From: Flavobacteriaceae bacterium
Lineage (GTDB): Bacteria > Bacteroidota > Bacteroidia > Flavobacteriales > Flavobacteriaceae
NCBI GenBank assembly: GCA_021647885.1
Contig: JAKITV010000002.1
Coordinates: forward strand, 124,001-188,000
Length of the DNA stretch: 64,000 nt
Direction of reading: 5' to 3'
Positions 1-64,000 of this stretch are shown here, piece after piece. Positions within the stretch are counted from its first letter, which is position 1. Every line of letters begins with the position of its first letter. The notes under the pieces are model-generated. The model saw nothing but the letters and a program-made list of their open reading frames with translations. It did not search any database and was not told the DNA's origin. The translations under genes and the position numbers were made by a program.

Positions 1-436
1 TTAAAAACACGTCTCTTGATGCTTGTAATAATCCTGAGATATTGTCTGTTAAACCATCATCTTCACTATTCAACTCGTCATCAGAAATTGAAATAATAAA
101 TGAATCTTTTTTGTCACTATTGTCAAACTCTAAAGTCATTCCGCTAATATCAACGGTTTTGCCTTCATTAATAACAATAGGGTAACGCTTGGTGACATAC
201 CCTATTTTCTCAATTTTCAACACTTGTTCTCCTAAAGGAAGAATTGCTGTAAATTGAAACTCCCCATTTACATTGGTTGTAGCGATTTGCGAGGTTTCTT
301 CAATAGTAATTGTTACATCTGGAATGGGTTTTCCTGTGGTGGCATCAAGCACACTACCTTTTACTATTGTTTCTTGAGCAAAGGTTGTAAACGCAGAAAA
401 AATCCCTAATAAAATAATAAATAAACGTTTCTTCAT
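1..436 (-). CDS. TonB-dependent receptor, N-terminal part (runs off window)
   Basis: This ORF is not in the supplied track; I read it from the reverse strand. It starts at ATG 436 and is open to the window edge (about 145 codons). Residues 1-20 form a signal peptide (MKKRLFIILLG... ending TTFAQ). A CarboxypepD_reg-like beta-sandwich domain follows (GSVLDATTGKPIPDV, GYVTKRYP). The last readable stretch, DNISGLLQASRDVF, is the linker that in flavobacterial receptors leads into the TonB plug. The role would be energised uptake across the outer membrane; the substrate cannot be told. It is divergent from the secreted nuclease gene, which may suggest shared use of nucleic acid or phosphate, but that is inference. 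Confidence 0.85.
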   Translation of the reverse strand, partial: MKKRLFIILLGIFSAFTTFAQETIVKGSVLDATTGKPIPDVTITIEETSQIATTNVNGEFQFTAILPLGEQVLKIEKIGYVTKRYPIVINEGKTVDISGMTLEFDNSDKKDSFIISISDDELNSEDDGLTDNISGLLQASRDVFL

Positions 437-492
437 GTTTAATTTTATAATTAGTATTTCTTTTTCTTAAATATTTTCATATTTAAGGCTAA

Positions 493-500
493 CAAATTTA
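493..500 (-). promoter_or_regulatory. candidate -7 element for the partial TonB receptor
   Basis: Read on the minus strand this is TAAATTTG, an exact match to the Bacteroidetes TAnnTTTG -7 consensus, about 57 nt before the ATG at 436. No convincing -33 TTG lies at the usual distance, so the assignment rests on the -7 box and position only. Confidence 0.3.
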
Positions 501-520
501 AGATATTTATTATTAATATT

Positions 521-528
521 TACTTTTG
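521..528 (+). promoter_or_regulatory. candidate -7 element for the secreted nuclease gene
   Basis: TACTTTTG matches TAnnTTTG and lies 47 nt before the ATG at 575, in the 138-nt divergent gap. No clear -33 TTG is seen. Confidence 0.3.
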
Positions 529-574
529 GTGTAAGATTTGATTGAATCTTAATAAACAAACTATACATTACTAA

Positions 575-1627
575 ATGAAACAAAGGCAACATTGGTTAAT
601 TATGCTTTGCATTCTAACTTTTTTGAATGTAACTGCACAAGAAAAAAAGAGGTTTAAAATACATACTATAGCATTCTATAATTTAGAAAATCTATTTGAT
701 ACCATTAATGACACAACTAAGTTTGATGAGCGTAGCCCTATCATGGAAATGAAGGCTAATCGTGCAGAAGTCTATAAGAAGAAGGTACATAATATGGCTC
801 GTGTTATTGCAGATATTGGTTCGGATGTTACTCATAACACACCTGCCATTATTGGAGTTTCTGAAATAGAAAACAGAGAAGTGCTTGAAGATGTTGTTAA
901 TGACCCTTTTTTGTTGCAAAAAGATTATGGTATTGTACATTTTCATTCGCCTGATGTTCGTGGTATTGATGTGGGTTTATTATATCAGAAATCATTATTT
1001 ACGCCTATTTATACCAGCTCACATGAGCTTAAAATTTACGATGATCTTACTAGAAAACGTAGATATACAAGAGACCAATTATTAGTTAGTGGTAAATTAG
1101 AAGGTGAGATGATTCATATTATTGTTAGCCATTGGCCGTCACGAAGTGGTGGTGAAGCACGAAGCAGACCTAAACGTATTGCAGCAGCCAAACTAACTAA
1201 AAGGATTATGGATTCGCTTCAATCTATCGATCCTTATGCTAAGATTTTTACTATGGGAGATTTTAATGACAATCCAACCAATGCAAGTATAAAAGATATT
1301 TTAAAAGCGAAAAAAGACAGGAAAGATGTTGGACTAAAAGGCATCTATAATCCTATGGAGGCTATGGCTAAAAAAGGCTTAGGCTCTAATGCTTATAGAG
1401 ATTCTTGGAGTTTGTTCGATCAAATTCTAATTACTAAACCACTGCTTGAAAAAGATTATTCTTCGTTTCGGTTTTATAAAGCTGGTATTTTTGGAAAAAA
1501 TTATTTAATCAATAAAAAAGGACGCTGGAAAGGCTATCCTTTTAGAAGCTTTGCTGATGGTGGTTTTACAAATGGGTTTAGTGATCACTTTCCAGTTTAT
1601 GTATATGTAATTAAAGAGGTTAAATAA
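575..1627 (+). CDS. secreted endonuclease/exonuclease/phosphatase-family protein
   Basis: The 350-residue protein has an N-terminal signal peptide ending near residue 21 (TAQ). The metal-dependent endonuclease/exonuclease/phosphatase fold is recognisable from its motifs in order: YNLENLFDT (about 35), the catalytic glutamate region SEIEN (96-100), SHWPSR (about 185), GDFNDNP (about 227) and the terminal SDHFP, which supplies the Asp-His pair. Length fits the Bacteroidetes secreted subfamily. Likely substrates are extracellular nucleic acids or phosphoesters; specificity cannot be read from sequence. It faces a TonB receptor gene and is followed after 53 nt by a beta-barrel gene on the same strand. 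Confidence 0.85.
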   Translation: MKQRQHWLIMLCILTFLNVTAQEKKRFKIHTIAFYNLENLFDTINDTTKFDERSPIMEMKANRAEVYKKKVHNMARVIADIGSDVTHNTPAIIGVSEIENREVLEDVVNDPFLLQKDYGIVHFHSPDVRGIDVGLLYQKSLFTPIYTSSHELKIYDDLTRKRRYTRDQLLVSGKLEGEMIHIIVSHWPSRSGGEARSRPKRIAAAKLTKRIMDSLQSIDPYAKIFTMGDFNDNPTNASIKDILKAKKDRKDVGLKGIYNPMEAMAKKGLGSNAYRDSWSLFDQILITKPLLEKDYSSFRFYKAGIFGKNYLINKKGRWKGYPFRSFADGGFTNGFSDHFPVYVYVIKEVK

Positions 1628-1680
1628 ACGCTTTCTTTATAATGAGTCGCCCTAAAATAAACTGATTCAACCTTTACAAA

Positions 1681-2370
1681 ATGAAAAAGGCATTATTCAT
1701 ATTACTAACATTAGTAAGTTTTCAATCTATAATTGGGCAAACCGAAATTATTAAAGAAACCGATAAGCTTTATAGAGAAGATCAATTTTATTTTGGAGTT
1801 ACCTATAACCTATTAGGGAACATGCCGCAAGCCATGTCACAAAATGGGTTCTCAAGTGGTTTTCATTTAGGCTTTATTAGAGACATGCCTATTAATAAAA
1901 GTAGAACTTTGGCATTTGGTTTAGGGTTAGGATATTCGGCAAATTCGTACAATCAAAACCTGTTAATTTCCAAAGATCAGTCAGGGAACTTAAATTATAG
2001 CTTTCTTGAAAGCGCATCATTTAGTAAAAATAAATTCTCAACTCATTTAATTGAAATTCCTCTTGAGTTTAGATGGAGGTCTTCAACAGAGACTTCGTAT
2101 AAATTTTGGAGGATATATTCAGGGTTTAAGTTAGGATATTTGCTTGCTTCCACTTCAAAGTTTAAGGGTTCGGGGCAAAGCATAAAACAAAAAAACATTT
2201 CCCAACTTGAAAAGCTTCAATATGGTTTAACTATAAGTATTGGTTATAATACATGGAATGCCTATTTATATTATGCGCTTAACCCTATTTTTAAAAATGA
2301 AGCTAATCTTGATGGAGAACCTTTAGATATTATTGCCATTAAAATTGGGCTAATATTTTATATATTATAA
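1681..2370 (+). CDS. PorT-like outer-membrane beta-barrel protein
   Basis: The 229-residue protein has a signal peptide (MKKALFILLTLVSFQSIIGQ). The rest consists of alternating amphipathic strands ending in the aromatic/hydrophobic C-terminus typical of outer-membrane barrels. Phrases such as YREDQFYFGVTYN, GFHLGFIRDMPIN and EIPLEFRWR resemble PorT-family proteins, whose founder acts in type IX secretion. Whether this copy is the true PorT or a paralogue cannot be decided; other secretion genes are not adjacent. It probably shares a transcript with the upstream nuclease gene. Confidence 0.7.
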   Translation: MKKALFILLTLVSFQSIIGQTEIIKETDKLYREDQFYFGVTYNLLGNMPQAMSQNGFSSGFHLGFIRDMPINKSRTLAFGLGLGYSANSYNQNLLISKDQSGNLNYSFLESASFSKNKFSTHLIEIPLEFRWRSSTETSYKFWRIYSGFKLGYLLASTSKFKGSGQSIKQKNISQLEKLQYGLTISIGYNTWNAYLYYALNPIFKNEANLDGEPLDIIAIKIGLIFYIL

Positions 2371-2378
2371 TTCTTGTT

Positions 2379-2415
2379 ATTCCTGCGAATCCCGATAATC
2401 ATTGGGAAGTAATCT
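2379..2415. repeat. dispersed palindromic repeat, copy R1
   Basis: The element reads ATTCCTGCGAATCCCGAT, then a short loop, then ATTGGGAAGTAATCT. CCCGAT pairs with ATTGGG (one G-U) around AATC, and the outer ATTCCT arms are degenerate. It closely matches copy R2 at 49412 and lies between convergent genes, where it may also act as a bidirectional terminator. Confidence 0.6.
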
Positions 2416-2416
2416 A

Positions 2417-3022
2417 CTATAACCAATAGTTTAGTAAAATTAGTTGCGGGATCACTCCAACAAAAAATCCTATTATTAACTCAATATTTGTATGTACCTT
2501 TAGGTGAAGCCTAGATGTTGCAATAGCACCAATTGCAATAGTAAATAAAGCAATTAAACCATTAACATTAATATTGAAATGAATGCTTAACGCAATAAAA
2601 AACATAAACACACCTGCTGATGCAATCATGTGTATGCTTACTTTAAAGTTTAGTGCTGCTAATATTAAACAGGTAAGTGTAGAAAGTAAAACACCAACAA
2701 AAAAGTAATATAGTTCTGCAATTTCATTATTTGGAAAAATACGTTGAATAATGACAAACACAATAACACAATTTATTAACAATGGCAGAATACGTTCTTT
2801 AGTTGTTGCTAAATGTATCGTGTTTATTTTACCTAATGTTCTTAATAAAAAAAAAAGTAGTATTGGAAGGAGGATCGTAAGTAATGCTAACGAAAATAAT
2901 TTGGCCTTAATTATCGGTAATGGAATAAATCGAGGTGATTTTGAAAAATAAAAAACAACACCTAAAAAAGGCATTAGTAAAGGATGAAAAATATATGATA
3001 TGCTTTTTAAAAGAGCGTTCAT
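2417..3022 (-). CDS. PAP2-like integral membrane protein
   Basis: This 201-residue protein is almost entirely hydrophobic, with about six transmembrane segments. Two spots resemble PAP2 phosphatase motifs: KVSIHM in the middle and SRLHLKVHTNIE near the C-terminus. The latter fits the SR-x5-H-x3-D motif except that Glu replaces the terminal Asp. A membrane lipid-phosphate phosphatase or a non-catalytic relative is possible; I do not assign a substrate. The start codon directly abuts the rpoN stop, so the two genes are co-transcribed and probably translationally coupled. Confidence 0.65.
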   Translation of the reverse strand: MNALLKSISYIFHPLLMPFLGVVFYFSKSPRFIPLPIIKAKLFSLALLTILLPILLFFLLRTLGKINTIHLATTKERILPLLINCVIVFVIIQRIFPNNEIAELYYFFVGVLLSTLTCLILAALNFKVSIHMIASAGVFMFFIALSIHFNINVNGLIALFTIAIGAIATSRLHLKVHTNIELIIGFFVGVIPQLILLNYWL

Positions 3023-4480
3023 TTAAATTTGTTTTCTTAATCTGGCTACCGAAATATCTAGCTGTTCTCTATATTTTGCAATAGTTCGTCGCGCAATTGG
3101 ATATCCTTTTTCTTTTAGGGTTATTGCCAATTTTTCGTCTGTTAAAGGTTTTTTCTTGTCTTCATTTTCAATTACGGTTTCCAATATTTTTTTAATCTCA
3201 CGTGTTGAGACTTCTTCACCTTGGTCGTTGGTCATAGACTCACTAAAAAACTCTTTAATTAATTTTGTGCCATATGGTGTATCTACATACTTACTATTGG
3301 CAACTCTAGAAACAGTGGAAACATCCATTTCAATTTCATCTGCGATATCTTTTAAAATCATGGGTTTTAACTTAAGCTCATCTCCTGTTAAAAAATAGTC
3401 ACGTTGATAATGCATAATAGCACTCATAGTTACAAATAATGTTTGTTGACGTTGTTTAATGGCTTCAATAAACCACTTGGCTGCATCTAATTTTTGTTTT
3501 ATAAACTGAACAGCTTCTTTTTGAGATTTCGATTTTTGTTTAGCTTCTTTATAACCTTTGAGCATATTACTATATTCTCGCGACACATGAAGCTCTGGTG
3601 CATTTCTTCCATTTAAGGTAAGCTCTAACTGTGTATCAACAATCTTAATTGTAAAATCGGGTACTACATGTTCTGCTATTCTATTATTTCCTGAATAAGA
3701 ACCACCAGGTTTTGGGTTTAATCGCTCAATTTCTAAAATGGCATCTTTAAGTTGACTCTTGTTTACATTAAATTTTTTAAGTAGCTTTTTGTAGTGCTTT
3801 TTTGAAAATTGATCGAAAGCTTTTTCTATAATATATGTAGCTAATTCTACGTTAGGCGTTTGCTTCTTGTTTTTTAATTGAATTAGTAAACATTCCTGTA
3901 AATTTCTTGCTGCTACTCCTATAGGTTCAAGCTGTTGCACAATTAATAGGACACTTTTAATTCTTTCTTCGGTTGTATAAATGTTTTGAGTAAATGCCAG
4001 ATCATCCATAATATCTGTTAAAGAGCGACGTAAATAACCACTGCTATCTACACTGCCTACAAGAAATTCGGCAATTTTATATTCTTCTTCATCTAGCCTA
4101 AATGTATTTAATTGCGATATTAAATGTTGTGTAAATGAAATTCCTGAAGCATAAGGAATATTTTTATCCTCATCGTCTGCACTATAATTATTGGCTTGGG
4201 TTCTATAGTCTGGTATTTCATCATCGCTTAAATAATCATCAACATTAATATCATCGGCAGCAATGGTTTCACTATCATTAATTTCTTCGGAAGTATTAGA
4301 GAGATCATCATCAAATTCATCGGTGTTCTCTTTTCCGCCTTCAAGTGCAGGATTTTCTTCTAGCTCTTGTTTTAAACGCTGCTCAAAGGCTAATGTAGGC
4401 AATTGTATGAGCTTCATCAGCTGGATTTGCTGAGGTGACAATTTTTGAGATAATTTGAATTGTAAAAACTGTTTAAGCAT
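3023..4480 (-). CDS. rpoN: RNA polymerase sigma-54 factor
   Basis: The 485-residue protein shows the full sigma-54 layout. Region I is the Gln/Leu-rich activator-responsive segment at 1-47 (QKLSPQQIQLMKLIQ). An acidic region II follows at about 50-105. The core-binding domain spans about 120-290, and the helix-turn-helix region about 370-400 (DIADEIEMDVSTVSRVANSKY). The RpoN box ARRTIAKYRE at 463-472 reads the -24 element. It directs transcription from -24/-12 promoters and needs AAA+ activators, none of which is encoded nearby. It precedes the PAP2-like gene with no gap. Confidence 0.97.
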   Translation of the reverse strand: MLKQFLQFKLSQKLSPQQIQLMKLIQLPTLAFEQRLKQELEENPALEGGKENTDEFDDDLSNTSEEINDSETIAADDINVDDYLSDDEIPDYRTQANNYSADDEDKNIPYASGISFTQHLISQLNTFRLDEEEYKIAEFLVGSVDSSGYLRRSLTDIMDDLAFTQNIYTTEERIKSVLLIVQQLEPIGVAARNLQECLLIQLKNKKQTPNVELATYIIEKAFDQFSKKHYKKLLKKFNVNKSQLKDAILEIERLNPKPGGSYSGNNRIAEHVVPDFTIKIVDTQLELTLNGRNAPELHVSREYSNMLKGYKEAKQKSKSQKEAVQFIKQKLDAAKWFIEAIKQRQQTLFVTMSAIMHYQRDYFLTGDELKLKPMILKDIADEIEMDVSTVSRVANSKYVDTPYGTKLIKEFFSESMTNDQGEEVSTREIKKILETVIENEDKKKPLTDEKLAITLKEKGYPIARRTIAKYREQLDISVARLRKQI

Positions 4481-4525
4481 AATTTGTTTTAGAATATCTA
4501 ATAAAAGTAATGAAACTATTTAAAA

Positions 4526-4558
4526 AAACCTCACAGGTTTTAAAAACCTGTGAGGTTT
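4526..4558 (-). terminator. intrinsic terminator downstream of asnS
   Basis: Sixteen-base perfect arms (AAACCTCACAGGTTTT and its complement) are separated by one base, in practice giving a small A/T loop. The element lies just beyond the asnS stop and before rpoN on the same strand. Its A/T-flanked symmetry means it could stop transcription in either direction. Confidence 0.8.
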
Positions 4559-4566
4559 AATGTTTT

Positions 4567-5997
4567 TTAAAACTCAGCATTTTGTGGCGTTCTAGGATAA
4601 GGAATAACATCCCTAATATTACTCATTCCAGTTACAAACATTACTAAACGCTCAAAACCTAATCCAAATCCAGAATGTACAGCTGTTCCATATTTACGTA
4701 AGTCTAAATACCACCATAACTCTTCTTCAGAAATATCTAAAGCAGCCATTTTTCCTTTAAGTACGTCTAATCGTTCTTCACGTTGTGCACCTCCAACAAT
4801 TTCGCCAATTGCTGGAAATAAGATATCCATGGCACGAACTGTTTTTCCATCTTCATTTAAACGCATATAAAAGGCTTTAATATTTGCAGGATAATCAAAC
4901 AAAATAACAGGACATTTAAAATGTTTTTCTACTAAAAAACGTTCGTGTTCACTTTGCAAATCGGCTCCCCATTCTTCAATTATGTATTTGAATTTCTTTT
5001 TCTTGTTGGGTTTGCAGTTTCGCAAAATATCTATGGCCTCTGTATAACTAACACGTTTAAAGTTATTATCTACAACAAACCTCAACTTTTCGGTTAAGGT
5101 CATTTCGTTACGTTCGGTTTGAGGCTTTGTTTTATCTTCTTGTATTAAGCGTTGTTCTAAAAACGCTAAATCTTCTTTATTGTTTTCGAGAACATAATTT
5201 AAAACATATTTCATAAAGTCTTCTGCCAAATCCATATTTCCTGCTAAATCCATGAAAGCAACTTCGGGTTCTATCATCCAAAATTCTGATAAATGACGTG
5301 ATGTGTTGGAGTTTTCTGCTCTAAATGTTGGGCCAAATGTATAGACTTTGCCCAAAGACATGGCATAAGTCTCTGCTTCTAATTGTCCTGAAACGGTTAG
5401 GTTGGTTTCCTTACCAAAGAAATCTTGAGTGTAATCTACTTCCCCATTATCGTTTAAAGGAGGGTTTTTTGCATCTAGCAAACTTACACGAAACATTTCA
5501 CCTGCTCCTTCGGCATCACTTCCTGTAATTATTGGAGTGTGCATATAGTAAAACCCATTATCATTAAAATATTTGTGAATAGCAAAAGACAAAGCTGAAC
5601 GTAATCGCATAACAGCACTAAAGGTATTTGTTCTTATGCGTAGATGTGCGTTTTCCCTTAAAAACTCAAACGTATGTTTTTTTGGCTGAATAGGATAATC
5701 ATCAGGATTAGAATCTCCAAGAATGTTAATGGATGCAACTTGTATTTCTACAGTTTGCCCTTTGCCTTGGCTTTCTACCAAAATACCTTTTATATGTACT
5801 GCAGCTCCAGTTGTAATTCGCTTTAAAATGGATTCATCTGTATTTTCAAAATCAATTACACACTGTATATTATTAATTGTAGAGCCATCATTTAAAGCGA
5901 TAAAACGATTTGCTCTAAAGGTTCTTACCCAACCTTTAATCTCTATTTCAGTTTCCTTTTTGCTTTGAGATAATAATTTGGCTACTGTATGCTTCAT
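4567..5997 (-). CDS. asnS: asparagine--tRNA ligase
   Basis: Class II aminoacyl-tRNA synthetase that charges tRNA-Asn. An N-terminal OB-fold anticodon-binding domain (IKGWVRTFRANRFIALNDGS) is followed by the catalytic core. Motif 2 is seen as FRAENSNTSRHLSEFWMIEPE and motif 3 as GFGLGFERLVMFVTG. I use the ATG at 5997 (MKHTVAKLL, 476 aa) rather than the track start at 6024, because family members begin at this point and the extra nine residues look like leader. A terminator follows, so it is probably monocistronic. Confidence 0.97.
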   Translation of the reverse strand: MKHTVAKLLSQSKKETEIEIKGWVRTFRANRFIALNDGSTINNIQCVIDFENTDESILKRITTGAAVHIKGILVESQGKGQTVEIQVASINILGDSNPDDYPIQPKKHTFEFLRENAHLRIRTNTFSAVMRLRSALSFAIHKYFNDNGFYYMHTPIITGSDAEGAGEMFRVSLLDAKNPPLNDNGEVDYTQDFFGKETNLTVSGQLEAETYAMSLGKVYTFGPTFRAENSNTSRHLSEFWMIEPEVAFMDLAGNMDLAEDFMKYVLNYVLENNKEDLAFLEQRLIQEDKTKPQTERNEMTLTEKLRFVVDNNFKRVSYTEAIDILRNCKPNKKKKFKYIIEEWGADLQSEHERFLVEKHFKCPVILFDYPANIKAFYMRLNEDGKTVRAMDILFPAIGEIVGGAQREERLDVLKGKMAALDISEEELWWYLDLRKYGTAVHSGFGLGFERLVMFVTGMSNIRDVIPYPRTPQNAEF

Positions 5998-6083
5998 TGT
6001 AAATACATTTAATTTAGTGTGCAAAGATAAAAAAAGCCAATCGGCTTTCAGGTATCTACAGAAGAAAAAACAGCTTTTTAGTA

Positions 6084-8750
6084 TTAATATTTGAACAGGA
6101 TAGATAATAATAAAAAACGTTCTTGAAGATTGTACTCAAAAATAGAAGTTGAAAAATCTGAAGTATTAATACTCTTATATAAATTGTTATTTAATAAATT
6201 GTTCGCTTTAAGTAAATATTCTATTTTGCCTTTTTTAGGTTTATAACTCAATAATGCATCTATAAATAAATCTCCTGAAATATTTGCTCCTAAATCTGGA
6301 TTAAAATATTGAGAATTGAGGATAAATTTAAAATTACCTTTAATGTATTTTGCCTTAAAGTCATTCTGAAAAGAAGTAAATGAATTTGTTGTATTACTAT
6401 CTATGCTTTTAAACACATTATTTCTAAACGAAATTTTGTTTTCAAAATTAAGAGGTTTTTTAAACCCAGTTCTTATATGAAATTGCCCAAAGAGTGATTT
6501 GCTTCTGTTATTTCTTAATCCAGAATCATTAATAATATTTTGATATTCGCTAATTGAGTATGAGCTATTAACATTAATTGTTGATCTTAAAAAATGAATG
6601 TACTTCTCAGAATCAAGCCTAAAATCTAATCTGTTATTGTTTGTTATCCTAACTTTTGAAGTAAAAAAGCTAATATCTTCATCAACATTTAGCTGATTTA
6701 TATAGTCAAATTTTCTAAAGCTATACGTCGTACTTATATTAAATTGAAATAAGTTGTAAAAATCATTTATTCTAAATCCAAAAGTAGATGATTGATTATT
6801 GAATAAGTTAAAGTTAAATTCGTTATTGGTTAACGCTCTATTATTAATCAAAATTAATCCAGAATATACATTATTCGCATTAGGCAACTGGTTTGATAAT
6901 CTATAATTAGTATAAAAATGAGATTCTCTATTTAGAAAATAATTTATAGACAATAAAGGATAAATACCAAAGGTTGATGTATTTAATCTAGTGTTTATAT
7001 TATTATCGTTAAGGTTCACATTAAATAATTCATTCTTTATTTCGGTTGCAAATCTCCATTTTCCATATTTAAATTGATAATTTATATCAGCATACGTTTT
7101 AGTTAATTTATAATAAATAGTATTTGTTATAGGTGTATTATTAATGAGAATGCCTTGTAAATCGGAATCAACAAAATTTTCTTTAAAATCATATCCTAAA
7201 GAAAATGAGATTTCATTCTTTTTAATTTTTGAAAACAATGATGCTTCTGCATTAAAATTATTCTTTTTAAAATTAATATCTTGTAGTATATTATCAACTT
7301 CTGTTATTATGTTAACGCTTTGTGGTATGCTGTTAGTAGAAAGGCTTGTTGAAAACTGAAAAACATTAGTATTATTAATTCTATATGTGTATTCTAAATT
7401 ATTTTTTAAAAACAAATCTTTGCTTTCAGTAATGTTTTTAAAGCTACTCTCATTATTAAACCCATTAGATGTGTTTTCAATATTTTGAGAATCAAGTTTC
7501 CCTACTGATGTTAGAAGCGATTTTTTGTTAATATTATATATCAATTCATATTCAAGTGTATTGATAAGCGGTTTCTTGTTAAAATTATTTTGGGTTGAAA
7601 CATTTATTTGTTCATTATCAAAGTTATAAACTGTATTGGTAACTTCATTTCTGATTAATTTATCTTTAAATAAATTATAATTAAATCTAAATGATAGTTT
7701 TTTACTAAACTTATAAAGTGAATTGATACTACCAAAATAGTTGTTGTTTACTCTTGTCCTGTTATCTGGTAAGTTGGAATTAAAGTTATTATTAACCAAG
7801 TTATTTGTTCTTTGTGCAACTTCATTTAATTTAGCTATATCAAAAGAGTTAGAATTAAAATTATAAGGCGTGTAATTTTCTCCAATGTTATTATGACTAA
7901 TTGTTGAAAACCCTTTCAGTTTTTTTGAAACAGAAATAAGATTGGTTTTAAAATAGGTTTTATTTTCTGCACCAAAACCTATTTCAGCATTGCCAGATAT
8001 ATCTGTTTTTCCTTTTTTTAAAATAAGATTTATTGCTACATCATCGGAACTTTTAACACCTTTTAATAAATGATTGGTGTTATAATCTTCTATTGCTTGT
8101 ACTTCTTCAATAATTTCAGAATCTATATTTTTTGTGCCAATAATATAGTTTCCATTAAACAAGTTGTCACCATCTAATAAAACTCTTATTACTTGCTTTC
8201 CTTTAAATTTTATAATGCCTTTTTCGTTTATAGAAATTCCTGGCAATTTCTTTAATAAATCTTCAACAACACGCTCACTTCCATCTTTAAATTGATTAAC
8301 ATTATAAACCGTTGTGTCTTTTTTAACTATAATAGGTTTTTTCTTTCCTTCAATAAAAACCTCCTCTAATTCGGTTAAACGCTGTTGTAATTTAAAATCT
8401 AATTTATAGGTGTGTTTTTCTGAATTAAAAAGTATAACCTCATTGCTTAATGATAAATGGCTAATAATAGAAGTCTCAATTATTAATTTTGAGAAGTCAG
8501 CAGGCAACTCAATTGTGTAAAATCCCTTTTCATTTGTTGAAGTAAAGTTTATCAACTTACCACCTAAAGTTTTTACTAAAACATTTACATAAGGTATTAC
8601 CTCTTCCGTTTCATATTCAGTAATATTTCCCTTTAAAATATGTTGTGCAAAAGAATTAAAAGAAAAGAAAAAGAACAAAACCATACCTAAAAGTATGGTT
8701 TTGTTCTTTTTATAAATCTTAAAAATATTATTCTTTAATATAGGTTTCAA
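6084..8750 (-). CDS. outer-membrane beta-barrel protein with CarboxypepD_reg-like and plug-like domains
   Basis: The large exported protein has a hydrophobic signal (MVLFFFFSFNSFAQ), a CarboxypepD_reg-like domain (LKGNITEYETEEVIPYVNVLVK) and a plug-like region (VVEDLLKKLPGISINEKG, VLLDGDNLFNGNY). A long Asn/Ser-rich barrel of the OMP_b-brl_3 type completes it. The track start at TTG 8876 lies inside the GLPGLI gene and is unlikely. ATG 8684 would give a signal peptide with no basic residues, so I favour TTG 8750 (888 aa, MKPILKNNIFKIYKKNK...); this is not settled. The upstream GLPGLI gene is the usual partner of such barrels. The ATG at 8684 sits in a perfect 19-bp hairpin. Confidence 0.8.
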   Translation of the reverse strand: MKPILKNNIFKIYKKNKTILLGMVLFFFFSFNSFAQHILKGNITEYETEEVIPYVNVLVKTLGGKLINFTSTNEKGFYTIELPADFSKLIIETSIISHLSLSNEVILFNSEKHTYKLDFKLQQRLTELEEVFIEGKKKPIIVKKDTTVYNVNQFKDGSERVVEDLLKKLPGISINEKGIIKFKGKQVIRVLLDGDNLFNGNYIIGTKNIDSEIIEEVQAIEDYNTNHLLKGVKSSDDVAINLILKKGKTDISGNAEIGFGAENKTYFKTNLISVSKKLKGFSTISHNNIGENYTPYNFNSNSFDIAKLNEVAQRTNNLVNNNFNSNLPDNRTRVNNNYFGSINSLYKFSKKLSFRFNYNLFKDKLIRNEVTNTVYNFDNEQINVSTQNNFNKKPLINTLEYELIYNINKKSLLTSVGKLDSQNIENTSNGFNNESSFKNITESKDLFLKNNLEYTYRINNTNVFQFSTSLSTNSIPQSVNIITEVDNILQDINFKKNNFNAEASLFSKIKKNEISFSLGYDFKENFVDSDLQGILINNTPITNTIYYKLTKTYADINYQFKYGKWRFATEIKNELFNVNLNDNNINTRLNTSTFGIYPLLSINYFLNRESHFYTNYRLSNQLPNANNVYSGLILINNRALTNNEFNFNLFNNQSSTFGFRINDFYNLFQFNISTTYSFRKFDYINQLNVDEDISFFTSKVRITNNNRLDFRLDSEKYIHFLRSTINVNSSYSISEYQNIINDSGLRNNRSKSLFGQFHIRTGFKKPLNFENKISFRNNVFKSIDSNTTNSFTSFQNDFKAKYIKGNFKFILNSQYFNPDLGANISGDLFIDALLSYKPKKGKIEYLLKANNLLNNNLYKSINTSDFSTSIFEYNLQERFLLLSILFKY
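8668..8711 (-). promoter_or_regulatory. perfect 19-bp inverted repeat at the GLPGLI/barrel junction
   Basis: Plus-strand arms AAAAAGAACAAAACCATAC (8668-8686) and the exact complement (8693-8711) flank a 6-nt loop. In the mRNA of the minus-strand operon the 5' arm is A-rich and the 3' arm U-rich, like an attenuator or weak terminator. The in-frame ATG at 8684 of the barrel gene lies inside the 3' arm, so folding would hide it. Confidence 0.75.
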
Positions 8751-9477
8751 TGTTCTTTTTTGGAATTGACATATAACCTCCATCTGGATCTGTATAAGAC
8801 AAAAGTTCTTCATACTTGCGCTTGTACAAAGCAATAAAATCGTCCCAGGAAATAGCTTTGTCGATGTTTTTAACAAAAGGATTATCTATCTCTGCTTTTA
8901 CGTTTTTAATTTCTATTGTGTTCGCATTCATTTTAAAAACGCCATCAATAGATTCTACACTCAAAATTAAACCTGGCAATCCCCCAAACTTCCAAGGTCC
9001 AGTATTAAGCTGTACTTTTGTTGTAAAATAGGCTCTATAATCCCTGCCTCTATAATGTGTTGTTGCTTCTTGACATTTGTAACCTAATATGTCTTTATAA
9101 TTGTCTTTAAGAGACCAATTAAATATTTTTATATGGTCTTTAACAAGATAAAACTTAGACATTATTCGTTCATCCATAAAAAATTGTCCATTTCTTAAAT
9201 CTTTAAAAACTATAGGATTTTTATTAGGTCGGATTCGTAAAATAATGCCTCCTTCTTCTTTATCTTCTTCATCTATAAAATTAGAAATACCCAAAAAATC
9301 CATTTCATAAGCTGCAACACTTTTATTAGCAATTAAAACAGCATTAACACTAGTCTCTCTAGGCATTCCCTCAAGAAATAAAGTATGGTTGTAATTAACT
9401 ACAATAACACCCTCTTTAATTCCTCTCTGTCCATAACAAAATGAGGTAATAAACAATAAACAGTAAATTATTTTCAT
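8728..9477 (-). CDS. GLPGLI family protein
   Basis: The 249-residue exported protein has a signal peptide ending near residue 16 (CYGQ) and carries the family-naming motif GLPGLIL (in GPWKFGGLPGLILSVES). An acidic stretch DEEDKEEGG lies in the middle, and YRGRDYRAYFT precedes the motif. The family is restricted to Bacteroidetes and has no established biochemical role. It sits between a Cys-rich small exported protein (74 nt upstream) and an outer-membrane barrel gene (overlapping or close downstream), forming one minus-strand unit. I infer a periplasmic or outer-membrane accessory function for that set. Confidence 0.9.
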   Translation of the reverse strand: MKIIYCLLFITSFCYGQRGIKEGVIVVNYNHTLFLEGMPRETSVNAVLIANKSVAAYEMDFLGISNFIDEEDKEEGGIILRIRPNKNPIVFKDLRNGQFFMDERIMSKFYLVKDHIKIFNWSLKDNYKDILGYKCQEATTHYRGRDYRAYFTTKVQLNTGPWKFGGLPGLILSVESIDGVFKMNANTIEIKNVKAEIDNPFVKNIDKAISWDDFIALYKRKYEELLSYTDPDGGYMSIPKKNIETYIKE

Positions 9478-9550
9478 AGTTTTATTAATAAAAGATTTCT
9501 AACGTAGAAATTAGAAATCTTTTTAATAGTATTTATTCAACAAAATTATG

Positions 9551-9805
9551 TTACTCTATAGCCTTTTTAGCCTTTACTAATGCACCACCACAAGCCGCAA
9601 TTTCTGAAGCTGAACCACAACCTGCCGCACAAGATGTGTAAGAACTATGATATTGACCCATATAATATACATCAACGGTACAACACGTAGTACATACTTT
9701 TTCATTTGGATTACTATCCAACTTTAGGGCATTTTCTGTAACATCGCTATTTGCAAAAGACATAATCCCAAACATTAGCACAAATAAAATAAGAATTTTT
9801 TTCAT
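9551..9805 (-). CDS. small cysteine-rich exported peptide
   Basis: The 84-residue product has a signal peptide (MKKILILFVLMFGIMSFA) with a likely cleavage after residue 18. The mature chain of about 66 residues has six cysteines at 38, 41, 42, 59, 63 and 72 (CTTCC, SCAAGC, AACGG), enough for three disulfides. The C-terminus is lysine-rich (VKAKKAIE). I do not recognise a named family. It is the first gene of a minus-strand group with GLPGLI and barrel genes and is divergent from a response regulator. Possible roles are a secreted signal, a bacteriocin-like peptide or the substrate handled by the barrel; none is shown by sequence alone. Confidence 0.75.
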   Translation of the reverse strand: MKKILILFVLMFGIMSFANSDVTENALKLDSNPNEKVCTTCCTVDVYYMGQYHSSYTSCAAGCGSASEIAACGGALVKAKKAIE

Positions 9806-9904
9806 AATAATTAAATTTAAGTTAAATAAAAACTATAACTCAACAAGAATTATAACTATCAAATTATTTGATAAGCAAATAAACACATTTGTTAAATAAC
9901 TTAA

Positions 9905-9921
9905 ATGTGGTTTTACCACAT
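9905..9921. promoter_or_regulatory. candidate operator, inverted repeat ATGTGG-N5-CCACAT
   Basis: A 6-bp perfect dyad with a 5-nt spacer lies mid-way in the divergent gap between the Cys-rich peptide gene and the response regulator. It is 12 nt upstream of the regulator's candidate -33 box. The symmetry and place suit a dimeric regulator, but 6-bp dyads are common by chance. Confidence 0.35.
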
Positions 9922-9932
9922 ATTTTTGCCCT

Positions 9933-9966
9933 TTTGCAAACCTTAAAGAAACTATTTATATATTTG
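9933..9966 (+). promoter_or_regulatory. candidate promoter of the response regulator gene
   Basis: TTTG (9933-9936) and TATATTTG (9959-9966) are separated by 22 nt, matching the flavobacterial TTG/TAnnTTTG pattern and spacing. The predicted start of transcription would fall within the GATTAATA tandem repeats, giving a 5' leader of only about 25 nt. Confidence 0.5.
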
Positions 9967-9989
9967 ATTAATAGATTAATAGATTAATA
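9966..9989 (+). repeat. three tandem copies of GATTAATA
   Basis: Three perfect 8-bp copies run from the last base of the candidate -7 box to 8 nt before the ATG of the response regulator gene. A change in copy number would alter the length of the short leader. Confidence 0.85.
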
Positions 9990-9997
9990 ACTATTTG

Positions 9998-10654
9998 ATG
10001 CATAAAAACGAGATTAACCTACTTATTATTGAGGACGACTCAATTAGTGCAGAAGCTTACGCAAACATTGTAAATACAATACCCAATATTGCCTTTAGTA
10101 TATGTTTTGCTAAAAATTGTGATGAAGCCGTAAAGCAAATAAAACATAAAAAGTTTCACGTAGTATTGTTAGATTTACAGTTGCTAGTTTCAAAAAACGA
10201 ACGTTATGTTTGTGGAGAAGATTTAGGGCTTTTAATAAGAAAGACGCATACTAAAACTAAAATAGTTGTGTTAACTAATATTACAGACCCTTTAAGAGTT
10301 CGCAGTATTATTGAAGAAATTAATCCTGAAGGCTTTATAATAAAAACAGATATTAGACCGCAAAGTTTAATAGATGCAATAGTAATTGTTTTGAGTAATG
10401 AAATATATTACAGTAAAACAATAAAAGCGTATTCTAATAAAGTAAATTTAAACGGAATAGTTATAGATGATTTTGATAGGCAAATATTATATCATTTATC
10501 AATGGGAGAAAAGCTTAAAGATATTCCAAAATTTGTTGCATTATCTAAAAGAGCCATCGAGGAAAGAAAAACCAAGTTAAAGACATTATTTGATGTTAAA
10601 AAAGGGAATAATTATAATTTGGTAAAAGCAGCAAAAATGGCAGGTTTTATTTAA
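9998..10654 (+). CDS. response regulator (REC domain plus LuxR-like HTH)
   Basis: The 218-residue protein has a receiver domain: the acidic pocket LLIIEDDS at the N-terminus, the phosphoacceptor in VVLLDLQLL (about 56-60), VVLTNIT, and the conserved Lys in FIIKTD. The C-terminal 60 residues (DRQILYHLSMGEKLKDIPKFVALSKRAIEERKTKLK) align in pattern with a LuxR/NarL-type helix-turn-helix but are divergent. The ATG at 9998 is preferred to the TTG at 9995. No histidine kinase is adjacent, so it is an orphan here. It is divergent from the Cys-rich peptide/GLPGLI/barrel group and may control it (inference). Confidence 0.85.
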   Translation: MHKNEINLLIIEDDSISAEAYANIVNTIPNIAFSICFAKNCDEAVKQIKHKKFHVVLLDLQLLVSKNERYVCGEDLGLLIRKTHTKTKIVVLTNITDPLRVRSIIEEINPEGFIIKTDIRPQSLIDAIVIVLSNEIYYSKTIKAYSNKVNLNGIVIDDFDRQILYHLSMGEKLKDIPKFVALSKRAIEERKTKLKTLFDVKKGNNYNLVKAAKMAGFI

Positions 10655-10724
10655 TCCCCAAATGATGAAATATCAATTTTTTAAATACTAAATGGTTGTG
10701 TTTTGGAATTTGAGATTAGAGTTT

Positions 10725-13115
10725 TCACTTTTTTGTTTTATCTTCTTCTGGTATAATCCTAAAGGTTGGTTCTTTCAAAACCATTTTATTGGCAATACTT
10801 CTTTCTAAAGATAACAGTAATGAAGGTAACAATAATAAATTGGCTAACATGGCAAATAGTAAGGTTGCCGATACCAATGCGCCAAGTGCAACTGTACCAC
10901 CAAAATTAGAAATGATAAAGACAGAAAACCCAAAGAATAAAACTATGGAAGTATAAAACATACTCACTCCTGTTTCGCGTAAAGCAGCATAAACCGATTT
11001 GCGTATTTTCCAATGATTTGCTTGTAGCTCTTGTCTGTATTTTGCCAAAAAATGGATGGTGTCATCTACAGATATTCCAAAAGCAATACTAAAAACCAAT
11101 ATTGTTGAAGGCTTAATAGGCACACCTAAATATCCCATTAATCCTGCTGTTATTAGTAATGGAATTAAATTCGGAATTAACGATACAATAATCATCCTGA
11201 ATGACCTGAACATGTAAGCCATAAATAATGAAATTAAAAAAATAGCTAATGATAATGAAAGTATTAAGTTGTTCACTAAATATTTGGTTCCTTTTTGAAA
11301 CAAATAAGCTTTACCTGTTAATGACACATTGTATTTGTCTTTAGGTAGTACTTTATCTATTTTATTTTGAAGTTTCTCTTCTATGCGCTCCATTTTATCG
11401 ATTCCTATATCCTTCATAAAGGTTGTAATTCGAGCATATTGTCCTGTGCTATCCACAAAGTTTTTTAGCAAATCCACATCTGAAGAAGAATTTTTAGCAT
11501 AAGATAAAATGAAGCTATTTTCTTGAGACGTTGGGAGCTGGTAATATTTTGGATTACCGTTATAGTAGGCTTGTTTGGAATATTTTATCAAGCTTACAAC
11601 TGATATAGGTTTTGATAATTCTGGAGTTTCAATGATTAAATCTTCCAACTCATTCATCCTCTTTAGCGTAGCGAGTTTCATTACGCCTTTTTTACGCTTG
11701 GTATCTATCATTATCTCTAAAGGCATAATGCCATTAAATTCTTCTTCAAAAAAACGAATATCTTTGAAAAATTCAGTTTTTTGAGGCATATCTTCTATAA
11801 GACTTCCAGATATTTTTATTTGATAAATCCCAATAATACTGGCAACCAATAGAATTAAAGATGTGATATAGATTGTTATCTTTCTATATTTTACCATACG
11901 TTCCATCCAATCTACAAAAGCGTTAATCCAACGTTTATTTAAATGCTCTAAATGTTTGTCTTTAGGCATTGGCATAAAACTGTATATAATAGGAATTATG
12001 AGCAAACACAATATAAATATTGCCAGAATACTTAAAGATGCTACTGTGCCAAATTCGGTTAGTAATTTACTATCTGTAATAATAAAAGTAGCAAACCCAG
12101 AAGCTGTAGTAACATTGGTCATTAATGTAGCATTTCCAATTTTTGTAATTACTCGCTGTAAGGATTTTGCTTTATTGCCGTGTTTTTGTACTTCATGTTG
12201 ATATTTGTTAATAAGAAAAATACAGTTGGGGATTCCTATAACAATAATTAGTGGTGGAATTAAAGCTGTGAGTACAGTGATTTCGTATTCCAATAATCCA
12301 ATAATTCCAAAAGTCCACATTACTCCAATTAATACCACAACTATGGAAATGATTGTTGCTCTAAACGATCTAAAAAAGAAAAAGAAAATTAGCGATGTAA
12401 CAAATAAAGCAGCAATAATAAAAGTGCCAATTTCATCAATAATATTTTGAGAATTAAGTGTGCGAATATAAGGCATTCCCGAAACCCGAACATCTAGATT
12501 ATACGTGTTTTCAAATGCTTCAATTTTTGGGATAAGTTTATCTACAATAAAATCTTTTCGGGCAGCAGTATTAACTATTTCTTTATCTAAATAAATTGCC
12601 GAACGTACTGTTTTAGTTTCTTTATTAAATAAAAAATTATCGTAAAAAGGATATTGTTCAAAAAGCTGTTTTTGTAATGTTTCTAATTGTGCAGAAGAAG
12701 TAATGGAATCTTTTATAAAAGGCTCTAAATCAAATTGTTTTTTAGCTTCATTCTTTACAAGTTTTTGAAGATCACCAATTGAAATTACGGTTTCAACTTC
12801 ATTATAAGTTTTAAAACTGTCGGAAAGCTTATTCCAAGCATTTAATTTTTCAATGGTAAACAAAGAAGAATCTTTAACGCCAAGAACTATTAAATTGCCT
12901 TCTTCGCCGAAAATTTCAAGAAACGTGTTGTACTTTATATTTTCTTTATGGTCGTCTGGTAAAAGATTAGCTTCGGTATAAGTAAAACGCATCTTTTCCC
13001 ACTGCAATCCAAAAAATAAAGTTGCCACAGCAATACTGATTAATATCCCTACTTTATTCCGTAGAATTAATCGTGCAACAGTTTCCCAAAAACCTACCGA
13101 AAATAGTTTTGCCAT
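10725..13115 (-). CDS. MMPL/RND-superfamily exporter
   Basis: The 796-residue inner-membrane protein has the duplicated layout of RND exporters: TM1 (KVGILISIAVATLFFGL), a large periplasmic loop, a five-TM block (about 220-390), then TM7, a second periplasmic loop (about 440-615) and a second five-TM block. GISVDDTIHFLAKYRQE near residue 690 is the classical RND segment with acidic residues in the proton-relay helix. Such proteins export lipids or other hydrophobic molecules. No membrane-fusion partner is adjacent, which fits the MMPL type rather than drug tripartite pumps. The substrate is unknown. It converges with the response regulator gene. Confidence 0.88.
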   Translation of the reverse strand: MAKLFSVGFWETVARLILRNKVGILISIAVATLFFGLQWEKMRFTYTEANLLPDDHKENIKYNTFLEIFGEEGNLIVLGVKDSSLFTIEKLNAWNKLSDSFKTYNEVETVISIGDLQKLVKNEAKKQFDLEPFIKDSITSSAQLETLQKQLFEQYPFYDNFLFNKETKTVRSAIYLDKEIVNTAARKDFIVDKLIPKIEAFENTYNLDVRVSGMPYIRTLNSQNIIDEIGTFIIAALFVTSLIFFFFFRSFRATIISIVVVLIGVMWTFGIIGLLEYEITVLTALIPPLIIVIGIPNCIFLINKYQHEVQKHGNKAKSLQRVITKIGNATLMTNVTTASGFATFIITDSKLLTEFGTVASLSILAIFILCLLIIPIIYSFMPMPKDKHLEHLNKRWINAFVDWMERMVKYRKITIYITSLILLVASIIGIYQIKISGSLIEDMPQKTEFFKDIRFFEEEFNGIMPLEIMIDTKRKKGVMKLATLKRMNELEDLIIETPELSKPISVVSLIKYSKQAYYNGNPKYYQLPTSQENSFILSYAKNSSSDVDLLKNFVDSTGQYARITTFMKDIGIDKMERIEEKLQNKIDKVLPKDKYNVSLTGKAYLFQKGTKYLVNNLILSLSLAIFLISLFMAYMFRSFRMIIVSLIPNLIPLLITAGLMGYLGVPIKPSTILVFSIAFGISVDDTIHFLAKYRQELQANHWKIRKSVYAALRETGVSMFYTSIVLFFGFSVFIISNFGGTVALGALVSATLLFAMLANLLLLPSLLLSLERSIANKMVLKEPTFRIIPEEDKTKK

Positions 13116-13185
13116 AGCTTATTTTGATGGCGCAAAGGTATATAATTAGAGCAAAAAAAATGAGTAAAAACAGCTTGTTTATCTG

Positions 13186-14469
13186 TTATTTTTCTAAACT
13201 AATGTTAAAAGTAAATTTGAATGCAAAATTGTCTCCAAACTCTGGGAGATGATAGGCTCCGTATCGATAGGCAAAGCTCAATCCAAAACCAAAAAACAGT
13301 TTATTGATTTCGAATCCAGATTCAGAAAAACCTTTTTCAAGCGTATTAAAGCTTATATTTTCATGTCTATCAATATTGTTCATATCGCCAATTGCATATC
13401 TAGATATTAAAACCAGTTGAGGTTTAAACCAAGGCGAAATATTAAATGGTTTTAATTTGTGTTTTATTTGAAGTGTAGCAAACCTATCTGAAAAGAATTC
13501 ATTAAAATACATTGTTTCAAAACTGTTTATTCCGGCAACCGAGAAGCGTTGGAGTATCGTTTCTTTATTTACATTATTAGGATATGCATGGTATAAATGG
13601 GTAATAGGAACATCGCCATTAGCTATTCCGCTTGTGAGAACAATTTGAGTTGAAGCTTCATTTTTATAATCGAATTGCTGTATAACTCTAAAGTCTAATT
13701 TCGAAAAATTAAAATCCCCATTAATAATGTTTGCAAAGCTTTTAGTGTATTGAAGTGTGAATTTTGGGTAACCATATATGGTTTCGGTATTGTTTGAAGC
13801 TTGATCAAACTCACTAAACGGGCTCCATTGTGCTGCAACCTTTAGAAGGCTTAAGTCAAAATTAGTAAAGTTTTGACTACTATTTGGTCGAAAAGTATAA
13901 TTATATGTTGGGTCTATTTTATTAAGAGAAAATTGTATTTCGGTTAATATTTTTGTGTGTAATTGATGTTCGATGATTAACGTTTTAGAAATGTTTTGAT
14001 GGAACAAATCAATATTTAATAAACGAGGTTCGAAGAACTGAAAAAATCGTTTGTCTGTCAAAAAGGTTGAGCTACCAGTTTCTTCCAGATCTTCTGTGTA
14101 AAATAAACTAATCCATGTGTTTGTTTTTTTAGCAATATTTAAACCTCCACCAAAACTGTATTTAAATCTATGATCGAGAAAGCCGTAAACTGTATAGCCT
14201 TGTAGCCTAAAATTCTCAGAGAAGGTTTCATTAGTAACTCCCCCTAGTCCTGTTCTAAAACCTTCGTGCTGATTAAATTTTATAAGATACCTTAAATCGA
14301 AGTTAAAATATTTAGTTGGGAAGTAACCATTTCCTAAATAATTTACAAATTCTGCTTTTTTTATGGAGTCGTTAGTTGTTTGGGATTTTGTGCCTAAAGT
14401 ATCGATATTTTGTGCCTGACTTTTGCAAACTAATGCTGTAAAAAAAATAAAAAGCCAGTAGTATTTCAT
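13186..14469 (-). CDS. DUF5686-like outer-membrane barrel, short form
   Basis: From ATG 14469 the product is 427 residues with a signal peptide (MKYYWLFIFFTALVCKSQAQ). The remainder is beta-barrel-like; YFNFDLRYLIKFNQHEGFRTGLGGVTNE and GYTVYGFLDHRFKYSFGGG resemble the C-terminal barrel of DUF5686 proteins. Those are usually about 800 residues and carry an N-terminal CarboxypepD_reg domain that is absent here. Because a signal peptide is present the short form looks functional rather than truncated. Family assignment is from memory of the motif pattern. Confidence 0.65.
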   Translation of the reverse strand: MKYYWLFIFFTALVCKSQAQNIDTLGTKSQTTNDSIKKAEFVNYLGNGYFPTKYFNFDLRYLIKFNQHEGFRTGLGGVTNETFSENFRLQGYTVYGFLDHRFKYSFGGGLNIAKKTNTWISLFYTEDLEETGSSTFLTDKRFFQFFEPRLLNIDLFHQNISKTLIIEHQLHTKILTEIQFSLNKIDPTYNYTFRPNSSQNFTNFDLSLLKVAAQWSPFSEFDQASNNTETIYGYPKFTLQYTKSFANIINGDFNFSKLDFRVIQQFDYKNEASTQIVLTSGIANGDVPITHLYHAYPNNVNKETILQRFSVAGINSFETMYFNEFFSDRFATLQIKHKLKPFNISPWFKPQLVLISRYAIGDMNNIDRHENISFNTLEKGFSESGFEINKLFFGFGLSFAYRYGAYHLPEFGDNFAFKFTFNISLEK

Positions 14470-14515
14470 TAACAAAAATCTGTAATATTATTGAGTTGCC
14501 CTAAACATGTATGTT

Positions 14516-14956
14516 CTAACTAAACCATGTATTCCAAGGAATCATTGCAAGGACAAGTAATAATGATAACGTATAAAAAATTGCAATAGTTTTAAATTTT
14601 GACGTAGAGGTCAACTTCTTTTTATGTTTAGAATAACCTAAAGTAATTAATATTACAACAAGTATCATTGTAAAGGGATGTTCAATAATATTAGATCTTA
14701 GTGCACTATTCTTCATAATACCTCCCATTCCTTCCTCACTAATATGACTTAAATAATCTGATACAAAAAATAAGATTACTCCTATAATTAATTGAATATG
14801 CATCACAATTAAAGTAAATAACGAAATTCTAAAATCTTTAGCATGATACTCCTTTTTAGCAAAAAATTTAATAAGTGCATTAAGTGTCGCCAATATTAAA
14901 ATAAGCAATACTAAATAAGCCCAATACGAATGTAATATTTTAACTGTGTTGTACAT
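14516..14956 (-). CDS. four-TM membrane protein (cytochrome b-like annotation in flavobacteria)
   Basis: The 146-residue protein has four predicted membrane helices (YWAYLVLLILILATLNALI; ISLFTLIVMHIQLIIGVILF; HPFTMILVVILITLGY; IAIFYTLSLLLVLAMI). Histidines lie at or near helix ends (LHSYWAY, VMHIQ, IEHPF) and could bind heme, which is why similar proteins are often auto-labelled cytochrome B. That function is not demonstrated by the sequence. The neighbours do not clarify its role. Confidence 0.7.
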   Translation of the reverse strand: MYNTVKILHSYWAYLVLLILILATLNALIKFFAKKEYHAKDFRISLFTLIVMHIQLIIGVILFFVSDYLSHISEEGMGGIMKNSALRSNIIEHPFTMILVVILITLGYSKHKKKLTSTSKFKTIAIFYTLSLLLVLAMIPWNTWFS

Positions 14957-15020
14957 AATATGTTAAATTAATTAGTGATTTATTATTTGATTTCCAAAAA
15001 TAGTGAATTTTAATTATAAA

Positions 15021-15046
15021 AAAACCTGCTCGATCGAGCAGGTTTT
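15021..15046. terminator. bidirectional intrinsic terminator
   Basis: A perfect 26-bp palindrome has 13-bp arms (AAAACCTGCTCGA and its complement) flanked by A and T runs. It lies in the 323-nt gap between the four-TM protein gene and the anchor-J lipoprotein gene, just before an IS remnant. Confidence 0.8.
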
Positions 15047-15061
15047 AGATATTTAAGAACA

Positions 15062-15223
15062 ATGAAAATATTAGTCGAACAAAGTATTGAAATTTATAAT
15101 CAAATTAGACCTCATAAATCATGTAGCTTGCTTACTCCAAAGCAAATGCACAAACAAAATAAAGTGAACATCAAAACCTATAAAAACAAAAATCTGCGAG
15201 AGTTGCAACTCTCGCAGATTTAA
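15062..15223 (+). pseudogene. IS3-family transposase C-terminal remnant
   Basis: Not in the ORF track. The 53-codon frame reads ILVEQSIEIYNQIRPHKS..LLTPKQMHKQNK..IKTYKNK, the characteristic end of an IS3-family OrfB integrase core (IYN..RPH, LTP.QMH). The preceding roughly 200 codons with the catalytic DDE residues and OrfA are absent, and no terminal inverted repeats are evident. Its last 10 codons are formed by a perfect palindrome that is probably a terminator acquired or retained at the break. Confidence 0.8.
15190..15221. terminator. perfect 32-bp palindrome at the end of the IS remnant
   Basis: Sixteen-base arms (AAATCTGCGAGAGTTG and its exact complement) with no spacer overlap the stop codon of the transposase remnant. 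The shape is a bidirectional intrinsic terminator, here lying downstream of the minus-strand anchor-J lipoprotein gene. Confidence 0.75.
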
Positions 15224-15279
15224 AAACTGTCTTTGTATAAACCTGTAATGGTTATTTAGGACTAGTCATTAATTAATTT

Positions 15280-16932
15280 TTATTGTAGCACCCACACTCC
15301 TCCTGTTTTTATCAAACTCATGCTTTCATCAGCAACAGATCCAATATATGTAACAAATGTAAGTACATATTTCTGTCCTTCTTGCGCAGATGGATCTATA
15401 TTGTCTAAAAGAGCATTAAACGCTTCAAGTAACATGTCATCACTCCAAAAGTTATCACTTGATGGTCTTCGATCAAAGCTGCCAAAGAAACCTACATTAT
15501 CGGCAGGTCCAGGATAGATAGTACTAAACGTATCTGAGATGAATGAAACATCGGCACCTGTTAATGTATATCTAATAGTATTATCAGGAACCCATGAATC
15601 TCCATCATGTCCAAATTGTAAAGTAGTACTTATTACAGATGAGTGAGGCGTCCATTCGCCATCTATTACAGTATATTGATTACCTCTTGTTTGAGTACAA
15701 AAACATGAGGTTGAAAAATATTTATAAACGACAATTATCTGGTCTTCTTCCTGACCAAAAGCAAACGGGTTATTAATAGATAAGAAAGTAGGAATATAAG
15801 CATCAGCAGGTGTTGAACTGCTAAAGTTGTTAAACCTTCCCGGTTCTCCAGAATTTTCACCCATAGAATCGTAATCTGCTTTGCTTAAATAATAAACATC
15901 GTCAGCCAGTTCCCAACCTCCATCATAAACATAATAATCACCTTTGTTATTAGCATCGCCATCAACACCAAGTGTTTTTATAGCAAAAGACTCTATACGC
16001 CATCTTGCAGCTGCCACATCATCAGACGCATATTTAAAAGCCACATGAATTACTTGATCATCATAAGCAGAAAAGTCGAAGTCTTCAGATAAGGTTAAAC
16101 TCCCATATAAAGTTTTATCAAAATCAAAGGTCGTCCAAGTCGCTGCTGTATGGTCTCCACCAGTAGTATAATCTGTAGATATAATAATATCAATTGATTC
16201 AGGTTCTGCACCAAAAAAATCAATTTCTTGATTAATTTGAAACTTCAAATCTGTTTCTCCAGTCAAATCAATTTCTGGTGAAATTAACCAATCCTCATTA
16301 GCAAAAGCACCGCCATCCCAACCTGATCCTTGAACATTACCAGATCCAGCACTCCAACCTTGAGCACCAAGTACATCTATGTTTTCAAAATCATCAAAAT
16401 TAGCAGGAAAAGAAGCTTGATAAAGATTGGCTAATCCAACAACTGGGTCGTTAAAATACTGGTCGTAATCTGCACGTACTAGTTGACCTTCAACTGGACT
16501 TGCAATAGCTGCGTCCAGAATGTCTGGTATAAAATCGTTAGGATCTATATTGGGGTAAAACCCAAACGCGTCACTTCCTGATGTTGCATAATCGTCATTT
16601 GTTAATTGATAAGTATCAGCTCCTGTAAAATCGCTAACACCTTCAGCATTTCCTATATATAAATTATAGCCAACTAAAACAGAGGATCCCTCTCCCCAAA
16701 TTGGATATAAATCATTTAAAAATCCTGGTAGAATTGCTTTAGCATCATCTTCCGAACTAAAGTTTCCAAAATTTAAATCCAAATCTTCATAATCTTCACT
16801 TGTTAATGTATATTCAGCACTTCCAACAATAGGGTTGTCTCGAGCATCTATTTCATCGTATATATCTTCTATAGGATTACAACCTGTAAAGATTACTCCT
16901 ACAATAGCTAATAAGTATATTATTCTTTTCAT
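15280..16932 (-). CDS. choice-of-anchor J domain lipoprotein
   Basis: The 550-residue protein has a lipoprotein signal ending at Cys 18 (VGVIFTGCN). Residues about 165-320 resemble a choice-of-anchor J domain, a jelly-roll associated with ligand binding (FPANFDDFENIDVLGAQGWSAG, WLISPEIDLTG, VAFKYAS, WRIESFAIKT). The flanks carry DUF5017-like repeats. The composition is acidic (Asp/Glu-rich). It starts 11 nt after the stop of the upstream TonB receptor, the normal arrangement for a receptor with a surface or periplasmic binding lipoprotein. The ligand is unknown. Confidence 0.82.
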   Translation of the reverse strand: MKRIIYLLAIVGVIFTGCNPIEDIYDEIDARDNPIVGSAEYTLTSEDYEDLDLNFGNFSSEDDAKAILPGFLNDLYPIWGEGSSVLVGYNLYIGNAEGVSDFTGADTYQLTNDDYATSGSDAFGFYPNIDPNDFIPDILDAAIASPVEGQLVRADYDQYFNDPVVGLANLYQASFPANFDDFENIDVLGAQGWSAGSGNVQGSGWDGGAFANEDWLISPEIDLTGETDLKFQINQEIDFFGAEPESIDIIISTDYTTGGDHTAATWTTFDFDKTLYGSLTLSEDFDFSAYDDQVIHVAFKYASDDVAAARWRIESFAIKTLGVDGDANNKGDYYVYDGGWELADDVYYLSKADYDSMGENSGEPGRFNNFSSSTPADAYIPTFLSINNPFAFGQEEDQIIVVYKYFSTSCFCTQTRGNQYTVIDGEWTPHSSVISTTLQFGHDGDSWVPDNTIRYTLTGADVSFISDTFSTIYPGPADNVGFFGSFDRRPSSDNFWSDDMLLEAFNALLDNIDPSAQEGQKYVLTFVTYIGSVADESMSLIKTGGVWVLQ

Positions 16933-16943
16933 AATTTAAATTT

Positions 16944-19520
16944 TTAAAAATTAACTTTTACTCCTAAATTAAACGTTCTACCATTTCCAAACCAAACAAG
17001 TGCTGTTGCAGCGTTAGAAGCACTACCATCTAAAGCATCTGCAATATATTCGGAATCAAAAACATTATACATTCTTGCAGTTAAAATAGCTTCAAAATCA
17101 GAAAAATCAAAACTATGTCTTAAAAAAACATCAAATGTACCATAATCAGGTAATTTCCAAGCTTCTGGTGCACCTTCTGTAGTTCTACGAGTTGGATTGT
17201 ATCTAGCATACAAATTATCGAAGTAATTATAATCAACAATAAAATTTGTTCTTGGCATTACTTCTAAATTCATCCCAAGTGCCATTGTAGTTTGAGCAGC
17301 ATCACCAACACGAAGGTCTTTAATAAAAATGTTAACAGTGTCAATAAGGTTTTGGTCTTCATCAAAAATTTGAACATCCGTTAAATCGTTTTGCCATCTC
17401 CAATCTCCAAAAGATGCCATTCCTGTAAGTGTTAACTTATCGGTTGCTTTATATACAAAATCTAATTCTATTCCTCTATGCAAAGCATTAACTCCTAAAA
17501 TATTTGCTGATGCAAAAGTACCATCTGGTTGTTCGAAGGAAATTGATAATGATCTATCCTCCCATAGTGTACTATATAAGTTTACGTTTGCTGCAAACTT
17601 CTCCCCTCTTAATCCGTAACCAAGCTCAAAACTTGTAATTTTTTCGTTTTCTGCATTAGCATTTATGTCTACATTATTAAAATTAGGAAAAACAGTTCTG
17701 AAATTTGGTGCTTTTTCAAAATATCCAATATTAGCAAATACATTATGCTTTTCTTTAAATCGATAATTTGCTCCTCCTTTAGCACTATATCCAAAAAAGT
17801 TATAGCGGTCTGTTACTTGTAAAGGGTCACTATCTAAATAGTTAAAAAAATCTTCTCTTACATAAGATGTGTTAGAAATAGCTAAATTTGCAAAGGTATT
17901 TAAGTCTTCGTTTACATCGTACTCTACTTGTCCGAAAACTCCTAACCAGTCAACTAAGCCATTGTTATTGTAAGATATCTTATCTCCAACTTGAGCAAAA
18001 TTCATAGGATTGTTTTCATTTCCATCATCAAGAACAAATTGTCCTCCTAATAAATCGGTAACCTCTTGAAAATGGATTCCTTTATAGCTTCTCCAGTCCA
18101 ATCCGCCTAATAAAACTAAATCGTCGGTTAAATTCGTTTTTAAAGTTGAAAGCAATCCATACCAATTGTGATCATTTCTTGAAGCTCTTAAAGCTGCAGA
18201 AGAACCATTGGCTCCATTTGCAATATTTTCATCTACAATTCTGTCAAAATCTAAAGGACCATAATTACCTATTCTATAATCAGGACTATTAAATTTAAAT
18301 CTGCCATCACCTTCAAAACCAGCACCAGCATCTAAATCACTACCTAGAGTTCCACCACCACCACCAGATCCCCAAGAGGCATAAAGTGCTGTGGAAAGAC
18401 TTGTTCTTTCACTAATTGTCCAGTAATGATTTAAAGACAATTGTGGTTTGTTGTAAAAGTTGTCTTCAATATTTGTGACTTGACCATTTTTATAACCCCA
18501 ATCTGGGTTGTATTTAATTCCTCTTTCACTCTCTCTATATGCAGAAATTAAGCTTCTATTTTGTCTTTGTCCATGTCGTTGTTTTGCTCCAAAAGCTGTA
18601 AAAGACAATTTATGACTATCATTAATTCTATTAGATATATTTAGAAAATAAGAAACTGAAGTAAATTCCGTTCCATCTACATAACCATCACCATCTGTCT
18701 TATCTGCAGAAACTGTAACAGCAAATCCATTTTCCATTAAACCTGTAGAATACATTAATCCAAACTTTCTACGACCATCATTTCCCACATCTGCAAAAAC
18801 GTTTCCACCAGCTTCTACATCTGTAGTTTTTGTAATAATATTAATTGTACCACCAATAGAAGGTACTGCTAATTTTGAAGCTCCCAAACCTCTTTGTACT
18901 TGCATCTGGCTTGTTACACCGCCTAAACCAGCCCAGTTAGACCAATATACACGACCGTTTTCCATATCGTTTATTGGGATACCATTAATTAATACGGCAA
19001 CATTTACTGAAGAAAAACCTCTAACATTAATTCTACCATCTCCAAAACCACCTCCTGCTCTTGTTGCAAAAATACCTGGAGTAGATTTTAAAATTTCAGG
19101 AAATTCTTGAGCCCCTAATTTTAATTCTATATCAGCTGCTTTAACTGTAGATACCGCAACTGGGGTTTTTCTATCGACCGCTACAGAGGCAATGATGTGA
19201 ATTTCGTCTAATCCAAAAGAACTTGGCTCTAGAGCAATAGTTCCAAGATCGATATCACCTGTAATAGAAATCTCTTTATCTAAAAACCCTACATAAGTAA
19301 TTACAATAACTGCATTGCTTGAGCGTGTCTTTAAAGTGAAGTTTCCATCAAAATCGGCAGAAACTCCATTTGTAGTTCCTTTTTCGATTATGTTTACTCC
19401 TGGAAGAGGAGTTGAAGTTTCGGAATCTATAATAGTTCCTGTAACTGTACTTTGTGCTATGGCGGCAGTAGAAAATACCATCGCGATAGCCATTAATAAA
19501 AATTGAGTAATTTTTTTCAT
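16944..19520 (-). CDS. TonB-dependent receptor
   Basis: The complete 858-residue receptor has a signal peptide (MKKITQFLLMAIAMVFSTAAIAQ). A CarboxypepD_reg-like domain occupies about 25-105 (GTIIDSETSTPLPGVNIIEKGTT). The plug domain is at about 120-235 (FPEILKSTPGIFATR, INVRGFSSVNVAVLINGIPIND, GLGASKLAVPSIGGTINIITK), then the barrel ends with FNLGVKVNF. It imports an unknown substrate with TonB/ExbBD energy. It forms a pair with the downstream anchor-J lipoprotein. No SusD homologue is present, so it is not a classical polysaccharide locus. Confidence 0.95.
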   Translation of the reverse strand: MKKITQFLLMAIAMVFSTAAIAQSTVTGTIIDSETSTPLPGVNIIEKGTTNGVSADFDGNFTLKTRSSNAVIVITYVGFLDKEISITGDIDLGTIALEPSSFGLDEIHIIASVAVDRKTPVAVSTVKAADIELKLGAQEFPEILKSTPGIFATRAGGGFGDGRINVRGFSSVNVAVLINGIPINDMENGRVYWSNWAGLGGVTSQMQVQRGLGASKLAVPSIGGTINIITKTTDVEAGGNVFADVGNDGRRKFGLMYSTGLMENGFAVTVSADKTDGDGYVDGTEFTSVSYFLNISNRINDSHKLSFTAFGAKQRHGQRQNRSLISAYRESERGIKYNPDWGYKNGQVTNIEDNFYNKPQLSLNHYWTISERTSLSTALYASWGSGGGGGTLGSDLDAGAGFEGDGRFKFNSPDYRIGNYGPLDFDRIVDENIANGANGSSAALRASRNDHNWYGLLSTLKTNLTDDLVLLGGLDWRSYKGIHFQEVTDLLGGQFVLDDGNENNPMNFAQVGDKISYNNNGLVDWLGVFGQVEYDVNEDLNTFANLAISNTSYVREDFFNYLDSDPLQVTDRYNFFGYSAKGGANYRFKEKHNVFANIGYFEKAPNFRTVFPNFNNVDINANAENEKITSFELGYGLRGEKFAANVNLYSTLWEDRSLSISFEQPDGTFASANILGVNALHRGIELDFVYKATDKLTLTGMASFGDWRWQNDLTDVQIFDEDQNLIDTVNIFIKDLRVGDAAQTTMALGMNLEVMPRTNFIVDYNYFDNLYARYNPTRRTTEGAPEAWKLPDYGTFDVFLRHSFDFSDFEAILTARMYNVFDSEYIADALDGSASNAATALVWFGNGRTFNLGVKVNF

Positions 19521-19551
19521 ATTAAAAATTAAGATTGGTTTGTTTTTATGG

Positions 19552-19559
19552 CAAAATTA
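19552..19559 (-). promoter_or_regulatory. candidate -7 element for the TonB receptor operon
   Basis: Minus-strand TAATTTTG matches TAnnTTTG exactly and lies 32 nt before the ATG at 19520. No -33 TTG occurs at the usual spacing. Confidence 0.4.
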
Positions 19560-19675
19560 TGTAAAATTAATTACATACTATTAACTAAACGTTAACAAAT
19601 TTTACCAAGGTTGAAGATACTAATATTTTGCAAAACTAAAACGTTTTCGCTATTAAAATTATTATCAGAGTTTTT

Positions 19676-21316
19676 TTATATGCTTTTTTTATAGTGATCA
19701 ATTAAGGTTGTCGTTGAAGAATCGTGATTCTCAATTGAAGAAGTATTAAGCTCTTTTAAAATCTCTCCAGCAAGCTGCTTCCCTAGCTCTACACCAAACT
19801 GGTCGTAGCTAAATATATTCCAAATAACACCTTGTACAAAGATTTTATGTTCGTACATCGCAATGAGTTTGCCTAAACTTTTAGGTGTTAGTTTTTTAAT
19901 AAAAATGGTGTTTGTGGGTTTGTTGCCTTCAAAAACCTTAAACGGAATTTGATTGTTGTTTTCTTCGTCTATATTTAAATCTTTCATTTCAAAAACAACT
20001 TCTTCTTTTGTTTTTCCGTTTAATAATGCTTCTGTTTGTGCAAAAAAGTTAGACATTAATTTATCCTGATGGTCTTTATTACCATGTAATGCTTTTGCAA
20101 ATCCAATAAAATCTGCTGGGATTAATTTTGTGCCTTGATGTATTAACTGAAAAAAAGCGTGTTGCGAATTTGTGCCAGGCTCTCCCCAAATAATAGTTCC
20201 TGTTTGGTAATCCACAACTTCTCCATTTCTATCAACACTTTTCCCATTGCTTTCCATAATGGCTTGCTGTAAATAGGTTGCAAACTGGTTTAAATATTGT
20301 GAATATGGAATTATGGCTTCACTTTCAGCCTTAAAAAAATTATTATACCAAATACTGATAAAAGCTAATATAACTGGAATATTGTTTTCAAATGTTTCAC
20401 TTTTAAAATGTGTATCCATTTTATTTGCACCTTCTAGCAAACTTTCAAAGTTATTATAGCCAATTGATAAACTTATACTTAAACCAACAGCACTCCATAA
20501 TGAAAACCGTCCGCCAACCCAATTCCACATTGGGAAAATGTTTTCTTGTTCAATACCAAAAGCCTTTACTTTTTCAATATTAGTTGATACTGCAACAAAA
20601 TGTTTTGCTATATCTTGTTTTGATGAGGATTTTAAAAACCATTCTTTAATTATATTTGCGTTTGAAAGGGTTTCTTGTGTTGTAAATGTTTTTGAAACAA
20701 TTACAAATAGTGTGGTTTCTGGGTTTAGTTTTTTTAGAATTTCATTTACATGATCACCATCAATATTGCTTACAAAATGTGTTGTTAAATGGTTTTTATA
20801 AAACTGAAGCGCATCTACAACCATTGCTGGTCCAAGATCTGAACCTCCAATACCAATATTTACTATATCTGTGAATGGTTTTGCTGTAAATCCTTTTTTT
20901 GTTCCATTTACAACTTCATTAGTGAAGATTTTTATCTTATCCTTTACCTTATATATTTCTGGGATTATATTTTCTCCATCTACAAAGACCTCATCAGTTT
21001 CTTTGGCTCGTAATGCTGTATGTAAAACAGCTCTGTTTTCGGTTTTATTTATTTTATCTCCAGAAAAATATTTAGAAATCGCATCTTTCAAGTCAACTTC
21101 TTCGGCTAATTCTAAAAATAAATCTATGGTTTTTTGAGTAATTCTGTTTTTGGAATAGTCAACATAAAAATCTTCCCATTTAATGGTGAAACGTTCTGCT
21201 CTTTGTGCATCATTAATAAACCAATCTTTTATTTGAACATCTTTAGTAGTGTTAAAGTGTTCTTCCAATTTACTCCAAGCCTTTGTTTGTGTTGGATTAA
21301 TACTTTTAAGCGACAT
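19676..21316 (-). CDS. pgi: glucose-6-phosphate isomerase
   Basis: The 546-residue enzyme interconverts glucose-6-phosphate and fructose-6-phosphate. Family signatures are intact: [13 protein letters not shown] (about 151-163), SKTFTTQET, the PGI signature [14 protein letters not shown], and [12 protein letters not shown]. Length is normal for the bacterial/eukaryotic type. It starts two bases after the M23 peptidase stop and is the last gene of a four-gene minus-strand operon beginning with the DUF3108 gene. The mix of functions in that operon looks historical rather than one pathway. Confidence 0.97.
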
Positions 21317-21318
21317 TT

Positions 21319-22617
21319 TTATTTTAATTGTGTTACAAGGGTTTCCAGTTCTTCATCTAAATGGTCTTCCTTTAAAAATTCTACTTCATCTATCTGAATT
21401 TTTAAGGATTTTATAAATTCTAAATATCTTAGCTTGAGTTCCTCTGAAATAGGTTCGGCTTCAGGAAGTTTTTGCCTAAACGGATCTACTTGTCTTCCAT
21501 TTTTCCAGAAACGATAACAAACGTGTGGTCCTCCTGTATTTCCAGTCATACCAACCCAACCAATTACATCACCTTGTTTTACAAAATCGCCAACTCTTAC
21601 ATTTCGGTTTTTCATATGAAGATACTGTGTAGAATAGGTAGAATTGTGTCTAATTTTTACATATTTACCATTGCCTCCTTTACGAGTGGACTCAACAACT
21701 GTTCCATTAGCTGTAGCTAAAATTGGTGTTCCAACCCTTGCGGCAAAATCGGTACCTTTATGTGGCCTTACTCTATTGCCATAATAAGCAATCCGTCGTC
21801 GCAAATTATATCGAGATGAAACGCGACTAAATTGTACTGGGGCTTTTAAAAATGCACGACGTAGGTTTTTTGCCTCTTCGTTAAAATAATCACTCATTCC
21901 TTTTACACTATCAGTTACAAAATCGAACGCATAAAAAGGTTCTTTTTTATGTTCAAAATACGCTGCTTTAATATGATGTATTCCTGCGTAAATAGTGTCA
22001 TCTATATACTTATCGGTATAAATTACTTTAAAACGATCTCCTTCTTGGAGTCTGTTGAAATCAATGGTCCATGCATATATTTCGTCTGCCATTTTATAGG
22101 CTAAAACAACACTCAATCCTTGATTGTCCAGTACTTCTGAAATGTTAGAATTATGAGGTATTACTCCTGATGCTTCTTTTTCAACATACTTAATTGGCTT
22201 CCTTTTAATATATGCTTGCGTAATAGAATCTTGAAAATCTATAACAACATATTCTTCCCGATTTGGTTGATAGATAAAACATTGTGGTAATTGTAGTGAG
22301 TCTTTAGAAAAAAGTAAAGTATATGGTTTACCTACTTGAAGTTTCCTGATATCGAAAGTGTCTTTAGCTTTTTCGGCAATATGAAAAATTTTTGGATACC
22401 CAATTTTGTTACGCTCTAAAATTTCGCCAAAACTATCTCCTTTTCTTATTGTATCTCTCACTACAATATAATCGTTGAGTTTAAATCCAAATTCAAACTT
22501 TTCGACCTCTTCTATTTGAGCTAAATCTTTTTCTTGAATAGTATTTTCCTTTACATCATTTTTACATGATGTTATAAAAATCAACATTAATAAGACTAAT
22601 ATTAGCTTTGATTGCAT
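21319..22617 (-). CDS. M23-family peptidoglycan DD-metallopeptidase, lipoprotein
   Basis: The C-terminal half carries the LytM/M23 fold with zinc ligands HKGTDFAA (H-x3-D) and [18 protein letters not shown] and [22 protein letters not shown] complete the domain. The N-terminal half ([14 protein letters not shown]) resembles the LysM/opacity-associated region seen in cell-wall endopeptidases. I start at ATG 22617, giving a lipoprotein signal [18 protein letters not shown] (432 aa). ATG 22647 is an alternative overlapping the end of the dioxygenase gene. The track start at 22797 lies within that gene and is unlikely. The role is probably cell-wall cross-link hydrolysis in the periplasm. Confidence 0.9.
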
Positions 22618-22639
22618 TCTATATTTTTGATTGATACTT

Positions 22640-23572
22640 TTAAACATTCTTTCCCCAATTATCCAGTTCTTCTGTGCTCCAAAGTTCAGGAAAAAATATT
22701 CTCCTCTGGTATTTTGGATGCATATATTTTTTCCAGTCACTACCTCCAGTTGCTTCTCCATCGCTGTTTTCGCTTTCAATATAATGTTTTGCAGCATTAT
22801 AATGTGCCATAACCCAAGATATATTAACTGTATAATCGTAGTGACGCATCGCTTTTACTAAGTTCTTATCTTCTTGGTTTGCTTTTGGTAATTCTTTAAA
22901 ACGTGACCATAAATTTTTAGTATTATACACTTTCATAAAAGTTATAAACTCTTCTTTATAACGTTTTTCAAAATTAACAAGCAATGTAGATTTTTCTCCA
23001 GTTTTATAATCTTTGCCTGCCGCTTGCCAATATAGATGCTCTAAAGCATGCTCAAAAGGTGTATTTCTATCTATAGTTTTTCTAAATCTAAAATCTATAA
23101 GATTAATAAGCTCGGTTGAGGCAAATTCTATTAAACGATATTGTGCACTTTGAAATCCGCTGGCTGGAGTAAGTGTTTGCCTAAACTTCATATATTGCTC
23201 AACTTCCATGCCTTCTCTCATTATGTTGAATGATGTTGAAAGCATATCGAAATAACGACTAATACGCATGAGTTTGGTTTCAAAAAAAACAGCATCTAAA
23301 TCTTCTTTTTCTGCAACTTGCTGAATTTCCCAAAGAATCATTTTAAAAATAAGTTCATTGATTTGATGATACCCAATAAACACCATTTCGTCTGGCAATG
23401 TAGTGCGCTGTATTTGAAGGCTTAATAAAGCATCTGTTTTAATATAATCCCAATAGTTTATGGTTTTACTATATAATAATCCTTCTAAATGTGTTTCAGT
23501 ATCTTGATTTATATTTTCGTATTTCTTTTGGAGTTCGCTTAATATAAAATCAAAATTTGGTTGGTCTGACAT
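22640..23572 (-). CDS. kynA: tryptophan 2,3-dioxygenase
   Basis: The 310-residue heme enzyme opens the indole ring of L-tryptophan to N-formylkynurenine, the first kynurenine-pathway step. Recognised segments are MVFIGYHQINELIFKMILWE, containing the active-site His, and the distal helix AHYNAAKHYI with the heme-ligand His, followed by a variant GEATGGS of the usual GTGGS loop. Other kynurenine genes are not in the window. It lies 2 nt after the DUF3108 stop and overlaps or abuts the M23 gene, so it is internal to an operon. Confidence 0.93.
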   Translation of the reverse strand: MSDQPNFDFILSELQKKYENINQDTETHLEGLLYSKTINYWDYIKTDALLSLQIQRTTLPDEMVFIGYHQINELIFKMILWEIQQVAEKEDLDAVFFETKLMRISRYFDMLSTSFNIMREGMEVEQYMKFRQTLTPASGFQSAQYRLIEFASTELINLIDFRFRKTIDRNTPFEHALEHLYWQAAGKDYKTGEKSTLLVNFEKRYKEEFITFMKVYNTKNLWSRFKELPKANQEDKNLVKAMRHYDYTVNISWVMAHYNAAKHYIESENSDGEATGGSDWKKYMHPKYQRRIFFPELWSTEELDNWGKNV

Positions 23573-23574
23573 AA

Positions 23575-24354
23575 TTATTCAACTACTATTTTAAATGAAT
23601 GCTTTAATCCTTTAAAGGCTTCTAAATCGGCTCTTAATGAGCCTATGGCTAAATCGGCTTTAATGCGTAAAGGTATGCGGTTTTTGTCGTTAGACACCCA
23701 AAGTGTTAAACCTTCTTCTTCTTTAAAAACACGACCTGCCATAACATGTGGTATAAACTTTAAAGTTTTTACTTTTCCAAATTTAGTCCTTATTACTTCT
23801 TCCCCAATATATTTAAGCTTGAACCTGTAATTTTCTTTATCAAAAAACATCTGGGTTGTAAATTCATCTCCTTTTTTTAAATTACTAGCATCTATTTGAT
23901 TTCTTAAATAATAGTAAGCTGAAACAAGGTCTTGAACATTAGGTTTTGTTTCAATGATAAATTTTTTATTATGCTTTTTATCATGAATATGTGCTTTTTG
24001 GTTGACTTGATCAAAAACTATTTCTAAATTTTTGGTATATCCGCCTTCATCAATATTTCTAATAAACTTATAAGGCAAACCTGTTTGCTTATCAAAATAG
24101 CTTTCGTATCTGTCTTTTACTTTAAAAAACCATTTAATTGCTCCAGTAGTCCAGCCTTTGCCAACAACGTGATATACGGGTTTTTCGTTAATAACACTCT
24201 CTTTAATTTTAAGGGTTGCATTTCCTGCTTTCATCCAGCCACTATAGCTCATTTTAAATTTAAGCCATTCTCCTGTTTCAAAAGCAGATTCCGATTGGGA
24301 AAAAGAACCTTGAGCTATTAAAAACGCTATTGCAAAAAGTTGAAATTTTTTCAT
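23575..24354 (-). CDS. DUF3108 domain protein, exported
   Basis: The 259-residue protein has a signal peptide ending at GSFSQ. It then follows the DUF3108 pattern (FETGEWLKFKMSYSGWMKAGNATLKI, DRYESYFDKQTGLPYKFIRNIDEGGY, and the terminal LTLWVSNDKNRIPLRIKADLAIGSLRADLEAF). Members are periplasmic beta-rich proteins without defined activity. It heads the operon with kynA, the M23 peptidase and pgi. The link with the peptidase may be in envelope maintenance, which is inference. Confidence 0.9.
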   Translation of the reverse strand: MKKFQLFAIAFLIAQGSFSQSESAFETGEWLKFKMSYSGWMKAGNATLKIKESVINEKPVYHVVGKGWTTGAIKWFFKVKDRYESYFDKQTGLPYKFIRNIDEGGYTKNLEIVFDQVNQKAHIHDKKHNKKFIIETKPNVQDLVSAYYYLRNQIDASNLKKGDEFTTQMFFDKENYRFKLKYIGEEVIRTKFGKVKTLKFIPHVMAGRVFKEEEGLTLWVSNDKNRIPLRIKADLAIGSLRADLEAFKGLKHSFKIVVE

Positions 24355-24427
24355 ATTGTAGGTTAATGTAATGTAACTTAATTGATGAATTATTATTTTA
24401 TTATTGATTAAATTACAATTACTATTC

Positions 24428-24454
24428 CAAAAATAAAAAAATTCCTAAAACCAA
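24428..24454 (-). promoter_or_regulatory. candidate promoter of the DUF3108-kynA-M23-pgi operon
   Basis: On the minus strand TTG (24454-24452) and TATTTTTG (24435-24428) are separated by 16 nt, near the TTG/TAnnTTTG arrangement. The leader to ATG 24354 would be about 70 nt. Confidence 0.4.
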
Positions 24455-24505
24455 CTACTATTATGTAAATCTCTTAACAGTAATTTACCAATTTTATAAA
24501 ACCTG

Positions 24506-24535
24506 AAAACTCTATCAAAATTATGGTAGAGTTTT
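24506..24535 (-). terminator. intrinsic terminator after hppD
   Basis: AAAACTCTA and its complement TAGAGTTTT flank a 12-nt loop whose ends can add one G-U and one C-G pair. It lies 26 nt beyond the hppD stop and ends the hmgA-hppD transcript. Confidence 0.7.
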
Positions 24536-24560
24536 TAGCTTCATTTATATTAAATCTTTG

Positions 24561-25718
24561 TTACAGTGTGCCTCTTCTTGCTTGTTCAGCTTCTATTGAT
24601 TCAAACAAAGCCTGGAAGTTTCCTTTCCCGAAAGATTGCGCTCCTTTGCGTTGAATTATTTCAAAAAATAAAGTTGGCCGATCGGTTAATGGCTTAGTGA
24701 ATATTTGAAGCAAATAGCCTTCATCATCTCTATCTACCATTATTCCATGTTTTTTCAATAATTCCATGTCTTCGGCAATTTCTCCAACTCTTTCTCCAAC
24801 TGTATCGTAATACGTTCCCGGAACATAAAGAAATTCTACTCCGCGCTTTTTCATTTCAGAAACAGTAAAAACAATATCATCGGTTGCCACTGCAATATGT
24901 TGGCAACCTGCACCTTCATAAAAATCTATATATTCTTCAATCTGGGATTTCTTTTTACCTTTCGCAGGTTCATTAATTGGGAATTTTATTCTCCCATTTC
25001 CATTAGTCATTACTTTGCTCATCAACGCAGTATATTCTGTAGAAATATCTTTATCATCAAAAGAAATTAGTTGCGCAAATCCCATTACTTCACGGTAAAA
25101 TTTACCCCAAATATCCATTTGGCCCCAATCAACATTACCAACCATATGATCAATATATTTTAAACCGCATGATGTTGGGTTATAGTGAGATTCCCATTTT
25201 TCGAATTTTGGCATAAAAGCACCTTTGTAATTTTTGCGTTCTACAAAAACATGAACGGTATCTCCGTACGTATGAATTCCTGAACGAACTACTTCGCCAT
25301 CATTATCTTTTTCGACTCTAGGCTCAAAGTAAGATTTGGCCCCTCTTTTAGTTGTTTCTTCCCAAGCTTTAGCAGCATCTTCTACCCATAGTGCAATTAC
25401 TTTTACACCGTCGCCATGTTTGGTGATGTGATCAAAAATTTCAGTGCTTTCCGATCCAGGCATAGGTGTCGTAAATACTAATTTGATTTTATCCTGAACG
25501 ACAACATATGATGTTCTGTCTTTTATTCCTGTTTCTAATCCAGAATAGGCTAAAGATTGAAACCCCAATGCTGTTTTATAAAAATGTGCTGCTTGTTTTG
25601 CATTGCCCACGTAATACTCAACGTAATCTGTTCCTAATATTGGTAAAAAATCATCCGCTTCAGGAAATATTTTTTCTAACCCGTAATTAAAATTTTCTAT
25701 GTTTTTTAAATCTGACAT
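24561..25718 (-). CDS. hppD: 4-hydroxyphenylpyruvate dioxygenase
   Basis: The 385-residue Fe(II) enzyme converts 4-hydroxyphenylpyruvate to homogentisate in tyrosine catabolism. Two vicinal-oxygen-chelate domains are evident, and the iron ligands of the C-terminal domain are visible in YIDHMVGNV (His), QHIAVATDDI (His) and LFFEIIQRKG (Glu). The C-terminal QSFGKGNFQALFESIE is the family's active-site-closing helix. It lies 19 nt downstream of hmgA and is co-transcribed with it. Confidence 0.96.
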   Translation of the reverse strand: MSDLKNIENFNYGLEKIFPEADDFLPILGTDYVEYYVGNAKQAAHFYKTALGFQSLAYSGLETGIKDRTSYVVVQDKIKLVFTTPMPGSESTEIFDHITKHGDGVKVIALWVEDAAKAWEETTKRGAKSYFEPRVEKDNDGEVVRSGIHTYGDTVHVFVERKNYKGAFMPKFEKWESHYNPTSCGLKYIDHMVGNVDWGQMDIWGKFYREVMGFAQLISFDDKDISTEYTALMSKVMTNGNGRIKFPINEPAKGKKKSQIEEYIDFYEGAGCQHIAVATDDIVFTVSEMKKRGVEFLYVPGTYYDTVGERVGEIAEDMELLKKHGIMVDRDDEGYLLQIFTKPLTDRPTLFFEIIQRKGAQSFGKGNFQALFESIEAEQARRGTL

Positions 25719-25737
25719 TTCAATGTGTTTTTAATAA

Positions 25738-26895
25738 TTAATGGTTCCACGACTTATAATAGTCATCTACTTGTAAATTCATTGCCTCTTCTGTGATCAT
25801 CACAGGATTAAAAGGATCTATCATAACAGCTAACTCTTCTGTTTTTTCTTTACCAATACTTCTTTCTATTGCTCCAGGGTGTGGTCCATGTGGAATCCCT
25901 CCTGGATGTAAGGTTATTTGTCCCTTTTCAATATTATTCCTGCTCATGAAATCACCATCTACATAATAGAGTAATTCTTCGGAATCTATATTGCTATGAT
26001 GGTAAGGTGCTGGAATTGCTTCTGGATGATAATCGTACAGCCTTGGCACAAATGAACAAACCACAAAGCCTGCCGCTTCCCAATGTTGGTGAATTGGAGG
26101 CGGCAAATGCACTCTACCTGTAATTGGTTCAAAATCGTGAATTGAAAACGCATAGGGATAATTAAACCCATCCCAGCCCACTACATCAAATGGATGGTTT
26201 TTGTGCGTATATTCCCAAAGAACATCTTGTTTTTTAGACAATATTTTAAACTGTCCTTTTTCATCATGAGTTACTAAATCTTTAGGTAGCCTGAAGTCTC
26301 TTTCACAAAAAGGAGAATGCTCTAAAAACTGTCCATAGTTATTTCTATATCGATTAGGAGTTGTTATTGCACTTGCTGATTCTATAAATAAAATTCGGTT
26401 ATCTTGAGTATCAAAATCTATTTGATACGTCGTCCCTTTCGGGATAATAAGATAATCTCCATATTTAAAATCTAAATTTCCATACATGGTTCTTAGCTTA
26501 CCAGAACCAATATGAATAAATAACATTTCATCAGAATCTCCATTTCTATAGAAATAGTCTTTAGAGAATGATTTTGGTGCTGCTAAACCAATTTTCATAT
26601 CATTATTTACAAAAAGGACTTTTCTGCTTTCTAAATAATCTTCTTCTGGTTGTAACGAAAAGCCTTTAAAGCTTAACGCTTTCATGTTTTTATCTATCGC
26701 AATTTTTGGCGTTAAGTCTTTCACTTTCTTGATCTCGCTAACTACTGTTGGCGGATATAGGTGATAAATCAAAGATGACATTCCTGCAAAACCAGCTGTT
26801 CCAAAAAGTTCCTCTTGGTAAAGGCTTCCATCTTCTTTTTTAAATGTGGTGTGTCTTTTGTGTGGGATTTTACCCAATGTATGATAACGTGGCAT
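25738..26895 (-). CDS. hmgA: homogentisate 1,2-dioxygenase
   Basis: The 385-residue cupin-fold enzyme opens the homogentisate ring to maleylacetoacetate. The C-terminal half carries the metal-ligand region (PYHHSNIDSEELLYYVDGDF, LHPGGIPHGPHPGA). The sequence is shorter than the 430-450 residues of proteobacterial/eukaryotic enzymes but matches the Bacteroidetes form, beginning MPRYHTLGKIPHKRHT. With hppD it covers two successive steps of tyrosine breakdown. Maleylacetoacetate isomerase and fumarylacetoacetase are not within the window. Confidence 0.94.
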   Translation of the reverse strand: MPRYHTLGKIPHKRHTTFKKEDGSLYQEELFGTAGFAGMSSLIYHLYPPTVVSEIKKVKDLTPKIAIDKNMKALSFKGFSLQPEEDYLESRKVLFVNNDMKIGLAAPKSFSKDYFYRNGDSDEMLFIHIGSGKLRTMYGNLDFKYGDYLIIPKGTTYQIDFDTQDNRILFIESASAITTPNRYRNNYGQFLEHSPFCERDFRLPKDLVTHDEKGQFKILSKKQDVLWEYTHKNHPFDVVGWDGFNYPYAFSIHDFEPITGRVHLPPPIHQHWEAAGFVVCSFVPRLYDYHPEAIPAPYHHSNIDSEELLYYVDGDFMSRNNIEKGQITLHPGGIPHGPHPGAIERSIGKEKTEELAVMIDPFNPVMITEEAMNLQVDDYYKSWNH

Positions 26896-26950
26896 TTTTT
26901 TAAGTTAAAAGTTAATATTAAAGATAATGTTCTTTAATTAAATTAAAGGG

Positions 26951-26970
26951 ATTCCTGCCTTCGCAGAAAT
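26951..26970. repeat. dispersed palindromic repeat, copy R4
   Basis: ATTCCTGC, loop CTTC, GCAGAAAT form a hairpin with one mismatch. It lies between the patatin-barrel gene and hmgA. It belongs to the ATTCCTGCGAA-type repeat set seen elsewhere in the window. Confidence 0.6.
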
Positions 26971-27083
26971 AAAAACACCTACTTATTCCGGGTTTCTCTT
27001 GATAAGGAAATGGAGCAGCAATAATAAATTTGGCCAAAATAGCTTCATGTTGTGCAAATATCGTAAAAAAATATGAGTTGTTT

Positions 27084-29318
27084 TTAAAACCAAAACCCAA
27101 GATTAAAAAACCATTTTCCGCTTTTTGTGTCTGGTGTCCATGTGTATTTTACTTCTATAGGCCCTAAAAATGTTTCGGTGGAGCAGCCTATAGCATAGCC
27201 ACTATATTCTGGTGTTGAAAACCAATTCCCATTATCAAAAATATTGTCACCAACATTAGCAAAGTTTGCAGAAAAAATTAAGTGCTGGTTTTTAAATATC
27301 TCATAGTCAATATTTATCGTTCCTTTTACAAATCCACTACCTGCAATGGATATATAATCGTACCCATAAAAGGTAACAAAGTTATTTATGAAATTGTTAC
27401 CATAACCTCCTAAAGCAAAATTTAATGAATTATTAGAGTCTTCTCCAATTTTAAATCCACCTTGGGATTCAATATTTACTGCTAATTTATTTGACAAACT
27501 AAACGCATATCCAATTTTTGCTTTAGCAAAAGAAAATTGGGAGAAATTATTATTAAAATCGGAAGAGGAAAAGAATAAATGAAAATCGCCATCAAATAAA
27601 AATCCTTCTTTTGGAAAATACTTATTATTATAAGTATCGAATTTTAGCTTTCCGAAAAGGCTAAAAAAATCACTTCTTTCAAAGGTTGTTTCTTCTTCAT
27701 TAGTGTTAGTGTCTATAAAGGTTTCAGAAGTGATTTTTAGTCGCTTATGCTCTGCTCCAAGAGTTAACGCAAAGTCTTTTCTAAATAATGTTTGTAAATA
27801 AAACTGATTGGTTAGATCGCTTAATTCTACATCTATTTTATTTAAACTTTGTGCTATTATATCATCTTCATCTAATAATAATGATACATTTATACTTTTA
27901 TGAAATGTATTATATCTTGATTTTAAACCTACACTCCAATAAAATCCTTTATCTATAAAATAATCGAAATTATATCTCACGTTATCACCTAAAATAATAT
28001 CTAAAGAGGTTACATCATTTTTAAACAAAGTTTGTTTTTTTGTTAAGTTAACTAAAGCTGCGCTTTTATATAAATCGTCATAATGAAGTCCTAATTTTAT
28101 AAATGTTGTTGTTTTGCTTTCATTCACTTTTACATATAAATCATAAGCTCCTTTTTTTTCGTTTAGATTTAAGCTGTAAGTAAAATAATCAAAATTATTT
28201 GTAGCCTCAATATTATTTACTCCAGAGATAAAATTTCTATAGCTTATTTTTTCATTAGGTTTAAATTTAAGTTTTCCTAATATATAAGCTCTTGTGTATT
28301 TCTCATTTCCTTCAATTACTATATTATTAATTTGAAGACTATCTGTGGCTTTAATGACTTTAAAATCTTTCTTTTTAACCAACTGTTTAACAACGATTTC
28401 TTTTAGTGCAGTTAAATTCTTTCTAGTGGCAATTTCTCCATTACTAATAATTTTTTTTCCTTCGCTAAATGAGATTACACTAAAATCATCTATATCTGGT
28501 TTAATATAAATATCTGTTTTTTTAGATTTTATTTCCATATCCTTAATTGTTCTAAAATTGTTGATTTGAAATAAAATATCTGGAGCAGAGGTTAGATTCT
28601 TTCTACTTACCAAATTGTCTTGCACATCTACTCCAATAATTAAATCTACTCCTTTGTCTTTAAGTTCGTCTATTGGATAATTATTTACTACGCCTCCATC
28701 TATTAATATTTGGTCACCTATTATTACAGGTTGAAATAATGATGGGAATGCTCCACTTGCTGATATTGCTTGTGCTAAATTCCCTTTATCTAATACAACT
28801 GGTTTTCCTGTTTCTACATTAGTCGCAATGCAAAAAAAAGGAATTGGTAGCTTGCTAAAATCTTTTATGTTGTTTACGTGTAAAGTTAGTTTTGAAAATA
28901 AACCAAATGAATTCTGACCACTAGAAAGTCCCGAAGGTAATTTGATTTTAAACTTTTCGAACGGTAGAGTTATAGCATACCTTTCTGAATTGTCACGTTC
29001 ATAAAATGTTTTAGACGCTCTAGGAAGGTTGTCGCTTATTATGTCATTAAAATTTACTTTCTCGAAAATAGAATCTAATTGTTTTCCTGAATATCCCGAA
29101 GCATACAAGGCACCAATAATTGCTCCCATACTTGTGCCTGCAACATAATCTATTCTAATTTCTAAACTATCTATAATTTTAAGCGCTCCAATGTGCGCTA
29201 AACCTTTAGCTCCACCACCACTTAACACTAATCCTACTTTAATATCTTGTTCGGTTTTTTGTTGTGCATTGGTTATACAAACAAAGAATAATAAAATAAG
29301 TGTTAGTGTTCTCTTCAC
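27084..29318 (-). CDS. patatin-like phospholipase fused to an outer-membrane barrel
   Basis: From a GTG start at 29318 (MKRTLTLILLFFVCITNAQ, signal peptide) the product is 744 residues. The patatin domain spans about 30-220: oxyanion loop GLVLSGGGAKGLAH, nucleophile GTSMG, catalytic Asp in DGGVVNNYP. A POTRA-like segment (about 330-400, INNIVIEGNEKYTRAYILGKL) leads to a BamA/Omp85-type barrel ending in FFNLGFWF. This is the architecture of type Vd (PlpD-like) autotransporters, though here the lipase may stay attached. The track start lies inside uvrC and is rejected. The start is 2 nt past the uvrC stop, so the genes form one operon. Confidence 0.92.
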   Translation of the reverse strand: MKRTLTLILLFFVCITNAQQKTEQDIKVGLVLSGGGAKGLAHIGALKIIDSLEIRIDYVAGTSMGAIIGALYASGYSGKQLDSIFEKVNFNDIISDNLPRASKTFYERDNSERYAITLPFEKFKIKLPSGLSSGQNSFGLFSKLTLHVNNIKDFSKLPIPFFCIATNVETGKPVVLDKGNLAQAISASGAFPSLFQPVIIGDQILIDGGVVNNYPIDELKDKGVDLIIGVDVQDNLVSRKNLTSAPDILFQINNFRTIKDMEIKSKKTDIYIKPDIDDFSVISFSEGKKIISNGEIATRKNLTALKEIVVKQLVKKKDFKVIKATDSLQINNIVIEGNEKYTRAYILGKLKFKPNEKISYRNFISGVNNIEATNNFDYFTYSLNLNEKKGAYDLYVKVNESKTTTFIKLGLHYDDLYKSAALVNLTKKQTLFKNDVTSLDIILGDNVRYNFDYFIDKGFYWSVGLKSRYNTFHKSINVSLLLDEDDIIAQSLNKIDVELSDLTNQFYLQTLFRKDFALTLGAEHKRLKITSETFIDTNTNEEETTFERSDFFSLFGKLKFDTYNNKYFPKEGFLFDGDFHLFFSSSDFNNNFSQFSFAKAKIGYAFSLSNKLAVNIESQGGFKIGEDSNNSLNFALGGYGNNFINNFVTFYGYDYISIAGSGFVKGTINIDYEIFKNQHLIFSANFANVGDNIFDNGNWFSTPEYSGYAIGCSTETFLGPIEVKYTWTPDTKSGKWFFNLGFWF

Positions 29319-29319
29319 T

Positions 29320-31113
29320 TTAAGATTTGTTATAATAATTATAAATTTTTTTTGCTCTTGAGGTTCCAACTACATCTTCTAATTCGTCAAGTTTAGCATA
29401 CGAAACTCGTTTTGCTGATTTAAATTTCTTTATTAATTCTATCATTGTTTTTTCTCCAATTCCAGAAATGGTTTCCAGCTCTGTGGTTAATGCATTTTTA
29501 CTGCGCTTGTTTCTATGGTGTTCTATGCCAAAACGATGCGCTTCATTTCTTAATCTTTGAATAATTTTTAACGTTTCGCTTTTTTTGTCTAAATATAGTG
29601 GAATTGGATCATCTGGATAGAATAATTCTTCTAAACGTTTTGCAATTCCTATAACAGTAATTTCATGTCGCAAATTAAGTTTGTCAATACTTTTTAAAGC
29701 TGATGATAATTGCCCTTTGCCTCCATCAATAATTATAAGCTGTGGCAAAGGTTGTTTTTCTTCCAGTAACCGTTTATACCTTCTAAATACTACTTCTTCC
29801 ATTGACGCATAATCATCTGGCCCATCAACTGTTTTAATATTAAAATGGCGATAATCTTTCTTGCTAGGTTTTCCGTTTTTAAAGACTACACAAGCTGCAA
29901 CCGGATTTGTTCCTTGAATATTGGAATTATCAAAACACTCGATGTGTCTTGGTTCGTCGCTTAAGCGTAAATCAACTTTCATCTGTGCCATAATTCTATT
30001 TACATGCCGATCTGGATCTGTAATTTTAATTTGTTTAAAACGATCCATTCTATAATATTTTGCATTACGAATAGACAAATCTAAAATATGCTTTTTGTCT
30101 CCTAATTTTGGGATAGTGACTTTAATGTTTTTGCCTAAATCTAATTTAAAAGGCACATAAATTTCTTTTGATGTGGAATTGAAACGCTGCCTGATTTCAG
30201 TTATTGCCAGCGTTAATAATTCGAGGTTTGTCTCTTCCAGTTTTTTCTTCAACTCTAAAGTATGTGAACGAATAATTGAACCATAAGATAGTTGTAAAAA
30301 ATTTATATAAGCGTAACTCTCATCACTCACAATAGAAAACACATCTACATTACTAATTTTAGGATTTACAATAGTGGATTTGGCTTGGTAGTTTTCTAAA
30401 ATTTCTATCTTTTCTTTTATTTTTTGAGCGTCTTCAAAATGCATCTCATTTGAAAATTGCTTCATTTGATTTTTAAATTGAAGTAGCGAATCTTTAAAAT
30501 TCCCCTTTAAAATTTCTCGTATTGCTTTTATACTTTCATTATATTCTGCTTCTGTTTCTAAATCCTCACAAGCACCTTTGCAGTTTCCTAAATGATATTC
30601 TAAACAAACTTTATATTTTCCAGCTTTGATTTTTTCTTCTGCTAAATCATATTTACAATTTCTAAGGGGATATAATCCTTTAATCAAATCGAGTAAAGTA
30701 TAAACTGTCTTAACACTAGTATAAGGTCCAAAATATTCCGAACCATCTTTTAATAAACGTCGCGTTTGAAACACTCTAGGAAACCGTTCCTTTTTTATAC
30801 AAATCCAAGGATACGACTTATCATCTTTAAGCATCACATTATATCTTGGCTTATACTTTTTAATTAAATTATTTTCTAATAATAAGGCATCTGTTTCAGT
30901 AGTAACAACAATATGTTTAATGCTATTAATTTTTTTAACCAGCACTCTTGTTTTGCCATTCTCGTGTTTTTTTGTAAAATAAGAGCTTACGCGTTTTTTT
31001 AAATTTTTTGCTTTCCCCACATATAATATGATGTTATTTGCATCAAAATACTGATATACTCCTGGAGCATTTGGCAAGGTTTTAAGTTGTATTTCTAATG
31101 TGGATTTACTCAT
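29320..31113 (-). CDS. uvrC: UvrABC excinuclease subunit C
   Basis: The 597-residue nucleotide-excision repair nuclease has an N-terminal GIY-YIG domain (PGVYQYFDANNIILYVGKAKNLKKRV) that makes the 3' incision. A UVR motif (about 200-235) binds UvrB. The RNase-H-like C-terminal nuclease (ECFDNSNIQGTNPVAACVVF, IIDGGKGQLSSA) makes the 5' cut, and helix-hairpin-helix motifs end the protein (LETISGIGEKTMIELIKKF). All expected domains are present and the length is normal. Confidence 0.97.
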   Translation of the reverse strand: MSKSTLEIQLKTLPNAPGVYQYFDANNIILYVGKAKNLKKRVSSYFTKKHENGKTRVLVKKINSIKHIVVTTETDALLLENNLIKKYKPRYNVMLKDDKSYPWICIKKERFPRVFQTRRLLKDGSEYFGPYTSVKTVYTLLDLIKGLYPLRNCKYDLAEEKIKAGKYKVCLEYHLGNCKGACEDLETEAEYNESIKAIREILKGNFKDSLLQFKNQMKQFSNEMHFEDAQKIKEKIEILENYQAKSTIVNPKISNVDVFSIVSDESYAYINFLQLSYGSIIRSHTLELKKKLEETNLELLTLAITEIRQRFNSTSKEIYVPFKLDLGKNIKVTIPKLGDKKHILDLSIRNAKYYRMDRFKQIKITDPDRHVNRIMAQMKVDLRLSDEPRHIECFDNSNIQGTNPVAACVVFKNGKPSKKDYRHFNIKTVDGPDDYASMEEVVFRRYKRLLEEKQPLPQLIIIDGGKGQLSSALKSIDKLNLRHEITVIGIAKRLEELFYPDDPIPLYLDKKSETLKIIQRLRNEAHRFGIEHHRNKRSKNALTTELETISGIGEKTMIELIKKFKSAKRVSYAKLDELEDVVGTSRAKKIYNYYNKS

Positions 31114-31276
31114 TTTTTAATCAGTTGTTGTCTATTTTTTTAATAAGGTCTGATTGAATTCGCCTTTAATGAAATTAACAAAACAAGACGATTTTAATAG
31201 CTCATTTCAAAGGTATGTTAAATCCCATTATTGTGAAAATGGTTTAGCTTTTTTAGTATATTGCATTAATAAATAA

Positions 31277-31368
31277 GTGCACTTAAGTATTTAAAGTTAA
31301 AAAGTTATAAGTTGAAAATTAACTTTAGGCACTTAAAAACTTTAGACACTTTAAGTACTTAACATCAC
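31277..31368 (+). repeat. degenerate direct repeats before the RimK-like gene
   Basis: Related units of the type CACTT(T)AAGTAyTTAA occur around 31279, 31330 and 31347 and fill the last 90 nt before the ATG at 31369. The rest of the 255-nt gap (31114-31276) holds no gene or strong hairpin that I can see. These units could contribute spacing or regulator sites. Confidence 0.45.
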
Positions 31369-32244
31369 ATGAATATTGTTATTTTATCTCGTAATGCCAA
31401 TCTTTATTCAACAGCCAGACTTATTGAAGAAGGTGAAGAGCGTGGTCATACCATTGAAGTGATCGACCCTTTAAAATGCGATTTAATTATCGAAAAAGAA
31501 AAACCTACTATTTATTATAAAGACAGATATTTAGATTATGTAGATGCTATTGTTCCTAGGATTGGAGCTTCGGTAACTTATTATGGTTGTGCTGTAGTGA
31601 GACAGTTTGAAATGATGAATGTTTTTACAACTGTTACATCTGAAGCCATAATTCATTCTAGAGACAAATTGCGTAGTTTTCAACGTCTATCAAAAGCAGG
31701 AGTAGGAATGCCAAAAACGGTTTTTACCAACTACTCTAGAGATGTTGTAGAGGTTTTAGAACATGTAGGCGGAACTCCAGTTGTAATTAAACTTCTGGAA
31801 GGCACACAAGGCATTGGTGTTGTTTTGGCTGAAACTAAAAATGCTGCAGAATCTGTTCTGGAAGCCTTTAATGGATTACAAGCTAGAGTCATTGTACAGG
31901 AATATATAAAAGAAGCCAATGGTGCAGATTTAAGAGCCTTAATTGTAGATGGTCAAATCGTAGGAGCTATGAAACGTCAAGGAATTGAAGGTGAATTTCG
32001 ATCTAACTTACATAGAGGTGGAGCAGCAAATTATATAAAACTCAGCGAACCTGAATTAAAATTAGCAATTAAAGCTGCTCGTGCTTTAAAACTTCCTGTA
32101 TGTGGCGTTGATATGTTGCAATCTAATCGAGGCCCTTTAATTTTAGAAATTAATTCTACACCAGGACTTGAAGGAATTGAGAAGGCAACTCAAAAAAACA
32201 TAGCAAAAGCAATTATTACATTTATCGAAAGAAATCGAAATTAA
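31369..32244 (+). CDS. rimK: RimK-family ATP-grasp amino-acid ligase
   Basis: The 291-residue protein has an N-terminal pre-ATP-grasp domain ([27 protein letters not shown]) and an ATP-grasp domain ([46 protein letters not shown]). RimK adds glutamate to ribosomal protein S6 in E. coli; other members act on different acceptors, so the exact substrate is uncertain. Its TAATG overlaps the start of an aspartoacylase-like gene by one base. The pairing suggests that one enzyme adds and the other removes an acyl or amino-acid group, as for RimK-associated hydrolases (inference). Confidence 0.9.
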
Positions 32245-33215
32245 TGGCTCCCAAAAAAACAGACATATTAAACATTTTAGGAGAGTCCATACCACTTGGA
32301 GAAAGGAGAGAAATCAATTTTAATGTTGCCAAATTACACACAAGAACTACGCTTGAAGTACCAGTAATTATTGAACGTTCTAAAAAATCTGGTCCAACAA
32401 TATTGTTTACTGCTGGTATACATGGAGATGAAGTTAATGGTGTGGAGATTGTCAGACAAATTATAGCCAAAGGCATAAATAAACCTAAATGCGGAACAAT
32501 TATTTGTATTCCTGTTATTAATATTTTTGGGTTTTTACATATGGATCGCGAATTTCCTGACGGAAGAGATTTAAATCGAATGTTTCCAGGAACAAAATCT
32601 GGATCTTTAGCGAGTCGTGTGGCTTATAAATTGATAAATGAAATTGTTCCAAAAGTAGATTTAATACTAGATTACCATACAGGAGCGGCAAATCGTTTTA
32701 ATGCTGCACAAATTAGAATTGCTAACAACAATGCTGCACTAAAAAAATTAGCTACAGTTTTTGGTGCTCCTTTTGTATTATATTCTAAAAACCTAAATAA
32801 ATCATTTAGAAATACGTGCTATAAACTAGGTGTTCCTATGCTATTATTTGAAGGAGGAAAATCATTTTCTTTTAACAAGAACATAACTAATACTGGCGTA
32901 AATGGAGCAAAACGTATATTGCATCATTTAGGAATGCTGCATACAACATTTAGAATTTCCAAACCAAAAAAGAAGTGTGTATTTATTGCCGAAAGCAAAT
33001 GGATAAGAGCAAAATATTCTGGGATGTTTAGAGCATCTGCTACTATAAATAAACTAGTTAACAAAGGTGATGTAATAGGTCATATTACAGATCCTTTTGG
33101 GAAATTTCATCATTTTGTAAAAGCACAACATTCAGGATATATTTTTAATGTTAATGAAGCTCCAATCGTAAACCAAGGTGACGCTTTATTTCATATATCA
33201 ACAAAGTTGGTTTAG
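32244..33215 (+). CDS. succinylglutamate desuccinylase/aspartoacylase-family hydrolase
   Basis: The 323-residue zinc carboxypeptidase-like protein has metal ligands in TAGIHGDEVNG (H-x2-E) and LDYHTGAANRF (His), and the substrate-binding Arg motif GRDLNRMFPG. The C-terminal beta domain (GYIFNVNEAPIVNQGDALFHI) is typical of the AstE/AspA group. These enzymes cleave N-acyl amino acids. Here, with the coupled RimK-like ligase, the target may be a modified peptide or protein rather than N-succinylglutamate. It converges on lspA with a 17-nt gap. Confidence 0.9.
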   Translation: MAPKKTDILNILGESIPLGERREINFNVAKLHTRTTLEVPVIIERSKKSGPTILFTAGIHGDEVNGVEIVRQIIAKGINKPKCGTIICIPVINIFGFLHMDREFPDGRDLNRMFPGTKSGSLASRVAYKLINEIVPKVDLILDYHTGAANRFNAAQIRIANNNAALKKLATVFGAPFVLYSKNLNKSFRNTCYKLGVPMLLFEGGKSFSFNKNITNTGVNGAKRILHHLGMLHTTFRISKPKKKCVFIAESKWIRAKYSGMFRASATINKLVNKGDVIGHITDPFGKFHHFVKAQHSGYIFNVNEAPIVNQGDALFHISTKLV

Positions 33216-33232
33216 ATTTAAAGTATTTAATT

Positions 33233-33877
33233 CTACGATGTTACTTTTTCTGAAGTACCTTCTTTAGGAAATGCCTTTTTATTAAAAACTAAAAGCAATC
33301 CTATTCCAGAGCTTATTGCCATATCTGCAATATTAAAAACCGGATTAAAAAACGTAAAGTATTCTCCACCCCAAAATGGCAACCATTCTGGCAAATAGCC
33401 TTTCCACATCGGGAAATGTAACATATCTACAACTTTTCCATGAAACAGAGAATCATAACCTCCATCTTGTGGTAAAAATGTTGCAACTTGACCATAACTA
33501 TCATTAAACAAAACACTATAAAAGACAGAGTCTATAATATTTCCTAATGCGCCAGCAAAAATTAATGAAATTGCAATTATAAGAATTTTAGAACTATGCT
33601 TCTTTAACGTATTTACAAGCCAATATGCTATTCCAACAATTGCAGCAAGTCTAAACAATGTTAAAAACAATTTTGCCGATCTATCAGAAATAAAAGGTAA
33701 AATATCATTTAATTTTGCTCCCCAAGCCATTCCGTTGTTTTCTATAAATAAAATTTGAAACCAACTAAAAACTCTTATGTCTTCGCCAAGGATAAAATTA
33801 GTTTTAATGTAAAACTTAGAGATTTGATCTATAAGTAGAATAAGAACTATAATAAGTGTTGCCTTTTTTAATGACAT
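33233..33877 (-). CDS. lspA: lipoprotein signal peptidase (signal peptidase II)
   Basis: The 214-residue inner-membrane aspartyl protease has four TM segments. The two catalytic aspartates lie in GALGNIIDSVFY and FNPVFNIADMAIS, and the conserved NNGMAWG segment is present. It removes signal peptides from diacylated prolipoproteins; several lipoproteins are encoded in the window. The longer loop between the catalytic motifs is typical of the Bacteroidetes form. It is the last gene of ileS/DksA-like/lspA. Confidence 0.96.
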   Translation of the reverse strand: MSLKKATLIIVLILLIDQISKFYIKTNFILGEDIRVFSWFQILFIENNGMAWGAKLNDILPFISDRSAKLFLTLFRLAAIVGIAYWLVNTLKKHSSKILIIAISLIFAGALGNIIDSVFYSVLFNDSYGQVATFLPQDGGYDSLFHGKVVDMLHFPMWKGYLPEWLPFWGGEYFTFFNPVFNIADMAISSGIGLLLVFNKKAFPKEGTSEKVTS

Positions 33878-33898
33878 TTAGTTTACTAAAATTAAAAT

Positions 33899-33975
33899 GT
33901 CATTCTGTCCCGATAGCTATCGGGAAGAGTGAAAAATCTTTAATAGACATTTCGACTACGTTCAGTATGACATAT
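33899..33975. repeat. dispersed palindromic repeat, copy R3 (composite)
   Basis: The outer arms TGTCATTCTG and the degenerate complement TTCAGTATGACA enclose an inner perfect palindrome CCCGATAGCTATCGGG (shared with copy R2 at 49412) and a TTTCGACTACG segment. It fills most of the gap between the DksA-like gene and lspA, so it is transcribed within that operon. Confidence 0.7.
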
Positions 33976-34010
33976 ATGATTGGGAAATCTGTCTCTTTTT
34001 AAAAAAAGCT

Positions 34011-34394
34011 TTATTTCTGCATGTTTTTAGCTTCAATGCTTAATGTAGCATGTGGTACTAATTTTAAACGCTCCTTATTAATAAGCTTTCCTGTAACGCG
34101 ACAAATGCCATAAGTTTTGCTTTCTATACGAATAAGTGCATTTCTTAAATCTCTAATAAATTTTTCTTGTCTAATTGCCAATTGCGAATTCGACTCTTTG
34201 CTCATAACAGCACTGCCTTCATCAAACGCCTTAAACGTTGGTGCTGTATCTTCAGTACCATTATTATGGTCGTTCATATAAGCACTTTTAATAAGTTCTA
34301 AATCGTGTTGGGCCTTATCTATTTTTGATTGTATTAGTTCTTTAAATTCTGCTAAATCTGCATCAGAATATCTGTTGTTATTTTCTATTGCCAT
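34011..34394 (-). CDS. TraR/DksA-family protein lacking zinc cysteines
   Basis: The 127-residue protein has an N-terminal coiled-coil (LAEFKELIQSKIDKAQHDLELIK) and a DksA/TraR finger-like C-terminus (RIESKTYGICRVTGKLINKERLKLVPHATLSIEA). The canonical fold uses four cysteines, C-x2-C and C-x2-C; here only the first remains (GICRVT, ATLSIEA), so zinc binding by that motif is lost. Flavobacterial relatives commonly share this. It probably binds the RNA polymerase secondary channel or is a structural derivative. It lies 4 nt after ileS and upstream of lspA. Confidence 0.88.
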   Translation of the reverse strand: MAIENNNRYSDADLAEFKELIQSKIDKAQHDLELIKSAYMNDHNNGTEDTAPTFKAFDEGSAVMSKESNSQLAIRQEKFIRDLRNALIRIESKTYGICRVTGKLINKERLKLVPHATLSIEAKNMQK

Positions 34395-34398
34395 AATC

Positions 34399-37300
34399 TT
34401 AATGTTTTTTAATAAACAATTTGGTACTTACATCATCAAAAGTAATTTCTATACCATTGTTTACTTTGTCCATAATTTCTAACTTTTCGGTTAAGGTTTC
34501 TGTTTTAATATACTCTATATTTGAATGAACTGCTTTAACTATTTTATCATCTTTTTGAAGCATCACGTCTATCCTATCTGTCACATCAAACCCTGAATCT
34601 TTACGTAAATTTTGAATACGATTAACGAGCTCACGAGCAATCCCTTCTTTTCGTAAATCTTCGGTTAAAGTAACATCTAGAGCAACAGTTAAAGCACCTT
34701 CATTTGCTACTAGCCAACCTTCAATGTCTTGAGATGTGATTTCCACATCAGCAAGCTGTAAGATAATACTTTCCCCATTAATTTCAACGGCAAAAATACC
34801 ACTTTGTTCTATTTTATTTATATCTTCTGAAGTAAATTTATTTATAGTACTGGAAATCAACTTCATGTCCTTGCCAAAACGTGGTCCCAGAGCTTTAAAA
34901 TTAGGCTTTATTTGCTTTACCAAAATATCTGAAGCATCTTCCAAAAGCTCTATTTCTTTAACATTCACCTCATGCTTTATTAAATCTGAAACGGCTAAAA
35001 TTTCTTCCTTTTGGGTTTTACTGTCAACAGGAATCATGATTTTTTGCAGTGGCTGACGCACTTTTATTTTCTCTTTAGCTCTTAACGACAATACTAATGA
35101 CGATATTGTTTGCGCGTTTTCCATTTTACGTTCTAAAACTTTATCAATAAACGAGTCGTCATATTTAGGGAAATCTGCTAAATGCACACTTTCAAAAGCT
35201 TCTTTATTGGTAACAGAATTCAAATCCAAATATAATTTATCCATAAAGAAAGGTGCAATAGGAGCTCCTAGCTTTGCGATAGTAACCATACACATGTATA
35301 GTGTTTGATATGCCGAAATTTTATCTTGTTGGTAATCTCCTTTCCAGAAACGCCTTCTGCTTAAACGTACAAACCAATTACTTAAATAATCTTGTGTAAA
35401 ATCGGAAACAGCTCTTGCTGCTTTTGTTGGTTCGTAATCTTCATAAAAGGCATCAACTTTTTTAATCAAAGTATGTAATTCCGATAAAATCCAGCGGTCT
35501 ATTTCTGGACGTTCAGCTAAAGGAATATCTGCTTCAGCGTATTTAAACTTATCAAGATTAGTATATAGTGTGAAAAATGAATAGGTGTTATATAGTGTTC
35601 CGAAGAACTTACGTTTTACTTCTTCAATCCCTTCTAAATCAAATTTTAAATTGTCCCAAGGATTTGCATTCGCAATCATATACCAACGTGTAGCATCTGC
35701 ACCATATTTTTCTAACGTTTCAAAAGGATCTGTAGCATTACCCAAGCGTTTGGACATTTTTTGTCCGTTCTTATCCAATACTAAGCCATTTGACACCACA
35801 TTTTTGTATGCTACCGAATCGAAAACTATTGTAGCAATAGTATGTAATGTGTAAAACCAACCTCTAGTTTGGTCAACGCCTTCAGCAATAAAGTTGGCAG
35901 GGAAAGTTGTTCCTTTGTCAATCAAATCAGCATTTTCAAAAGGATAATGCCATTGCGCATAAGGCATACTTCCTGAATCGAACCATACATCAATTAAATC
36001 GCTTTCACGATGCATTGGTTTTCCTGATGGAGAAACCAATATAATTTTATCTACTATGCTTTTGTGTAAATCGATCTTATCGTAGTTTTCTTCTGAATAG
36101 TTTCCTACTTCAAAATCTTCAAAAATGTCCAATGGGATTAATCCCTTTGTAACGGCTTTTTGCATTTCATCTTTTAACTCTTCAACCGAGCCAATACAAA
36201 TGGTTTCTTTACCATCTTCAGTTCTCCAAATTGGTAACGGAATTCCCCAAAAACGAGAACGTGATAAATTCCAGTCGTTTGCATTTTTTAACCAGTTACC
36301 AAAACGCCCTTCTCCAGTCGATTTTGGTTTCCAATTAATCGTTTCATTCAGTTCAAACATTCTATCTTTTACATTTGTGACTTTAATAAACCAAGAATCT
36401 AATGGATAGTATAAAATTGGTTTGTCTGTTCGCCAACAATTTGGATAACTATGCTTGTATTTTTCAACCTTAAAGGCTTTATTTTCTTCTTTTAATTTAA
36501 TAGCTAACTCAACATCTACCGAGCGTTCTGGAGCTTCACCATCTTCATAATATTCGTTCTTTACATATTTGCCAGCAAATTCTCCCATTTCTGGACGAAA
36601 ACGTCCTTGTAAATCTACAAGAGGAACCAAATTACCTTCGCTGTCTTTTACTAATAATGGTGGCACTTCTGGTTTTGCTTGTTTTGCAACCATAGCATCA
36701 TCTTGACCAAAAGTTGGTGCTGTGTGTACTATTCCTGTACCATCTTCGGTTGTAACAAAATCTCCTGAAATTACACGGAAAGCATTTTCTGGATTGTCGT
36801 TTGGTAAAGCGTAAGGCAACAACTGTTCGTATTTAATTCCGACTAAATCTTTGCCTTTGCATTCTTTTACAGCGTGAAATGGAATTTTGGAATTATTAGT
36901 AGACTTCAAGTATGGAACATATAGTTGATATAATTCTTCTTCTTCCTCTTTTGTTAGTTTAATATTTTCTAATATTTTTGATGTAAGAAGTATTTCTTTA
37001 TTAAAGGAAAATCCTAAATTTTCAAACTGTACAGTATCATATTTGTATATTTTGTAAGCCAACAAGTTCAATTTAGATTCTGCTTGTATATATTTCTTTC
37101 CAAATTGTTTCCCAACTAAATTTTTAGCTAAAATTACATTAATAGGTTTTCCAGTATATTCATTAAAAGTTTTAATTAAAACATAATCAATTTTATTCCC
37201 TACTGTTAATGCTGTATTACTTGGAAGCGTCCAAGGAGTTGTGGTCCAAGCCAAAAAGTATAGTGTTCCTTCATTTTGTAAAAACTCTGGAAGTGACTCT

Positions 37301-37953
37301 TCTTTAGCTTTAAATTGCGCAACAACTGTTGTGTCTGTAATATCCTGATAGGTTCCAGGTTGATTCAATTCGTGTGAGCTTAAACCAGTTCCTGCTTTTG
37401 GTGAATATGGCTGGATGGTGTAACCTTTATACAATAAATTCTTATCATAGATTTGTTTGAGCAACCACCAAACACTTTCCATGTATTTTGGTTTGTAGGT
37501 AATATATGGATCGTCCATATTTACCCAATAACCCATTTTTTGAGTGAGGTCATTCCAAACATCTGTATAGCGCATTACAGCTTTTTTACAAGCTGCATTA
37601 TATTCTTCTACTGATATCGTTTTACCAATATCTTCTTTGGTAATTCCGAGTTCTTTTTCAACACCAAGTTCAATAGGTAAGCCATGTGTGTCCCAACCTG
37701 CTTTACGCTTTACCTGAAAGCCTTTTTGGGTTTTGTAACGACAAAAAATATCTTTAATGGCACGAGCCATAACATGATGAATTCCTGGTAAACCATTTGC
37801 AGAAGGAGGTCCTTCAAAAAACACAAACGGTTCGTTGCCTTCACGAGTAGTTACACTTTTTTCGAAGATGTTATTTTCTTCCCAATAGCTAAGAATTTCT
37901 TCTGCTACTTTTGGTAAATCAAGCCCTTTATATTCAGGAAATTTGATGCTCAT
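34399..37953 (-). CDS. ileS: isoleucine--tRNA ligase
   Basis: The 1184-residue class I synthetase charges tRNA-Ile and edits mischarged valine. The HIGH-type region is PSANGLPGIHHVMARAIKD (about 51-69) and KMSKS is present as GQKMSKRLGN (about 730). The CP1 editing domain (TTTPWTLPSNTAL; GTGIVHTAPTFGQDD) is intact, and the anticodon-binding region closes the protein. A Lys/Glu-rich stretch near residues 300-360 (LTKEEEEELYQLYVPYLK) looks like an insertion in the editing domain and probably explains the length, which I recall as slightly above the family norm. It heads the ileS/DksA-like/lspA operon. Confidence 0.97.
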   Translation of the reverse strand: MSIKFPEYKGLDLPKVAEEILSYWEENNIFEKSVTTREGNEPFVFFEGPPSANGLPGIHHVMARAIKDIFCRYKTQKGFQVKRKAGWDTHGLPIELGVEKELGITKEDIGKTISVEEYNAACKKAVMRYTDVWNDLTQKMGYWVNMDDPYITYKPKYMESVWWLLKQIYDKNLLYKGYTIQPYSPKAGTGLSSHELNQPGTYQDITDTTVVAQFKAKEESLPEFLQNEGTLYFLAWTTTPWTLPSNTALTVGNKIDYVLIKTFNEYTGKPINVILAKNLVGKQFGKKYIQAESKLNLLAYKIYKYDTVQFENLGFSFNKEILLTSKILENIKLTKEEEEELYQLYVPYLKSTNNSKIPFHAVKECKGKDLVGIKYEQLLPYALPNDNPENAFRVISGDFVTTEDGTGIVHTAPTFGQDDAMVAKQAKPEVPPLLVKDSEGNLVPLVDLQGRFRPEMGEFAGKYVKNEYYEDGEAPERSVDVELAIKLKEENKAFKVEKYKHSYPNCWRTDKPILYYPLDSWFIKVTNVKDRMFELNETINWKPKSTGEGRFGNWLKNANDWNLSRSRFWGIPLPIWRTEDGKETICIGSVEELKDEMQKAVTKGLIPLDIFEDFEVGNYSEENYDKIDLHKSIVDKIILVSPSGKPMHRESDLIDVWFDSGSMPYAQWHYPFENADLIDKGTTFPANFIAEGVDQTRGWFYTLHTIATIVFDSVAYKNVVSNGLVLDKNGQKMSKRLGNATDPFETLEKYGADATRWYMIANANPWDNLKFDLEGIEEVKRKFFGTLYNTYSFFTLYTNLDKFKYAEADIPLAERPEIDRWILSELHTLIKKVDAFYEDYEPTKAARAVSDFTQDYLSNWFVRLSRRRFWKGDYQQDKISAYQTLYMCMVTIAKLGAPIAPFFMDKLYLDLNSVTNKEAFESVHLADFPKYDDSFIDKVLERKMENAQTISSLVLSLRAKEKIKVRQPLQKIMIPVDSKTQKEEILAVSDLIKHEVNVKEIELLEDASDILVKQIKPNFKALGPRFGKDMKLISSTINKFTSEDINKIEQSGIFAVEINGESIILQLADVEITSQDIEGWLVANEGALTVALDVTLTEDLRKEGIARELVNRIQNLRKDSGFDVTDRIDVMLQKDDKIVKAVHSNIEYIKTETLTEKLEIMDKVNNGIEITFDDVSTKLFIKKH

Positions 37954-38035
37954 TATATCGTTAATTCTATAAGACTGCGAAATTAATGATTTTTAGGAAA
38001 ATAGAGGTTTAAATCAGTTGAATTGTATTATTATT

Positions 38036-38230
38036 TTATCTGATTTTAATTTTTTTTTTCAAATCATTCGAATTATTCATTATAGAATCAATTACTTTAG
38101 TAATAGGCAAAATATGAAGCAACGATTTTAAAGCTTCATTAACTGTTCTCATTTTTTTAGTTGGTATTACCAAATAAAACACCAATACTATTATAAAAGT
38201 TATGCAAAGACTTGAAATTATATTCATCAT
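38036..38230 (-). CDS. small hypothetical membrane protein
   Basis: The 64-residue ORF has one N-terminal membrane segment (IISSLCITFIIVLVFYLVI) followed by a basic, partly amphipathic tail (NDLKKKIKIR). It begins with two consecutive ATG codons and stands between ileS and the AlbA_2 gene without overlap. No family is recognised. Composition is plausible for a small membrane protein, but an AT-rich chance ORF cannot be excluded. Confidence 0.4.
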   Translation of the reverse strand: MMNIISSLCITFIIVLVFYLVIPTKKMRTVNEALKSLLHILPITKVIDSIMNNSNDLKKKIKIR

Positions 38231-38524
38231 TTAGATATTAAGGTAAACAACATTAAATAATTACAATTGATTTTACAGTCTTATAGTTATTGGGTTATTA
38301 ACCACATGTCAACAATTTAACTGTTTATAACTCATGCTTTTTGGTAAGAAAGTTAACAAAAAAATCTTGCGTCATCATGATTAACATCACAAATCAACAA
38401 GATTTTTTATAATTGATTAATAGCTGTGTAAAAGTAAGTTAAACAGCATCTTTTTGTTTATAGAAATACATAGCTGGTAAGAAATACTATATAAATGGTA
38501 ATTATTAGCAAATAGAAATCAAAA
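38231..38524. other. 294-nt non-coding gap
   Basis: The gap between the small membrane ORF and the AlbA_2 gene holds no credible ORF on either strand. The only structured element seen is the long-loop hairpin at 38359-38408; the remainder is AT-rich without obvious repeats. Confidence 0.5.
38359..38408 (-). terminator. terminator-like hairpin after the AlbA_2 gene
   Basis: AAAAAATCTTG (38359-38369) pairs perfectly with CAAGATTTTTT (38398-38408) over 11 bp around a 28-nt loop. The A/T tails suit an intrinsic terminator; the large loop is unusual. Confidence 0.55.
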
Positions 38525-39658
38525 TCAACTATACTTTACCTTTCTTAATATTCTTATAGATTCTTTATAAAGCTCAAAAACTTCATCACTATAGTTTTTA
38601 AAAAGAGGTTTTGCTTCATGTAACTTATCTATAGCTTCATGAAATAAATTGAGGTAACAAATTAAATAAGTAGCAGGCAGGTTTCTTAAATCTATAGCTT
38701 CATTTTTATTTAACGAAATTCCTTTTTTCAACTTTTCTAAAATCGCATTGTTTGAATTGTAAATATGGTGCAATACTTTTTTATCATATTGAGGAGGATT
38801 AAATAAAAGCGTAGTTTCAATAGTATAGGTTACGTTATCTTCAAAACTAATTATAGTTTCTTCTAATTGGTAATACTTGTTTAAATTTTGAAGACCAAGA
38901 TTTACATATTCAATTATTTTAAATTTGTTATCATCAAAAGTTATATACACATCATCGAGGGCAGAATAGAACAACCTCACCTGTTCGTTTATAAGCTCAA
39001 TATCTACTCTCGAGAAAAAGGTTTTGTCTTTAACCATTTTTTTTTGCCCAGCCCAACACACTACAAAATATTCTTTAAACACTTTGTATTGTGGATTGTA
39101 ATCTTTACGCGTATTCATAAAATCGAAAACACCATCAAGCGTATGCTGTATATTGTTTTGAGCATGTTTTTCAATAGCTGAAACAATATTAGAATTCACA
39201 TCTTTTATTTCAATGTCAAAGACTTTAGGCATGCTCATACTTCCATCTCTGAAGAATACTGAGCCACCATAATATTTCCAAATGTTTCTACGTAGGGAAG
39301 TTATTTTTTCAATAGCTCTAATAGTGACCAAACCTACAACTTTAGCATTAGATAAATGTGGGAACGGAATGTTTTCATATTGTACAATTGGAGGATTGGC
39401 TAAATATGCATTTATAAGATTCTGAATTTTACTATCGTCAAAAAAATCCACGCCAATAATTGTATTATCTTCGTCCTCTACACCAATAACGATATAAGAA
39501 TTGTTTTTAGGATTACTGTTTGAAAGCGCACAAATATGCTTTAAGAATTTTGCTTTACCCTCTTTTTGGCTAATATCAATCTTTCGCTTTTTGTCATAGA
39601 AACTATTCTCATCATTATGAGCTAAAAGATTCTTTATTAAAAGGCGTTTGTTAATCAT
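38525..39658 (-). CDS. AlbA_2 (Schlafen-type) domain protein
   Basis: The 377-residue protein has an N-terminal AlbA_2 nucleic-acid-binding domain of about 130 residues (GKAKFLKHICALSNSNPKNNSYIVIGVEDEDNTIIGVDFFDDSKIQNLINAYLANPP). This is often labelled ATP-binding or putative transcriptional regulator. The remaining 240 residues match no family I know. In this region VSAIEKHAQNNIQHTLDGVF and a tail of charged helices are seen. No partner gene (kinase, nuclease, toxin) is adjacent, so a defence or regulatory role is only a possibility. Confidence 0.8.
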   Translation of the reverse strand: MINKRLLIKNLLAHNDENSFYDKKRKIDISQKEGKAKFLKHICALSNSNPKNNSYIVIGVEDEDNTIIGVDFFDDSKIQNLINAYLANPPIVQYENIPFPHLSNAKVVGLVTIRAIEKITSLRRNIWKYYGGSVFFRDGSMSMPKVFDIEIKDVNSNIVSAIEKHAQNNIQHTLDGVFDFMNTRKDYNPQYKVFKEYFVVCWAGQKKMVKDKTFFSRVDIELINEQVRLFYSALDDVYITFDDNKFKIIEYVNLGLQNLNKYYQLEETIISFEDNVTYTIETTLLFNPPQYDKKVLHHIYNSNNAILEKLKKGISLNKNEAIDLRNLPATYLICYLNLFHEAIDKLHEAKPLFKNYSDEVFELYKESIRILRKVKYS

Positions 39659-39663
39659 ATTTA

Positions 39664-39683
39664 TTTTCCGAGAAAGCGGAAAT
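39664..39683. repeat. dispersed palindromic repeat, copy R5
   Basis: TTTTCCG-AGAAA-GCGGAAA forms a short near-perfect hairpin just upstream of the AlbA_2 gene; compare the perfect copy R7 at 46645. Confidence 0.6.
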
Positions 39684-39739
39684 CTGTATATTTATTATTT
39701 TAGTTACTGTTTACTGCAACTGAAAACTGCTTTATAAAA

Positions 39740-40609
39740 TTACGGCACTTTATGTCCTTGACTAGCCTTTAAAATAAAAAACCAATCTTCAAGCTCTAAA
39801 TCTATTGCCAAGGCTATATTTGCATTTGTAATTCTTGTGTTATTTGTTGTTCCGATTACAGGATGAATTTTAGCAGGATGTTTTAATATCCATGCCAAAA
39901 GCAATTGGTCTTTAGTCGCGTTATACTTTTCTTGAAATATTTCTAATTGTTTGTGTAACCGTTTCATTTGTTCGGTCATTTCTTTAAATGTGTTACCTAA
40001 AGGCGACCAAGCCATTGGTATAATCTTTTTAATAATCATTTGATCTAATACGCCATTATACATAGCTAAATGATTAGTGATAGAAAACTCAATTTGATTA
40101 ATTGTTATTGGTACTTCGCTAAAAATTAAGTCAACTTGAGAAGACGTGAAGTTAGACACTCCAAAATCTTTTATTTTTCCTTCTTGAGCTAGTTTAGCAA
40201 TAGCTTCCATAACTTCGCAAGGATGCATTAAAGGGCTTGGTCTGTGCAATAAAAGAGCATCTAAATAATCTGTTTTTAAGTGTTTAAGAGACTCTTCAAC
40301 AGACCAGATAATGTAATCTTTAGAATAATTATAATGCTTTATTTTATTAGTTCTGCTTGTGCCTAAATATTGAATTCCACATTTAGAAACAAGCTGAATA
40401 TCACTTCTATTAATACCGCTTTCGGCAAAGGCAATACCAAATTCAGCTTCTGTTGAATAGTCTCCATAAATGTCGGCATGATCAAAAGTTGTGATATTGT
40501 TCTCTAAACAATGATGAATTAACGAACCCATTTCTTTGGTTTTGAGTTGTTTTCCCCATCGTCCCCAAGCCATTGTTCCTGCTATTACTTGTGAAAATTT
40601 TTCTTTCAT
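39740..40609 (-). CDS. aldo/keto reductase, YdhF-like
   Basis: From ATG 40609 (MKEKFSQVIAGTMAWGRWG) the enzyme is 289 residues; the track start adds seven residues. The NADPH-dependent TIM-barrel reductase tetrad is visible: Asp and Tyr in TFDHADIYGDYSTE, Lys in LVSKCGI, His in LDALLLHRPSP. The ending WILKHPAKIHPVIGTTN is the nucleotide-binding region. Its substrate is not predictable. It is divergent from the bat operon. Confidence 0.92.
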   Translation of the reverse strand: MKEKFSQVIAGTMAWGRWGKQLKTKEMGSLIHHCLENNITTFDHADIYGDYSTEAEFGIAFAESGINRSDIQLVSKCGIQYLGTSRTNKIKHYNYSKDYIIWSVEESLKHLKTDYLDALLLHRPSPLMHPCEVMEAIAKLAQEGKIKDFGVSNFTSSQVDLIFSEVPITINQIEFSITNHLAMYNGVLDQMIIKKIIPMAWSPLGNTFKEMTEQMKRLHKQLEIFQEKYNATKDQLLLAWILKHPAKIHPVIGTTNNTRITNANIALAIDLELEDWFFILKASQGHKVP

Positions 40610-40719
40610 TAAAATATAAATTTGCAACATTAAAAATAATAAACTAAACTTAAAACAGTCTTTTACAAGCTGAATCTTTTAACCAATTATTAACAGCAAA
40701 AAACAAATAAATTTAACAA

Positions 40720-40751
40720 TTTGCGATGTTAAAAAAAGTGAGTTATATTCA
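40720..40751 (+). promoter_or_regulatory. candidate promoter of the bat operon
   Basis: TTTG (40720-40723) is followed after 20 nt by TATATTCA (40744-40751), a near match to TAnnTTTG. This lies 20 nt before the moxR-like ATG at 40772, implying a short leader. Confidence 0.35.
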
Positions 40752-40771
40752 CGCTTGAAAAAAATAACAAA

Positions 40772-41776
40772 ATGATAGAAGATAATAGTACTGTTGATAT
40801 TAAAGCTATTAATGAAAAAATAGAAAAAGAAAGTGCTTTTGTTGATTTACTAACGTTGGAAATAAACAAAGTAATAGTAGGTCAAAAGCACATGGTAGAA
40901 CGTTTGCTTATTGGGTTGCTCGGTCAAGGACATATTTTGCTCGAAGGTGTTCCTGGTCTTGCAAAAACGCTTGCTATAAACTCACTTGCACAAGCAGTGG
41001 ATGGAAGTTTTAGCCGAATACAATTTACACCAGATTTATTACCTGCAGATGTTACAGGAACATTAATTTATAATATGAAGGAGAATGATTTCTCCATTAA
41101 AAAAGGACCCATTTTTGCAAATTTTGTTCTGGCAGATGAGATAAATAGAGCACCTGCCAAAGTGCAATCTGCATTACTGGAAGCCATGCAAGAAAAGCAA
41201 GTAACCATTGGCGATGAGACCTTTATACTAGACAAACCATTTTTGGTTATGGCTACTCAAAACCCAATAGAACAAGAAGGAACATATCCTTTGCCTGAGG
41301 CACAAATCGATCGTTTTATGTTAAAAACAGTTATCGATTATCCAAAGATGGATGAAGAGCAGCTTATTGTTCGTGCAAATTTAAAAGGAGGTTTCGAAAA
41401 AATCAATCCTGTTGTATCTGTTGAGCAAATTTTAAACGCTCAAAAGGCAGTTCGCGAAGTGTATATGGATGAAAAAATAGAAAAATATATTCTCGATATT
41501 ATTTTTGCAACACGTTATCCCGAAAAATATAAACTTCCCGATTTAAAACCTTTAATATCCTTTGGAGCTTCACCTCGTGGAAGTATTAATTTAGCCATGG
41601 CTGCAAAATGTTATGCCTTCATTAAAAGAAGAGGTTATGTAATTCCAGAAGATGTTCGTGCATTAGTTTACGATGTACTGCGTCACAGAATAGGAATTAC
41701 TTATGAAGCTGAAGCCGAAAATGTCACTTCCGAAGATATTATCAATAAGATTGTAAACGAGATAGAAGTACCATAG
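40772..41776 (+). CDS. MoxR-family AAA+ ATPase
   Basis: The 334-residue AAA+ chaperone-like ATPase has Walker A in LEGVPGLAKT, Walker B in FVLADEINRAP, sensor 1 in MATQNPIEQEGTYPLPEAQIDRF, and an arginine-containing C-terminal lid. MoxR proteins work with von Willebrand factor A proteins to mature or assemble partner complexes. It leads an eight-gene run including batA-batE, the usual Bacteroidetes arrangement. Confidence 0.95.
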   Translation: MIEDNSTVDIKAINEKIEKESAFVDLLTLEINKVIVGQKHMVERLLIGLLGQGHILLEGVPGLAKTLAINSLAQAVDGSFSRIQFTPDLLPADVTGTLIYNMKENDFSIKKGPIFANFVLADEINRAPAKVQSALLEAMQEKQVTIGDETFILDKPFLVMATQNPIEQEGTYPLPEAQIDRFMLKTVIDYPKMDEEQLIVRANLKGGFEKINPVVSVEQILNAQKAVREVYMDEKIEKYILDIIFATRYPEKYKLPDLKPLISFGASPRGSINLAMAAKCYAFIKRRGYVIPEDVRALVYDVLRHRIGITYEAEAENVTSEDIINKIVNEIEVP

Positions 41777-41866
41777 GATTTCTGATTTTAGAATGACGAA
41801 TATCGATTTTAGATTTCAATAATTTCAGAAATCGTAAATCATAAATCTACAATCGTAAATTGAACA

Positions 41867-42733
41867 ATGGACACCAAAGAATTACTAAAAAAAGTACGCA
41901 AAATAGAGATCAAGACACGTCGTTTGTCCGATCATATTTTTGGAGGCGAATACCATTCCACCTTCAAAGGACGCGGTATGACTTTTAGTGAAGTACGTCA
42001 GTATCAATATGGAGATGATGTTCGTAATATCGATTGGAATGTAACTGCACGCTATCAAGAACCGTTTATAAAAGTTTTTGAAGAAGAACGTGAACTTACC
42101 ATGATGTTAATGGCAGATGTTTCTGGTAGTGAGTTTTTTGGAACCGAAAGCCAATTTAAAAACGAAATTGTTACCGAAATTGCCGCAACACTTGCATTTT
42201 CGGCAACCCAAAATAATGACAAAATTGGATTAATCTTATTTTCGGATGAAGTAGAGCTTTATATTCCACCAAAAAAAGGAAGATCTCACGTACTTAGGAT
42301 TATTCGGGAATTGATTGAGTTTAAACCAAAAAGCAAACAAACTAATTTGGTTGAAGCGCTAAAGTTTTTATCTAATGTAATGAAGAAAAAAGCAATTGTT
42401 TTTGTGCTTTCCGACTTTATCACAGACGACTACAAGCAAACTCTTAAAATTGTTTCTAAAAAACATGACGTTACAGGAATTAGAGTTTACGATAAAGGCG
42501 AAGAATCTATTCCAAATTTAGGAATGGTGCAAATGCAAGATGAAGAATCTGGAGAGTTATTACTGGTAAATACTGCTTCTAAAAAAGTGAGGCTTAATTA
42601 TGGTAAATTCTATCGAGAGAAAGTAAATTATTATAAAGATAGTTTTGCAAAATCTGGAGCAGGAATTATTAATTGTCGCGTTGACGAAAGCTATGTAAGA
42701 AAATTATTAGGATATTTTAAACAAAGAGGATAA
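41867..42733 (+). CDS. DUF58 domain protein
   Basis: The 288-residue protein is built around the DUF58 signature FSEVRQYQYGDDVRNIDWNVTAR (about 46-68), followed by a VWA-like fold with MMLMADVSGSEFFG in place of a MIDAS motif. DUF58 proteins always accompany MoxR ATPases in such operons. The 90-nt gap before it contains only degenerate repeats (ATTTCTGA/TCAGAAAT arms and AATCGTAAAT units). It is the second gene of the bat operon. Confidence 0.92.
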   Translation: MDTKELLKKVRKIEIKTRRLSDHIFGGEYHSTFKGRGMTFSEVRQYQYGDDVRNIDWNVTARYQEPFIKVFEEERELTMMLMADVSGSEFFGTESQFKNEIVTEIAATLAFSATQNNDKIGLILFSDEVELYIPPKKGRSHVLRIIRELIEFKPKSKQTNLVEALKFLSNVMKKKAIVFVLSDFITDDYKQTLKIVSKKHDVTGIRVYDKGEESIPNLGMVQMQDEESGELLLVNTASKKVRLNYGKFYREKVNYYKDSFAKSGAGIINCRVDESYVRKLLGYFKQRG

Positions 42734-42736
42734 GCT

Positions 42737-42778
42737 GAATTATGAATTTTGAATTACGAATTTTGAATTACGAATTTA
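42737..42778 (+). repeat. three tandem 14-bp repeats spanning a start codon
   Basis: Three units of GAATTAYGAATTTT run in direct tandem. Only the first has T at the variable base, which creates the ATG (42742) used as the start of the next gene; the others have ACG. The last base of unit three differs. Confidence 0.9.
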
Positions 42779-44427
42779 GACAAACAAAGAAATTTGCACT
42801 GTCTTTTTTCTTTGTTCTATATTCTTTTTTCTCTTTTTCTCAAATAGCATCTTCAATAGATTCTACATCTATAAAAATTGGAGAACAGGTTACTTATAAA
42901 ATTGAGGTTGAAGTAGATTCAACAGACTTCGTTGTGTTTCCCGAAGGGCAAACATTTTTACCTTTAGAAGTAATAGAGTCTTATAAAGTTGATACGACAA
43001 AATTAAATGATAAATTCAACCTTATTAAAAAGTATGGATTAACACAATTCGATTCAGGGGTTTACACCATCCCAAGACAAAAAATAATAATTGGCACTAA
43101 AACATTCTTAACCGATTCTTTAAAAGTTGAGGTAAATAACATTGTTGTAGATACCACAAAACAAGGGTTATTCGATATAAAACCAATTATTGAAGTCGAT
43201 AAAAGTCCAAGCAATTGGTGGAAATACCTAATCTATACTTTGATAGTTTTGGCTATTATTGCCGGATTATTGTATTGGTTTATATGGAGAGAAAAACCGT
43301 TAACTAAAGAAGAAAAAATTGCGTTACTTCCACCTTATGAACGCGCCAAATTAGCCTTGCAGGAATTGGATAATTCTGAATTTTTACAAAATGAAGAAAT
43401 AAAGGAATATTATTCAGAGTTAACAGGAATTATAAGGAAATACCTTGACGAGAAAGTTTACGATCATGCTTTAGAAAGTACTACGGAAGAATTGATAAAC
43501 AGATTACATCTGTTAAAAGATGGTCAACAAATAGATTTAAGCAAAGAAGATATAAAGAGCATTGAAACTATTTTAAAACGTGCGGATTTAGTAAAATTCG
43601 CTAAATCCAAACCAGATATTGCACTTGCAGAATTAGATAGAAATACAATAGATTTAGAGATTGACCACGTAAAAGAATCACTTCCAGAACCAACCGAAGA
43701 AGAAAAACTGCTCAACCAAAAATATAAAGAAGAACAGGAACGAAAAAAGAAACGCAGAAAAATTATTATAACAATAATCGTTGCAGTATTTATATTGTTT
43801 GCTACACTTACTGGTTTTGTAATAAAATATGGTTTTGAGTATGTAAAAGATAGTATTATTGGTCATGAAAGCAAAGAGTTATTAGAGATTAAGGATTGGG
43901 TAACCAGCGAGTATGGAGCTCCGGGAATTACAATAACTACACCCAAAGTTCTCCAGCGTACTGAAGCTGAAATTCCAGAAGAATTAAAAGGTCAAGTTGA
44001 AGTTGCTATGTTTAGCTTTGGTGGTTTAAATTCAAATATTGATATTATAGTTGGCACCACTAAATTTAAAAACCAAGGACAGGAAAAAGGTCAAGATGGA
44101 GAAAAAGAAAATAAAATAGACTTAAATAAAGCAGCAGAAGGCAGCATAAAAATATTAGAAAGCAAAGGCGTAGAAAATATAATTGTTAAACAAGAACAGT
44201 TTATAACACCTAATGGCGCAGCAGGTTTAAAGACATATGGAACTGCAAGGTTTCCAACTGCAATTCCAGATAAATTTGAAAACGGTAACTATGTGTTACT
44301 CGGTTTTACTACCGAAAATATTTTACAAACCATTATGCTGACCTGGAAAGATAACGATGTGTATGCGGATCAAATAGTAGAACGAATATTAAATTCGATA
44401 GAATTAATTAAACTAGAAGAAGAATAG
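42742..44427 (+). CDS. BatD-like membrane protein of the bat operon
   Basis: The 561-residue protein has an export signal (KKFALSFFFVLYSFFSFSQ) after an atypical N-terminus MNFELRILNYEFRQ, which is encoded by tandem DNA repeats. A beta-rich BatD-like domain (IKIGEQVTYKIEVEVDSTDFVVFPEG) follows, then TM helix WKYLIYTLIVLAIIAGLLYWFIW (about 155-177). A helical cytoplasmic region (PPYERAKLALQELDNSEFLQ...) precedes a second TM near 347-368, and the C-terminal domain is globular. A TTG at 42763 is an alternative start. Placed between DUF58 and batA, it is the common extra member of flavobacterial Bat clusters. Confidence 0.85.
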   Translation: MNFELRILNYEFRQTKKFALSFFFVLYSFFSFSQIASSIDSTSIKIGEQVTYKIEVEVDSTDFVVFPEGQTFLPLEVIESYKVDTTKLNDKFNLIKKYGLTQFDSGVYTIPRQKIIIGTKTFLTDSLKVEVNNIVVDTTKQGLFDIKPIIEVDKSPSNWWKYLIYTLIVLAIIAGLLYWFIWREKPLTKEEKIALLPPYERAKLALQELDNSEFLQNEEIKEYYSELTGIIRKYLDEKVYDHALESTTEELINRLHLLKDGQQIDLSKEDIKSIETILKRADLVKFAKSKPDIALAELDRNTIDLEIDHVKESLPEPTEEEKLLNQKYKEEQERKKKRRKIIITIIVAVFILFATLTGFVIKYGFEYVKDSIIGHESKELLEIKDWVTSEYGAPGITITTPKVLQRTEAEIPEELKGQVEVAMFSFGGLNSNIDIIVGTTKFKNQGQEKGQDGEKENKIDLNKAAEGSIKILESKGVENIIVKQEQFITPNGAAGLKTYGTARFPTAIPDKFENGNYVLLGFTTENILQTIMLTWKDNDVYADQIVERILNSIELIKLEEE

Positions 44428-45432
44428 ATGTTTGAAGGCATAGAATTTATTAACAAACAAATGTTTTGGTTACTGTTATGTATTCCATTGGCTATTCTAT
44501 GGTATGTTTTGAAATATAAACAACAAACAGCAGCGTTTAAAATATCAAGTATTAAAGGGTTTAAAGCTGGCAATTCTTGGCTTCCAAAATTAAAACACTT
44601 AATGTTTGTTTTTCGATTATTGGCATTGGTATTAATTATTACAGCTTTAGCAAGACCTCAAACCGTAGATGTTTCAACTAAAACAAAGACCACAAGAGGT
44701 ATTGATATTGTAATGGCTATAGATGTTTCTGCAAGTATGTTGGCAAAAGATTTAAAACCGAATCGTCTTGAAGCACTAAAAAATGTAGCTGCCGAGTTTA
44801 TTAAAGGACGACCAAACGACAGAATAGGATTAGTAGAATACGCTGGAGAAAGTTATACTAAAACTCCAATCACAAGCGATAAGTCTATTGTTTTAAGGTC
44901 TTTAAGAGAGATAAAATACAATAATATAATTGAAGGCGGAACAGCAATTGGAATGGGTTTAGCCACTTCGGTTAACAGAATAAAAGATAGTAAAGCCAAA
45001 AGCAAAGTGATTATTTTACTAACCGATGGTGTAAACAATTCAGGGTTTATAGATCCAAATACAGCAAGCGAACTTGCAGTAGAATATGGAATTAAAACCT
45101 ACACAATCGGATTAGGAACTAATGGGATGGCTTTGTCTCCTATTGGTCTAAATCGTGATGGGAGTTTTGTGTATAGAAGAGTGAAAGTTGAAATTGATGA
45201 AGAATTGCTAAAAGAAATTGCTGAAGTTACTGGAGGACAATATTTTAGAGCAACTGATAATAAAAAATTAAAAGAAATTTATAAAGAAATAGATAAGTTA
45301 GAAAAAACAGATGTCGAAGAATTTAAATTTTATAATTACGAAGAAAAATTCCGTCCATTGGTTTTACTCGCAGGTCTATTTTTAATGTTAGAGTTGTTAT
45401 TAAGATTTACTGTATTTAGAAGTTTCATTTAA
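44428..45432 (+). CDS. batA: BatA, von Willebrand factor A membrane protein
   Basis: The 334-residue protein has two N-terminal membrane segments (FWLLLCIPLAILWYVL; FRLLALVLIITALA). A VWA domain follows with a complete MIDAS start AIDVSASM (about 97-104), TPITS and LLTDGVN, and a C-terminal TM helix. The family belongs to the aerotolerance Bat complex, thought to act at the inner membrane with MoxR. Its ATG follows the previous stop directly, showing tight coupling. Confidence 0.93.
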   Translation: MFEGIEFINKQMFWLLLCIPLAILWYVLKYKQQTAAFKISSIKGFKAGNSWLPKLKHLMFVFRLLALVLIITALARPQTVDVSTKTKTTRGIDIVMAIDVSASMLAKDLKPNRLEALKNVAAEFIKGRPNDRIGLVEYAGESYTKTPITSDKSIVLRSLREIKYNNIIEGGTAIGMGLATSVNRIKDSKAKSKVIILLTDGVNNSGFIDPNTASELAVEYGIKTYTIGLGTNGMALSPIGLNRDGSFVYRRVKVEIDEELLKEIAEVTGGQYFRATDNKKLKEIYKEIDKLEKTDVEEFKFYNYEEKFRPLVLLAGLFLMLELLLRFTVFRSFI

Positions 45433-45580
45433 AATAAGAAAAGAGATAAAAGAATACAAAACAAAGATAAAACTTTGAATTTTGCTTTTAGAGTTATTTG
45501 TTAGAGTAAAAAAGTTGGAATTTAAAAAATGATATTAGTGAATTCGTGGCAAGGCAAAATAAGCAACAATAAAAAATAAG

Positions 45581-45601
45581 ATTCCCACTTTCGTGGGAAA
45601 T
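45581..45601. repeat. dispersed palindromic repeat, copy R6
   Basis: ATTCCCAC-TTTC-GTGGGAAAT forms a hairpin just 4 nt before the batB ATG at 45606, so it may affect translation. The rest of the 173-nt batA-batB gap shows no ORF. Confidence 0.7.
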
Positions 45602-45605
45602 AAAT

Positions 45606-46643
45606 ATGTATCAATTAGAAGAGAAAATATGGTTTTGGTTGTTACTGGTTATTCCAGTAATTATAGTATTATTTCTACTGCTTCAGTTATGGAAACGATA
45701 TGTTCAGAATAAATTTATTAGTAAACAATCTCTTAAAAAATTAAGTCCAAACCGATCTTTATTTAAACCAATATTAAAGCTTATTGTATTATGTTTAGCG
45801 TTTGCTAGTTTAATAATTGCATTAGTAAACCCTAAAATAGGCACAAAATTAGAAACCGTAAAACGAGAAGGTGTTGATATTGTCTTTGCAATCGATGTTT
45901 CTAAAAGCATGCTCGCCGAAGACATTGCACCAAACAGATTAGAAAAATCTAAACAATTAGTTACTCAAATTATAAACAATCTAGCGAGTGATAGAATTGG
46001 CATTATTGCTTATGCGGCAAAAGCATTTCCGCAATTGCCAATTACTACAGATTATGCAGCTGCTAAAATGTTTTTGCAAAGCATGGATACAGACATGCTA
46101 TCTTCACAGGGAACAGCTATTGATGAAGCTATACAATTGGCAAGAACTTATTACGATGACGAAGAACAAACAAATCGTGTGCTTATAATTATTTCTGATG
46201 GAGAAGACCATAATAACCTAGCTTCAAATGTAGCAGAACAAGCGAATGAAGAAGGTATTCGAATTTTTACGATAGGTGTGGGAGATATTAACGGAGGTCC
46301 AATACCAATAAAGCGTAATGGCATTGTGCTTAATTATAAAAAAGACAATCAAGGCGAAACAGTAATTACGCGATTAAATGAAGAAACCTTAAAAAACATT
46401 GCTGCTCAAGCCAATGGCTCATATATTAATGGCGCAAATACAAATCAGGTTGTAGAAGAAATTAGGGATATTTTAAACAAAATGGATAAAAAGGAATTTG
46501 AAGCCAAACAATTTGCAGAGTATAAAGATCAATTTCAATGGTTTCTTGCACTCGGTTTGTTCTTCTTGTTTATAGATATATTTTTATTAGAACGAAAAAC
46601 AGCATGGTTAAATAGGTTGAATTTATTTAACGAAAATTTATAA
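45606..46643 (+). CDS. batB: BatB, von Willebrand factor A membrane protein
   Basis: The 345-residue paralogue of BatA has N-terminal TMs (FWLLLVIPVIIVLFLLLQLW; LIVLCLAFASLIIALV), a VWA domain with MIDAS AIDVSKSM, TTDYAAAKMF and IISDGEDHNN, and a terminal TM (FQWFLALGLFFLFIDIFLL). The two VWA proteins probably form a membrane complex serviced by the MoxR ATPase. A palindromic repeat sits just before its start. Confidence 0.93.
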   Translation: MYQLEEKIWFWLLLVIPVIIVLFLLLQLWKRYVQNKFISKQSLKKLSPNRSLFKPILKLIVLCLAFASLIIALVNPKIGTKLETVKREGVDIVFAIDVSKSMLAEDIAPNRLEKSKQLVTQIINNLASDRIGIIAYAAKAFPQLPITTDYAAAKMFLQSMDTDMLSSQGTAIDEAIQLARTYYDDEEQTNRVLIIISDGEDHNNLASNVAEQANEEGIRIFTIGVGDINGGPIPIKRNGIVLNYKKDNQGETVITRLNEETLKNIAAQANGSYINGANTNQVVEEIRDILNKMDKKEFEAKQFAEYKDQFQWFLALGLFFLFIDIFLLERKTAWLNRLNLFNENL

Positions 46644-46644
46644 T

Positions 46645-46662
46645 TTCCGCGAAAGCGGAAAC
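46645..46662. repeat. dispersed palindromic repeat, copy R7
   Basis: TTTCCGC-GAAA-GCGGAAA is a perfect 7-bp hairpin closed by a GNRA-type tetraloop. It lies one base past the batB stop, in the batB-batC gap. Confidence 0.8.
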
Positions 46663-46760
46663 CTTATTAATTGAAACTAATAGAATAATACATAATTTTA
46701 TAAATTTTTTAACGAACAAAAATACAGGGTTTTATATCTTGGTATTTGGAATAATTTATA

Positions 46761-47576
46761 ATGAAACAAATAACAGCAATCATAATAATCTTAATAACAA
46801 GCTTTTCTTTTGCACAAGAAAAAGATAAAGCATTGCAAAAATCTAACGATTATGTTTATGATGGTAATGTTTTGGTGGATGAAGATTTTGTAGCTGCCGA
46901 AAAAGAATATAGAAAAGCCATTTCAAAAAAACCAAGTAATACTTCTGGAACATATAATTTAGGGAATGCTTACTATAAATCAGGTCTTTATAGTGAAGCC
47001 TTATTAAGACATATAGAAACGGCAAATTTAGCAACTACTAAACTAGAAAAACATCAAGCATTTCATAATATAGGTAATGCATTAATGCAGCAAAAACAAT
47101 GTAAGGAAGCTGTAGAAGCTTTTAAAAATGCATTACGGAATGATCCAACAGACGAAGAAACAAGATATAACCTTGTTTTAGCAAAAGAATGTGCAGAACA
47201 GCAAGGTGATGGTGGTGGAGGCGACGATAATAAAGAGAATCAAGACCAAAAAGATCAAGACAAAGAGAATGAAGATAAGAAAGAAGGCGACGATAAAAAA
47301 GATGAAAACAAGGGTAAAGGTGATGACAAAGAAGACAATAAAGATGGAGATGATAAAGAAGATAAAGACGGAAAGCCTAAAGATGAAAAGGGAGATAAAA
47401 AAGATGAAGGCTCTAAAAACGAAAAGAAAGATCAGCAACCTCAACCAGGAAAATTATCGCCTCAACAAGTTAAGAATTTACTAGAGGCAATGAATAACCA
47501 GGAAAAGAAAGTACAAGAAAAAATAAATGCCAAAAAGGTAAAAGGAGTAAAAGTAAAAACTGAAAAGGATTGGTAA
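46761..47576 (+). CDS. batC: BatC, tetratricopeptide protein
   Basis: The 271-residue exported protein has a signal peptide (MKQITAIIIILITSFSFA). Three TPR-type repeats occupy about 35-145 (TSGTYNLGNAYYKSGLYSEALLRHIETA, HNIGNALMQQKQCKEAVEAFKNAL). A very acidic/basic low-complexity region follows (about 150-230, Asp/Glu/Lys/Gly-rich), then LSPQQVKNLLEAMNNQEKKVQEKI. TPRs would mediate assembly of the Bat complex in the periplasm. The low-complexity stretch is unusually long relative to the folded part. Confidence 0.92.
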   Translation: MKQITAIIIILITSFSFAQEKDKALQKSNDYVYDGNVLVDEDFVAAEKEYRKAISKKPSNTSGTYNLGNAYYKSGLYSEALLRHIETANLATTKLEKHQAFHNIGNALMQQKQCKEAVEAFKNALRNDPTDEETRYNLVLAKECAEQQGDGGGGDDNKENQDQKDQDKENEDKKEGDDKKDENKGKGDDKEDNKDGDDKEDKDGKPKDEKGDKKDEGSKNEKKDQQPQPGKLSPQQVKNLLEAMNNQEKKVQEKINAKKVKGVKVKTEKDW

Positions 47577-47592
47577 GTAGGTATATTTGTCA

Positions 47593-47610
47593 TTTCTGCG
47601 AAGGTGGAAA
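47593..47610. repeat. dispersed palindromic repeat, copy R8
   Basis: TTTCTGC-GAA-GGTGGAAA is an imperfect member of the same hairpin family. It sits between batC and the real batD start at 47639 and is what creates the spurious N-terminal extension in the ORF track. Confidence 0.6.
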
Positions 47611-47638
47611 TCTCAATCATTGTTCATTATTTCAAAGA

Positions 47639-49408
47639 ATGAAACTCATAAAATACATATTATTATTTATTATACTTGTGCCAAGTTTAGCTTCAGCTCA
47701 AGTTACGTTTGAAGCAAAAGTAAGCAAGAAAAAACTAGGAATAAATGAGCGTCTTCGTATAGATTTTGTGATGAATAAAGATGGAGACAACTTCAATCCT
47801 CCTAGCTTCGAACATTTTACGGTTATTGGGCCTAATCAATCAATAAGTAATTCATGGGTTAATGGTATAAAATCATATTCTAAAACCTATAGTTATTTTT
47901 TAGTGCCAAAAAAGAGAGGCAAATTTACTATTACCCAAGCCACTATCGAAATTGAAGGAGAAACCTATAAAACTTTACCTGTTAGTGTTGAAGTTACAGC
48001 AGCAGTAGATAAACCTACAAATCCCAACGACCCAAACTATATTGTGTCAGAAAATATACATTTAGTTACAGAGATATCTAAAACCAATCCTTTTTTAAAC
48101 GAAGCCATAACTGTAGTTTACAAACTCTACGTTTCACCAAATGTTAGATTAAGCAATTTAAGAGAGCTTGATACGCCTAGGTATAATGATTTTTGGAGCC
48201 AAACCATTGGTATAAAAGAATTTAAATTAGAAAAAGGGACTTATAAAGGAGAAGATTATCATTATGTTGTGGTTCGCAAAATGGTGCTTTATCCACAAAA
48301 AACTGGGAAACTGGAACTAGAGCCTTTAACATTAAATATTTCAGTAGATGTGCCAACTAATAGGCGAGATTTTTTTGGTAGTCGAATTACGCAAACTGTC
48401 CATAAAACAGTTGCTACACCTAATAGAACGATAACTGTCAAGATGTTACCAGAAAATGGTAAACCAGATAATTTTACTGGAGCAGTAGGCGATTTTAGTT
48501 TTAAAGTTTACACTTCAAAAAATGAGTTAAAAGCTACTGAAGCATTACAAGCAACTATTGAAGTTTCTGGAAAGGGAAACCTTAAACTATTTAAACTTCC
48601 TAGATTAACACTTCCTAGCTCATTAGAAGTTTATGAGCCAGAATATGTTGAAAAAGTAAGCACTAATTTATCTGGTATGCAAGGCAGAATATCCGATTCT
48701 TATACTATCGTTCCTTCGTTTCAAGGTAAATATCCTATACCTAGTATTTCGTTTTCGTATTTCGATTTAAAATCGGAACGCTATAAAACCATATCATCAA
48801 AAGAATTGATTATAAACGTAACCGAAGGCCCAACAAACAGCAGCTTAAGTAATGAAAACAACTCTGCTTCAGTGAATAATAAAAAGCAGATTATTATATC
48901 TAACGAGCAATTCGCATCTTTTAAAACACAGCCTAATTTAGTTTCTATGCATACCAAACCTTTTTTTAAAACGAAGCTGTTTTGGACAGTATTATTGGCA
49001 CCATTTTTAGCAATTCCAATAGCAATTATAATAAGACGTAAAAAAGACGAAAGAGATAGCGATGTTGTTGGGCAGAAAGTGAGAAAAGCAAATAGATTAG
49101 CTCGTAAATACTTAAGTGAGGCAAAGAAATCTTTAGGTAACAAAACCGATTTTTATGATGCCTTGGAAAGAGCGCTTCATAATTATTTAAAAGCAAAGAT
49201 AAATATTGAAACCAGCGAATTCAGTAAAGATAAAATTCAAGAGTTACTAAAAGAAAAAGCGGTAAACGAAAATACTATTATAGAGTTTAATGGTTTATTG
49301 GAAAGTTGTGAGTTGGCAAGATATTCACCATTTACAAATGTGGAAATGCAGCAAGATTATGATAAGGCAGCAAAAGTAATTTCAACCATAGATAAACAAA
49401 TAAGATAA
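47639..49408 (+). CDS. batD: BatD, membrane-anchored beta-domain protein
   Basis: I start at ATG 47639 (MKLIKYILLFIILVPSLASAQ, signal peptide), giving 589 residues. The track's extra 23 residues (VSRYICHFCEGG...) come from a palindromic repeat. The BatD domain runs through several beta-sandwich modules (VSKKKLGINERLRIDFVMN; AVGDFSFKVYTSKNELKATEALQATIEVSGKGNLKL). A C-terminal TM (LFWTVLLAPFLAIPIAIII, about 445-465) then leads to a cytoplasmic helical tail. It belongs to the Bat complex. Confidence 0.93.
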   Translation: MKLIKYILLFIILVPSLASAQVTFEAKVSKKKLGINERLRIDFVMNKDGDNFNPPSFEHFTVIGPNQSISNSWVNGIKSYSKTYSYFLVPKKRGKFTITQATIEIEGETYKTLPVSVEVTAAVDKPTNPNDPNYIVSENIHLVTEISKTNPFLNEAITVVYKLYVSPNVRLSNLRELDTPRYNDFWSQTIGIKEFKLEKGTYKGEDYHYVVVRKMVLYPQKTGKLELEPLTLNISVDVPTNRRDFFGSRITQTVHKTVATPNRTITVKMLPENGKPDNFTGAVGDFSFKVYTSKNELKATEALQATIEVSGKGNLKLFKLPRLTLPSSLEVYEPEYVEKVSTNLSGMQGRISDSYTIVPSFQGKYPIPSISFSYFDLKSERYKTISSKELIINVTEGPTNSSLSNENNSASVNNKKQIIISNEQFASFKTQPNLVSMHTKPFFKTKLFWTVLLAPFLAIPIAIIIRRKKDERDSDVVGQKVRKANRLARKYLSEAKKSLGNKTDFYDALERALHNYLKAKINIETSEFSKDKIQELLKEKAVNENTIIEFNGLLESCELARYSPFTNVEMQQDYDKAAKVISTIDKQIR

Positions 49409-49411
49409 TTT

Positions 49412-49449
49412 TATTCCTGCGAATCCCGATAGCTATCGGGAAGGAATCT
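49412..49449. repeat. dispersed palindromic repeat, copy R2
   Basis: ATTCCT at the left and AGGAAT at the right enclose a perfect CCCGATAGCTATCGGG core, with GCGAAT on one side. It lies 3 nt beyond the batD stop and could end or process the transcript before batE. Confidence 0.8.
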
Positions 49450-49488
49450 TTTGAAGCGTATTACATTTTGAAGATAGTTAACGATTAT

Positions 49489-49581
49489 ATGAAACGAGCA
49501 TGCTAAAATGTTTATCACCTAAGGAAATGATTAATAGCGAACAGCATGTGACCAATAAAAAACAATAAATATAAACACATG
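49489..49581 (+). promoter_or_regulatory. conserved leader element, copy A (batE)
   Basis: The element runs from a mini-ORF (ATGAAACGAGCATGCTAA, MKRAC) to the batE start codon 90 nt later. CATGTG (49545-49550) can pair with CACATG (49576-49581), which contains the start codon; the spacing is 31 nt as in copies B and C. AGCGAACAG precedes CATGTG exactly as in copy C. A middle hairpin ATCA/TGAT with loop CCTAAGGAAA is possible. Confidence 0.8.
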
Positions 49582-50331
49582 AAAAAAATAATTTACATAT
49601 TAACATTACTGATAAGCACTTTTACAATTGCTCAAAACAACGAGCTATTTGCAAAAGGAAATAGTTTATATAACGACGGAAAATATCAAGATGCCATAAA
49701 TATTTATGAACGTATTTTAGACACCAAAAATCATTCTGCCGAACTTTATTTTAATCTGGCAAATGCCTACTATAAACTTAACAGGATAGCACCAAGTGTG
49801 TACTATTACGAAAAGGCATTACAATTATCGCCAAACGATAAAGACATAAAAAACAACTTGGCCTTTGCTAAAAACATGACTATTGATGCTATTGAAGTCA
49901 TACCAGAAATGGGCTTTTCTAAAATAACCAATAGTATTATTAATAAGTTTAGTTTTGATGTTTGGGCAATGCTTTCAGTCGCTTTTGTAGTGTTATTTGC
50001 GATTTTATTTTTAACCTATTATTTTTCATATACTACAAACAAAAAGAGACTGGCTTTTTTAAGCAGTAATCTGTCTTTATTGTTGGTTTTAATTACATTA
50101 GTGTTTGCTTTTCAAAAATATGATTTCGACAAAAAAAACAAACCAGCAATAATTTTTGCTCATGAAAGCGAAATAAAAAGCGAACCTAATTTAAGAAGCG
50201 AGATTGCTTTTAAACTTCACGAAGGCACTAAAGTTCAAGTTATTGAAATCTACAACGAAAATTGGACTAAAATTAAATTAACAGATGGCAAAACAGGCTG
50301 GATACCTTCTCAAGACATCAAAGAACTGTAG
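49579..50331 (+). CDS. batE: BatE, TPR and SH3-like protein
   Basis: The 250-residue protein has a signal peptide (MKKIIYILTLLISTFTIAQ) and TPRs at about 20-95 (AELYFNLANAYYKLNRIAPSVYYYEKAL). Two membrane helices follow (VWAMLSVAFVVLFAILFLTYYF; LLLVLITLVFAF) and a C-terminal bacterial SH3 domain (AHESEIKSEPNLRSEIAFKLHEGTKVQVI..GWIPSQDI). It is the last gene of the bat cluster. Its start codon lies in a conserved leader shared with two genes 10 kb away, so its translation may be controlled separately from the rest of the operon. Confidence 0.92.
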   Translation: MKKIIYILTLLISTFTIAQNNELFAKGNSLYNDGKYQDAINIYERILDTKNHSAELYFNLANAYYKLNRIAPSVYYYEKALQLSPNDKDIKNNLAFAKNMTIDAIEVIPEMGFSKITNSIINKFSFDVWAMLSVAFVVLFAILFLTYYFSYTTNKKRLAFLSSNLSLLLVLITLVFAFQKYDFDKKNKPAIIFAHESEIKSEPNLRSEIAFKLHEGTKVQVIEIYNENWTKIKLTDGKTGWIPSQDIKEL

Positions 50332-50353
50332 CGAAAAACTATAAGAATTAAAT

Positions 50354-50848
50354 TTATTTTTCCTCTTCTTCTTTAATTATACTAGGAAAAATAAAAGGCG
50401 CAATCGATTTTATAGGATTGTAAAGTATCGAACTTTTTATTTCATGCTCTTCAACTAAAGGAAGTGTATTGTTCAATCTGTTAAAAACAATTAAGATAAT
50501 ACTTAAAATCAATCCGATTTTTAAAGCACCAAAAACACCACCAAGAAGTTTGTTTAAAATCCCAAGTGCAGCAAAATCTGCAAGTTTAGTTAATGCTTTT
50601 CCAGCCATAGCAATTGCAATTACTATAATTATAAATGTAATGGCAAATGCAGTAATATTTATGTACTGCTCATCCCACTCAACACGACTTTCTAAAAATT
50701 CGGCAACAAAATCACTAAAGTGTATAGCACCATAAATACCAAGAATTAATGCAACAATTGAAGCGACTTCTACAAAAAGCCCTTTCATTAAACCGCGAAC
50801 AAGACCAAACAAAATCAATGCGCCTAAAACAATATCTAAAACATTCAT
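50354..50848 (-). CDS. cvpA: CvpA family membrane protein
   Basis: The 164-residue protein has four TM helices (VLDIVLGALILFGLVRGLMKG; VASIVALILGIYGAIHF; INITAFAITFIIIVIAIAMAG; GVFGALKIGLILSIILIVF). The CvpA signature (GLVRGLMKGLFVEVASI) matches the family linked to colicin V production and envelope homeostasis. It is convergent with batE and divergent from the 118-aa hypothetical gene. Confidence 0.9.
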   Translation of the reverse strand: MNVLDIVLGALILFGLVRGLMKGLFVEVASIVALILGIYGAIHFSDFVAEFLESRVEWDEQYINITAFAITFIIIVIAIAMAGKALTKLADFAALGILNKLLGGVFGALKIGLILSIILIVFNRLNNTLPLVEEHEIKSSILYNPIKSIAPFIFPSIIKEEEEK

Positions 50849-50922
50849 GTTTATAATAATTTTAGCAAATATAAATTAACTTTACAACTTTGTAAATTAA
50901 CGAATTTATTACTTAAAAAAAT

Positions 50923-51279
50923 ATGTCTAGAGATGAGCAGTTAAAACAACGCTGGGAAAAAACAGTAGAGAAATTATCTATTCAGTTTGCCGATGGAGAC
51001 ACTCTGGATGTAGATGCTATTATTTATTTAATTGGCGTACAAGAACTCGGACAGTTGCATAGAGAATATAAAAAAGAAGACAAAATAGGGCTAATGCACA
51101 TTGCCATTTGTAGGCTATTAGAACCCTATGGTTATTACGAATTCGATTATTTTGATGCGCAAGGTTGGCCTCATTATAAAACAAAAGAGGAGTTGCCTCA
51201 CTTAAAAGCAGGAGAACAAAGCGTATTGATGAAAGAAGCTATTGTAAACTATTTTCTTGAAACAGAGTTTATTAGATAA
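50923..51279 (+). CDS. conserved hypothetical protein
   Basis: The 118-residue soluble protein is rich in charged and aromatic residues, without signal peptide or TM. Segments such as FADGDTLDVDAIIYLIGVQELGQ and EPYGYYEFDYFDAQGWPHYK look conserved, and I recall similar flavobacterial proteins without known function. It lies directly downstream of the divergent cvpA promoter region and may be co-transcribed with the lipocalin-like gene 56 nt downstream. Confidence 0.8.
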   Translation: MSRDEQLKQRWEKTVEKLSIQFADGDTLDVDAIIYLIGVQELGQLHREYKKEDKIGLMHIAICRLLEPYGYYEFDYFDAQGWPHYKTKEELPHLKAGEQSVLMKEAIVNYFLETEFIR

Positions 51280-51334
51280 AAAATTGCTTAAAATTCGCTA
51301 AATTTGTCACTTAAATTTTAAAACCAAATTTATT

Positions 51335-51736
51335 ATGAAAAAATTAATACTGCTTTTTAGTGTATTTGCGCTTATGTTAACCTCATGCAATAAAGATAAT
51401 GATACACCATCTCAAGATTCTTTTATTGGAACTTGGACATATTATAAATCATTTGAAAACGATGTTGAAATAGAGTTAAGTGACTGTGATTTACAAGACA
51501 CGATTCAAGTAAATGCAGATGGAACATTCTCCTTTTCTGATTATGATGATTTTGCAGGCCCATGTGAGTTAGATTTTTCTGGTACAGGAACATGGGAAAA
51601 CGTTGGAGACGGCAATTATTCAACTACAATTGATGGAGAAACCTCTGTTGTAAATCTTACTTTTGAAGGAAATACATTTTATTTTGAGGAAGTTGATGAA
51701 GACATCACCTACAGAGAAGTTTATATTAGAAATTAG
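51335..51736 (+). CDS. lipocalin-like lipoprotein
   Basis: The 133-residue protein has a lipoprotein signal (MKKLILLFSVFALMLTSC). The domain resembles the Bacteroidetes lipocalin-like fold (SFIGTWTYYKSFENDVEIELSDCDLQDTIQVNADGTFSFSDY, GTWENVGDGNY, DEDITYREVYIRN). Such lipoproteins may bind small ligands; none is indicated. A strong terminator follows. Confidence 0.85.
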   Translation: MKKLILLFSVFALMLTSCNKDNDTPSQDSFIGTWTYYKSFENDVEIELSDCDLQDTIQVNADGTFSFSDYDDFAGPCELDFSGTGTWENVGDGNYSTTIDGETSVVNLTFEGNTFYFEEVDEDITYREVYIRN

Positions 51737-51863
51737 TTCCTTATATTAAAATATAAAAATGTCAAACAATAATTAGCTGTTTGTTAGACAATTGAAATCG
51801 AGTCTTTTATCTTAAAGCAAAGCAATCTTAAGTCTTATAGCAGACAATAGTGTTATAAAAATT

Positions 51864-51890
51864 AAACTCCTTCAAATTGAAGGAGTTTTT
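51864..51890 (+). terminator. intrinsic terminator after the lipocalin-like gene
   Basis: AAACTCCTTC, loop AAATT, GAAGGAGTTTTTT form a 10-bp perfect hairpin followed by a T run, located 128 nt past the lipoprotein stop and upstream of pheS. Confidence 0.9.
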
Positions 51891-51935
51891 TATGCTCAAA
51901 ATTCACTAAATTTGCAATCATTTCGACGTGATATT

Positions 51936-52955
51936 ATGATAGATAAGATAAAAGAACTTATTGTAGAAGCAGAAGCATTTACAACCCAATCTAAAGAAGA
52001 GGTTGAAGCATTTCGTATAAAATATTTAGGCAAAAAAGGATTGCTTAACGATTTTTTTGCAGAATTTAAAAATGTAGCAAACGACCAGAAAAAAGAATTC
52101 GGTCAAGCTATTAATACGCTTAAAACAACAGCTCTAAACAAAGTAAACACTTTAAAAGCAGAGCTGGAAAACAAGGAACAAGTAAAAGGTGTTTTAGGAG
52201 ATTTATCGCGATCTGGAGAACCTATCGAAATTGGTGCACGTCATCCAATTTCATTAGTGAAAAACCAGATTATAGATATATTTTCTCGAATAGGTTTTAA
52301 TGTAAGCGAAGGACCAGAAATTGAAGACGATTGGCATAATTTTACGGCATTAAATTTACCAGAGCATCATCCTGCAAGAGATATGCAAGACACGTTTTTT
52401 ATTCAAACCAATCCAGATATTTTATTGCGCACACATACAAGTTCGGTACAAGTACGCTACATGGAAAATAACAAACCACCAATCCGAACAATTTCTCCAG
52501 GAAGAGTTTACCGAAACGAAGCCATTTCGGCACGTTCTCATTGCTTTTTTCACCAAGTAGAAGGTTTGTATATAGATAAAGATGTGAGTTTTGCAGACCT
52601 TAAACAAACCTTGCAATATTTTACTACCGAACTCTTTGGGAAATCTAAAATACGATTACGACCTTCATACTTTCCGTTTACTGAGCCTAGTGCTGAGGTT
52701 GATGTATATTGGGGACTTGAGACCGAAACCGATTATAAAATGACCAAAGGCACAGGTTGGTTGGAAATTATGGGTTGTGGTATGGTAGATCCAAATGTGT
52801 TGGAAAATTGCGGAATAGACTCAAAAGAATATTCTGGTTTTGCATTTGGTATGGGAATAGATCGTATTGCGCTCTTACTTCATCAAATTAGCGATATACG
52901 ATTACTAAGCGAAAACGATATTCGCTTTTTGGAGCAGTTTAAGTCTGTTTTATAA
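51936..52955 (+). CDS. pheS: phenylalanine--tRNA ligase alpha subunit
   Basis: From ATG 51936 (MIDKIKELIVEAEAF) the protein is 339 residues; the track's TTG start adds eight. An N-terminal coiled-coil arm (about 1-85) precedes the class II core, with motif 2 (RVYRNEAISARSHCFFHQVEGLYID), the phenylalanine-pocket region (SYFPFTEPSAEVDVYW) and motif 3 (GFAFGMGIDRIALLLHQI). It charges tRNA-Phe with PheT, which is not in this window; separate location of pheS and pheT is usual in flavobacteria. Confidence 0.97.
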   Translation: MIDKIKELIVEAEAFTTQSKEEVEAFRIKYLGKKGLLNDFFAEFKNVANDQKKEFGQAINTLKTTALNKVNTLKAELENKEQVKGVLGDLSRSGEPIEIGARHPISLVKNQIIDIFSRIGFNVSEGPEIEDDWHNFTALNLPEHHPARDMQDTFFIQTNPDILLRTHTSSVQVRYMENNKPPIRTISPGRVYRNEAISARSHCFFHQVEGLYIDKDVSFADLKQTLQYFTTELFGKSKIRLRPSYFPFTEPSAEVDVYWGLETETDYKMTKGTGWLEIMGCGMVDPNVLENCGIDSKEYSGFAFGMGIDRIALLLHQISDIRLLSENDIRFLEQFKSVL

Positions 52956-53022
52956 ATACTTTACAATTCCGCACTACGATGCAGAATCTATATTAATGAA
53001 CTATAATTAAATACAATATAAA

Positions 53023-53355
53023 ATGGTAAGTAACGAATTTGAAAAAGGAGTGAAATTCTCTTTTAATAACAGCATTAGTTATAATGAAAAAGCTGTTGTT
53101 AGCAAACATATATTAAAAAAAGAGAATGGAAACATCTCATTATTTGCTTTTGATAAAGGAGAAGGATTAAGTGAGCACACAACTCCTTTTGATGCAGTTG
53201 TTTATATAGTTGATGGTAAAGCAGATATTATTATTGATGGTGTATCGAATATCCTTGAAGCAAACGAAACTATTATCATGCCAGCTAATATTCCACATGC
53301 ATTAAAAGCAGTTGAAAATTTTAAAATGGTATTGACTATGATAAAGCAAAGATGA
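53023..53355 (+). CDS. small cupin domain protein
   Basis: The 110-residue single-domain cupin has motif 1 around GLSEHTTPFDAVVYIVDGKADIII (the usual second and third metal ligands only partly kept) and motif 2 EANETIIMPANIPHALKA. It could bind a metal ion or small ligand; function is unknown. It stands alone between pheS and the fatty-acid transporter gene. Confidence 0.85.
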   Translation: MVSNEFEKGVKFSFNNSISYNEKAVVSKHILKKENGNISLFAFDKGEGLSEHTTPFDAVVYIVDGKADIIIDGVSNILEANETIIMPANIPHALKAVENFKMVLTMIKQR

Positions 53356-53434
53356 AATCTAAATAATTATTAAAAACATCTTTCGCATTTTTACTTTCAT
53401 ATAAAACACATTAAATGCGTTTATAATAGTTAAT

Positions 53435-54841
53435 CTAAATCGGCATCCAAGTTACCAATATTGCTTGTATGATAAAAAATATTAAAAACGGAAGTGCTAA
53501 ATAACCCATAACATCTCTGGCTTGTATTTTTATGCCTTTGCCCATAATAGGAAATACTAACAGCAAATAAAACGGTTGCAGTAAGTTGCTTAAACTTTCT
53601 CCATAAGCAACCGATAAGGATGCTCGAGCTATCATAGCAGTGATTTCTTCCTGAGGTAAGCCAACACCTATTTCTTTAACAGCATTAATGATACTTGGGC
53701 CAACCACAGCAAATTCACCACCTGCTGAAGGGATTGCAAAATTAACAACAGCTCCAGTTACGTAGGCGTAAAAAGGGTAAGAATCTATAGTTGCGAATGA
53801 AGCCAATACTTCCCCAAGTTTTACTCCCAAGCCTGTATATAACATAATGCCCATTATGCCAGCATAAAAAGGATATTGAAATATAATTCCTGAGATATTG
53901 CTACAAGATCGTTTCATTGCAATTACATAACGCATAGGTGTTTTATGCAAGAACAAACCAACGACCAAAAAAATAAAAATCATGATATTAAAATTCAAAT
54001 TAAAACCTTTTGTACTAAAATGAAAAATAATATATGTCAATCCCATAATTACAATAATCATTTGAAGAAAACTACTATTGTTTAATGAGTCTGAGACTGA
54101 TTTAAAAGGAAGTTTCAAACTTAAAGCTTCCTCTTTAATAGAAATTTCTTTGGTCTTTTCTTTTGTTTCTAATAAATCGTTTAATTCATTTCCCTTTTTC
54201 TTTTTAGGAGCTAACAGAACCATAAATAAAGGTGCTACTACAATAAACAAAACGATCATTGCAATATTTAAAGGTGACCCTAAAGTGTATGAAGTAGAAA
54301 TAACATCAGTTAAAATTCCTGTTTCAATTAAATAATTTTTTTCTGTATTTAATAATAATGGAATTGAACTCGATAATCCAGACACCCAATTACCAAAAGA
54401 TAAATACACACAGGCTATTAAAAAAGGGTAATTAATGCCTTTAACCCGTAATGCTAATTCTCTTGCCAAAACACATGTAATTACAATCCAACCAAAACTA
54501 ATTAATGATAACAAACTGCCAATCATAACCACCAAAAAGTAAACTTGTTTTGGGCTGTTAATAAATACTGTGAGTTTATCAATGCCTTTGTTTATTGTTG
54601 ACGATAAGGCGATACAAAAACCAGTAATGATGATTAATACGATTTGCATTCCAAATTCAAGTAGGTCAAAAAAGCCATCGTACCAAGATTGAATAATTTT
54701 TAACGGTGTAACATCTAACCAAATAAAAGCACCAACACCTGTTATTATGGTTAATAGTAATGCAAATACAAATGCATTTGGCATGTATTTTAAAAATAGA
54801 TGCGTGAACTTCTCTCCTAGTTTTGTCCAAAAATTTTTCAT
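53435..54841 (-). CDS. short-chain fatty acid transporter (AtoE family)
   Basis: The 468-residue inner-membrane protein has about 12 TM segments. The start FTHLFLKYMPNAFVFALLLTI and the segment CVYLSFGNWVSGLSSSIPLLL, plus AVVNFAIPSAGGEFAVVGPSII, are typical of the AtoE family. Members take up short-chain fatty acids such as acetoacetate or butyrate. A charged cytoplasmic loop (about 215-240, KKKKGNELNDLLETKEKTKE) separates the two halves. No coupled CoA-transferase gene is nearby. Confidence 0.92.
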   Translation of the reverse strand: MKNFWTKLGEKFTHLFLKYMPNAFVFALLLTIITGVGAFIWLDVTPLKIIQSWYDGFFDLLEFGMQIVLIIITGFCIALSSTINKGIDKLTVFINSPKQVYFLVVMIGSLLSLISFGWIVITCVLARELALRVKGINYPFLIACVYLSFGNWVSGLSSSIPLLLNTEKNYLIETGILTDVISTSYTLGSPLNIAMIVLFIVVAPLFMVLLAPKKKKGNELNDLLETKEKTKEISIKEEALSLKLPFKSVSDSLNNSSFLQMIIVIMGLTYIIFHFSTKGFNLNFNIMIFIFLVVGLFLHKTPMRYVIAMKRSCSNISGIIFQYPFYAGIMGIMLYTGLGVKLGEVLASFATIDSYPFYAYVTGAVVNFAIPSAGGEFAVVGPSIINAVKEIGVGLPQEEITAMIARASLSVAYGESLSNLLQPFYLLLVFPIMGKGIKIQARDVMGYLALPFLIFFIIQAILVTWMPI

Positions 54842-54908
54842 AAACTAAATGTTATTGCGTTTTACTTAATCACTATTTGGTAATTAAAACCGAATCTAAT
54901 TTTTCTAT

Positions 54909-56279
54909 CTAAACTATAAGCTCAACCAAATCTTCAATTTTAGTTATTAACTGAATTTTTATAGAAGTATCCTTTAATGAAATTTTATTGTACTTAGATA
55001 CAAAAATGGTTGAAAAGCCTAATTTTTCGGCTTCAAGAATGCGTTGTTCTACACGTTGTACAGGACGAATCTCTCCAGAGAGTCCAACCTCGGCTGCAAA
55101 ACAATAATCTTTTTGTAAAGCAACATCTTCGTTCGAAGATAAAATGGCTGCCACAACTGCTAAATCAATTGCTGGATCGTCAACAGTAATGCCTCCTGTG
55201 ATATTTAAAAATACATCTTTAGCACCTAATCTAAAACCCGCTCGTTTTTCTAAAACTGCCAATAACATATTTAAGCGTTTGGCATTAAATCCTGTGGCAC
55301 TACGCTGTGGTGTACCATATACTGCTGTACTAACCAAAGCTTGGACTTCAATCATAAGAGGTCGCATGCCTTCTAAAGTTGCGGCAATGGCATTGCCACT
55401 TAATTCCTCGTCTTTTTTAGAAATTAACACTTCTGAAGGATTATTTACCTCTCGTAATCCTGAGCTTTGCATTTCGTAAATACCCAATTCGTTGGTAGAA
55501 CCAAATCGGTTTTTACTAGCTCGTAATATTCTGAATACATGATTTCTATCTCCTTCAAATTGTAAAACCGTATCGACCATATGCTCTAAAATTTTTGGTC
55601 CAGCAATATTTCCGTCTTTAGTAATGTGTCCAATTAAAATAACAGGTGTTGCCGTTTCTTTAGCAAATTTTATAAGCTCTGTAGCGCATTCTTTTATTTG
55701 AGAAATACTTCCCGAAGACGACTCGATATAATCACTATGAAGTGTTTGAATAGAGTCTATAATAACAATATCTGGTTGTAACGCTTCAATTTGTTTGAAG
55801 ATATTTTGCGTTTTGGTTTCCGTTAAAATATAGCAATTCTCACTATTTGGATGAATACGTTCGGCTCGCATTTTTATTTGTTTCTGGCTTTCTTCACCTG
55901 AAACATAGAGCGTTTTATAAGGCAATTTTAAAGATACTTGAAGCATTAGTGTGCTCTTGCCAATTCCTGGTTCGCCACCAAGTAAAATGAGCGAACCTGG
56001 AACAATTCCACCACCAAGAACACGATTAAATTCGTTGTCAAACGTGTCTAATCTTGCTTCTTTTGAAGCATCGATATCATTAATTTTTAAAGGTTTTGAA
56101 ACGCGTTTAGATGTTGATGACGATGGAGTTTTCCAATCGCTTTTCTCAGCTTTTTGGACAACCTCTTCTACAATGGTATTCCATTCTTTGCAAGCTGCAC
56201 ATTGACCTTGCCATTTGTTGTATTGCGTGCCACAACTCTGACAAAAAAAAGTGGTTTTTACTTTAGTTTTTAATCCCAT
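54909..56279 (-). CDS. radA: DNA repair protein RadA
   Basis: The 456-residue protein has an N-terminal C4 zinc finger (FFCQSCGTQYNKWQGQCAAC), a RecA-like ATPase with Walker A GGEPGIGKS and Walker B VIIDSIQ, the RadA-specific KNRFG motif, and a C-terminal Lon-protease-like domain. It assists recombinational repair by branch migration. Its start overlaps the stop of the upstream esterase-like gene in TAATG, so the two are coupled. Confidence 0.97.
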   Translation of the reverse strand: MGLKTKVKTTFFCQSCGTQYNKWQGQCAACKEWNTIVEEVVQKAEKSDWKTPSSSTSKRVSKPLKINDIDASKEARLDTFDNEFNRVLGGGIVPGSLILLGGEPGIGKSTLMLQVSLKLPYKTLYVSGEESQKQIKMRAERIHPNSENCYILTETKTQNIFKQIEALQPDIVIIDSIQTLHSDYIESSSGSISQIKECATELIKFAKETATPVILIGHITKDGNIAGPKILEHMVDTVLQFEGDRNHVFRILRASKNRFGSTNELGIYEMQSSGLREVNNPSEVLISKKDEELSGNAIAATLEGMRPLMIEVQALVSTAVYGTPQRSATGFNAKRLNMLLAVLEKRAGFRLGAKDVFLNITGGITVDDPAIDLAVVAAILSSNEDVALQKDYCFAAEVGLSGEIRPVQRVEQRILEAEKLGFSTIFVSKYNKISLKDTSIKIQLITKIEDLVELIV

Positions 56280-57427
56280 TAATATCCAAAATCTGCTTTT
56301 ATTTCTCCTGCTTTTTCTAGCATAAGATCTATTGTAATCCCTCCAATTTCTTCAAGACCATAAGCTCCTTTATATGTCCTCATAGCCTTTTTTGGCTCTC
56401 CAGTTTCTTCGTAAAATCGTGCTAAATAATAATTTCCTAAAAGTGTTTCTGGATATTCTTTTCGAGCAATTTTTCCTAAATCTTCGAAATACTCAAACGC
56501 TTTCTTCTTTTCTATTGCAGCAGCTATGGCTTTAAAATCGTTAATGAGAATTTGTTTTTCAATTCCGAACAAATCACTAATAACCTTATATTTTTCTTGA
56601 AGGTATTCCACAGGAGAGGTTTCTAAAGTTAAAATACTTTCTTTATATTCTTTTTTGCTGATGGGCTGAAACACGTAAAAGATACTTTCTAATGCCTTTG
56701 GGATTGCATGTGCAGGAGCAGAATAATGTGTGGCATCTTCAAAGCTGTCGAAATTATATAATATATTTTTATTATCAATAGACGTTATAGTTGCGTTTAA
56801 TGCTTCGGTGTCTTTCTTAATATATTTAATGTCGTTACTGGCTGTTGCTAAGTAATAAAATAATTTAGTTTTATATTGTTTTAGTCGTTCTGAAATATAA
56901 TTGTTCATACTTGGCGCTAAACTTGGACTTATAGTTATATAAGCCTGAAATAATGGTTTAGGTTTTAACAAAAAATAATTTATAAAATTTGCGGTTTCGC
57001 CGTGACCAACAGCAACTCTAAAATTTTCTGTTCTGTATGTACTGTTCAAATGCGGAAGCAGCTCCATACCAATAAACTCGAAAAATTTGGCGCCTGATTC
57101 AACAGGTAAATCATTTTGTTCAGAATAATAACAATCGTCATCTCTGGTATCGGCTTGATTAATGCCAACCACAATGGCTTCTGGCATGTCTTCCCAATAA
57201 GAATAATAATCGACATTTCCAGCAACAATTTCAAACATATAATCACCATCTAAAACTATAAATAATGGATAGGATTTTTCTATATTTTCATCATAGTTTC
57301 TTGGTAGCTGAATTTTTATTTCCCTTCTTTCGCCTAGTTTATACGATTCAAACTCCTCATAAATAGTTTGTGCTATTATAATGTTAGCACAAAAAAAGGC
57401 TATAAAAACATAGAGGATAGATTTCAT
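56279..57427 (-). CDS. esterase-fold (alpha/beta hydrolase) protein with altered nucleophile
   Basis: The 382-residue exported protein has a signal ending ANIIIAQ. The first 250 residues match the esterase D-like fold (KIQLPRNYDENIEKSYPLFIVLDGDYMFE, EAIVVGINQADTRDDDC). The nucleophile elbow, normally GHSxGG, reads VGHGETAN, with Gly in place of the catalytic Ser, so hydrolase activity is doubtful. The C-terminal 120 residues contain a TPR-like helical hairpin (PETLLGNYYLARFYEETGEPKKAMRTYKGAY). It is coupled to radA by a 1-nt overlap. Confidence 0.85.
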   Translation of the reverse strand: MKSILYVFIAFFCANIIIAQTIYEEFESYKLGERREIKIQLPRNYDENIEKSYPLFIVLDGDYMFEIVAGNVDYYSYWEDMPEAIVVGINQADTRDDDCYYSEQNDLPVESGAKFFEFIGMELLPHLNSTYRTENFRVAVGHGETANFINYFLLKPKPLFQAYITISPSLAPSMNNYISERLKQYKTKLFYYLATASNDIKYIKKDTEALNATITSIDNKNILYNFDSFEDATHYSAPAHAIPKALESIFYVFQPISKKEYKESILTLETSPVEYLQEKYKVISDLFGIEKQILINDFKAIAAAIEKKKAFEYFEDLGKIARKEYPETLLGNYYLARFYEETGEPKKAMRTYKGAYGLEEIGGITIDLMLEKAGEIKADFGY

Positions 57428-57485
57428 AATTATTCAACTGATTTTGAGATTTTACTATTGCAAGATAGACAATTATTTAATGTAT

Positions 57486-58466
57486 TTAATTTGTCTTATT
57501 AATCTTTATGGTTGTTTTCTTCCTGTTGTAAACAGGTAAAAATATAAACGATAAACTTCCCAAAATTATTATTAAAAAAGTTTGTGCCGACCATATTATC
57601 CATCCAAATGCAAGACTTGGAGCTTCAGGGATATTGAATATAGAAAATGCTGCAACTACTGCTAAAGGATACACTACTATACCTCCATTGGTTGCTGCAA
57701 TTGTAAAACTTGCTGCAATAAATGCAATTAAAACTGCACCAACTGGAATGTTGTCGAGCTCAACTATTGCAAATGTTGAAATGTAAAACATAAGCAAATA
57801 CATTCCCCAAATAAACAAAGTATGAAAAATAAATGCCCATTTGTGTTTCATTTTAAAAATACTTAAAACCCCTTCAACTAATCCTTTTATAAACTGCTTG
57901 ATTTTTAATGCAATTTTAGATTTACTTTTTGTTATATAAATGAAAAGAATTGCAAATGCTCCAAGTGCAACAAAACCTCCAATAATAAGTTTTATTGGCT
58001 GAAACGATGCTGCCAAAATATTATAAATAAAGTCAAACTGAAGAAAAAGTGTAATTGCAATAATCCCTAATAAAACAACAAAGTCTGCAACTCGTTCGGC
58101 TATTATGGTTCCAAAACCTTTTTCGAAAGGAACATCTTCATAATTAGTTAATACAGCTGCTCTTAATACTTCTCCGGATCTTGGAATGCCATAATTGGCG
58201 AGATAAGTAATAAATACTGCCATTATACTGTTTGGAAATCTTAAGCTGTAACCCATAGGTTCTAACATATATTTCCATCTGTAAGCTCTTGACAAATGAC
58301 TTAAAAGCCCACAAAAAACACCAAGAATTATCCAGCTATAATTAGCACTTTCAAAATAAGGAATAATATCTGAAACGGGGATTCTCGAAAACGTGTACCA
58401 TCCAAAAAAAAATGCTAATAAAAGCGGAATTAAAATTTTTATTGTCTTTTTGGCTGTCTTATTCAA
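57486..58466 (-). CDS. flippase-like membrane protein (LPG synthase TM-region family)
   Basis: The 326-residue protein has about eight TM helices and belongs to the UPF0104/lysylphosphatidylglycerol-synthase TM-region family. Typical segments are WIILGVFCGLLSHLSRAYRWKYMLEP, NYGIPRSGEVLRAAVLTNYEDVPFEKGFGTIIAERVADFVVLLG and ATNGGIVVYPLAVV. The lysyl-transfer domain is absent, so it is probably a lipid or polymer transporter. It lies 42 nt downstream of panC on the same strand. Confidence 0.9.
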   Translation of the reverse strand: MNKTAKKTIKILIPLLLAFFFGWYTFSRIPVSDIIPYFESANYSWIILGVFCGLLSHLSRAYRWKYMLEPMGYSLRFPNSIMAVFITYLANYGIPRSGEVLRAAVLTNYEDVPFEKGFGTIIAERVADFVVLLGIIAITLFLQFDFIYNILAASFQPIKLIIGGFVALGAFAILFIYITKSKSKIALKIKQFIKGLVEGVLSIFKMKHKWAFIFHTLFIWGMYLLMFYISTFAIVELDNIPVGAVLIAFIAASFTIAATNGGIVVYPLAVVAAFSIFNIPEAPSLAFGWIIWSAQTFLIIILGSLSFIFLPVYNRKKTTIKINKTN

Positions 58467-58508
58467 GGTTAATTTTATAACTATTAATTTGTTTTGAAGT
58501 AAATATAA

Positions 58509-59360
58509 TTAATTAAGTGCTATATTATCTATTAATCTAATTTCATCTGCATAAACAGCAATAAATGCACGATATACTTTTTTGTTTGATTTTCTTTTAA
58601 TTTCCTTTAAGGTTTTAATGTCTGCAATTACAAAATATTCTAATTCTAACATCTTCTGTTTTTCAAATTCTTTAATAACCCATTCTGTTACTTTTTTAGG
58701 GCTTTGTTTCGCAAACCTTTCTTTAGCTTTTTTTAATATTTTATATATAGTTGGTGCTGATTCTAGATGTTCAAGTTTTAACCGTTCATTCCGAGAGCTC
58801 AAAGCCAAACCACTCTCTTCTCTATAAATTTTGCAACCAATAACATTTATTGATAAATGAAGTTTTTCTACAAGTTTTTTTATAATTTGTAATTGCTGAA
58901 AATCTTTTTCTCCAAAATAAGCATTATGTGGCTTTACAATTTCGAACAAACGTTTTACAACAGTTCCAACACCATCAAAATGATCAGGACGAAATTTACC
59001 TTCCATTTCATTTTCTAATCCATCAAAATCAAAATTTAAAGCTTCAATATTTTCATCATAAATATCTTTTACCGATGGTGCGTATATTATTATGTTGGTT
59101 GCAAAAAGTGTTTTAATCAAGTTAAGATCGCGTTCTAAAGTTCGAGGATACTTTTCTAAATCTTCTTTTTTATTAAACTGAGTAGGGTTTACAAAAACGC
59201 TAATAACAACTACATCATTTTCTTTTAGCGCCTTGCTTACCAATGCCAAGTGACCAGCATGCAAAGCTCCCATTGTAGGCACAAACCCAACTTTTTTGTT
59301 TTGAGCTTTAAAGCCTTCAATTGTATTGAATATGTCCTCTTTAGAATTAAATACTTTCAC
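58509..59360 (-). CDS. panC: pantoate--beta-alanine ligase
   Basis: The 283-residue pantothenate biosynthesis enzyme joins pantoate and beta-alanine using ATP. The nucleotidyl-transferase HIGH motif is in VPTMGALHAGHLALV. FVNPTQFNKKEDLEKYPR, FFGEKDFQQL-type (YFGEKDFQQLQIIKKLV) and LALSSRNERL complete the active site. PanD is not downstream; the flippase-like gene follows instead. It is divergent from the glycogen-synthase-like gene, a pairing I recall as common in flavobacteria. Confidence 0.96.
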   Translation of the reverse strand: MKVFNSKEDIFNTIEGFKAQNKKVGFVPTMGALHAGHLALVSKALKENDVVVISVFVNPTQFNKKEDLEKYPRTLERDLNLIKTLFATNIIIYAPSVKDIYDENIEALNFDFDGLENEMEGKFRPDHFDGVGTVVKRLFEIVKPHNAYFGEKDFQQLQIIKKLVEKLHLSINVIGCKIYREESGLALSSRNERLKLEHLESAPTIYKILKKAKERFAKQSPKKVTEWVIKEFEKQKMLELEYFVIADIKTLKEIKRKSNKKVYRAFIAVYADEIRLIDNIALN

Positions 59361-59421
59361 TTTAGTAAAAAATTAACAGCGTGCAAACTTAATATATTAC
59401 AATTAATCTGCATAATTTTTG

Positions 59422-59429
59422 TAATTTTG
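59422..59429 (+). promoter_or_regulatory. candidate -7 element for the glycogen-synthase-like operon
   Basis: TAATTTTG matches TAnnTTTG exactly. Transcription starting about 7 nt downstream would place the whole of leader copy B (59466-59559) inside the mRNA, with a 5' leader of about 120 nt. The -33 region has no clear TTG. Confidence 0.45.
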
Positions 59430-59465
59430 CGTGTTTTTATTTTTATATTAAAACATAATAGGTTC

Positions 59466-59559
59466 ATGAAACTAGCGTGATAAAAGTTTCTCATCAAAAG
59501 GAAATTGATTGTCGACGAGTTCCATGTGTCCAAAGAAAAGCAATAAAAATAACCACATG
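59466..59559 (+). promoter_or_regulatory. conserved leader element, copy B (glycogen-synthase-like)
   Basis: The element runs from a mini-ORF (ATGAAACTAGCGTGA, MKLA) to the start codon 91 nt later. CATGTG (59523-59528) and CACATG (59554-59559) are again exactly 31 nt apart. The middle segment forms ATCAA-AAGGAAA-TTGAT. It lies in the panC divergent gap, downstream of a candidate promoter. Confidence 0.8.
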
Positions 59560-60369
59560 AAAGAGAAGAGAATATTGTATGTATCGTCAGAAGTAGTTCC
59601 ATATTTACCTGAAACTGAAATTTCTTCAATGTCGTTTGAAGCACCTCGAATGGTAAACAAGCAAGGTGGGCAAATACGAATTTTCATGCCTAGATATGGA
59701 AACATTAACGAAAGAAGGCATCAACTTCATGAAGTTATACGTTTATCTGGAATTAATTTAGTGATTAACGACCTAGATATGCCTCTTATAATTAAAGTGG
59801 CTTCAATTCCTAAAGAAAGAATACAAGTTTATTTTATTGATAGCGAAGAATATTTTAAACGAAAAGCGACATTAACAGATGAGGATGGAAATTTATTTCC
59901 AGACAATGATGAGCGTTCTATATTCTTTGCAAAAGGAGTAATTGAAACCGTTAAAAAACTGAATTGGGCTCCAGATATAATCCATGTGCATGGTTGGTTG
60001 GCTTCATTATTGCCGCTTTACCTTAAAGAATATTATAAAGATGAACCTTTATTTGCAAGTAGTAAAGTTGTTACCTCTTTATACAATCAAAGTTTTGATG
60101 GTGCGTTAAATAAAGATATGATTAACAAAATTAAATTTGACAATCTAGATAATGAAGCTATTGAAACTTTAAAAAACCCTACTTACAATAATATAATGAA
60201 AGTTGCTGTAGATTATTCTGATGCTTTAATAGTAGGTTCAAAAGAAATACCAAAAGAATTACAAGAGTATTTAAACAACTGCAAAAAACCTGTTTTAGAC
60301 TATCACAGCCCTGAAACTTTTGCAGAAGCTTACACCGAATTTTATAAAACAAAAGTTTTAAGTCAGTAA
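59557..60369 (+). CDS. glycogen/starch-synthase N-domain protein (GT5-like, probably not a full synthase)
   Basis: From ATG 59557 (MKEKRILYVSSEVVPYLP) the protein is 270 residues and covers only the N-terminal Rossmann domain of GT5 synthases (RIFMPRYG, PDIIHVHGWLASLLPLYL). The C-terminal GT1-like domain is missing. The ADP-glucose-binding KTGGLADV motif that should follow SSEVVP is replaced by ETEISSMS. Both losses argue against normal synthase activity. The track's 16 extra residues come from leader copy B. It is the first gene of an operon with the DUF4270 lipoprotein and glmS. Confidence 0.85.
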   Translation: MKEKRILYVSSEVVPYLPETEISSMSFEAPRMVNKQGGQIRIFMPRYGNINERRHQLHEVIRLSGINLVINDLDMPLIIKVASIPKERIQVYFIDSEEYFKRKATLTDEDGNLFPDNDERSIFFAKGVIETVKKLNWAPDIIHVHGWLASLLPLYLKEYYKDEPLFASSKVVTSLYNQSFDGALNKDMINKIKFDNLDNEAIETLKNPTYNNIMKVAVDYSDALIVGSKEIPKELQEYLNNCKKPVLDYHSPETFAEAYTEFYKTKVLSQ

Positions 60370-60375
60370 AAATAC

Positions 60376-60468
60376 ATGAATCGAGCATGATAAAAATTTT
60401 CTCACAAAAGAAAATCATAAATAGCGAACAGCATGTGTCTTTTAAAAGACAATAACAAATAACACATG
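60376..60468 (+). promoter_or_regulatory. conserved leader element, copy C (DUF4270)
   Basis: The element starts 6 nt past the previous stop with a mini-ORF (ATGAATCGAGCATGA, MNRA) and ends at the DUF4270 start codon 90 nt later. CATGTGT (60432-60438) pairs with ACACATG (60462-60468). The loop contains the perfect palindrome GTCTTTTAAAAGAC, and a middle hairpin TTTTCT/AGAAAA differs in sequence from copies A and B. Confidence 0.8.
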
Positions 60469-62070
60469 AAAAAGATACATTTAATTTTAAAAAATATAGC
60501 AGTCGTCGCGTTTATTCTTGGAGGGTTTATTGCTTGTGATAAAGATTTTGCAAGTTTAGATTCCGATGTTATAAACCCTGATAATGCAACAAATTTTTAT
60601 ACAGGTTTCGACGAATATACAGTTATAACTTATAACAAAAACACTGGTCCAGTTCAAACCAACGGATTATCATCAAATTTATTAGGTTATTATTTTGATC
60701 CCGTTTTTGGAACTTCAATTTATAATTTTGTGTCACAAATGACACCATCTGCTTTTGATCCAACTTTTGGAGAAAATATTGTATTAGATTCAGTCGTATT
60801 AACAATTCCATATTTCAGTAGAGCTATTGAAACTGATGATGAAGGAAACACAACTTATGAATTAGATTCAATTTTTGGGAACACGCCAATAGAGCTTTCC
60901 ATTTTTAAAAACAATTACTTTTTAAGAAGTTTCGATCCAGATTCAGAATTTAATGATCCTCAAAAATATTTTTCTAATGGATCTACTTTTTCAGAGGGCG
61001 AACTACTTTATGAGAATTTGATTTTCTCTACTAGTGAAAACCAAATTGTTTTAACCGAAATTGATACCACTACCAATGAGCCTGTAGTGACTAATAGATT
61101 AGCTCCAGCAATAAGAGTAAAACTCAACAATCCCAACAATACTTTTTGGCAGGATTTAATTTTTAACAAAGAAGGAGAGCCTGAATTGAGTAACCAAAAT
61201 AATTTTACAGAATATTTTAGAGGTCTTTATTTTAAAACCGAAGCTACCGATCTTAACGGAACTTTAATGATGCTTAATTTTGCCCCTACTAATAATAACA
61301 GTGCAAATATAACATTATACTATACGAGTGATGTAGATGACCCAAATTCTGATAATATTGATGATACAATTGAAAAAGCAGGGACCTTTGTTCTTAATTT
61401 TACTGGGAATCAAGTTAATATCTTTGACAATAGCTTTATTACAATTCCAGACGGAGACACAGTTAATGGCGATGAAAAATTATACTTAAAGGGAGGAGAA
61501 GGTTCGATGGCAATAATCAATTTGTTTAATGGAGACGAAGAAGGAAACTCTCCAGAATTCGAACAATTTAAAAATGATTATAAAGAAGGAGATGTATTAA
61601 AAAGACTCATTAACGAAGCTTATTTAGAGTTTTATGTTGACCAGACTACAATGCAAGGAGAAGAACCAGATCGCGTGTATTTATTTGATTTAAATAACAA
61701 TATACCACTTATTGACTATATTATTGATCAATCAGTTAGTGTTACTTCATCAAAATTAGATCATTTAGTTCCTCTACAAAGAGTAGATGATGAACCTAAT
61801 GGACAAGGCATAAAATATAAAATTAGAATCACAGAGCATTTAAAAAACTTAGCTATTAGAGATTCTACAAATGTTAAACTCGGTCTTGTGGTAACAACAA
61901 ATGTTATTTCAATAAATAATCTTGAATTGCAAAACAACACGGAAATTTTAAATGTTCTCCCTTCGGGCACTATATTATCCCCTAGAGGAACTGTTCTTCA
62001 TGGAAACAATACGTCTAACCCAGATAAAAGGGTTACTTTTAAAATATATTATACAGAACCAAATAATTAA
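60466..62070 (+). CDS. DUF4270 lipoprotein
   Basis: The 534-residue protein has a lipoprotein signal with lipobox GGFIAC (Cys about 24). DUF4270 features include the early repeats (YTVITYNKNTGPVQTNGLSSNLLGYYFDPVFGTS, VDSVVLTIPYFSRA), the asparagine-rich middle (NNTFWQDLIFNKEGEPELSNQNNFTEYFRGLYFK) and the closing TILSPRGTVLHGNNTSNPDKRVTFKIYYTEP. The family is surface- or periplasm-associated in Bacteroidetes with no known activity. It ends 3 nt before glmS, so the two genes are co-expressed; a glycan or envelope role is suggested by context only. Confidence 0.92.
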   Translation: MKKIHLILKNIAVVAFILGGFIACDKDFASLDSDVINPDNATNFYTGFDEYTVITYNKNTGPVQTNGLSSNLLGYYFDPVFGTSIYNFVSQMTPSAFDPTFGENIVLDSVVLTIPYFSRAIETDDEGNTTYELDSIFGNTPIELSIFKNNYFLRSFDPDSEFNDPQKYFSNGSTFSEGELLYENLIFSTSENQIVLTEIDTTTNEPVVTNRLAPAIRVKLNNPNNTFWQDLIFNKEGEPELSNQNNFTEYFRGLYFKTEATDLNGTLMMLNFAPTNNNSANITLYYTSDVDDPNSDNIDDTIEKAGTFVLNFTGNQVNIFDNSFITIPDGDTVNGDEKLYLKGGEGSMAIINLFNGDEEGNSPEFEQFKNDYKEGDVLKRLINEAYLEFYVDQTTMQGEEPDRVYLFDLNNNIPLIDYIIDQSVSVTSSKLDHLVPLQRVDDEPNGQGIKYKIRITEHLKNLAIRDSTNVKLGLVVTTNVISINNLELQNNTEILNVLPSGTILSPRGTVLHGNNTSNPDKRVTFKIYYTEPNN

Positions 62071-62073
62071 AAT

Positions 62074-63921
62074 ATGTGTGGAATAGTTGGGTACATTGGG
62101 CATCGTGAAGCCTATCCTATAATACTAAATGGACTAAAACGCTTAGAATATAGAGGTTATGATAGTGCTGGAATTGCTTTATTTGATGGTGAAGATATTA
62201 AACTATCCAAAACTAAAGGCAAGGTTAATGATCTTGAAACAAAGATTGAATCCGAAATATCTACAAATGGAACTTTAGGTATTGGTCATACACGTTGGGC
62301 AACTCATGGTATTCCTAATGATGTTAACTCTCATCCGCATTATTCAAATTCTGGCAATCTAGTAATTATTCATAATGGAATAATTGAGAACTACGAGTCT
62401 TTAAAAAAAGAATTAATAAAAAGAGGATATTCATTTACTTCGGATACAGATACCGAAATCCTAATAAATCTCATTGAAGATGTTAAACTAAAAGAAAATG
62501 TAAAGCTAGGAAAGGCAGTTCAAATTGCATTAAACCAAGTTGTCGGAGCTTATGCTGTTGCAGTATTCGACAAAGACAAGCCCAATGAGATTGTAGTTGC
62601 TAAACTTGGAAGTCCATTGGCTATTGGCATTGGAGATAATGAATTTTTTATTGCAAGCGATGCTACGCCTTTTTTAGAATATACAAAAAATGCCATTTAT
62701 TTAGAAGATGAAGAAATGGCAATTATTAGAAGGCATAAAGATGTGGAAATTAGAAAAATTAAAGACGATTCTTTAGTAAATCCTTATGTTCAGGAACTGC
62801 AAATGAACCTAGAGCAAATAGAAAAAGGAGGATATGACCACTTTATGTTAAAAGAAATTTTTGAGCAACCTAGTGCTATTAAAGACACCTATAGAGGAAG
62901 GCTTTTAAGCAAGGAAGCTATCATTAAAATGGCTGGTGTAGAGGATAACATGAAAAGATTTCTAAATGCCGAAAGAATAATTTTTGTTGCTTGTGGCACG
63001 TCTTGGCACGCAGGATTAGTAGCAGAATATATTTTTGAAGATTTAGTGAGAATTCCCGTTGAAGTTGAATATGCATCAGAATTTAGATACCGTAACCCAG
63101 TAATAAAAGAAAATGATGTTGTTATTGCTATTTCACAATCTGGTGAAACAGCAGATACTCTTGCGGCAATAAAATTAGCAAAATCAAAAGGCGCATTTGT
63201 TTTTGGTGTTTGTAATGTTGTAGGGTCTTCTATTGCAAGAGAGTCTGATGCTGGAGCATATACACATGCTGGACCAGAAATTGGTGTAGCATCAACAAAA
63301 GCATTTACAACACAAATTACTCTTTTAACTTTAATAGCATTGCGATTGGCCAGAGCAAAAGGCACTATATCAAGTTCAAACTATCGTCTTCATTTGCTTG
63401 AGTTAGAAATGATTCCAGAAAAAGTTAAAGCCGCTTTAAAATCAGATAATCTTATTAAAAAAATTGCTGATATATATAAAGATGTGCCTAATTTTTTATA
63501 TTTAGGCAGAGGATATAACTTTCCTGTAGCTCTTGAAGGCGCTTTAAAACTAAAAGAAATTTCCTATATACATGCAGAAGGATATCCTGCAGCTGAAATG
63601 AAACATGGCCCAATTGCTTTAATTGATGAAAATATGCCAATAGTTGTTATTGCAACAAAAAAAGGGCATTACGATAAAATTGTAAGCAACATACAAGAGA
63701 TTAAATCTAGAAAAGGAAGAATAATTGCTATTGTAACCGAAGGGGACACGACTGTAAAAGAATTAGCCGATCATGTTATTGAAGTCCCAGAAACGTTAGA
63801 GTTACTTACTCCTCTTTTAACTACAATTCCTTTACAATTATTGTCCTACCATATTGCTGTTATGCTTGAAAAAAATGTAGATCAACCACGTAATCTTGCA
63901 AAATCTGTTACCGTAGAATAA
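62074..63921 (+). CDS. glmS: glutamine--fructose-6-phosphate aminotransferase (isomerizing)
   Basis: The complete 615-residue enzyme makes glucosamine-6-phosphate for peptidoglycan and LPS. The N-terminal class II glutamine amidotransferase begins MCGIVGYIG with Cys 2 as nucleophile, followed by GIGHTRWATHG. Two SIS domains bind the sugar (VACGTSWHAGLVAEY, ISQSGETADTLAA; LGRGYNFPVALEGALKLKEISYIHAEG), and the C-terminus DQPRNLAKSVTVE is canonical. No glmS ribozyme is seen, consistent with a 3-nt gap to the previous gene. Confidence 0.98.
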   Translation: MCGIVGYIGHREAYPIILNGLKRLEYRGYDSAGIALFDGEDIKLSKTKGKVNDLETKIESEISTNGTLGIGHTRWATHGIPNDVNSHPHYSNSGNLVIIHNGIIENYESLKKELIKRGYSFTSDTDTEILINLIEDVKLKENVKLGKAVQIALNQVVGAYAVAVFDKDKPNEIVVAKLGSPLAIGIGDNEFFIASDATPFLEYTKNAIYLEDEEMAIIRRHKDVEIRKIKDDSLVNPYVQELQMNLEQIEKGGYDHFMLKEIFEQPSAIKDTYRGRLLSKEAIIKMAGVEDNMKRFLNAERIIFVACGTSWHAGLVAEYIFEDLVRIPVEVEYASEFRYRNPVIKENDVVIAISQSGETADTLAAIKLAKSKGAFVFGVCNVVGSSIARESDAGAYTHAGPEIGVASTKAFTTQITLLTLIALRLARAKGTISSSNYRLHLLELEMIPEKVKAALKSDNLIKKIADIYKDVPNFLYLGRGYNFPVALEGALKLKEISYIHAEGYPAAEMKHGPIALIDENMPIVVIATKKGHYDKIVSNIQEIKSRKGRIIAIVTEGDTTVKELADHVIEVPETLELLTPLLTTIPLQLLSYHIAVMLEKNVDQPRNLAKSVTVE

Positions 63922-64000
63922 TTCTATATAACGATAATTTTTATTTCACTTCCCTTTTTTTTTATACCATTTTATCAAAAAAGTGTATATTGCTGTTCTA

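What the first reader, a model, noticed from the sequence alone, without database searches (positions are those of the whole stretch)
8684..10654. Cys-rich exported peptide, GLPGLI protein, outer-membrane barrel and divergent orphan response regulator
An 84-aa peptide with six cysteines in its mature part heads a unit with a GLPGLI protein and a large CarboxypepD_reg/plug/barrel protein. An orphan REC-HTH regulator is transcribed the other way. GLPGLI-barrel pairs are known from Bacteroidetes, but the association with a disulfide-type small peptide and dedicated regulator suggests a peptide secretion, sensing or immunity system not described to my knowledge.
Basis: partly seen in the sequence, partly recalled or inferred. 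Interest (0 to 1): 0.7.

Follow-up and report, generated by a model that had tools for sequence, protein, structure and literature searches.

The report
Swappable peptide cassette with outer-membrane barrel
Many flavobacteria carry a three-gene cassette encoding a small disulfide-stapled exported peptide, a carrier-like periplasmic protein and an outer-membrane pore; the peptide and its carrier are swapped between genomes as a unit while the pore stays the same, which suggests an undescribed way to export diverse peptides.

Summary
The peptide, GLPGLI and barrel genes are real and form a conserved unit. The response regulator is only a neighbour.

In 97 distinct GLPGLI-barrel loci of one barrel family (Flavobacteriaceae, Cytophagales, Chitinophagales), 73 carry one or two small signal-peptide ORFs just upstream. 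Their mature parts look unrelated but share an architecture: Cys, beta-hairpin, Cys, helix. Cys number is 2 or 4 in 69 of 79. AlphaFold models the window peptide's mature domain confidently. GLPGLI models as a LolA-like bowl.

- A strong RNA hairpin separates the peptide gene(s) from GLPGLI (92% of 50 loci; controls 12-24%).
- Among near-identical barrels, mature peptide and GLPGLI switch together to unrelated versions. In two Mesonia genomes the switch starts at the signal-peptide codons and ends at the barrel's putative Ton box, between 94-96% identical flanks.
- Best-scoring GLPGLI-barrel pairs elsewhere form a separate, peptide-free branch.

Best reading: a polymorphic export cassette. The peptide is cargo, GLPGLI its dedicated periplasmic carrier (or immunity protein), and the TonB-type barrel the exit. 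Direction and function are inferred. No paper in the searched library describes it.

The parts
9551..9805 (-). exported Cys peptide (putative cargo): signal peptide about 1-18; mature beta-hairpin (39-48, 51-61) and helix (65-83); Cys 38, 41, 42, 59, 63, 72, of which C42 and C72 are the family-wide pair
9490..9523 (-). 14-bp RNA hairpin between the peptide gene and GLPGLI; a hairpin recurs here across the family without sequence conservation
8728..9477 (-). GLPGLI protein with signal peptide; predicted LolA/PNGF-II-N-like bowl; putative dedicated periplasmic carrier or immunity protein
6084..8684 (-). outer-membrane barrel protein: signal peptide, CarboxypepD_reg-like N-terminal extension (about residues 15-100), Ton-box-like LTELEEVFIEG (about 103-113), plug-like region and barrel
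9998..10654 (+). REC-HTH orphan response regulator, divergent; a neighbour, not a conserved part of the cassette

Best explanation
It is a polymorphic peptide-export cassette. Step 1 (shown as far as sequence can): a small peptide with a Sec-type signal peptide is encoded first, and a hairpin in the mRNA separates it from the machinery genes; by inference this lets it be made in excess. Step 2 (strong inference): in the periplasm its Cys form one to three disulfides that staple a beta-hairpin to a helix. Step 3 (inferred): the LolA-like GLPGLI protein binds its cognate peptide and hands it to the periplasmic N-terminal extension and plug of a TonB-dependent-transporter-like barrel. Step 4 (inferred, precedent Oar/PopC of Myxococcus): the barrel lets the peptide cross the outer membrane, powered through its Ton box. 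The peptide+GLPGLI module (sometimes with the barrel's N-terminal extension) is exchanged between genomes on a constant signal peptide and constant barrel, so the carrier must match the cargo while the pore is generic. What the peptide does outside (toxin, signal or surface factor) is not known; the diversification resembles toxins or recognition molecules.
For: Linkage: an automatic scan finds a small signal-peptide ORF at 65 of 97 GLPGLI-barrel loci, against 13/97 on the opposite strand, 18/180 other genes and 48/1940 shuffles; after curation 79 peptides at 73 of 97 loci. Reverse linkage: all small Cys-containing hits of the peptide profile whose surroundings were fetched lie beside GLPGLI and/or the barrel, and 3 of 3 hits of a shared signal-peptide sequence in 199 genomes do too. 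Disulfides: mature Cys 4.3% against 0.75% baseline; 72 of 79 peptides have an even number. Fold: hairpin and helix blocks at pLDDT 94-98. GLPGLI fold: PNGF-II N-domain E 2.8e-7 and Z 14-15, then RseB, LolA and LolB at lower scores. Hairpin: median z -4.74, 92% below -2 in 50 loci; controls 24% (other co-directional gene pairs) and 12% (after GLPGLI genes); in five of six two-peptide loci the peptides are 11-30 nt apart with no hairpin, which comes only after the last peptide. Module swap: Mesonia L069/L070 share 96% DNA up to the end of the signal-peptide codons and 94% from the Ton-box region on, while the mature peptide is 33%, GLPGLI 30% and N-terminal extension 35% identical. Of 30 locus pairs with barrels at least 60% identical, 24 have unrelated GLPGLI and every one of these has unrelated peptides (similarity at most 0.20); of the 5 with GLPGLI at least 45% identical, 4 have related peptides. 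Swapped parts are those expected to face the periplasm while the barrel stays 97% identical, which favours recognition from inside. Precedent: the TBDT Oar, with the same type of N-terminal extension, is required for PopC secretion (PMC6434023).
Against: No direct evidence of secretion or direction. Plug and TonB-receptor Pfam models do not reach their cut-offs and no solved TBDT is matched by sequence. GLPGLI could be an immunity protein rather than a carrier. About a quarter of the loci lack an intact peptide gene. Peptide-type GLPGLI was not shown to bind peptides. Pairs in the swap table are not independent (one barrel clade gives many).
Confidence: 0.5

Rival explanations
1. Polymorphic antibacterial peptide with cognate immunity: the peptide kills or inhibits relatives, GLPGLI is its periplasmic immunity protein, and the barrel is the exit or entry port.
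For: Peptide and GLPGLI switch as a pair on a constant backbone. Tandem GLPGLI copies without a peptide for each occur, as orphan immunity genes would (L065, L077). A constant signal peptide is joined to variable mature parts with conserved Cys.
Against: GLPGLI keeps a strong motif (GPWKFxGLPGLILE) across proteins only 25% identical, unusual for immunity proteins. Peptide-free GLPGLI-barrel pairs are common, so GLPGLI works with barrels without any peptide. No toxicity evidence.
Confidence: 0.25
2. Import or sensing: the peptide is a pheromone, metal-binding peptide or scavenged factor released by other means and taken up through the barrel; GLPGLI receives it in the periplasm.
For: TonB-type barrels usually import; LolA-like proteins can act as receivers; divergent regulators (XRE-type) are found at 11 loci.
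Against: When the peptide changes completely the barrel body stays up to 97% identical, whereas import specificity would sit in extracellular loops. No conserved sensor gene. Cys number varies and sequence is not conserved as in a metallophore.
Confidence: 0.13
3. Periplasmic gate or assembly factor: peptide and GLPGLI never leave the cell but help fold, plug or tune the barrel.
For: Gene order and co-inheritance; a small peptide could act as a removable plug partner.
Against: The peptide is far more variable than the barrel it would serve and unrelated peptides serve 97% identical barrels. The hairpin after the peptide gene(s) suggests differential expression rather than stoichiometric parts.
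Confidence: 0.1

Closest known systems
Oar, TonB-dependent transporter required for secretion of protease PopC in Myxococcus xanthus (PMC6434023)
   Same: Barrel with CarboxypepD_reg N-terminal extension and Ton box; export direction
   Different: Cargo is a protease not described with such a cassette; no GLPGLI partner, no variable cargo module; Oar without the extension still exports PopC, whereas here the extension sometimes varies with the cargo
LolA/LolB lipoprotein carriers and the RseB/MucB fold; N-terminal bowl domain of PNGF-II
   Same: Predicted fold of GLPGLI
   Different: Peptides have no lipobox; GLPGLI has its own motif and is encoded with cargo and barrel; sequence identity only 5-16%
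Bacteroidetocins and class IIa bacteriocins (recalled; abstract of PMC8546649 read)
   Same: Small peptides of Bacteroidota or with beta-sheet, helix and disulfides
   Different: From memory those use double-glycine leaders and peptidase ABC exporters; here a Sec-type signal peptide and an outer-membrane barrel
Polymorphic toxin-immunity modules (colicin/CDI type)
   Same: Variable cargo plus cognate partner exchanged on a constant delivery backbone
   Different: Here the constant parts are the signal peptide and a plugged barrel, and the partner is LolA-like with a conserved motif
Type IX secretion
   Same: Bacteroidota, outer-membrane export
   Different: Peptides are too small to hold the usual C-terminal sorting domain; no Pfam or NCBIfam match

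Membership tests
GLPGLI family (TIGR01200) | score above curated cut-off | tested here: met
   134 bits against 50
GLPGLI family (TIGR01200) | GLPGLI motif | tested here: met
   GPWKFGGLPGLILSVES in window protein; near-invariant in 60 relatives
LolA/LolB superfamily | half-barrel bowl fold | tested here: inconclusive
   PNGF-II N-domain Z 14-15 is clear; LolA/RseB Z 7-9 is middling
LolA/LolB superfamily | carries lipoproteins or lipids | not testable with these tools
   needs binding assay
TonB-dependent transporter (Oar/SusC architecture) | CarboxypepD_reg-like N-terminal extension | tested here: inconclusive
   window protein 29 bits against gathering 32.2, though E 1.1e-6; 7 of 10 relatives match at E <= 0.001
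TonB-dependent transporter (Oar/SusC architecture) | Plug domain PF07715 and receptor barrel PF00593 above cut-off | tested here: not met
   Plug 15 bits against 23.9; no barrel model and no solved TBDT matched by sequence
TonB-dependent transporter (Oar/SusC architecture) | Ton box before the plug | tested here: inconclusive
   LTELEEVFIEG in window, ELEEVVVVG in Mesonia (read); no functional test
Bacteroidetocin / double-glycine bacteriocin | GG leader instead of Sec signal peptide | tested here: not met
   hydrophobic Sec-type signal, cleavage-like FA/N
Bacteroidetocin / double-glycine bacteriocin | adjacent peptidase-containing ABC exporter | tested here: not met
   none among the window neighbours by inspection; not scanned by domain model
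Described anti-phage defence systems (PADLOC) | match of cassette proteins | tested here: not met
   no match for peptide, GLPGLI or barrel

The most novel reading that the evidence does not exclude
A widespread, undescribed outer-membrane export pathway of Bacteroidota in which a LolA-like carrier and a TonB-type barrel secrete hypervariable disulfide mini-proteins, with cargo and carrier exchanged together as an allelic module for competition or recognition between strains.
Probability: 0.45. Interest if true: 0.9.

Novelty: categorically new. Interest (0 to 1): 0.77.

Why it matters
GLPGLI proteins are widespread in Bacteroidota (257 of 299 family genomes hold this barrel family; 67 of 247 phylum genomes hold GLPGLI) and have no known function beyond a name. 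The cassette gives them a first testable role, would add a second example of export by a TonB-type barrel, and points to a large, unannotated pool of small disulfide peptides (no Pfam or NCBIfam family) that can be found by their position. The Mesonia module swap makes the carrier-cargo pairing directly testable.

Tried and rejected
Dedicated response regulator: rejected by neighbourhoods of its closest relatives. Peptide search by sequence alone: only two clear homologues, because mature parts are too divergent; searching by the barrel solved this. Known family for the peptide: none in Pfam, NCBIfam or PDB by sequence or fold; weak single hits (Tir, AimP, SduA and others) judged chance or domain sharing. 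Reading the barrel's N-terminal extension as always part of the swapped module: rejected; among swapped pairs its identity runs 0.24-0.71, and over all pairs it follows the barrel more than GLPGLI. Mantel correlations over all pairs are weak (0.19-0.23); the signal lies in close pairs. All GLPGLI-barrel pairs having a peptide: rejected; of 29 top TIGR01200 loci, none has a clear even-Cys signal-peptide ORF. Intrinsic terminator as the sole reading of the hairpin: only 13 of 48 have 5 or more T in the next 8 nt. More Mesonia alleles: none in the other 14 genomes. Rfam: no match.

Full report
Observation. The window holds, on the minus strand, a small exported Cys peptide (9551-9805), a GLPGLI protein (8728-9477) and a barrel protein (6084-8684), and on the plus strand a REC-HTH regulator (9998-10654).

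Is the association real? By sequence the peptide finds only two clear relatives among 299 genomes of the family, and both lie directly upstream of a GLPGLI-barrel pair at another genome position, beside genes that look like trpS and plsC. Because the mature part diverges quickly, I searched with the barrel instead, fetched 40 loci and then 78 named loci across GTDB genomes. In 97 distinct loci with a GLPGLI gene before the barrel, an automatic scan finds a small signal-peptide ORF at 65, against 13 of 97 on the other strand, 18 of 180 other genes and 48 of 1940 shuffles. After manual curation (removing false ORFs, adding ORFs missed by the crude signal filter) there are 79 peptides at 73 loci; a few more loci hold degraded or unusual copies (L105, L131, L154, L178). 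In the reverse direction, a profile of the peptides and a shared signal-peptide sequence lead back to GLPGLI-barrel loci for every small Cys hit whose surroundings were fetched; the other hits are driven by the signal peptide alone and have no Cys-peptide architecture. Some of these loci had supplied the profile; L225, L230, L233, L235, L238 and L241 had not.

What the peptides are. Mature parts hold 4.3% Cys against 0.75% in other ORFs of the same loci; 37 peptides have two Cys, 32 have four, and 72 of 79 an even number. In an alignment of 39 peptides, the column of window C42 is invariant and that of C72 nearly so. AlphaFold gives a beta-hairpin (39-48, 51-61) and helix (65-83), with block pLDDT 94-98 from residue 41 on, without a match in the PDB or in Pfam and NCBIfam. 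Some loci hold other Cys architectures (for example L092, L095 and L096, and the own-genome locus L212), so the shared trait is 'small, exported, even Cys', with the hairpin-helix type most common.

Partners. GLPGLI is modelled well (pLDDT 89) and matches the N-terminal bowl domain of PNGF-II (E 2.8e-7; Z 14-15) and, less strongly, VioE, RseB, LolA and LolB; the PNGF-II link is also seen by sequence. The barrel has a CarboxypepD_reg-like N-terminal extension (weak in the window protein, E at or below 0.001 in 7 of 10 relatives), then LTELEEVFIEG, which looks like the Ton box of Bacteroidota transporters (read from the sequence, inference), a plug-like region and the barrel.

Cargo and machinery are separated by a hairpin. 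The gap between the last peptide and GLPGLI almost always folds into a stem of about 12 pairs: 50 loci, median z -4.74, 92% below -2, against 24% for other co-directional gene gaps, 12% for gaps after GLPGLI genes and 17% for DNA upstream of the peptide. In the window it is 9490-9523(-), 14 pairs, z -4.92. The sequence differs between loci. In five of six two-peptide loci the peptides are 11-30 nt apart without a hairpin (in the sixth, L130, the gap is 69 nt with a weak one), and the strong hairpin follows the last peptide. About 16 nt remain before the GLPGLI start, too short for a promoter, and few stems are followed by a T run, so the likely role is to protect or partly terminate the peptide mRNA (inference).

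Module exchange. Two Mesonia genomes share the same locus: 96% DNA identity upstream as far as the end of the signal-peptide codons, and 94% from barrel codon about 127, beside the Ton box, onward. Between these points the mature peptide (33% of aligned residues), GLPGLI (30%) and the barrel's N-terminal extension (35%) are different. The abrupt boundaries mean replacement, not gradual divergence. Over 30 locus pairs with barrels at least 60% identical, 24 have GLPGLI below 35% identity (background median 25%) and in all 24 the peptides are also unrelated (similarity at most 0.20; background 95th percentile 0.16); of 5 with GLPGLI at least 45% identical, 4 have related peptides. Pairs are not independent, since one barrel clade (L069, L070, L073, L136/L170, L137) supplies many. 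The N-terminal extension is replaced in some swaps and not in others (0.24-0.71). The parts that change with the peptide are expected to face the periplasm, while the barrel does not change, which argues that the peptide is recognised from inside, hence export; this is inference.

Scope. The best-scoring TIGR01200 loci across the phylum are GLPGLI-barrel pairs or tandem GLPGLI genes without a clear peptide. In a barrel tree 17 of the 20 such barrels with enough sequence form one branch and the other 3 a second, apart from the peptide-bearing loci. The window's genome holds both kinds: two further peptide-bearing GLPGLI loci (L212, L214) and one peptide-free tandem (L209). Loci from Cytophagales and Chitinophagales MAGs and isolates (L125, L156, L161, L164) also carry peptides.

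Regulator. The REC-HTH family is common (179 of 299 genomes), and the closest relatives (56-63%) sit beside TrkH-like or other genes. Divergent XRE-type regulators recur at 11 loci, including L063, L102 and L105 of the window's barrel clade. So a divergent regulator is a recurring option, but this response regulator is not part of the cassette.

Mechanism and novelty. Best reading: Sec export, oxidation, cognate GLPGLI carrier, exit through a TonB-type barrel, with cargo and carrier swapped together. The Oar transporter, which has the same N-terminal domain type, is required for PopC secretion and is the direct precedent for the direction (PMC6434023). The main rival is a toxin with GLPGLI as immunity. 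A search of open-access papers found GLPGLI in three papers, none on such a system; in Riemerella five GLPGLI genes are direct PhoP targets. Subscription papers and preprints were not searched, so 'not described' is limited to that library. Novelty is rated on the combination, which matches no described system I could find, not on the individual folds.

Noticed in passing
9967-9990: Three tandem copies of ATTAATAG just upstream of the response regulator start; could be a regulatory repeat or slippage.
   Followed up: no
15062-15223 (+): Short ORF resembling the C-terminal end of an IS3-type transposase (IYNQIRPHKS), probably an insertion-sequence relic.
   Followed up: no
L063, L074, L075, L102, L105, L122, L131, L144, L156, L177 and L123: A divergent XRE-type HTH gene of about 95-120 aa sits upstream of the cassette in 11 loci; possible specific regulator of the cassette.
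   Followed up: partly
L105 and L154: Peptide genes look broken or frame-split beside intact GLPGLI and barrel genes.
   Followed up: no
L063 2059-2379: Peptide with an acidic repeated tail (GVGYEDGDLG type) and a signal peptide in another frame.
   Followed up: no
L072 6053-6837: Two more peptide genes of the same type lie downstream of the barrel, besides two upstream: a four-peptide locus.
   Followed up: partly
L209 (own genome, contig C19 about 53.6-57.4 kb): Peptide-free tandem GLPGLI pair and barrel next to a thioredoxin-like gene: the peptide-free form of the pair.
   Followed up: partly
L184: A relative of the window's response regulator is broken by stops and lies near a double-glycine-leader peptide gene (LQGG).
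   Followed up: no
L250, L251: Small exported proteins of about 115-125 aa upstream of tandem GLPGLI genes, with one or two Cys; perhaps distant relatives of the peptides.
   Followed up: no
L173: A locus labelled Chlorobiota MAG has a peptide close to that of a Polaribacter MAG (L066/L160), probably a binning error.
   Followed up: no
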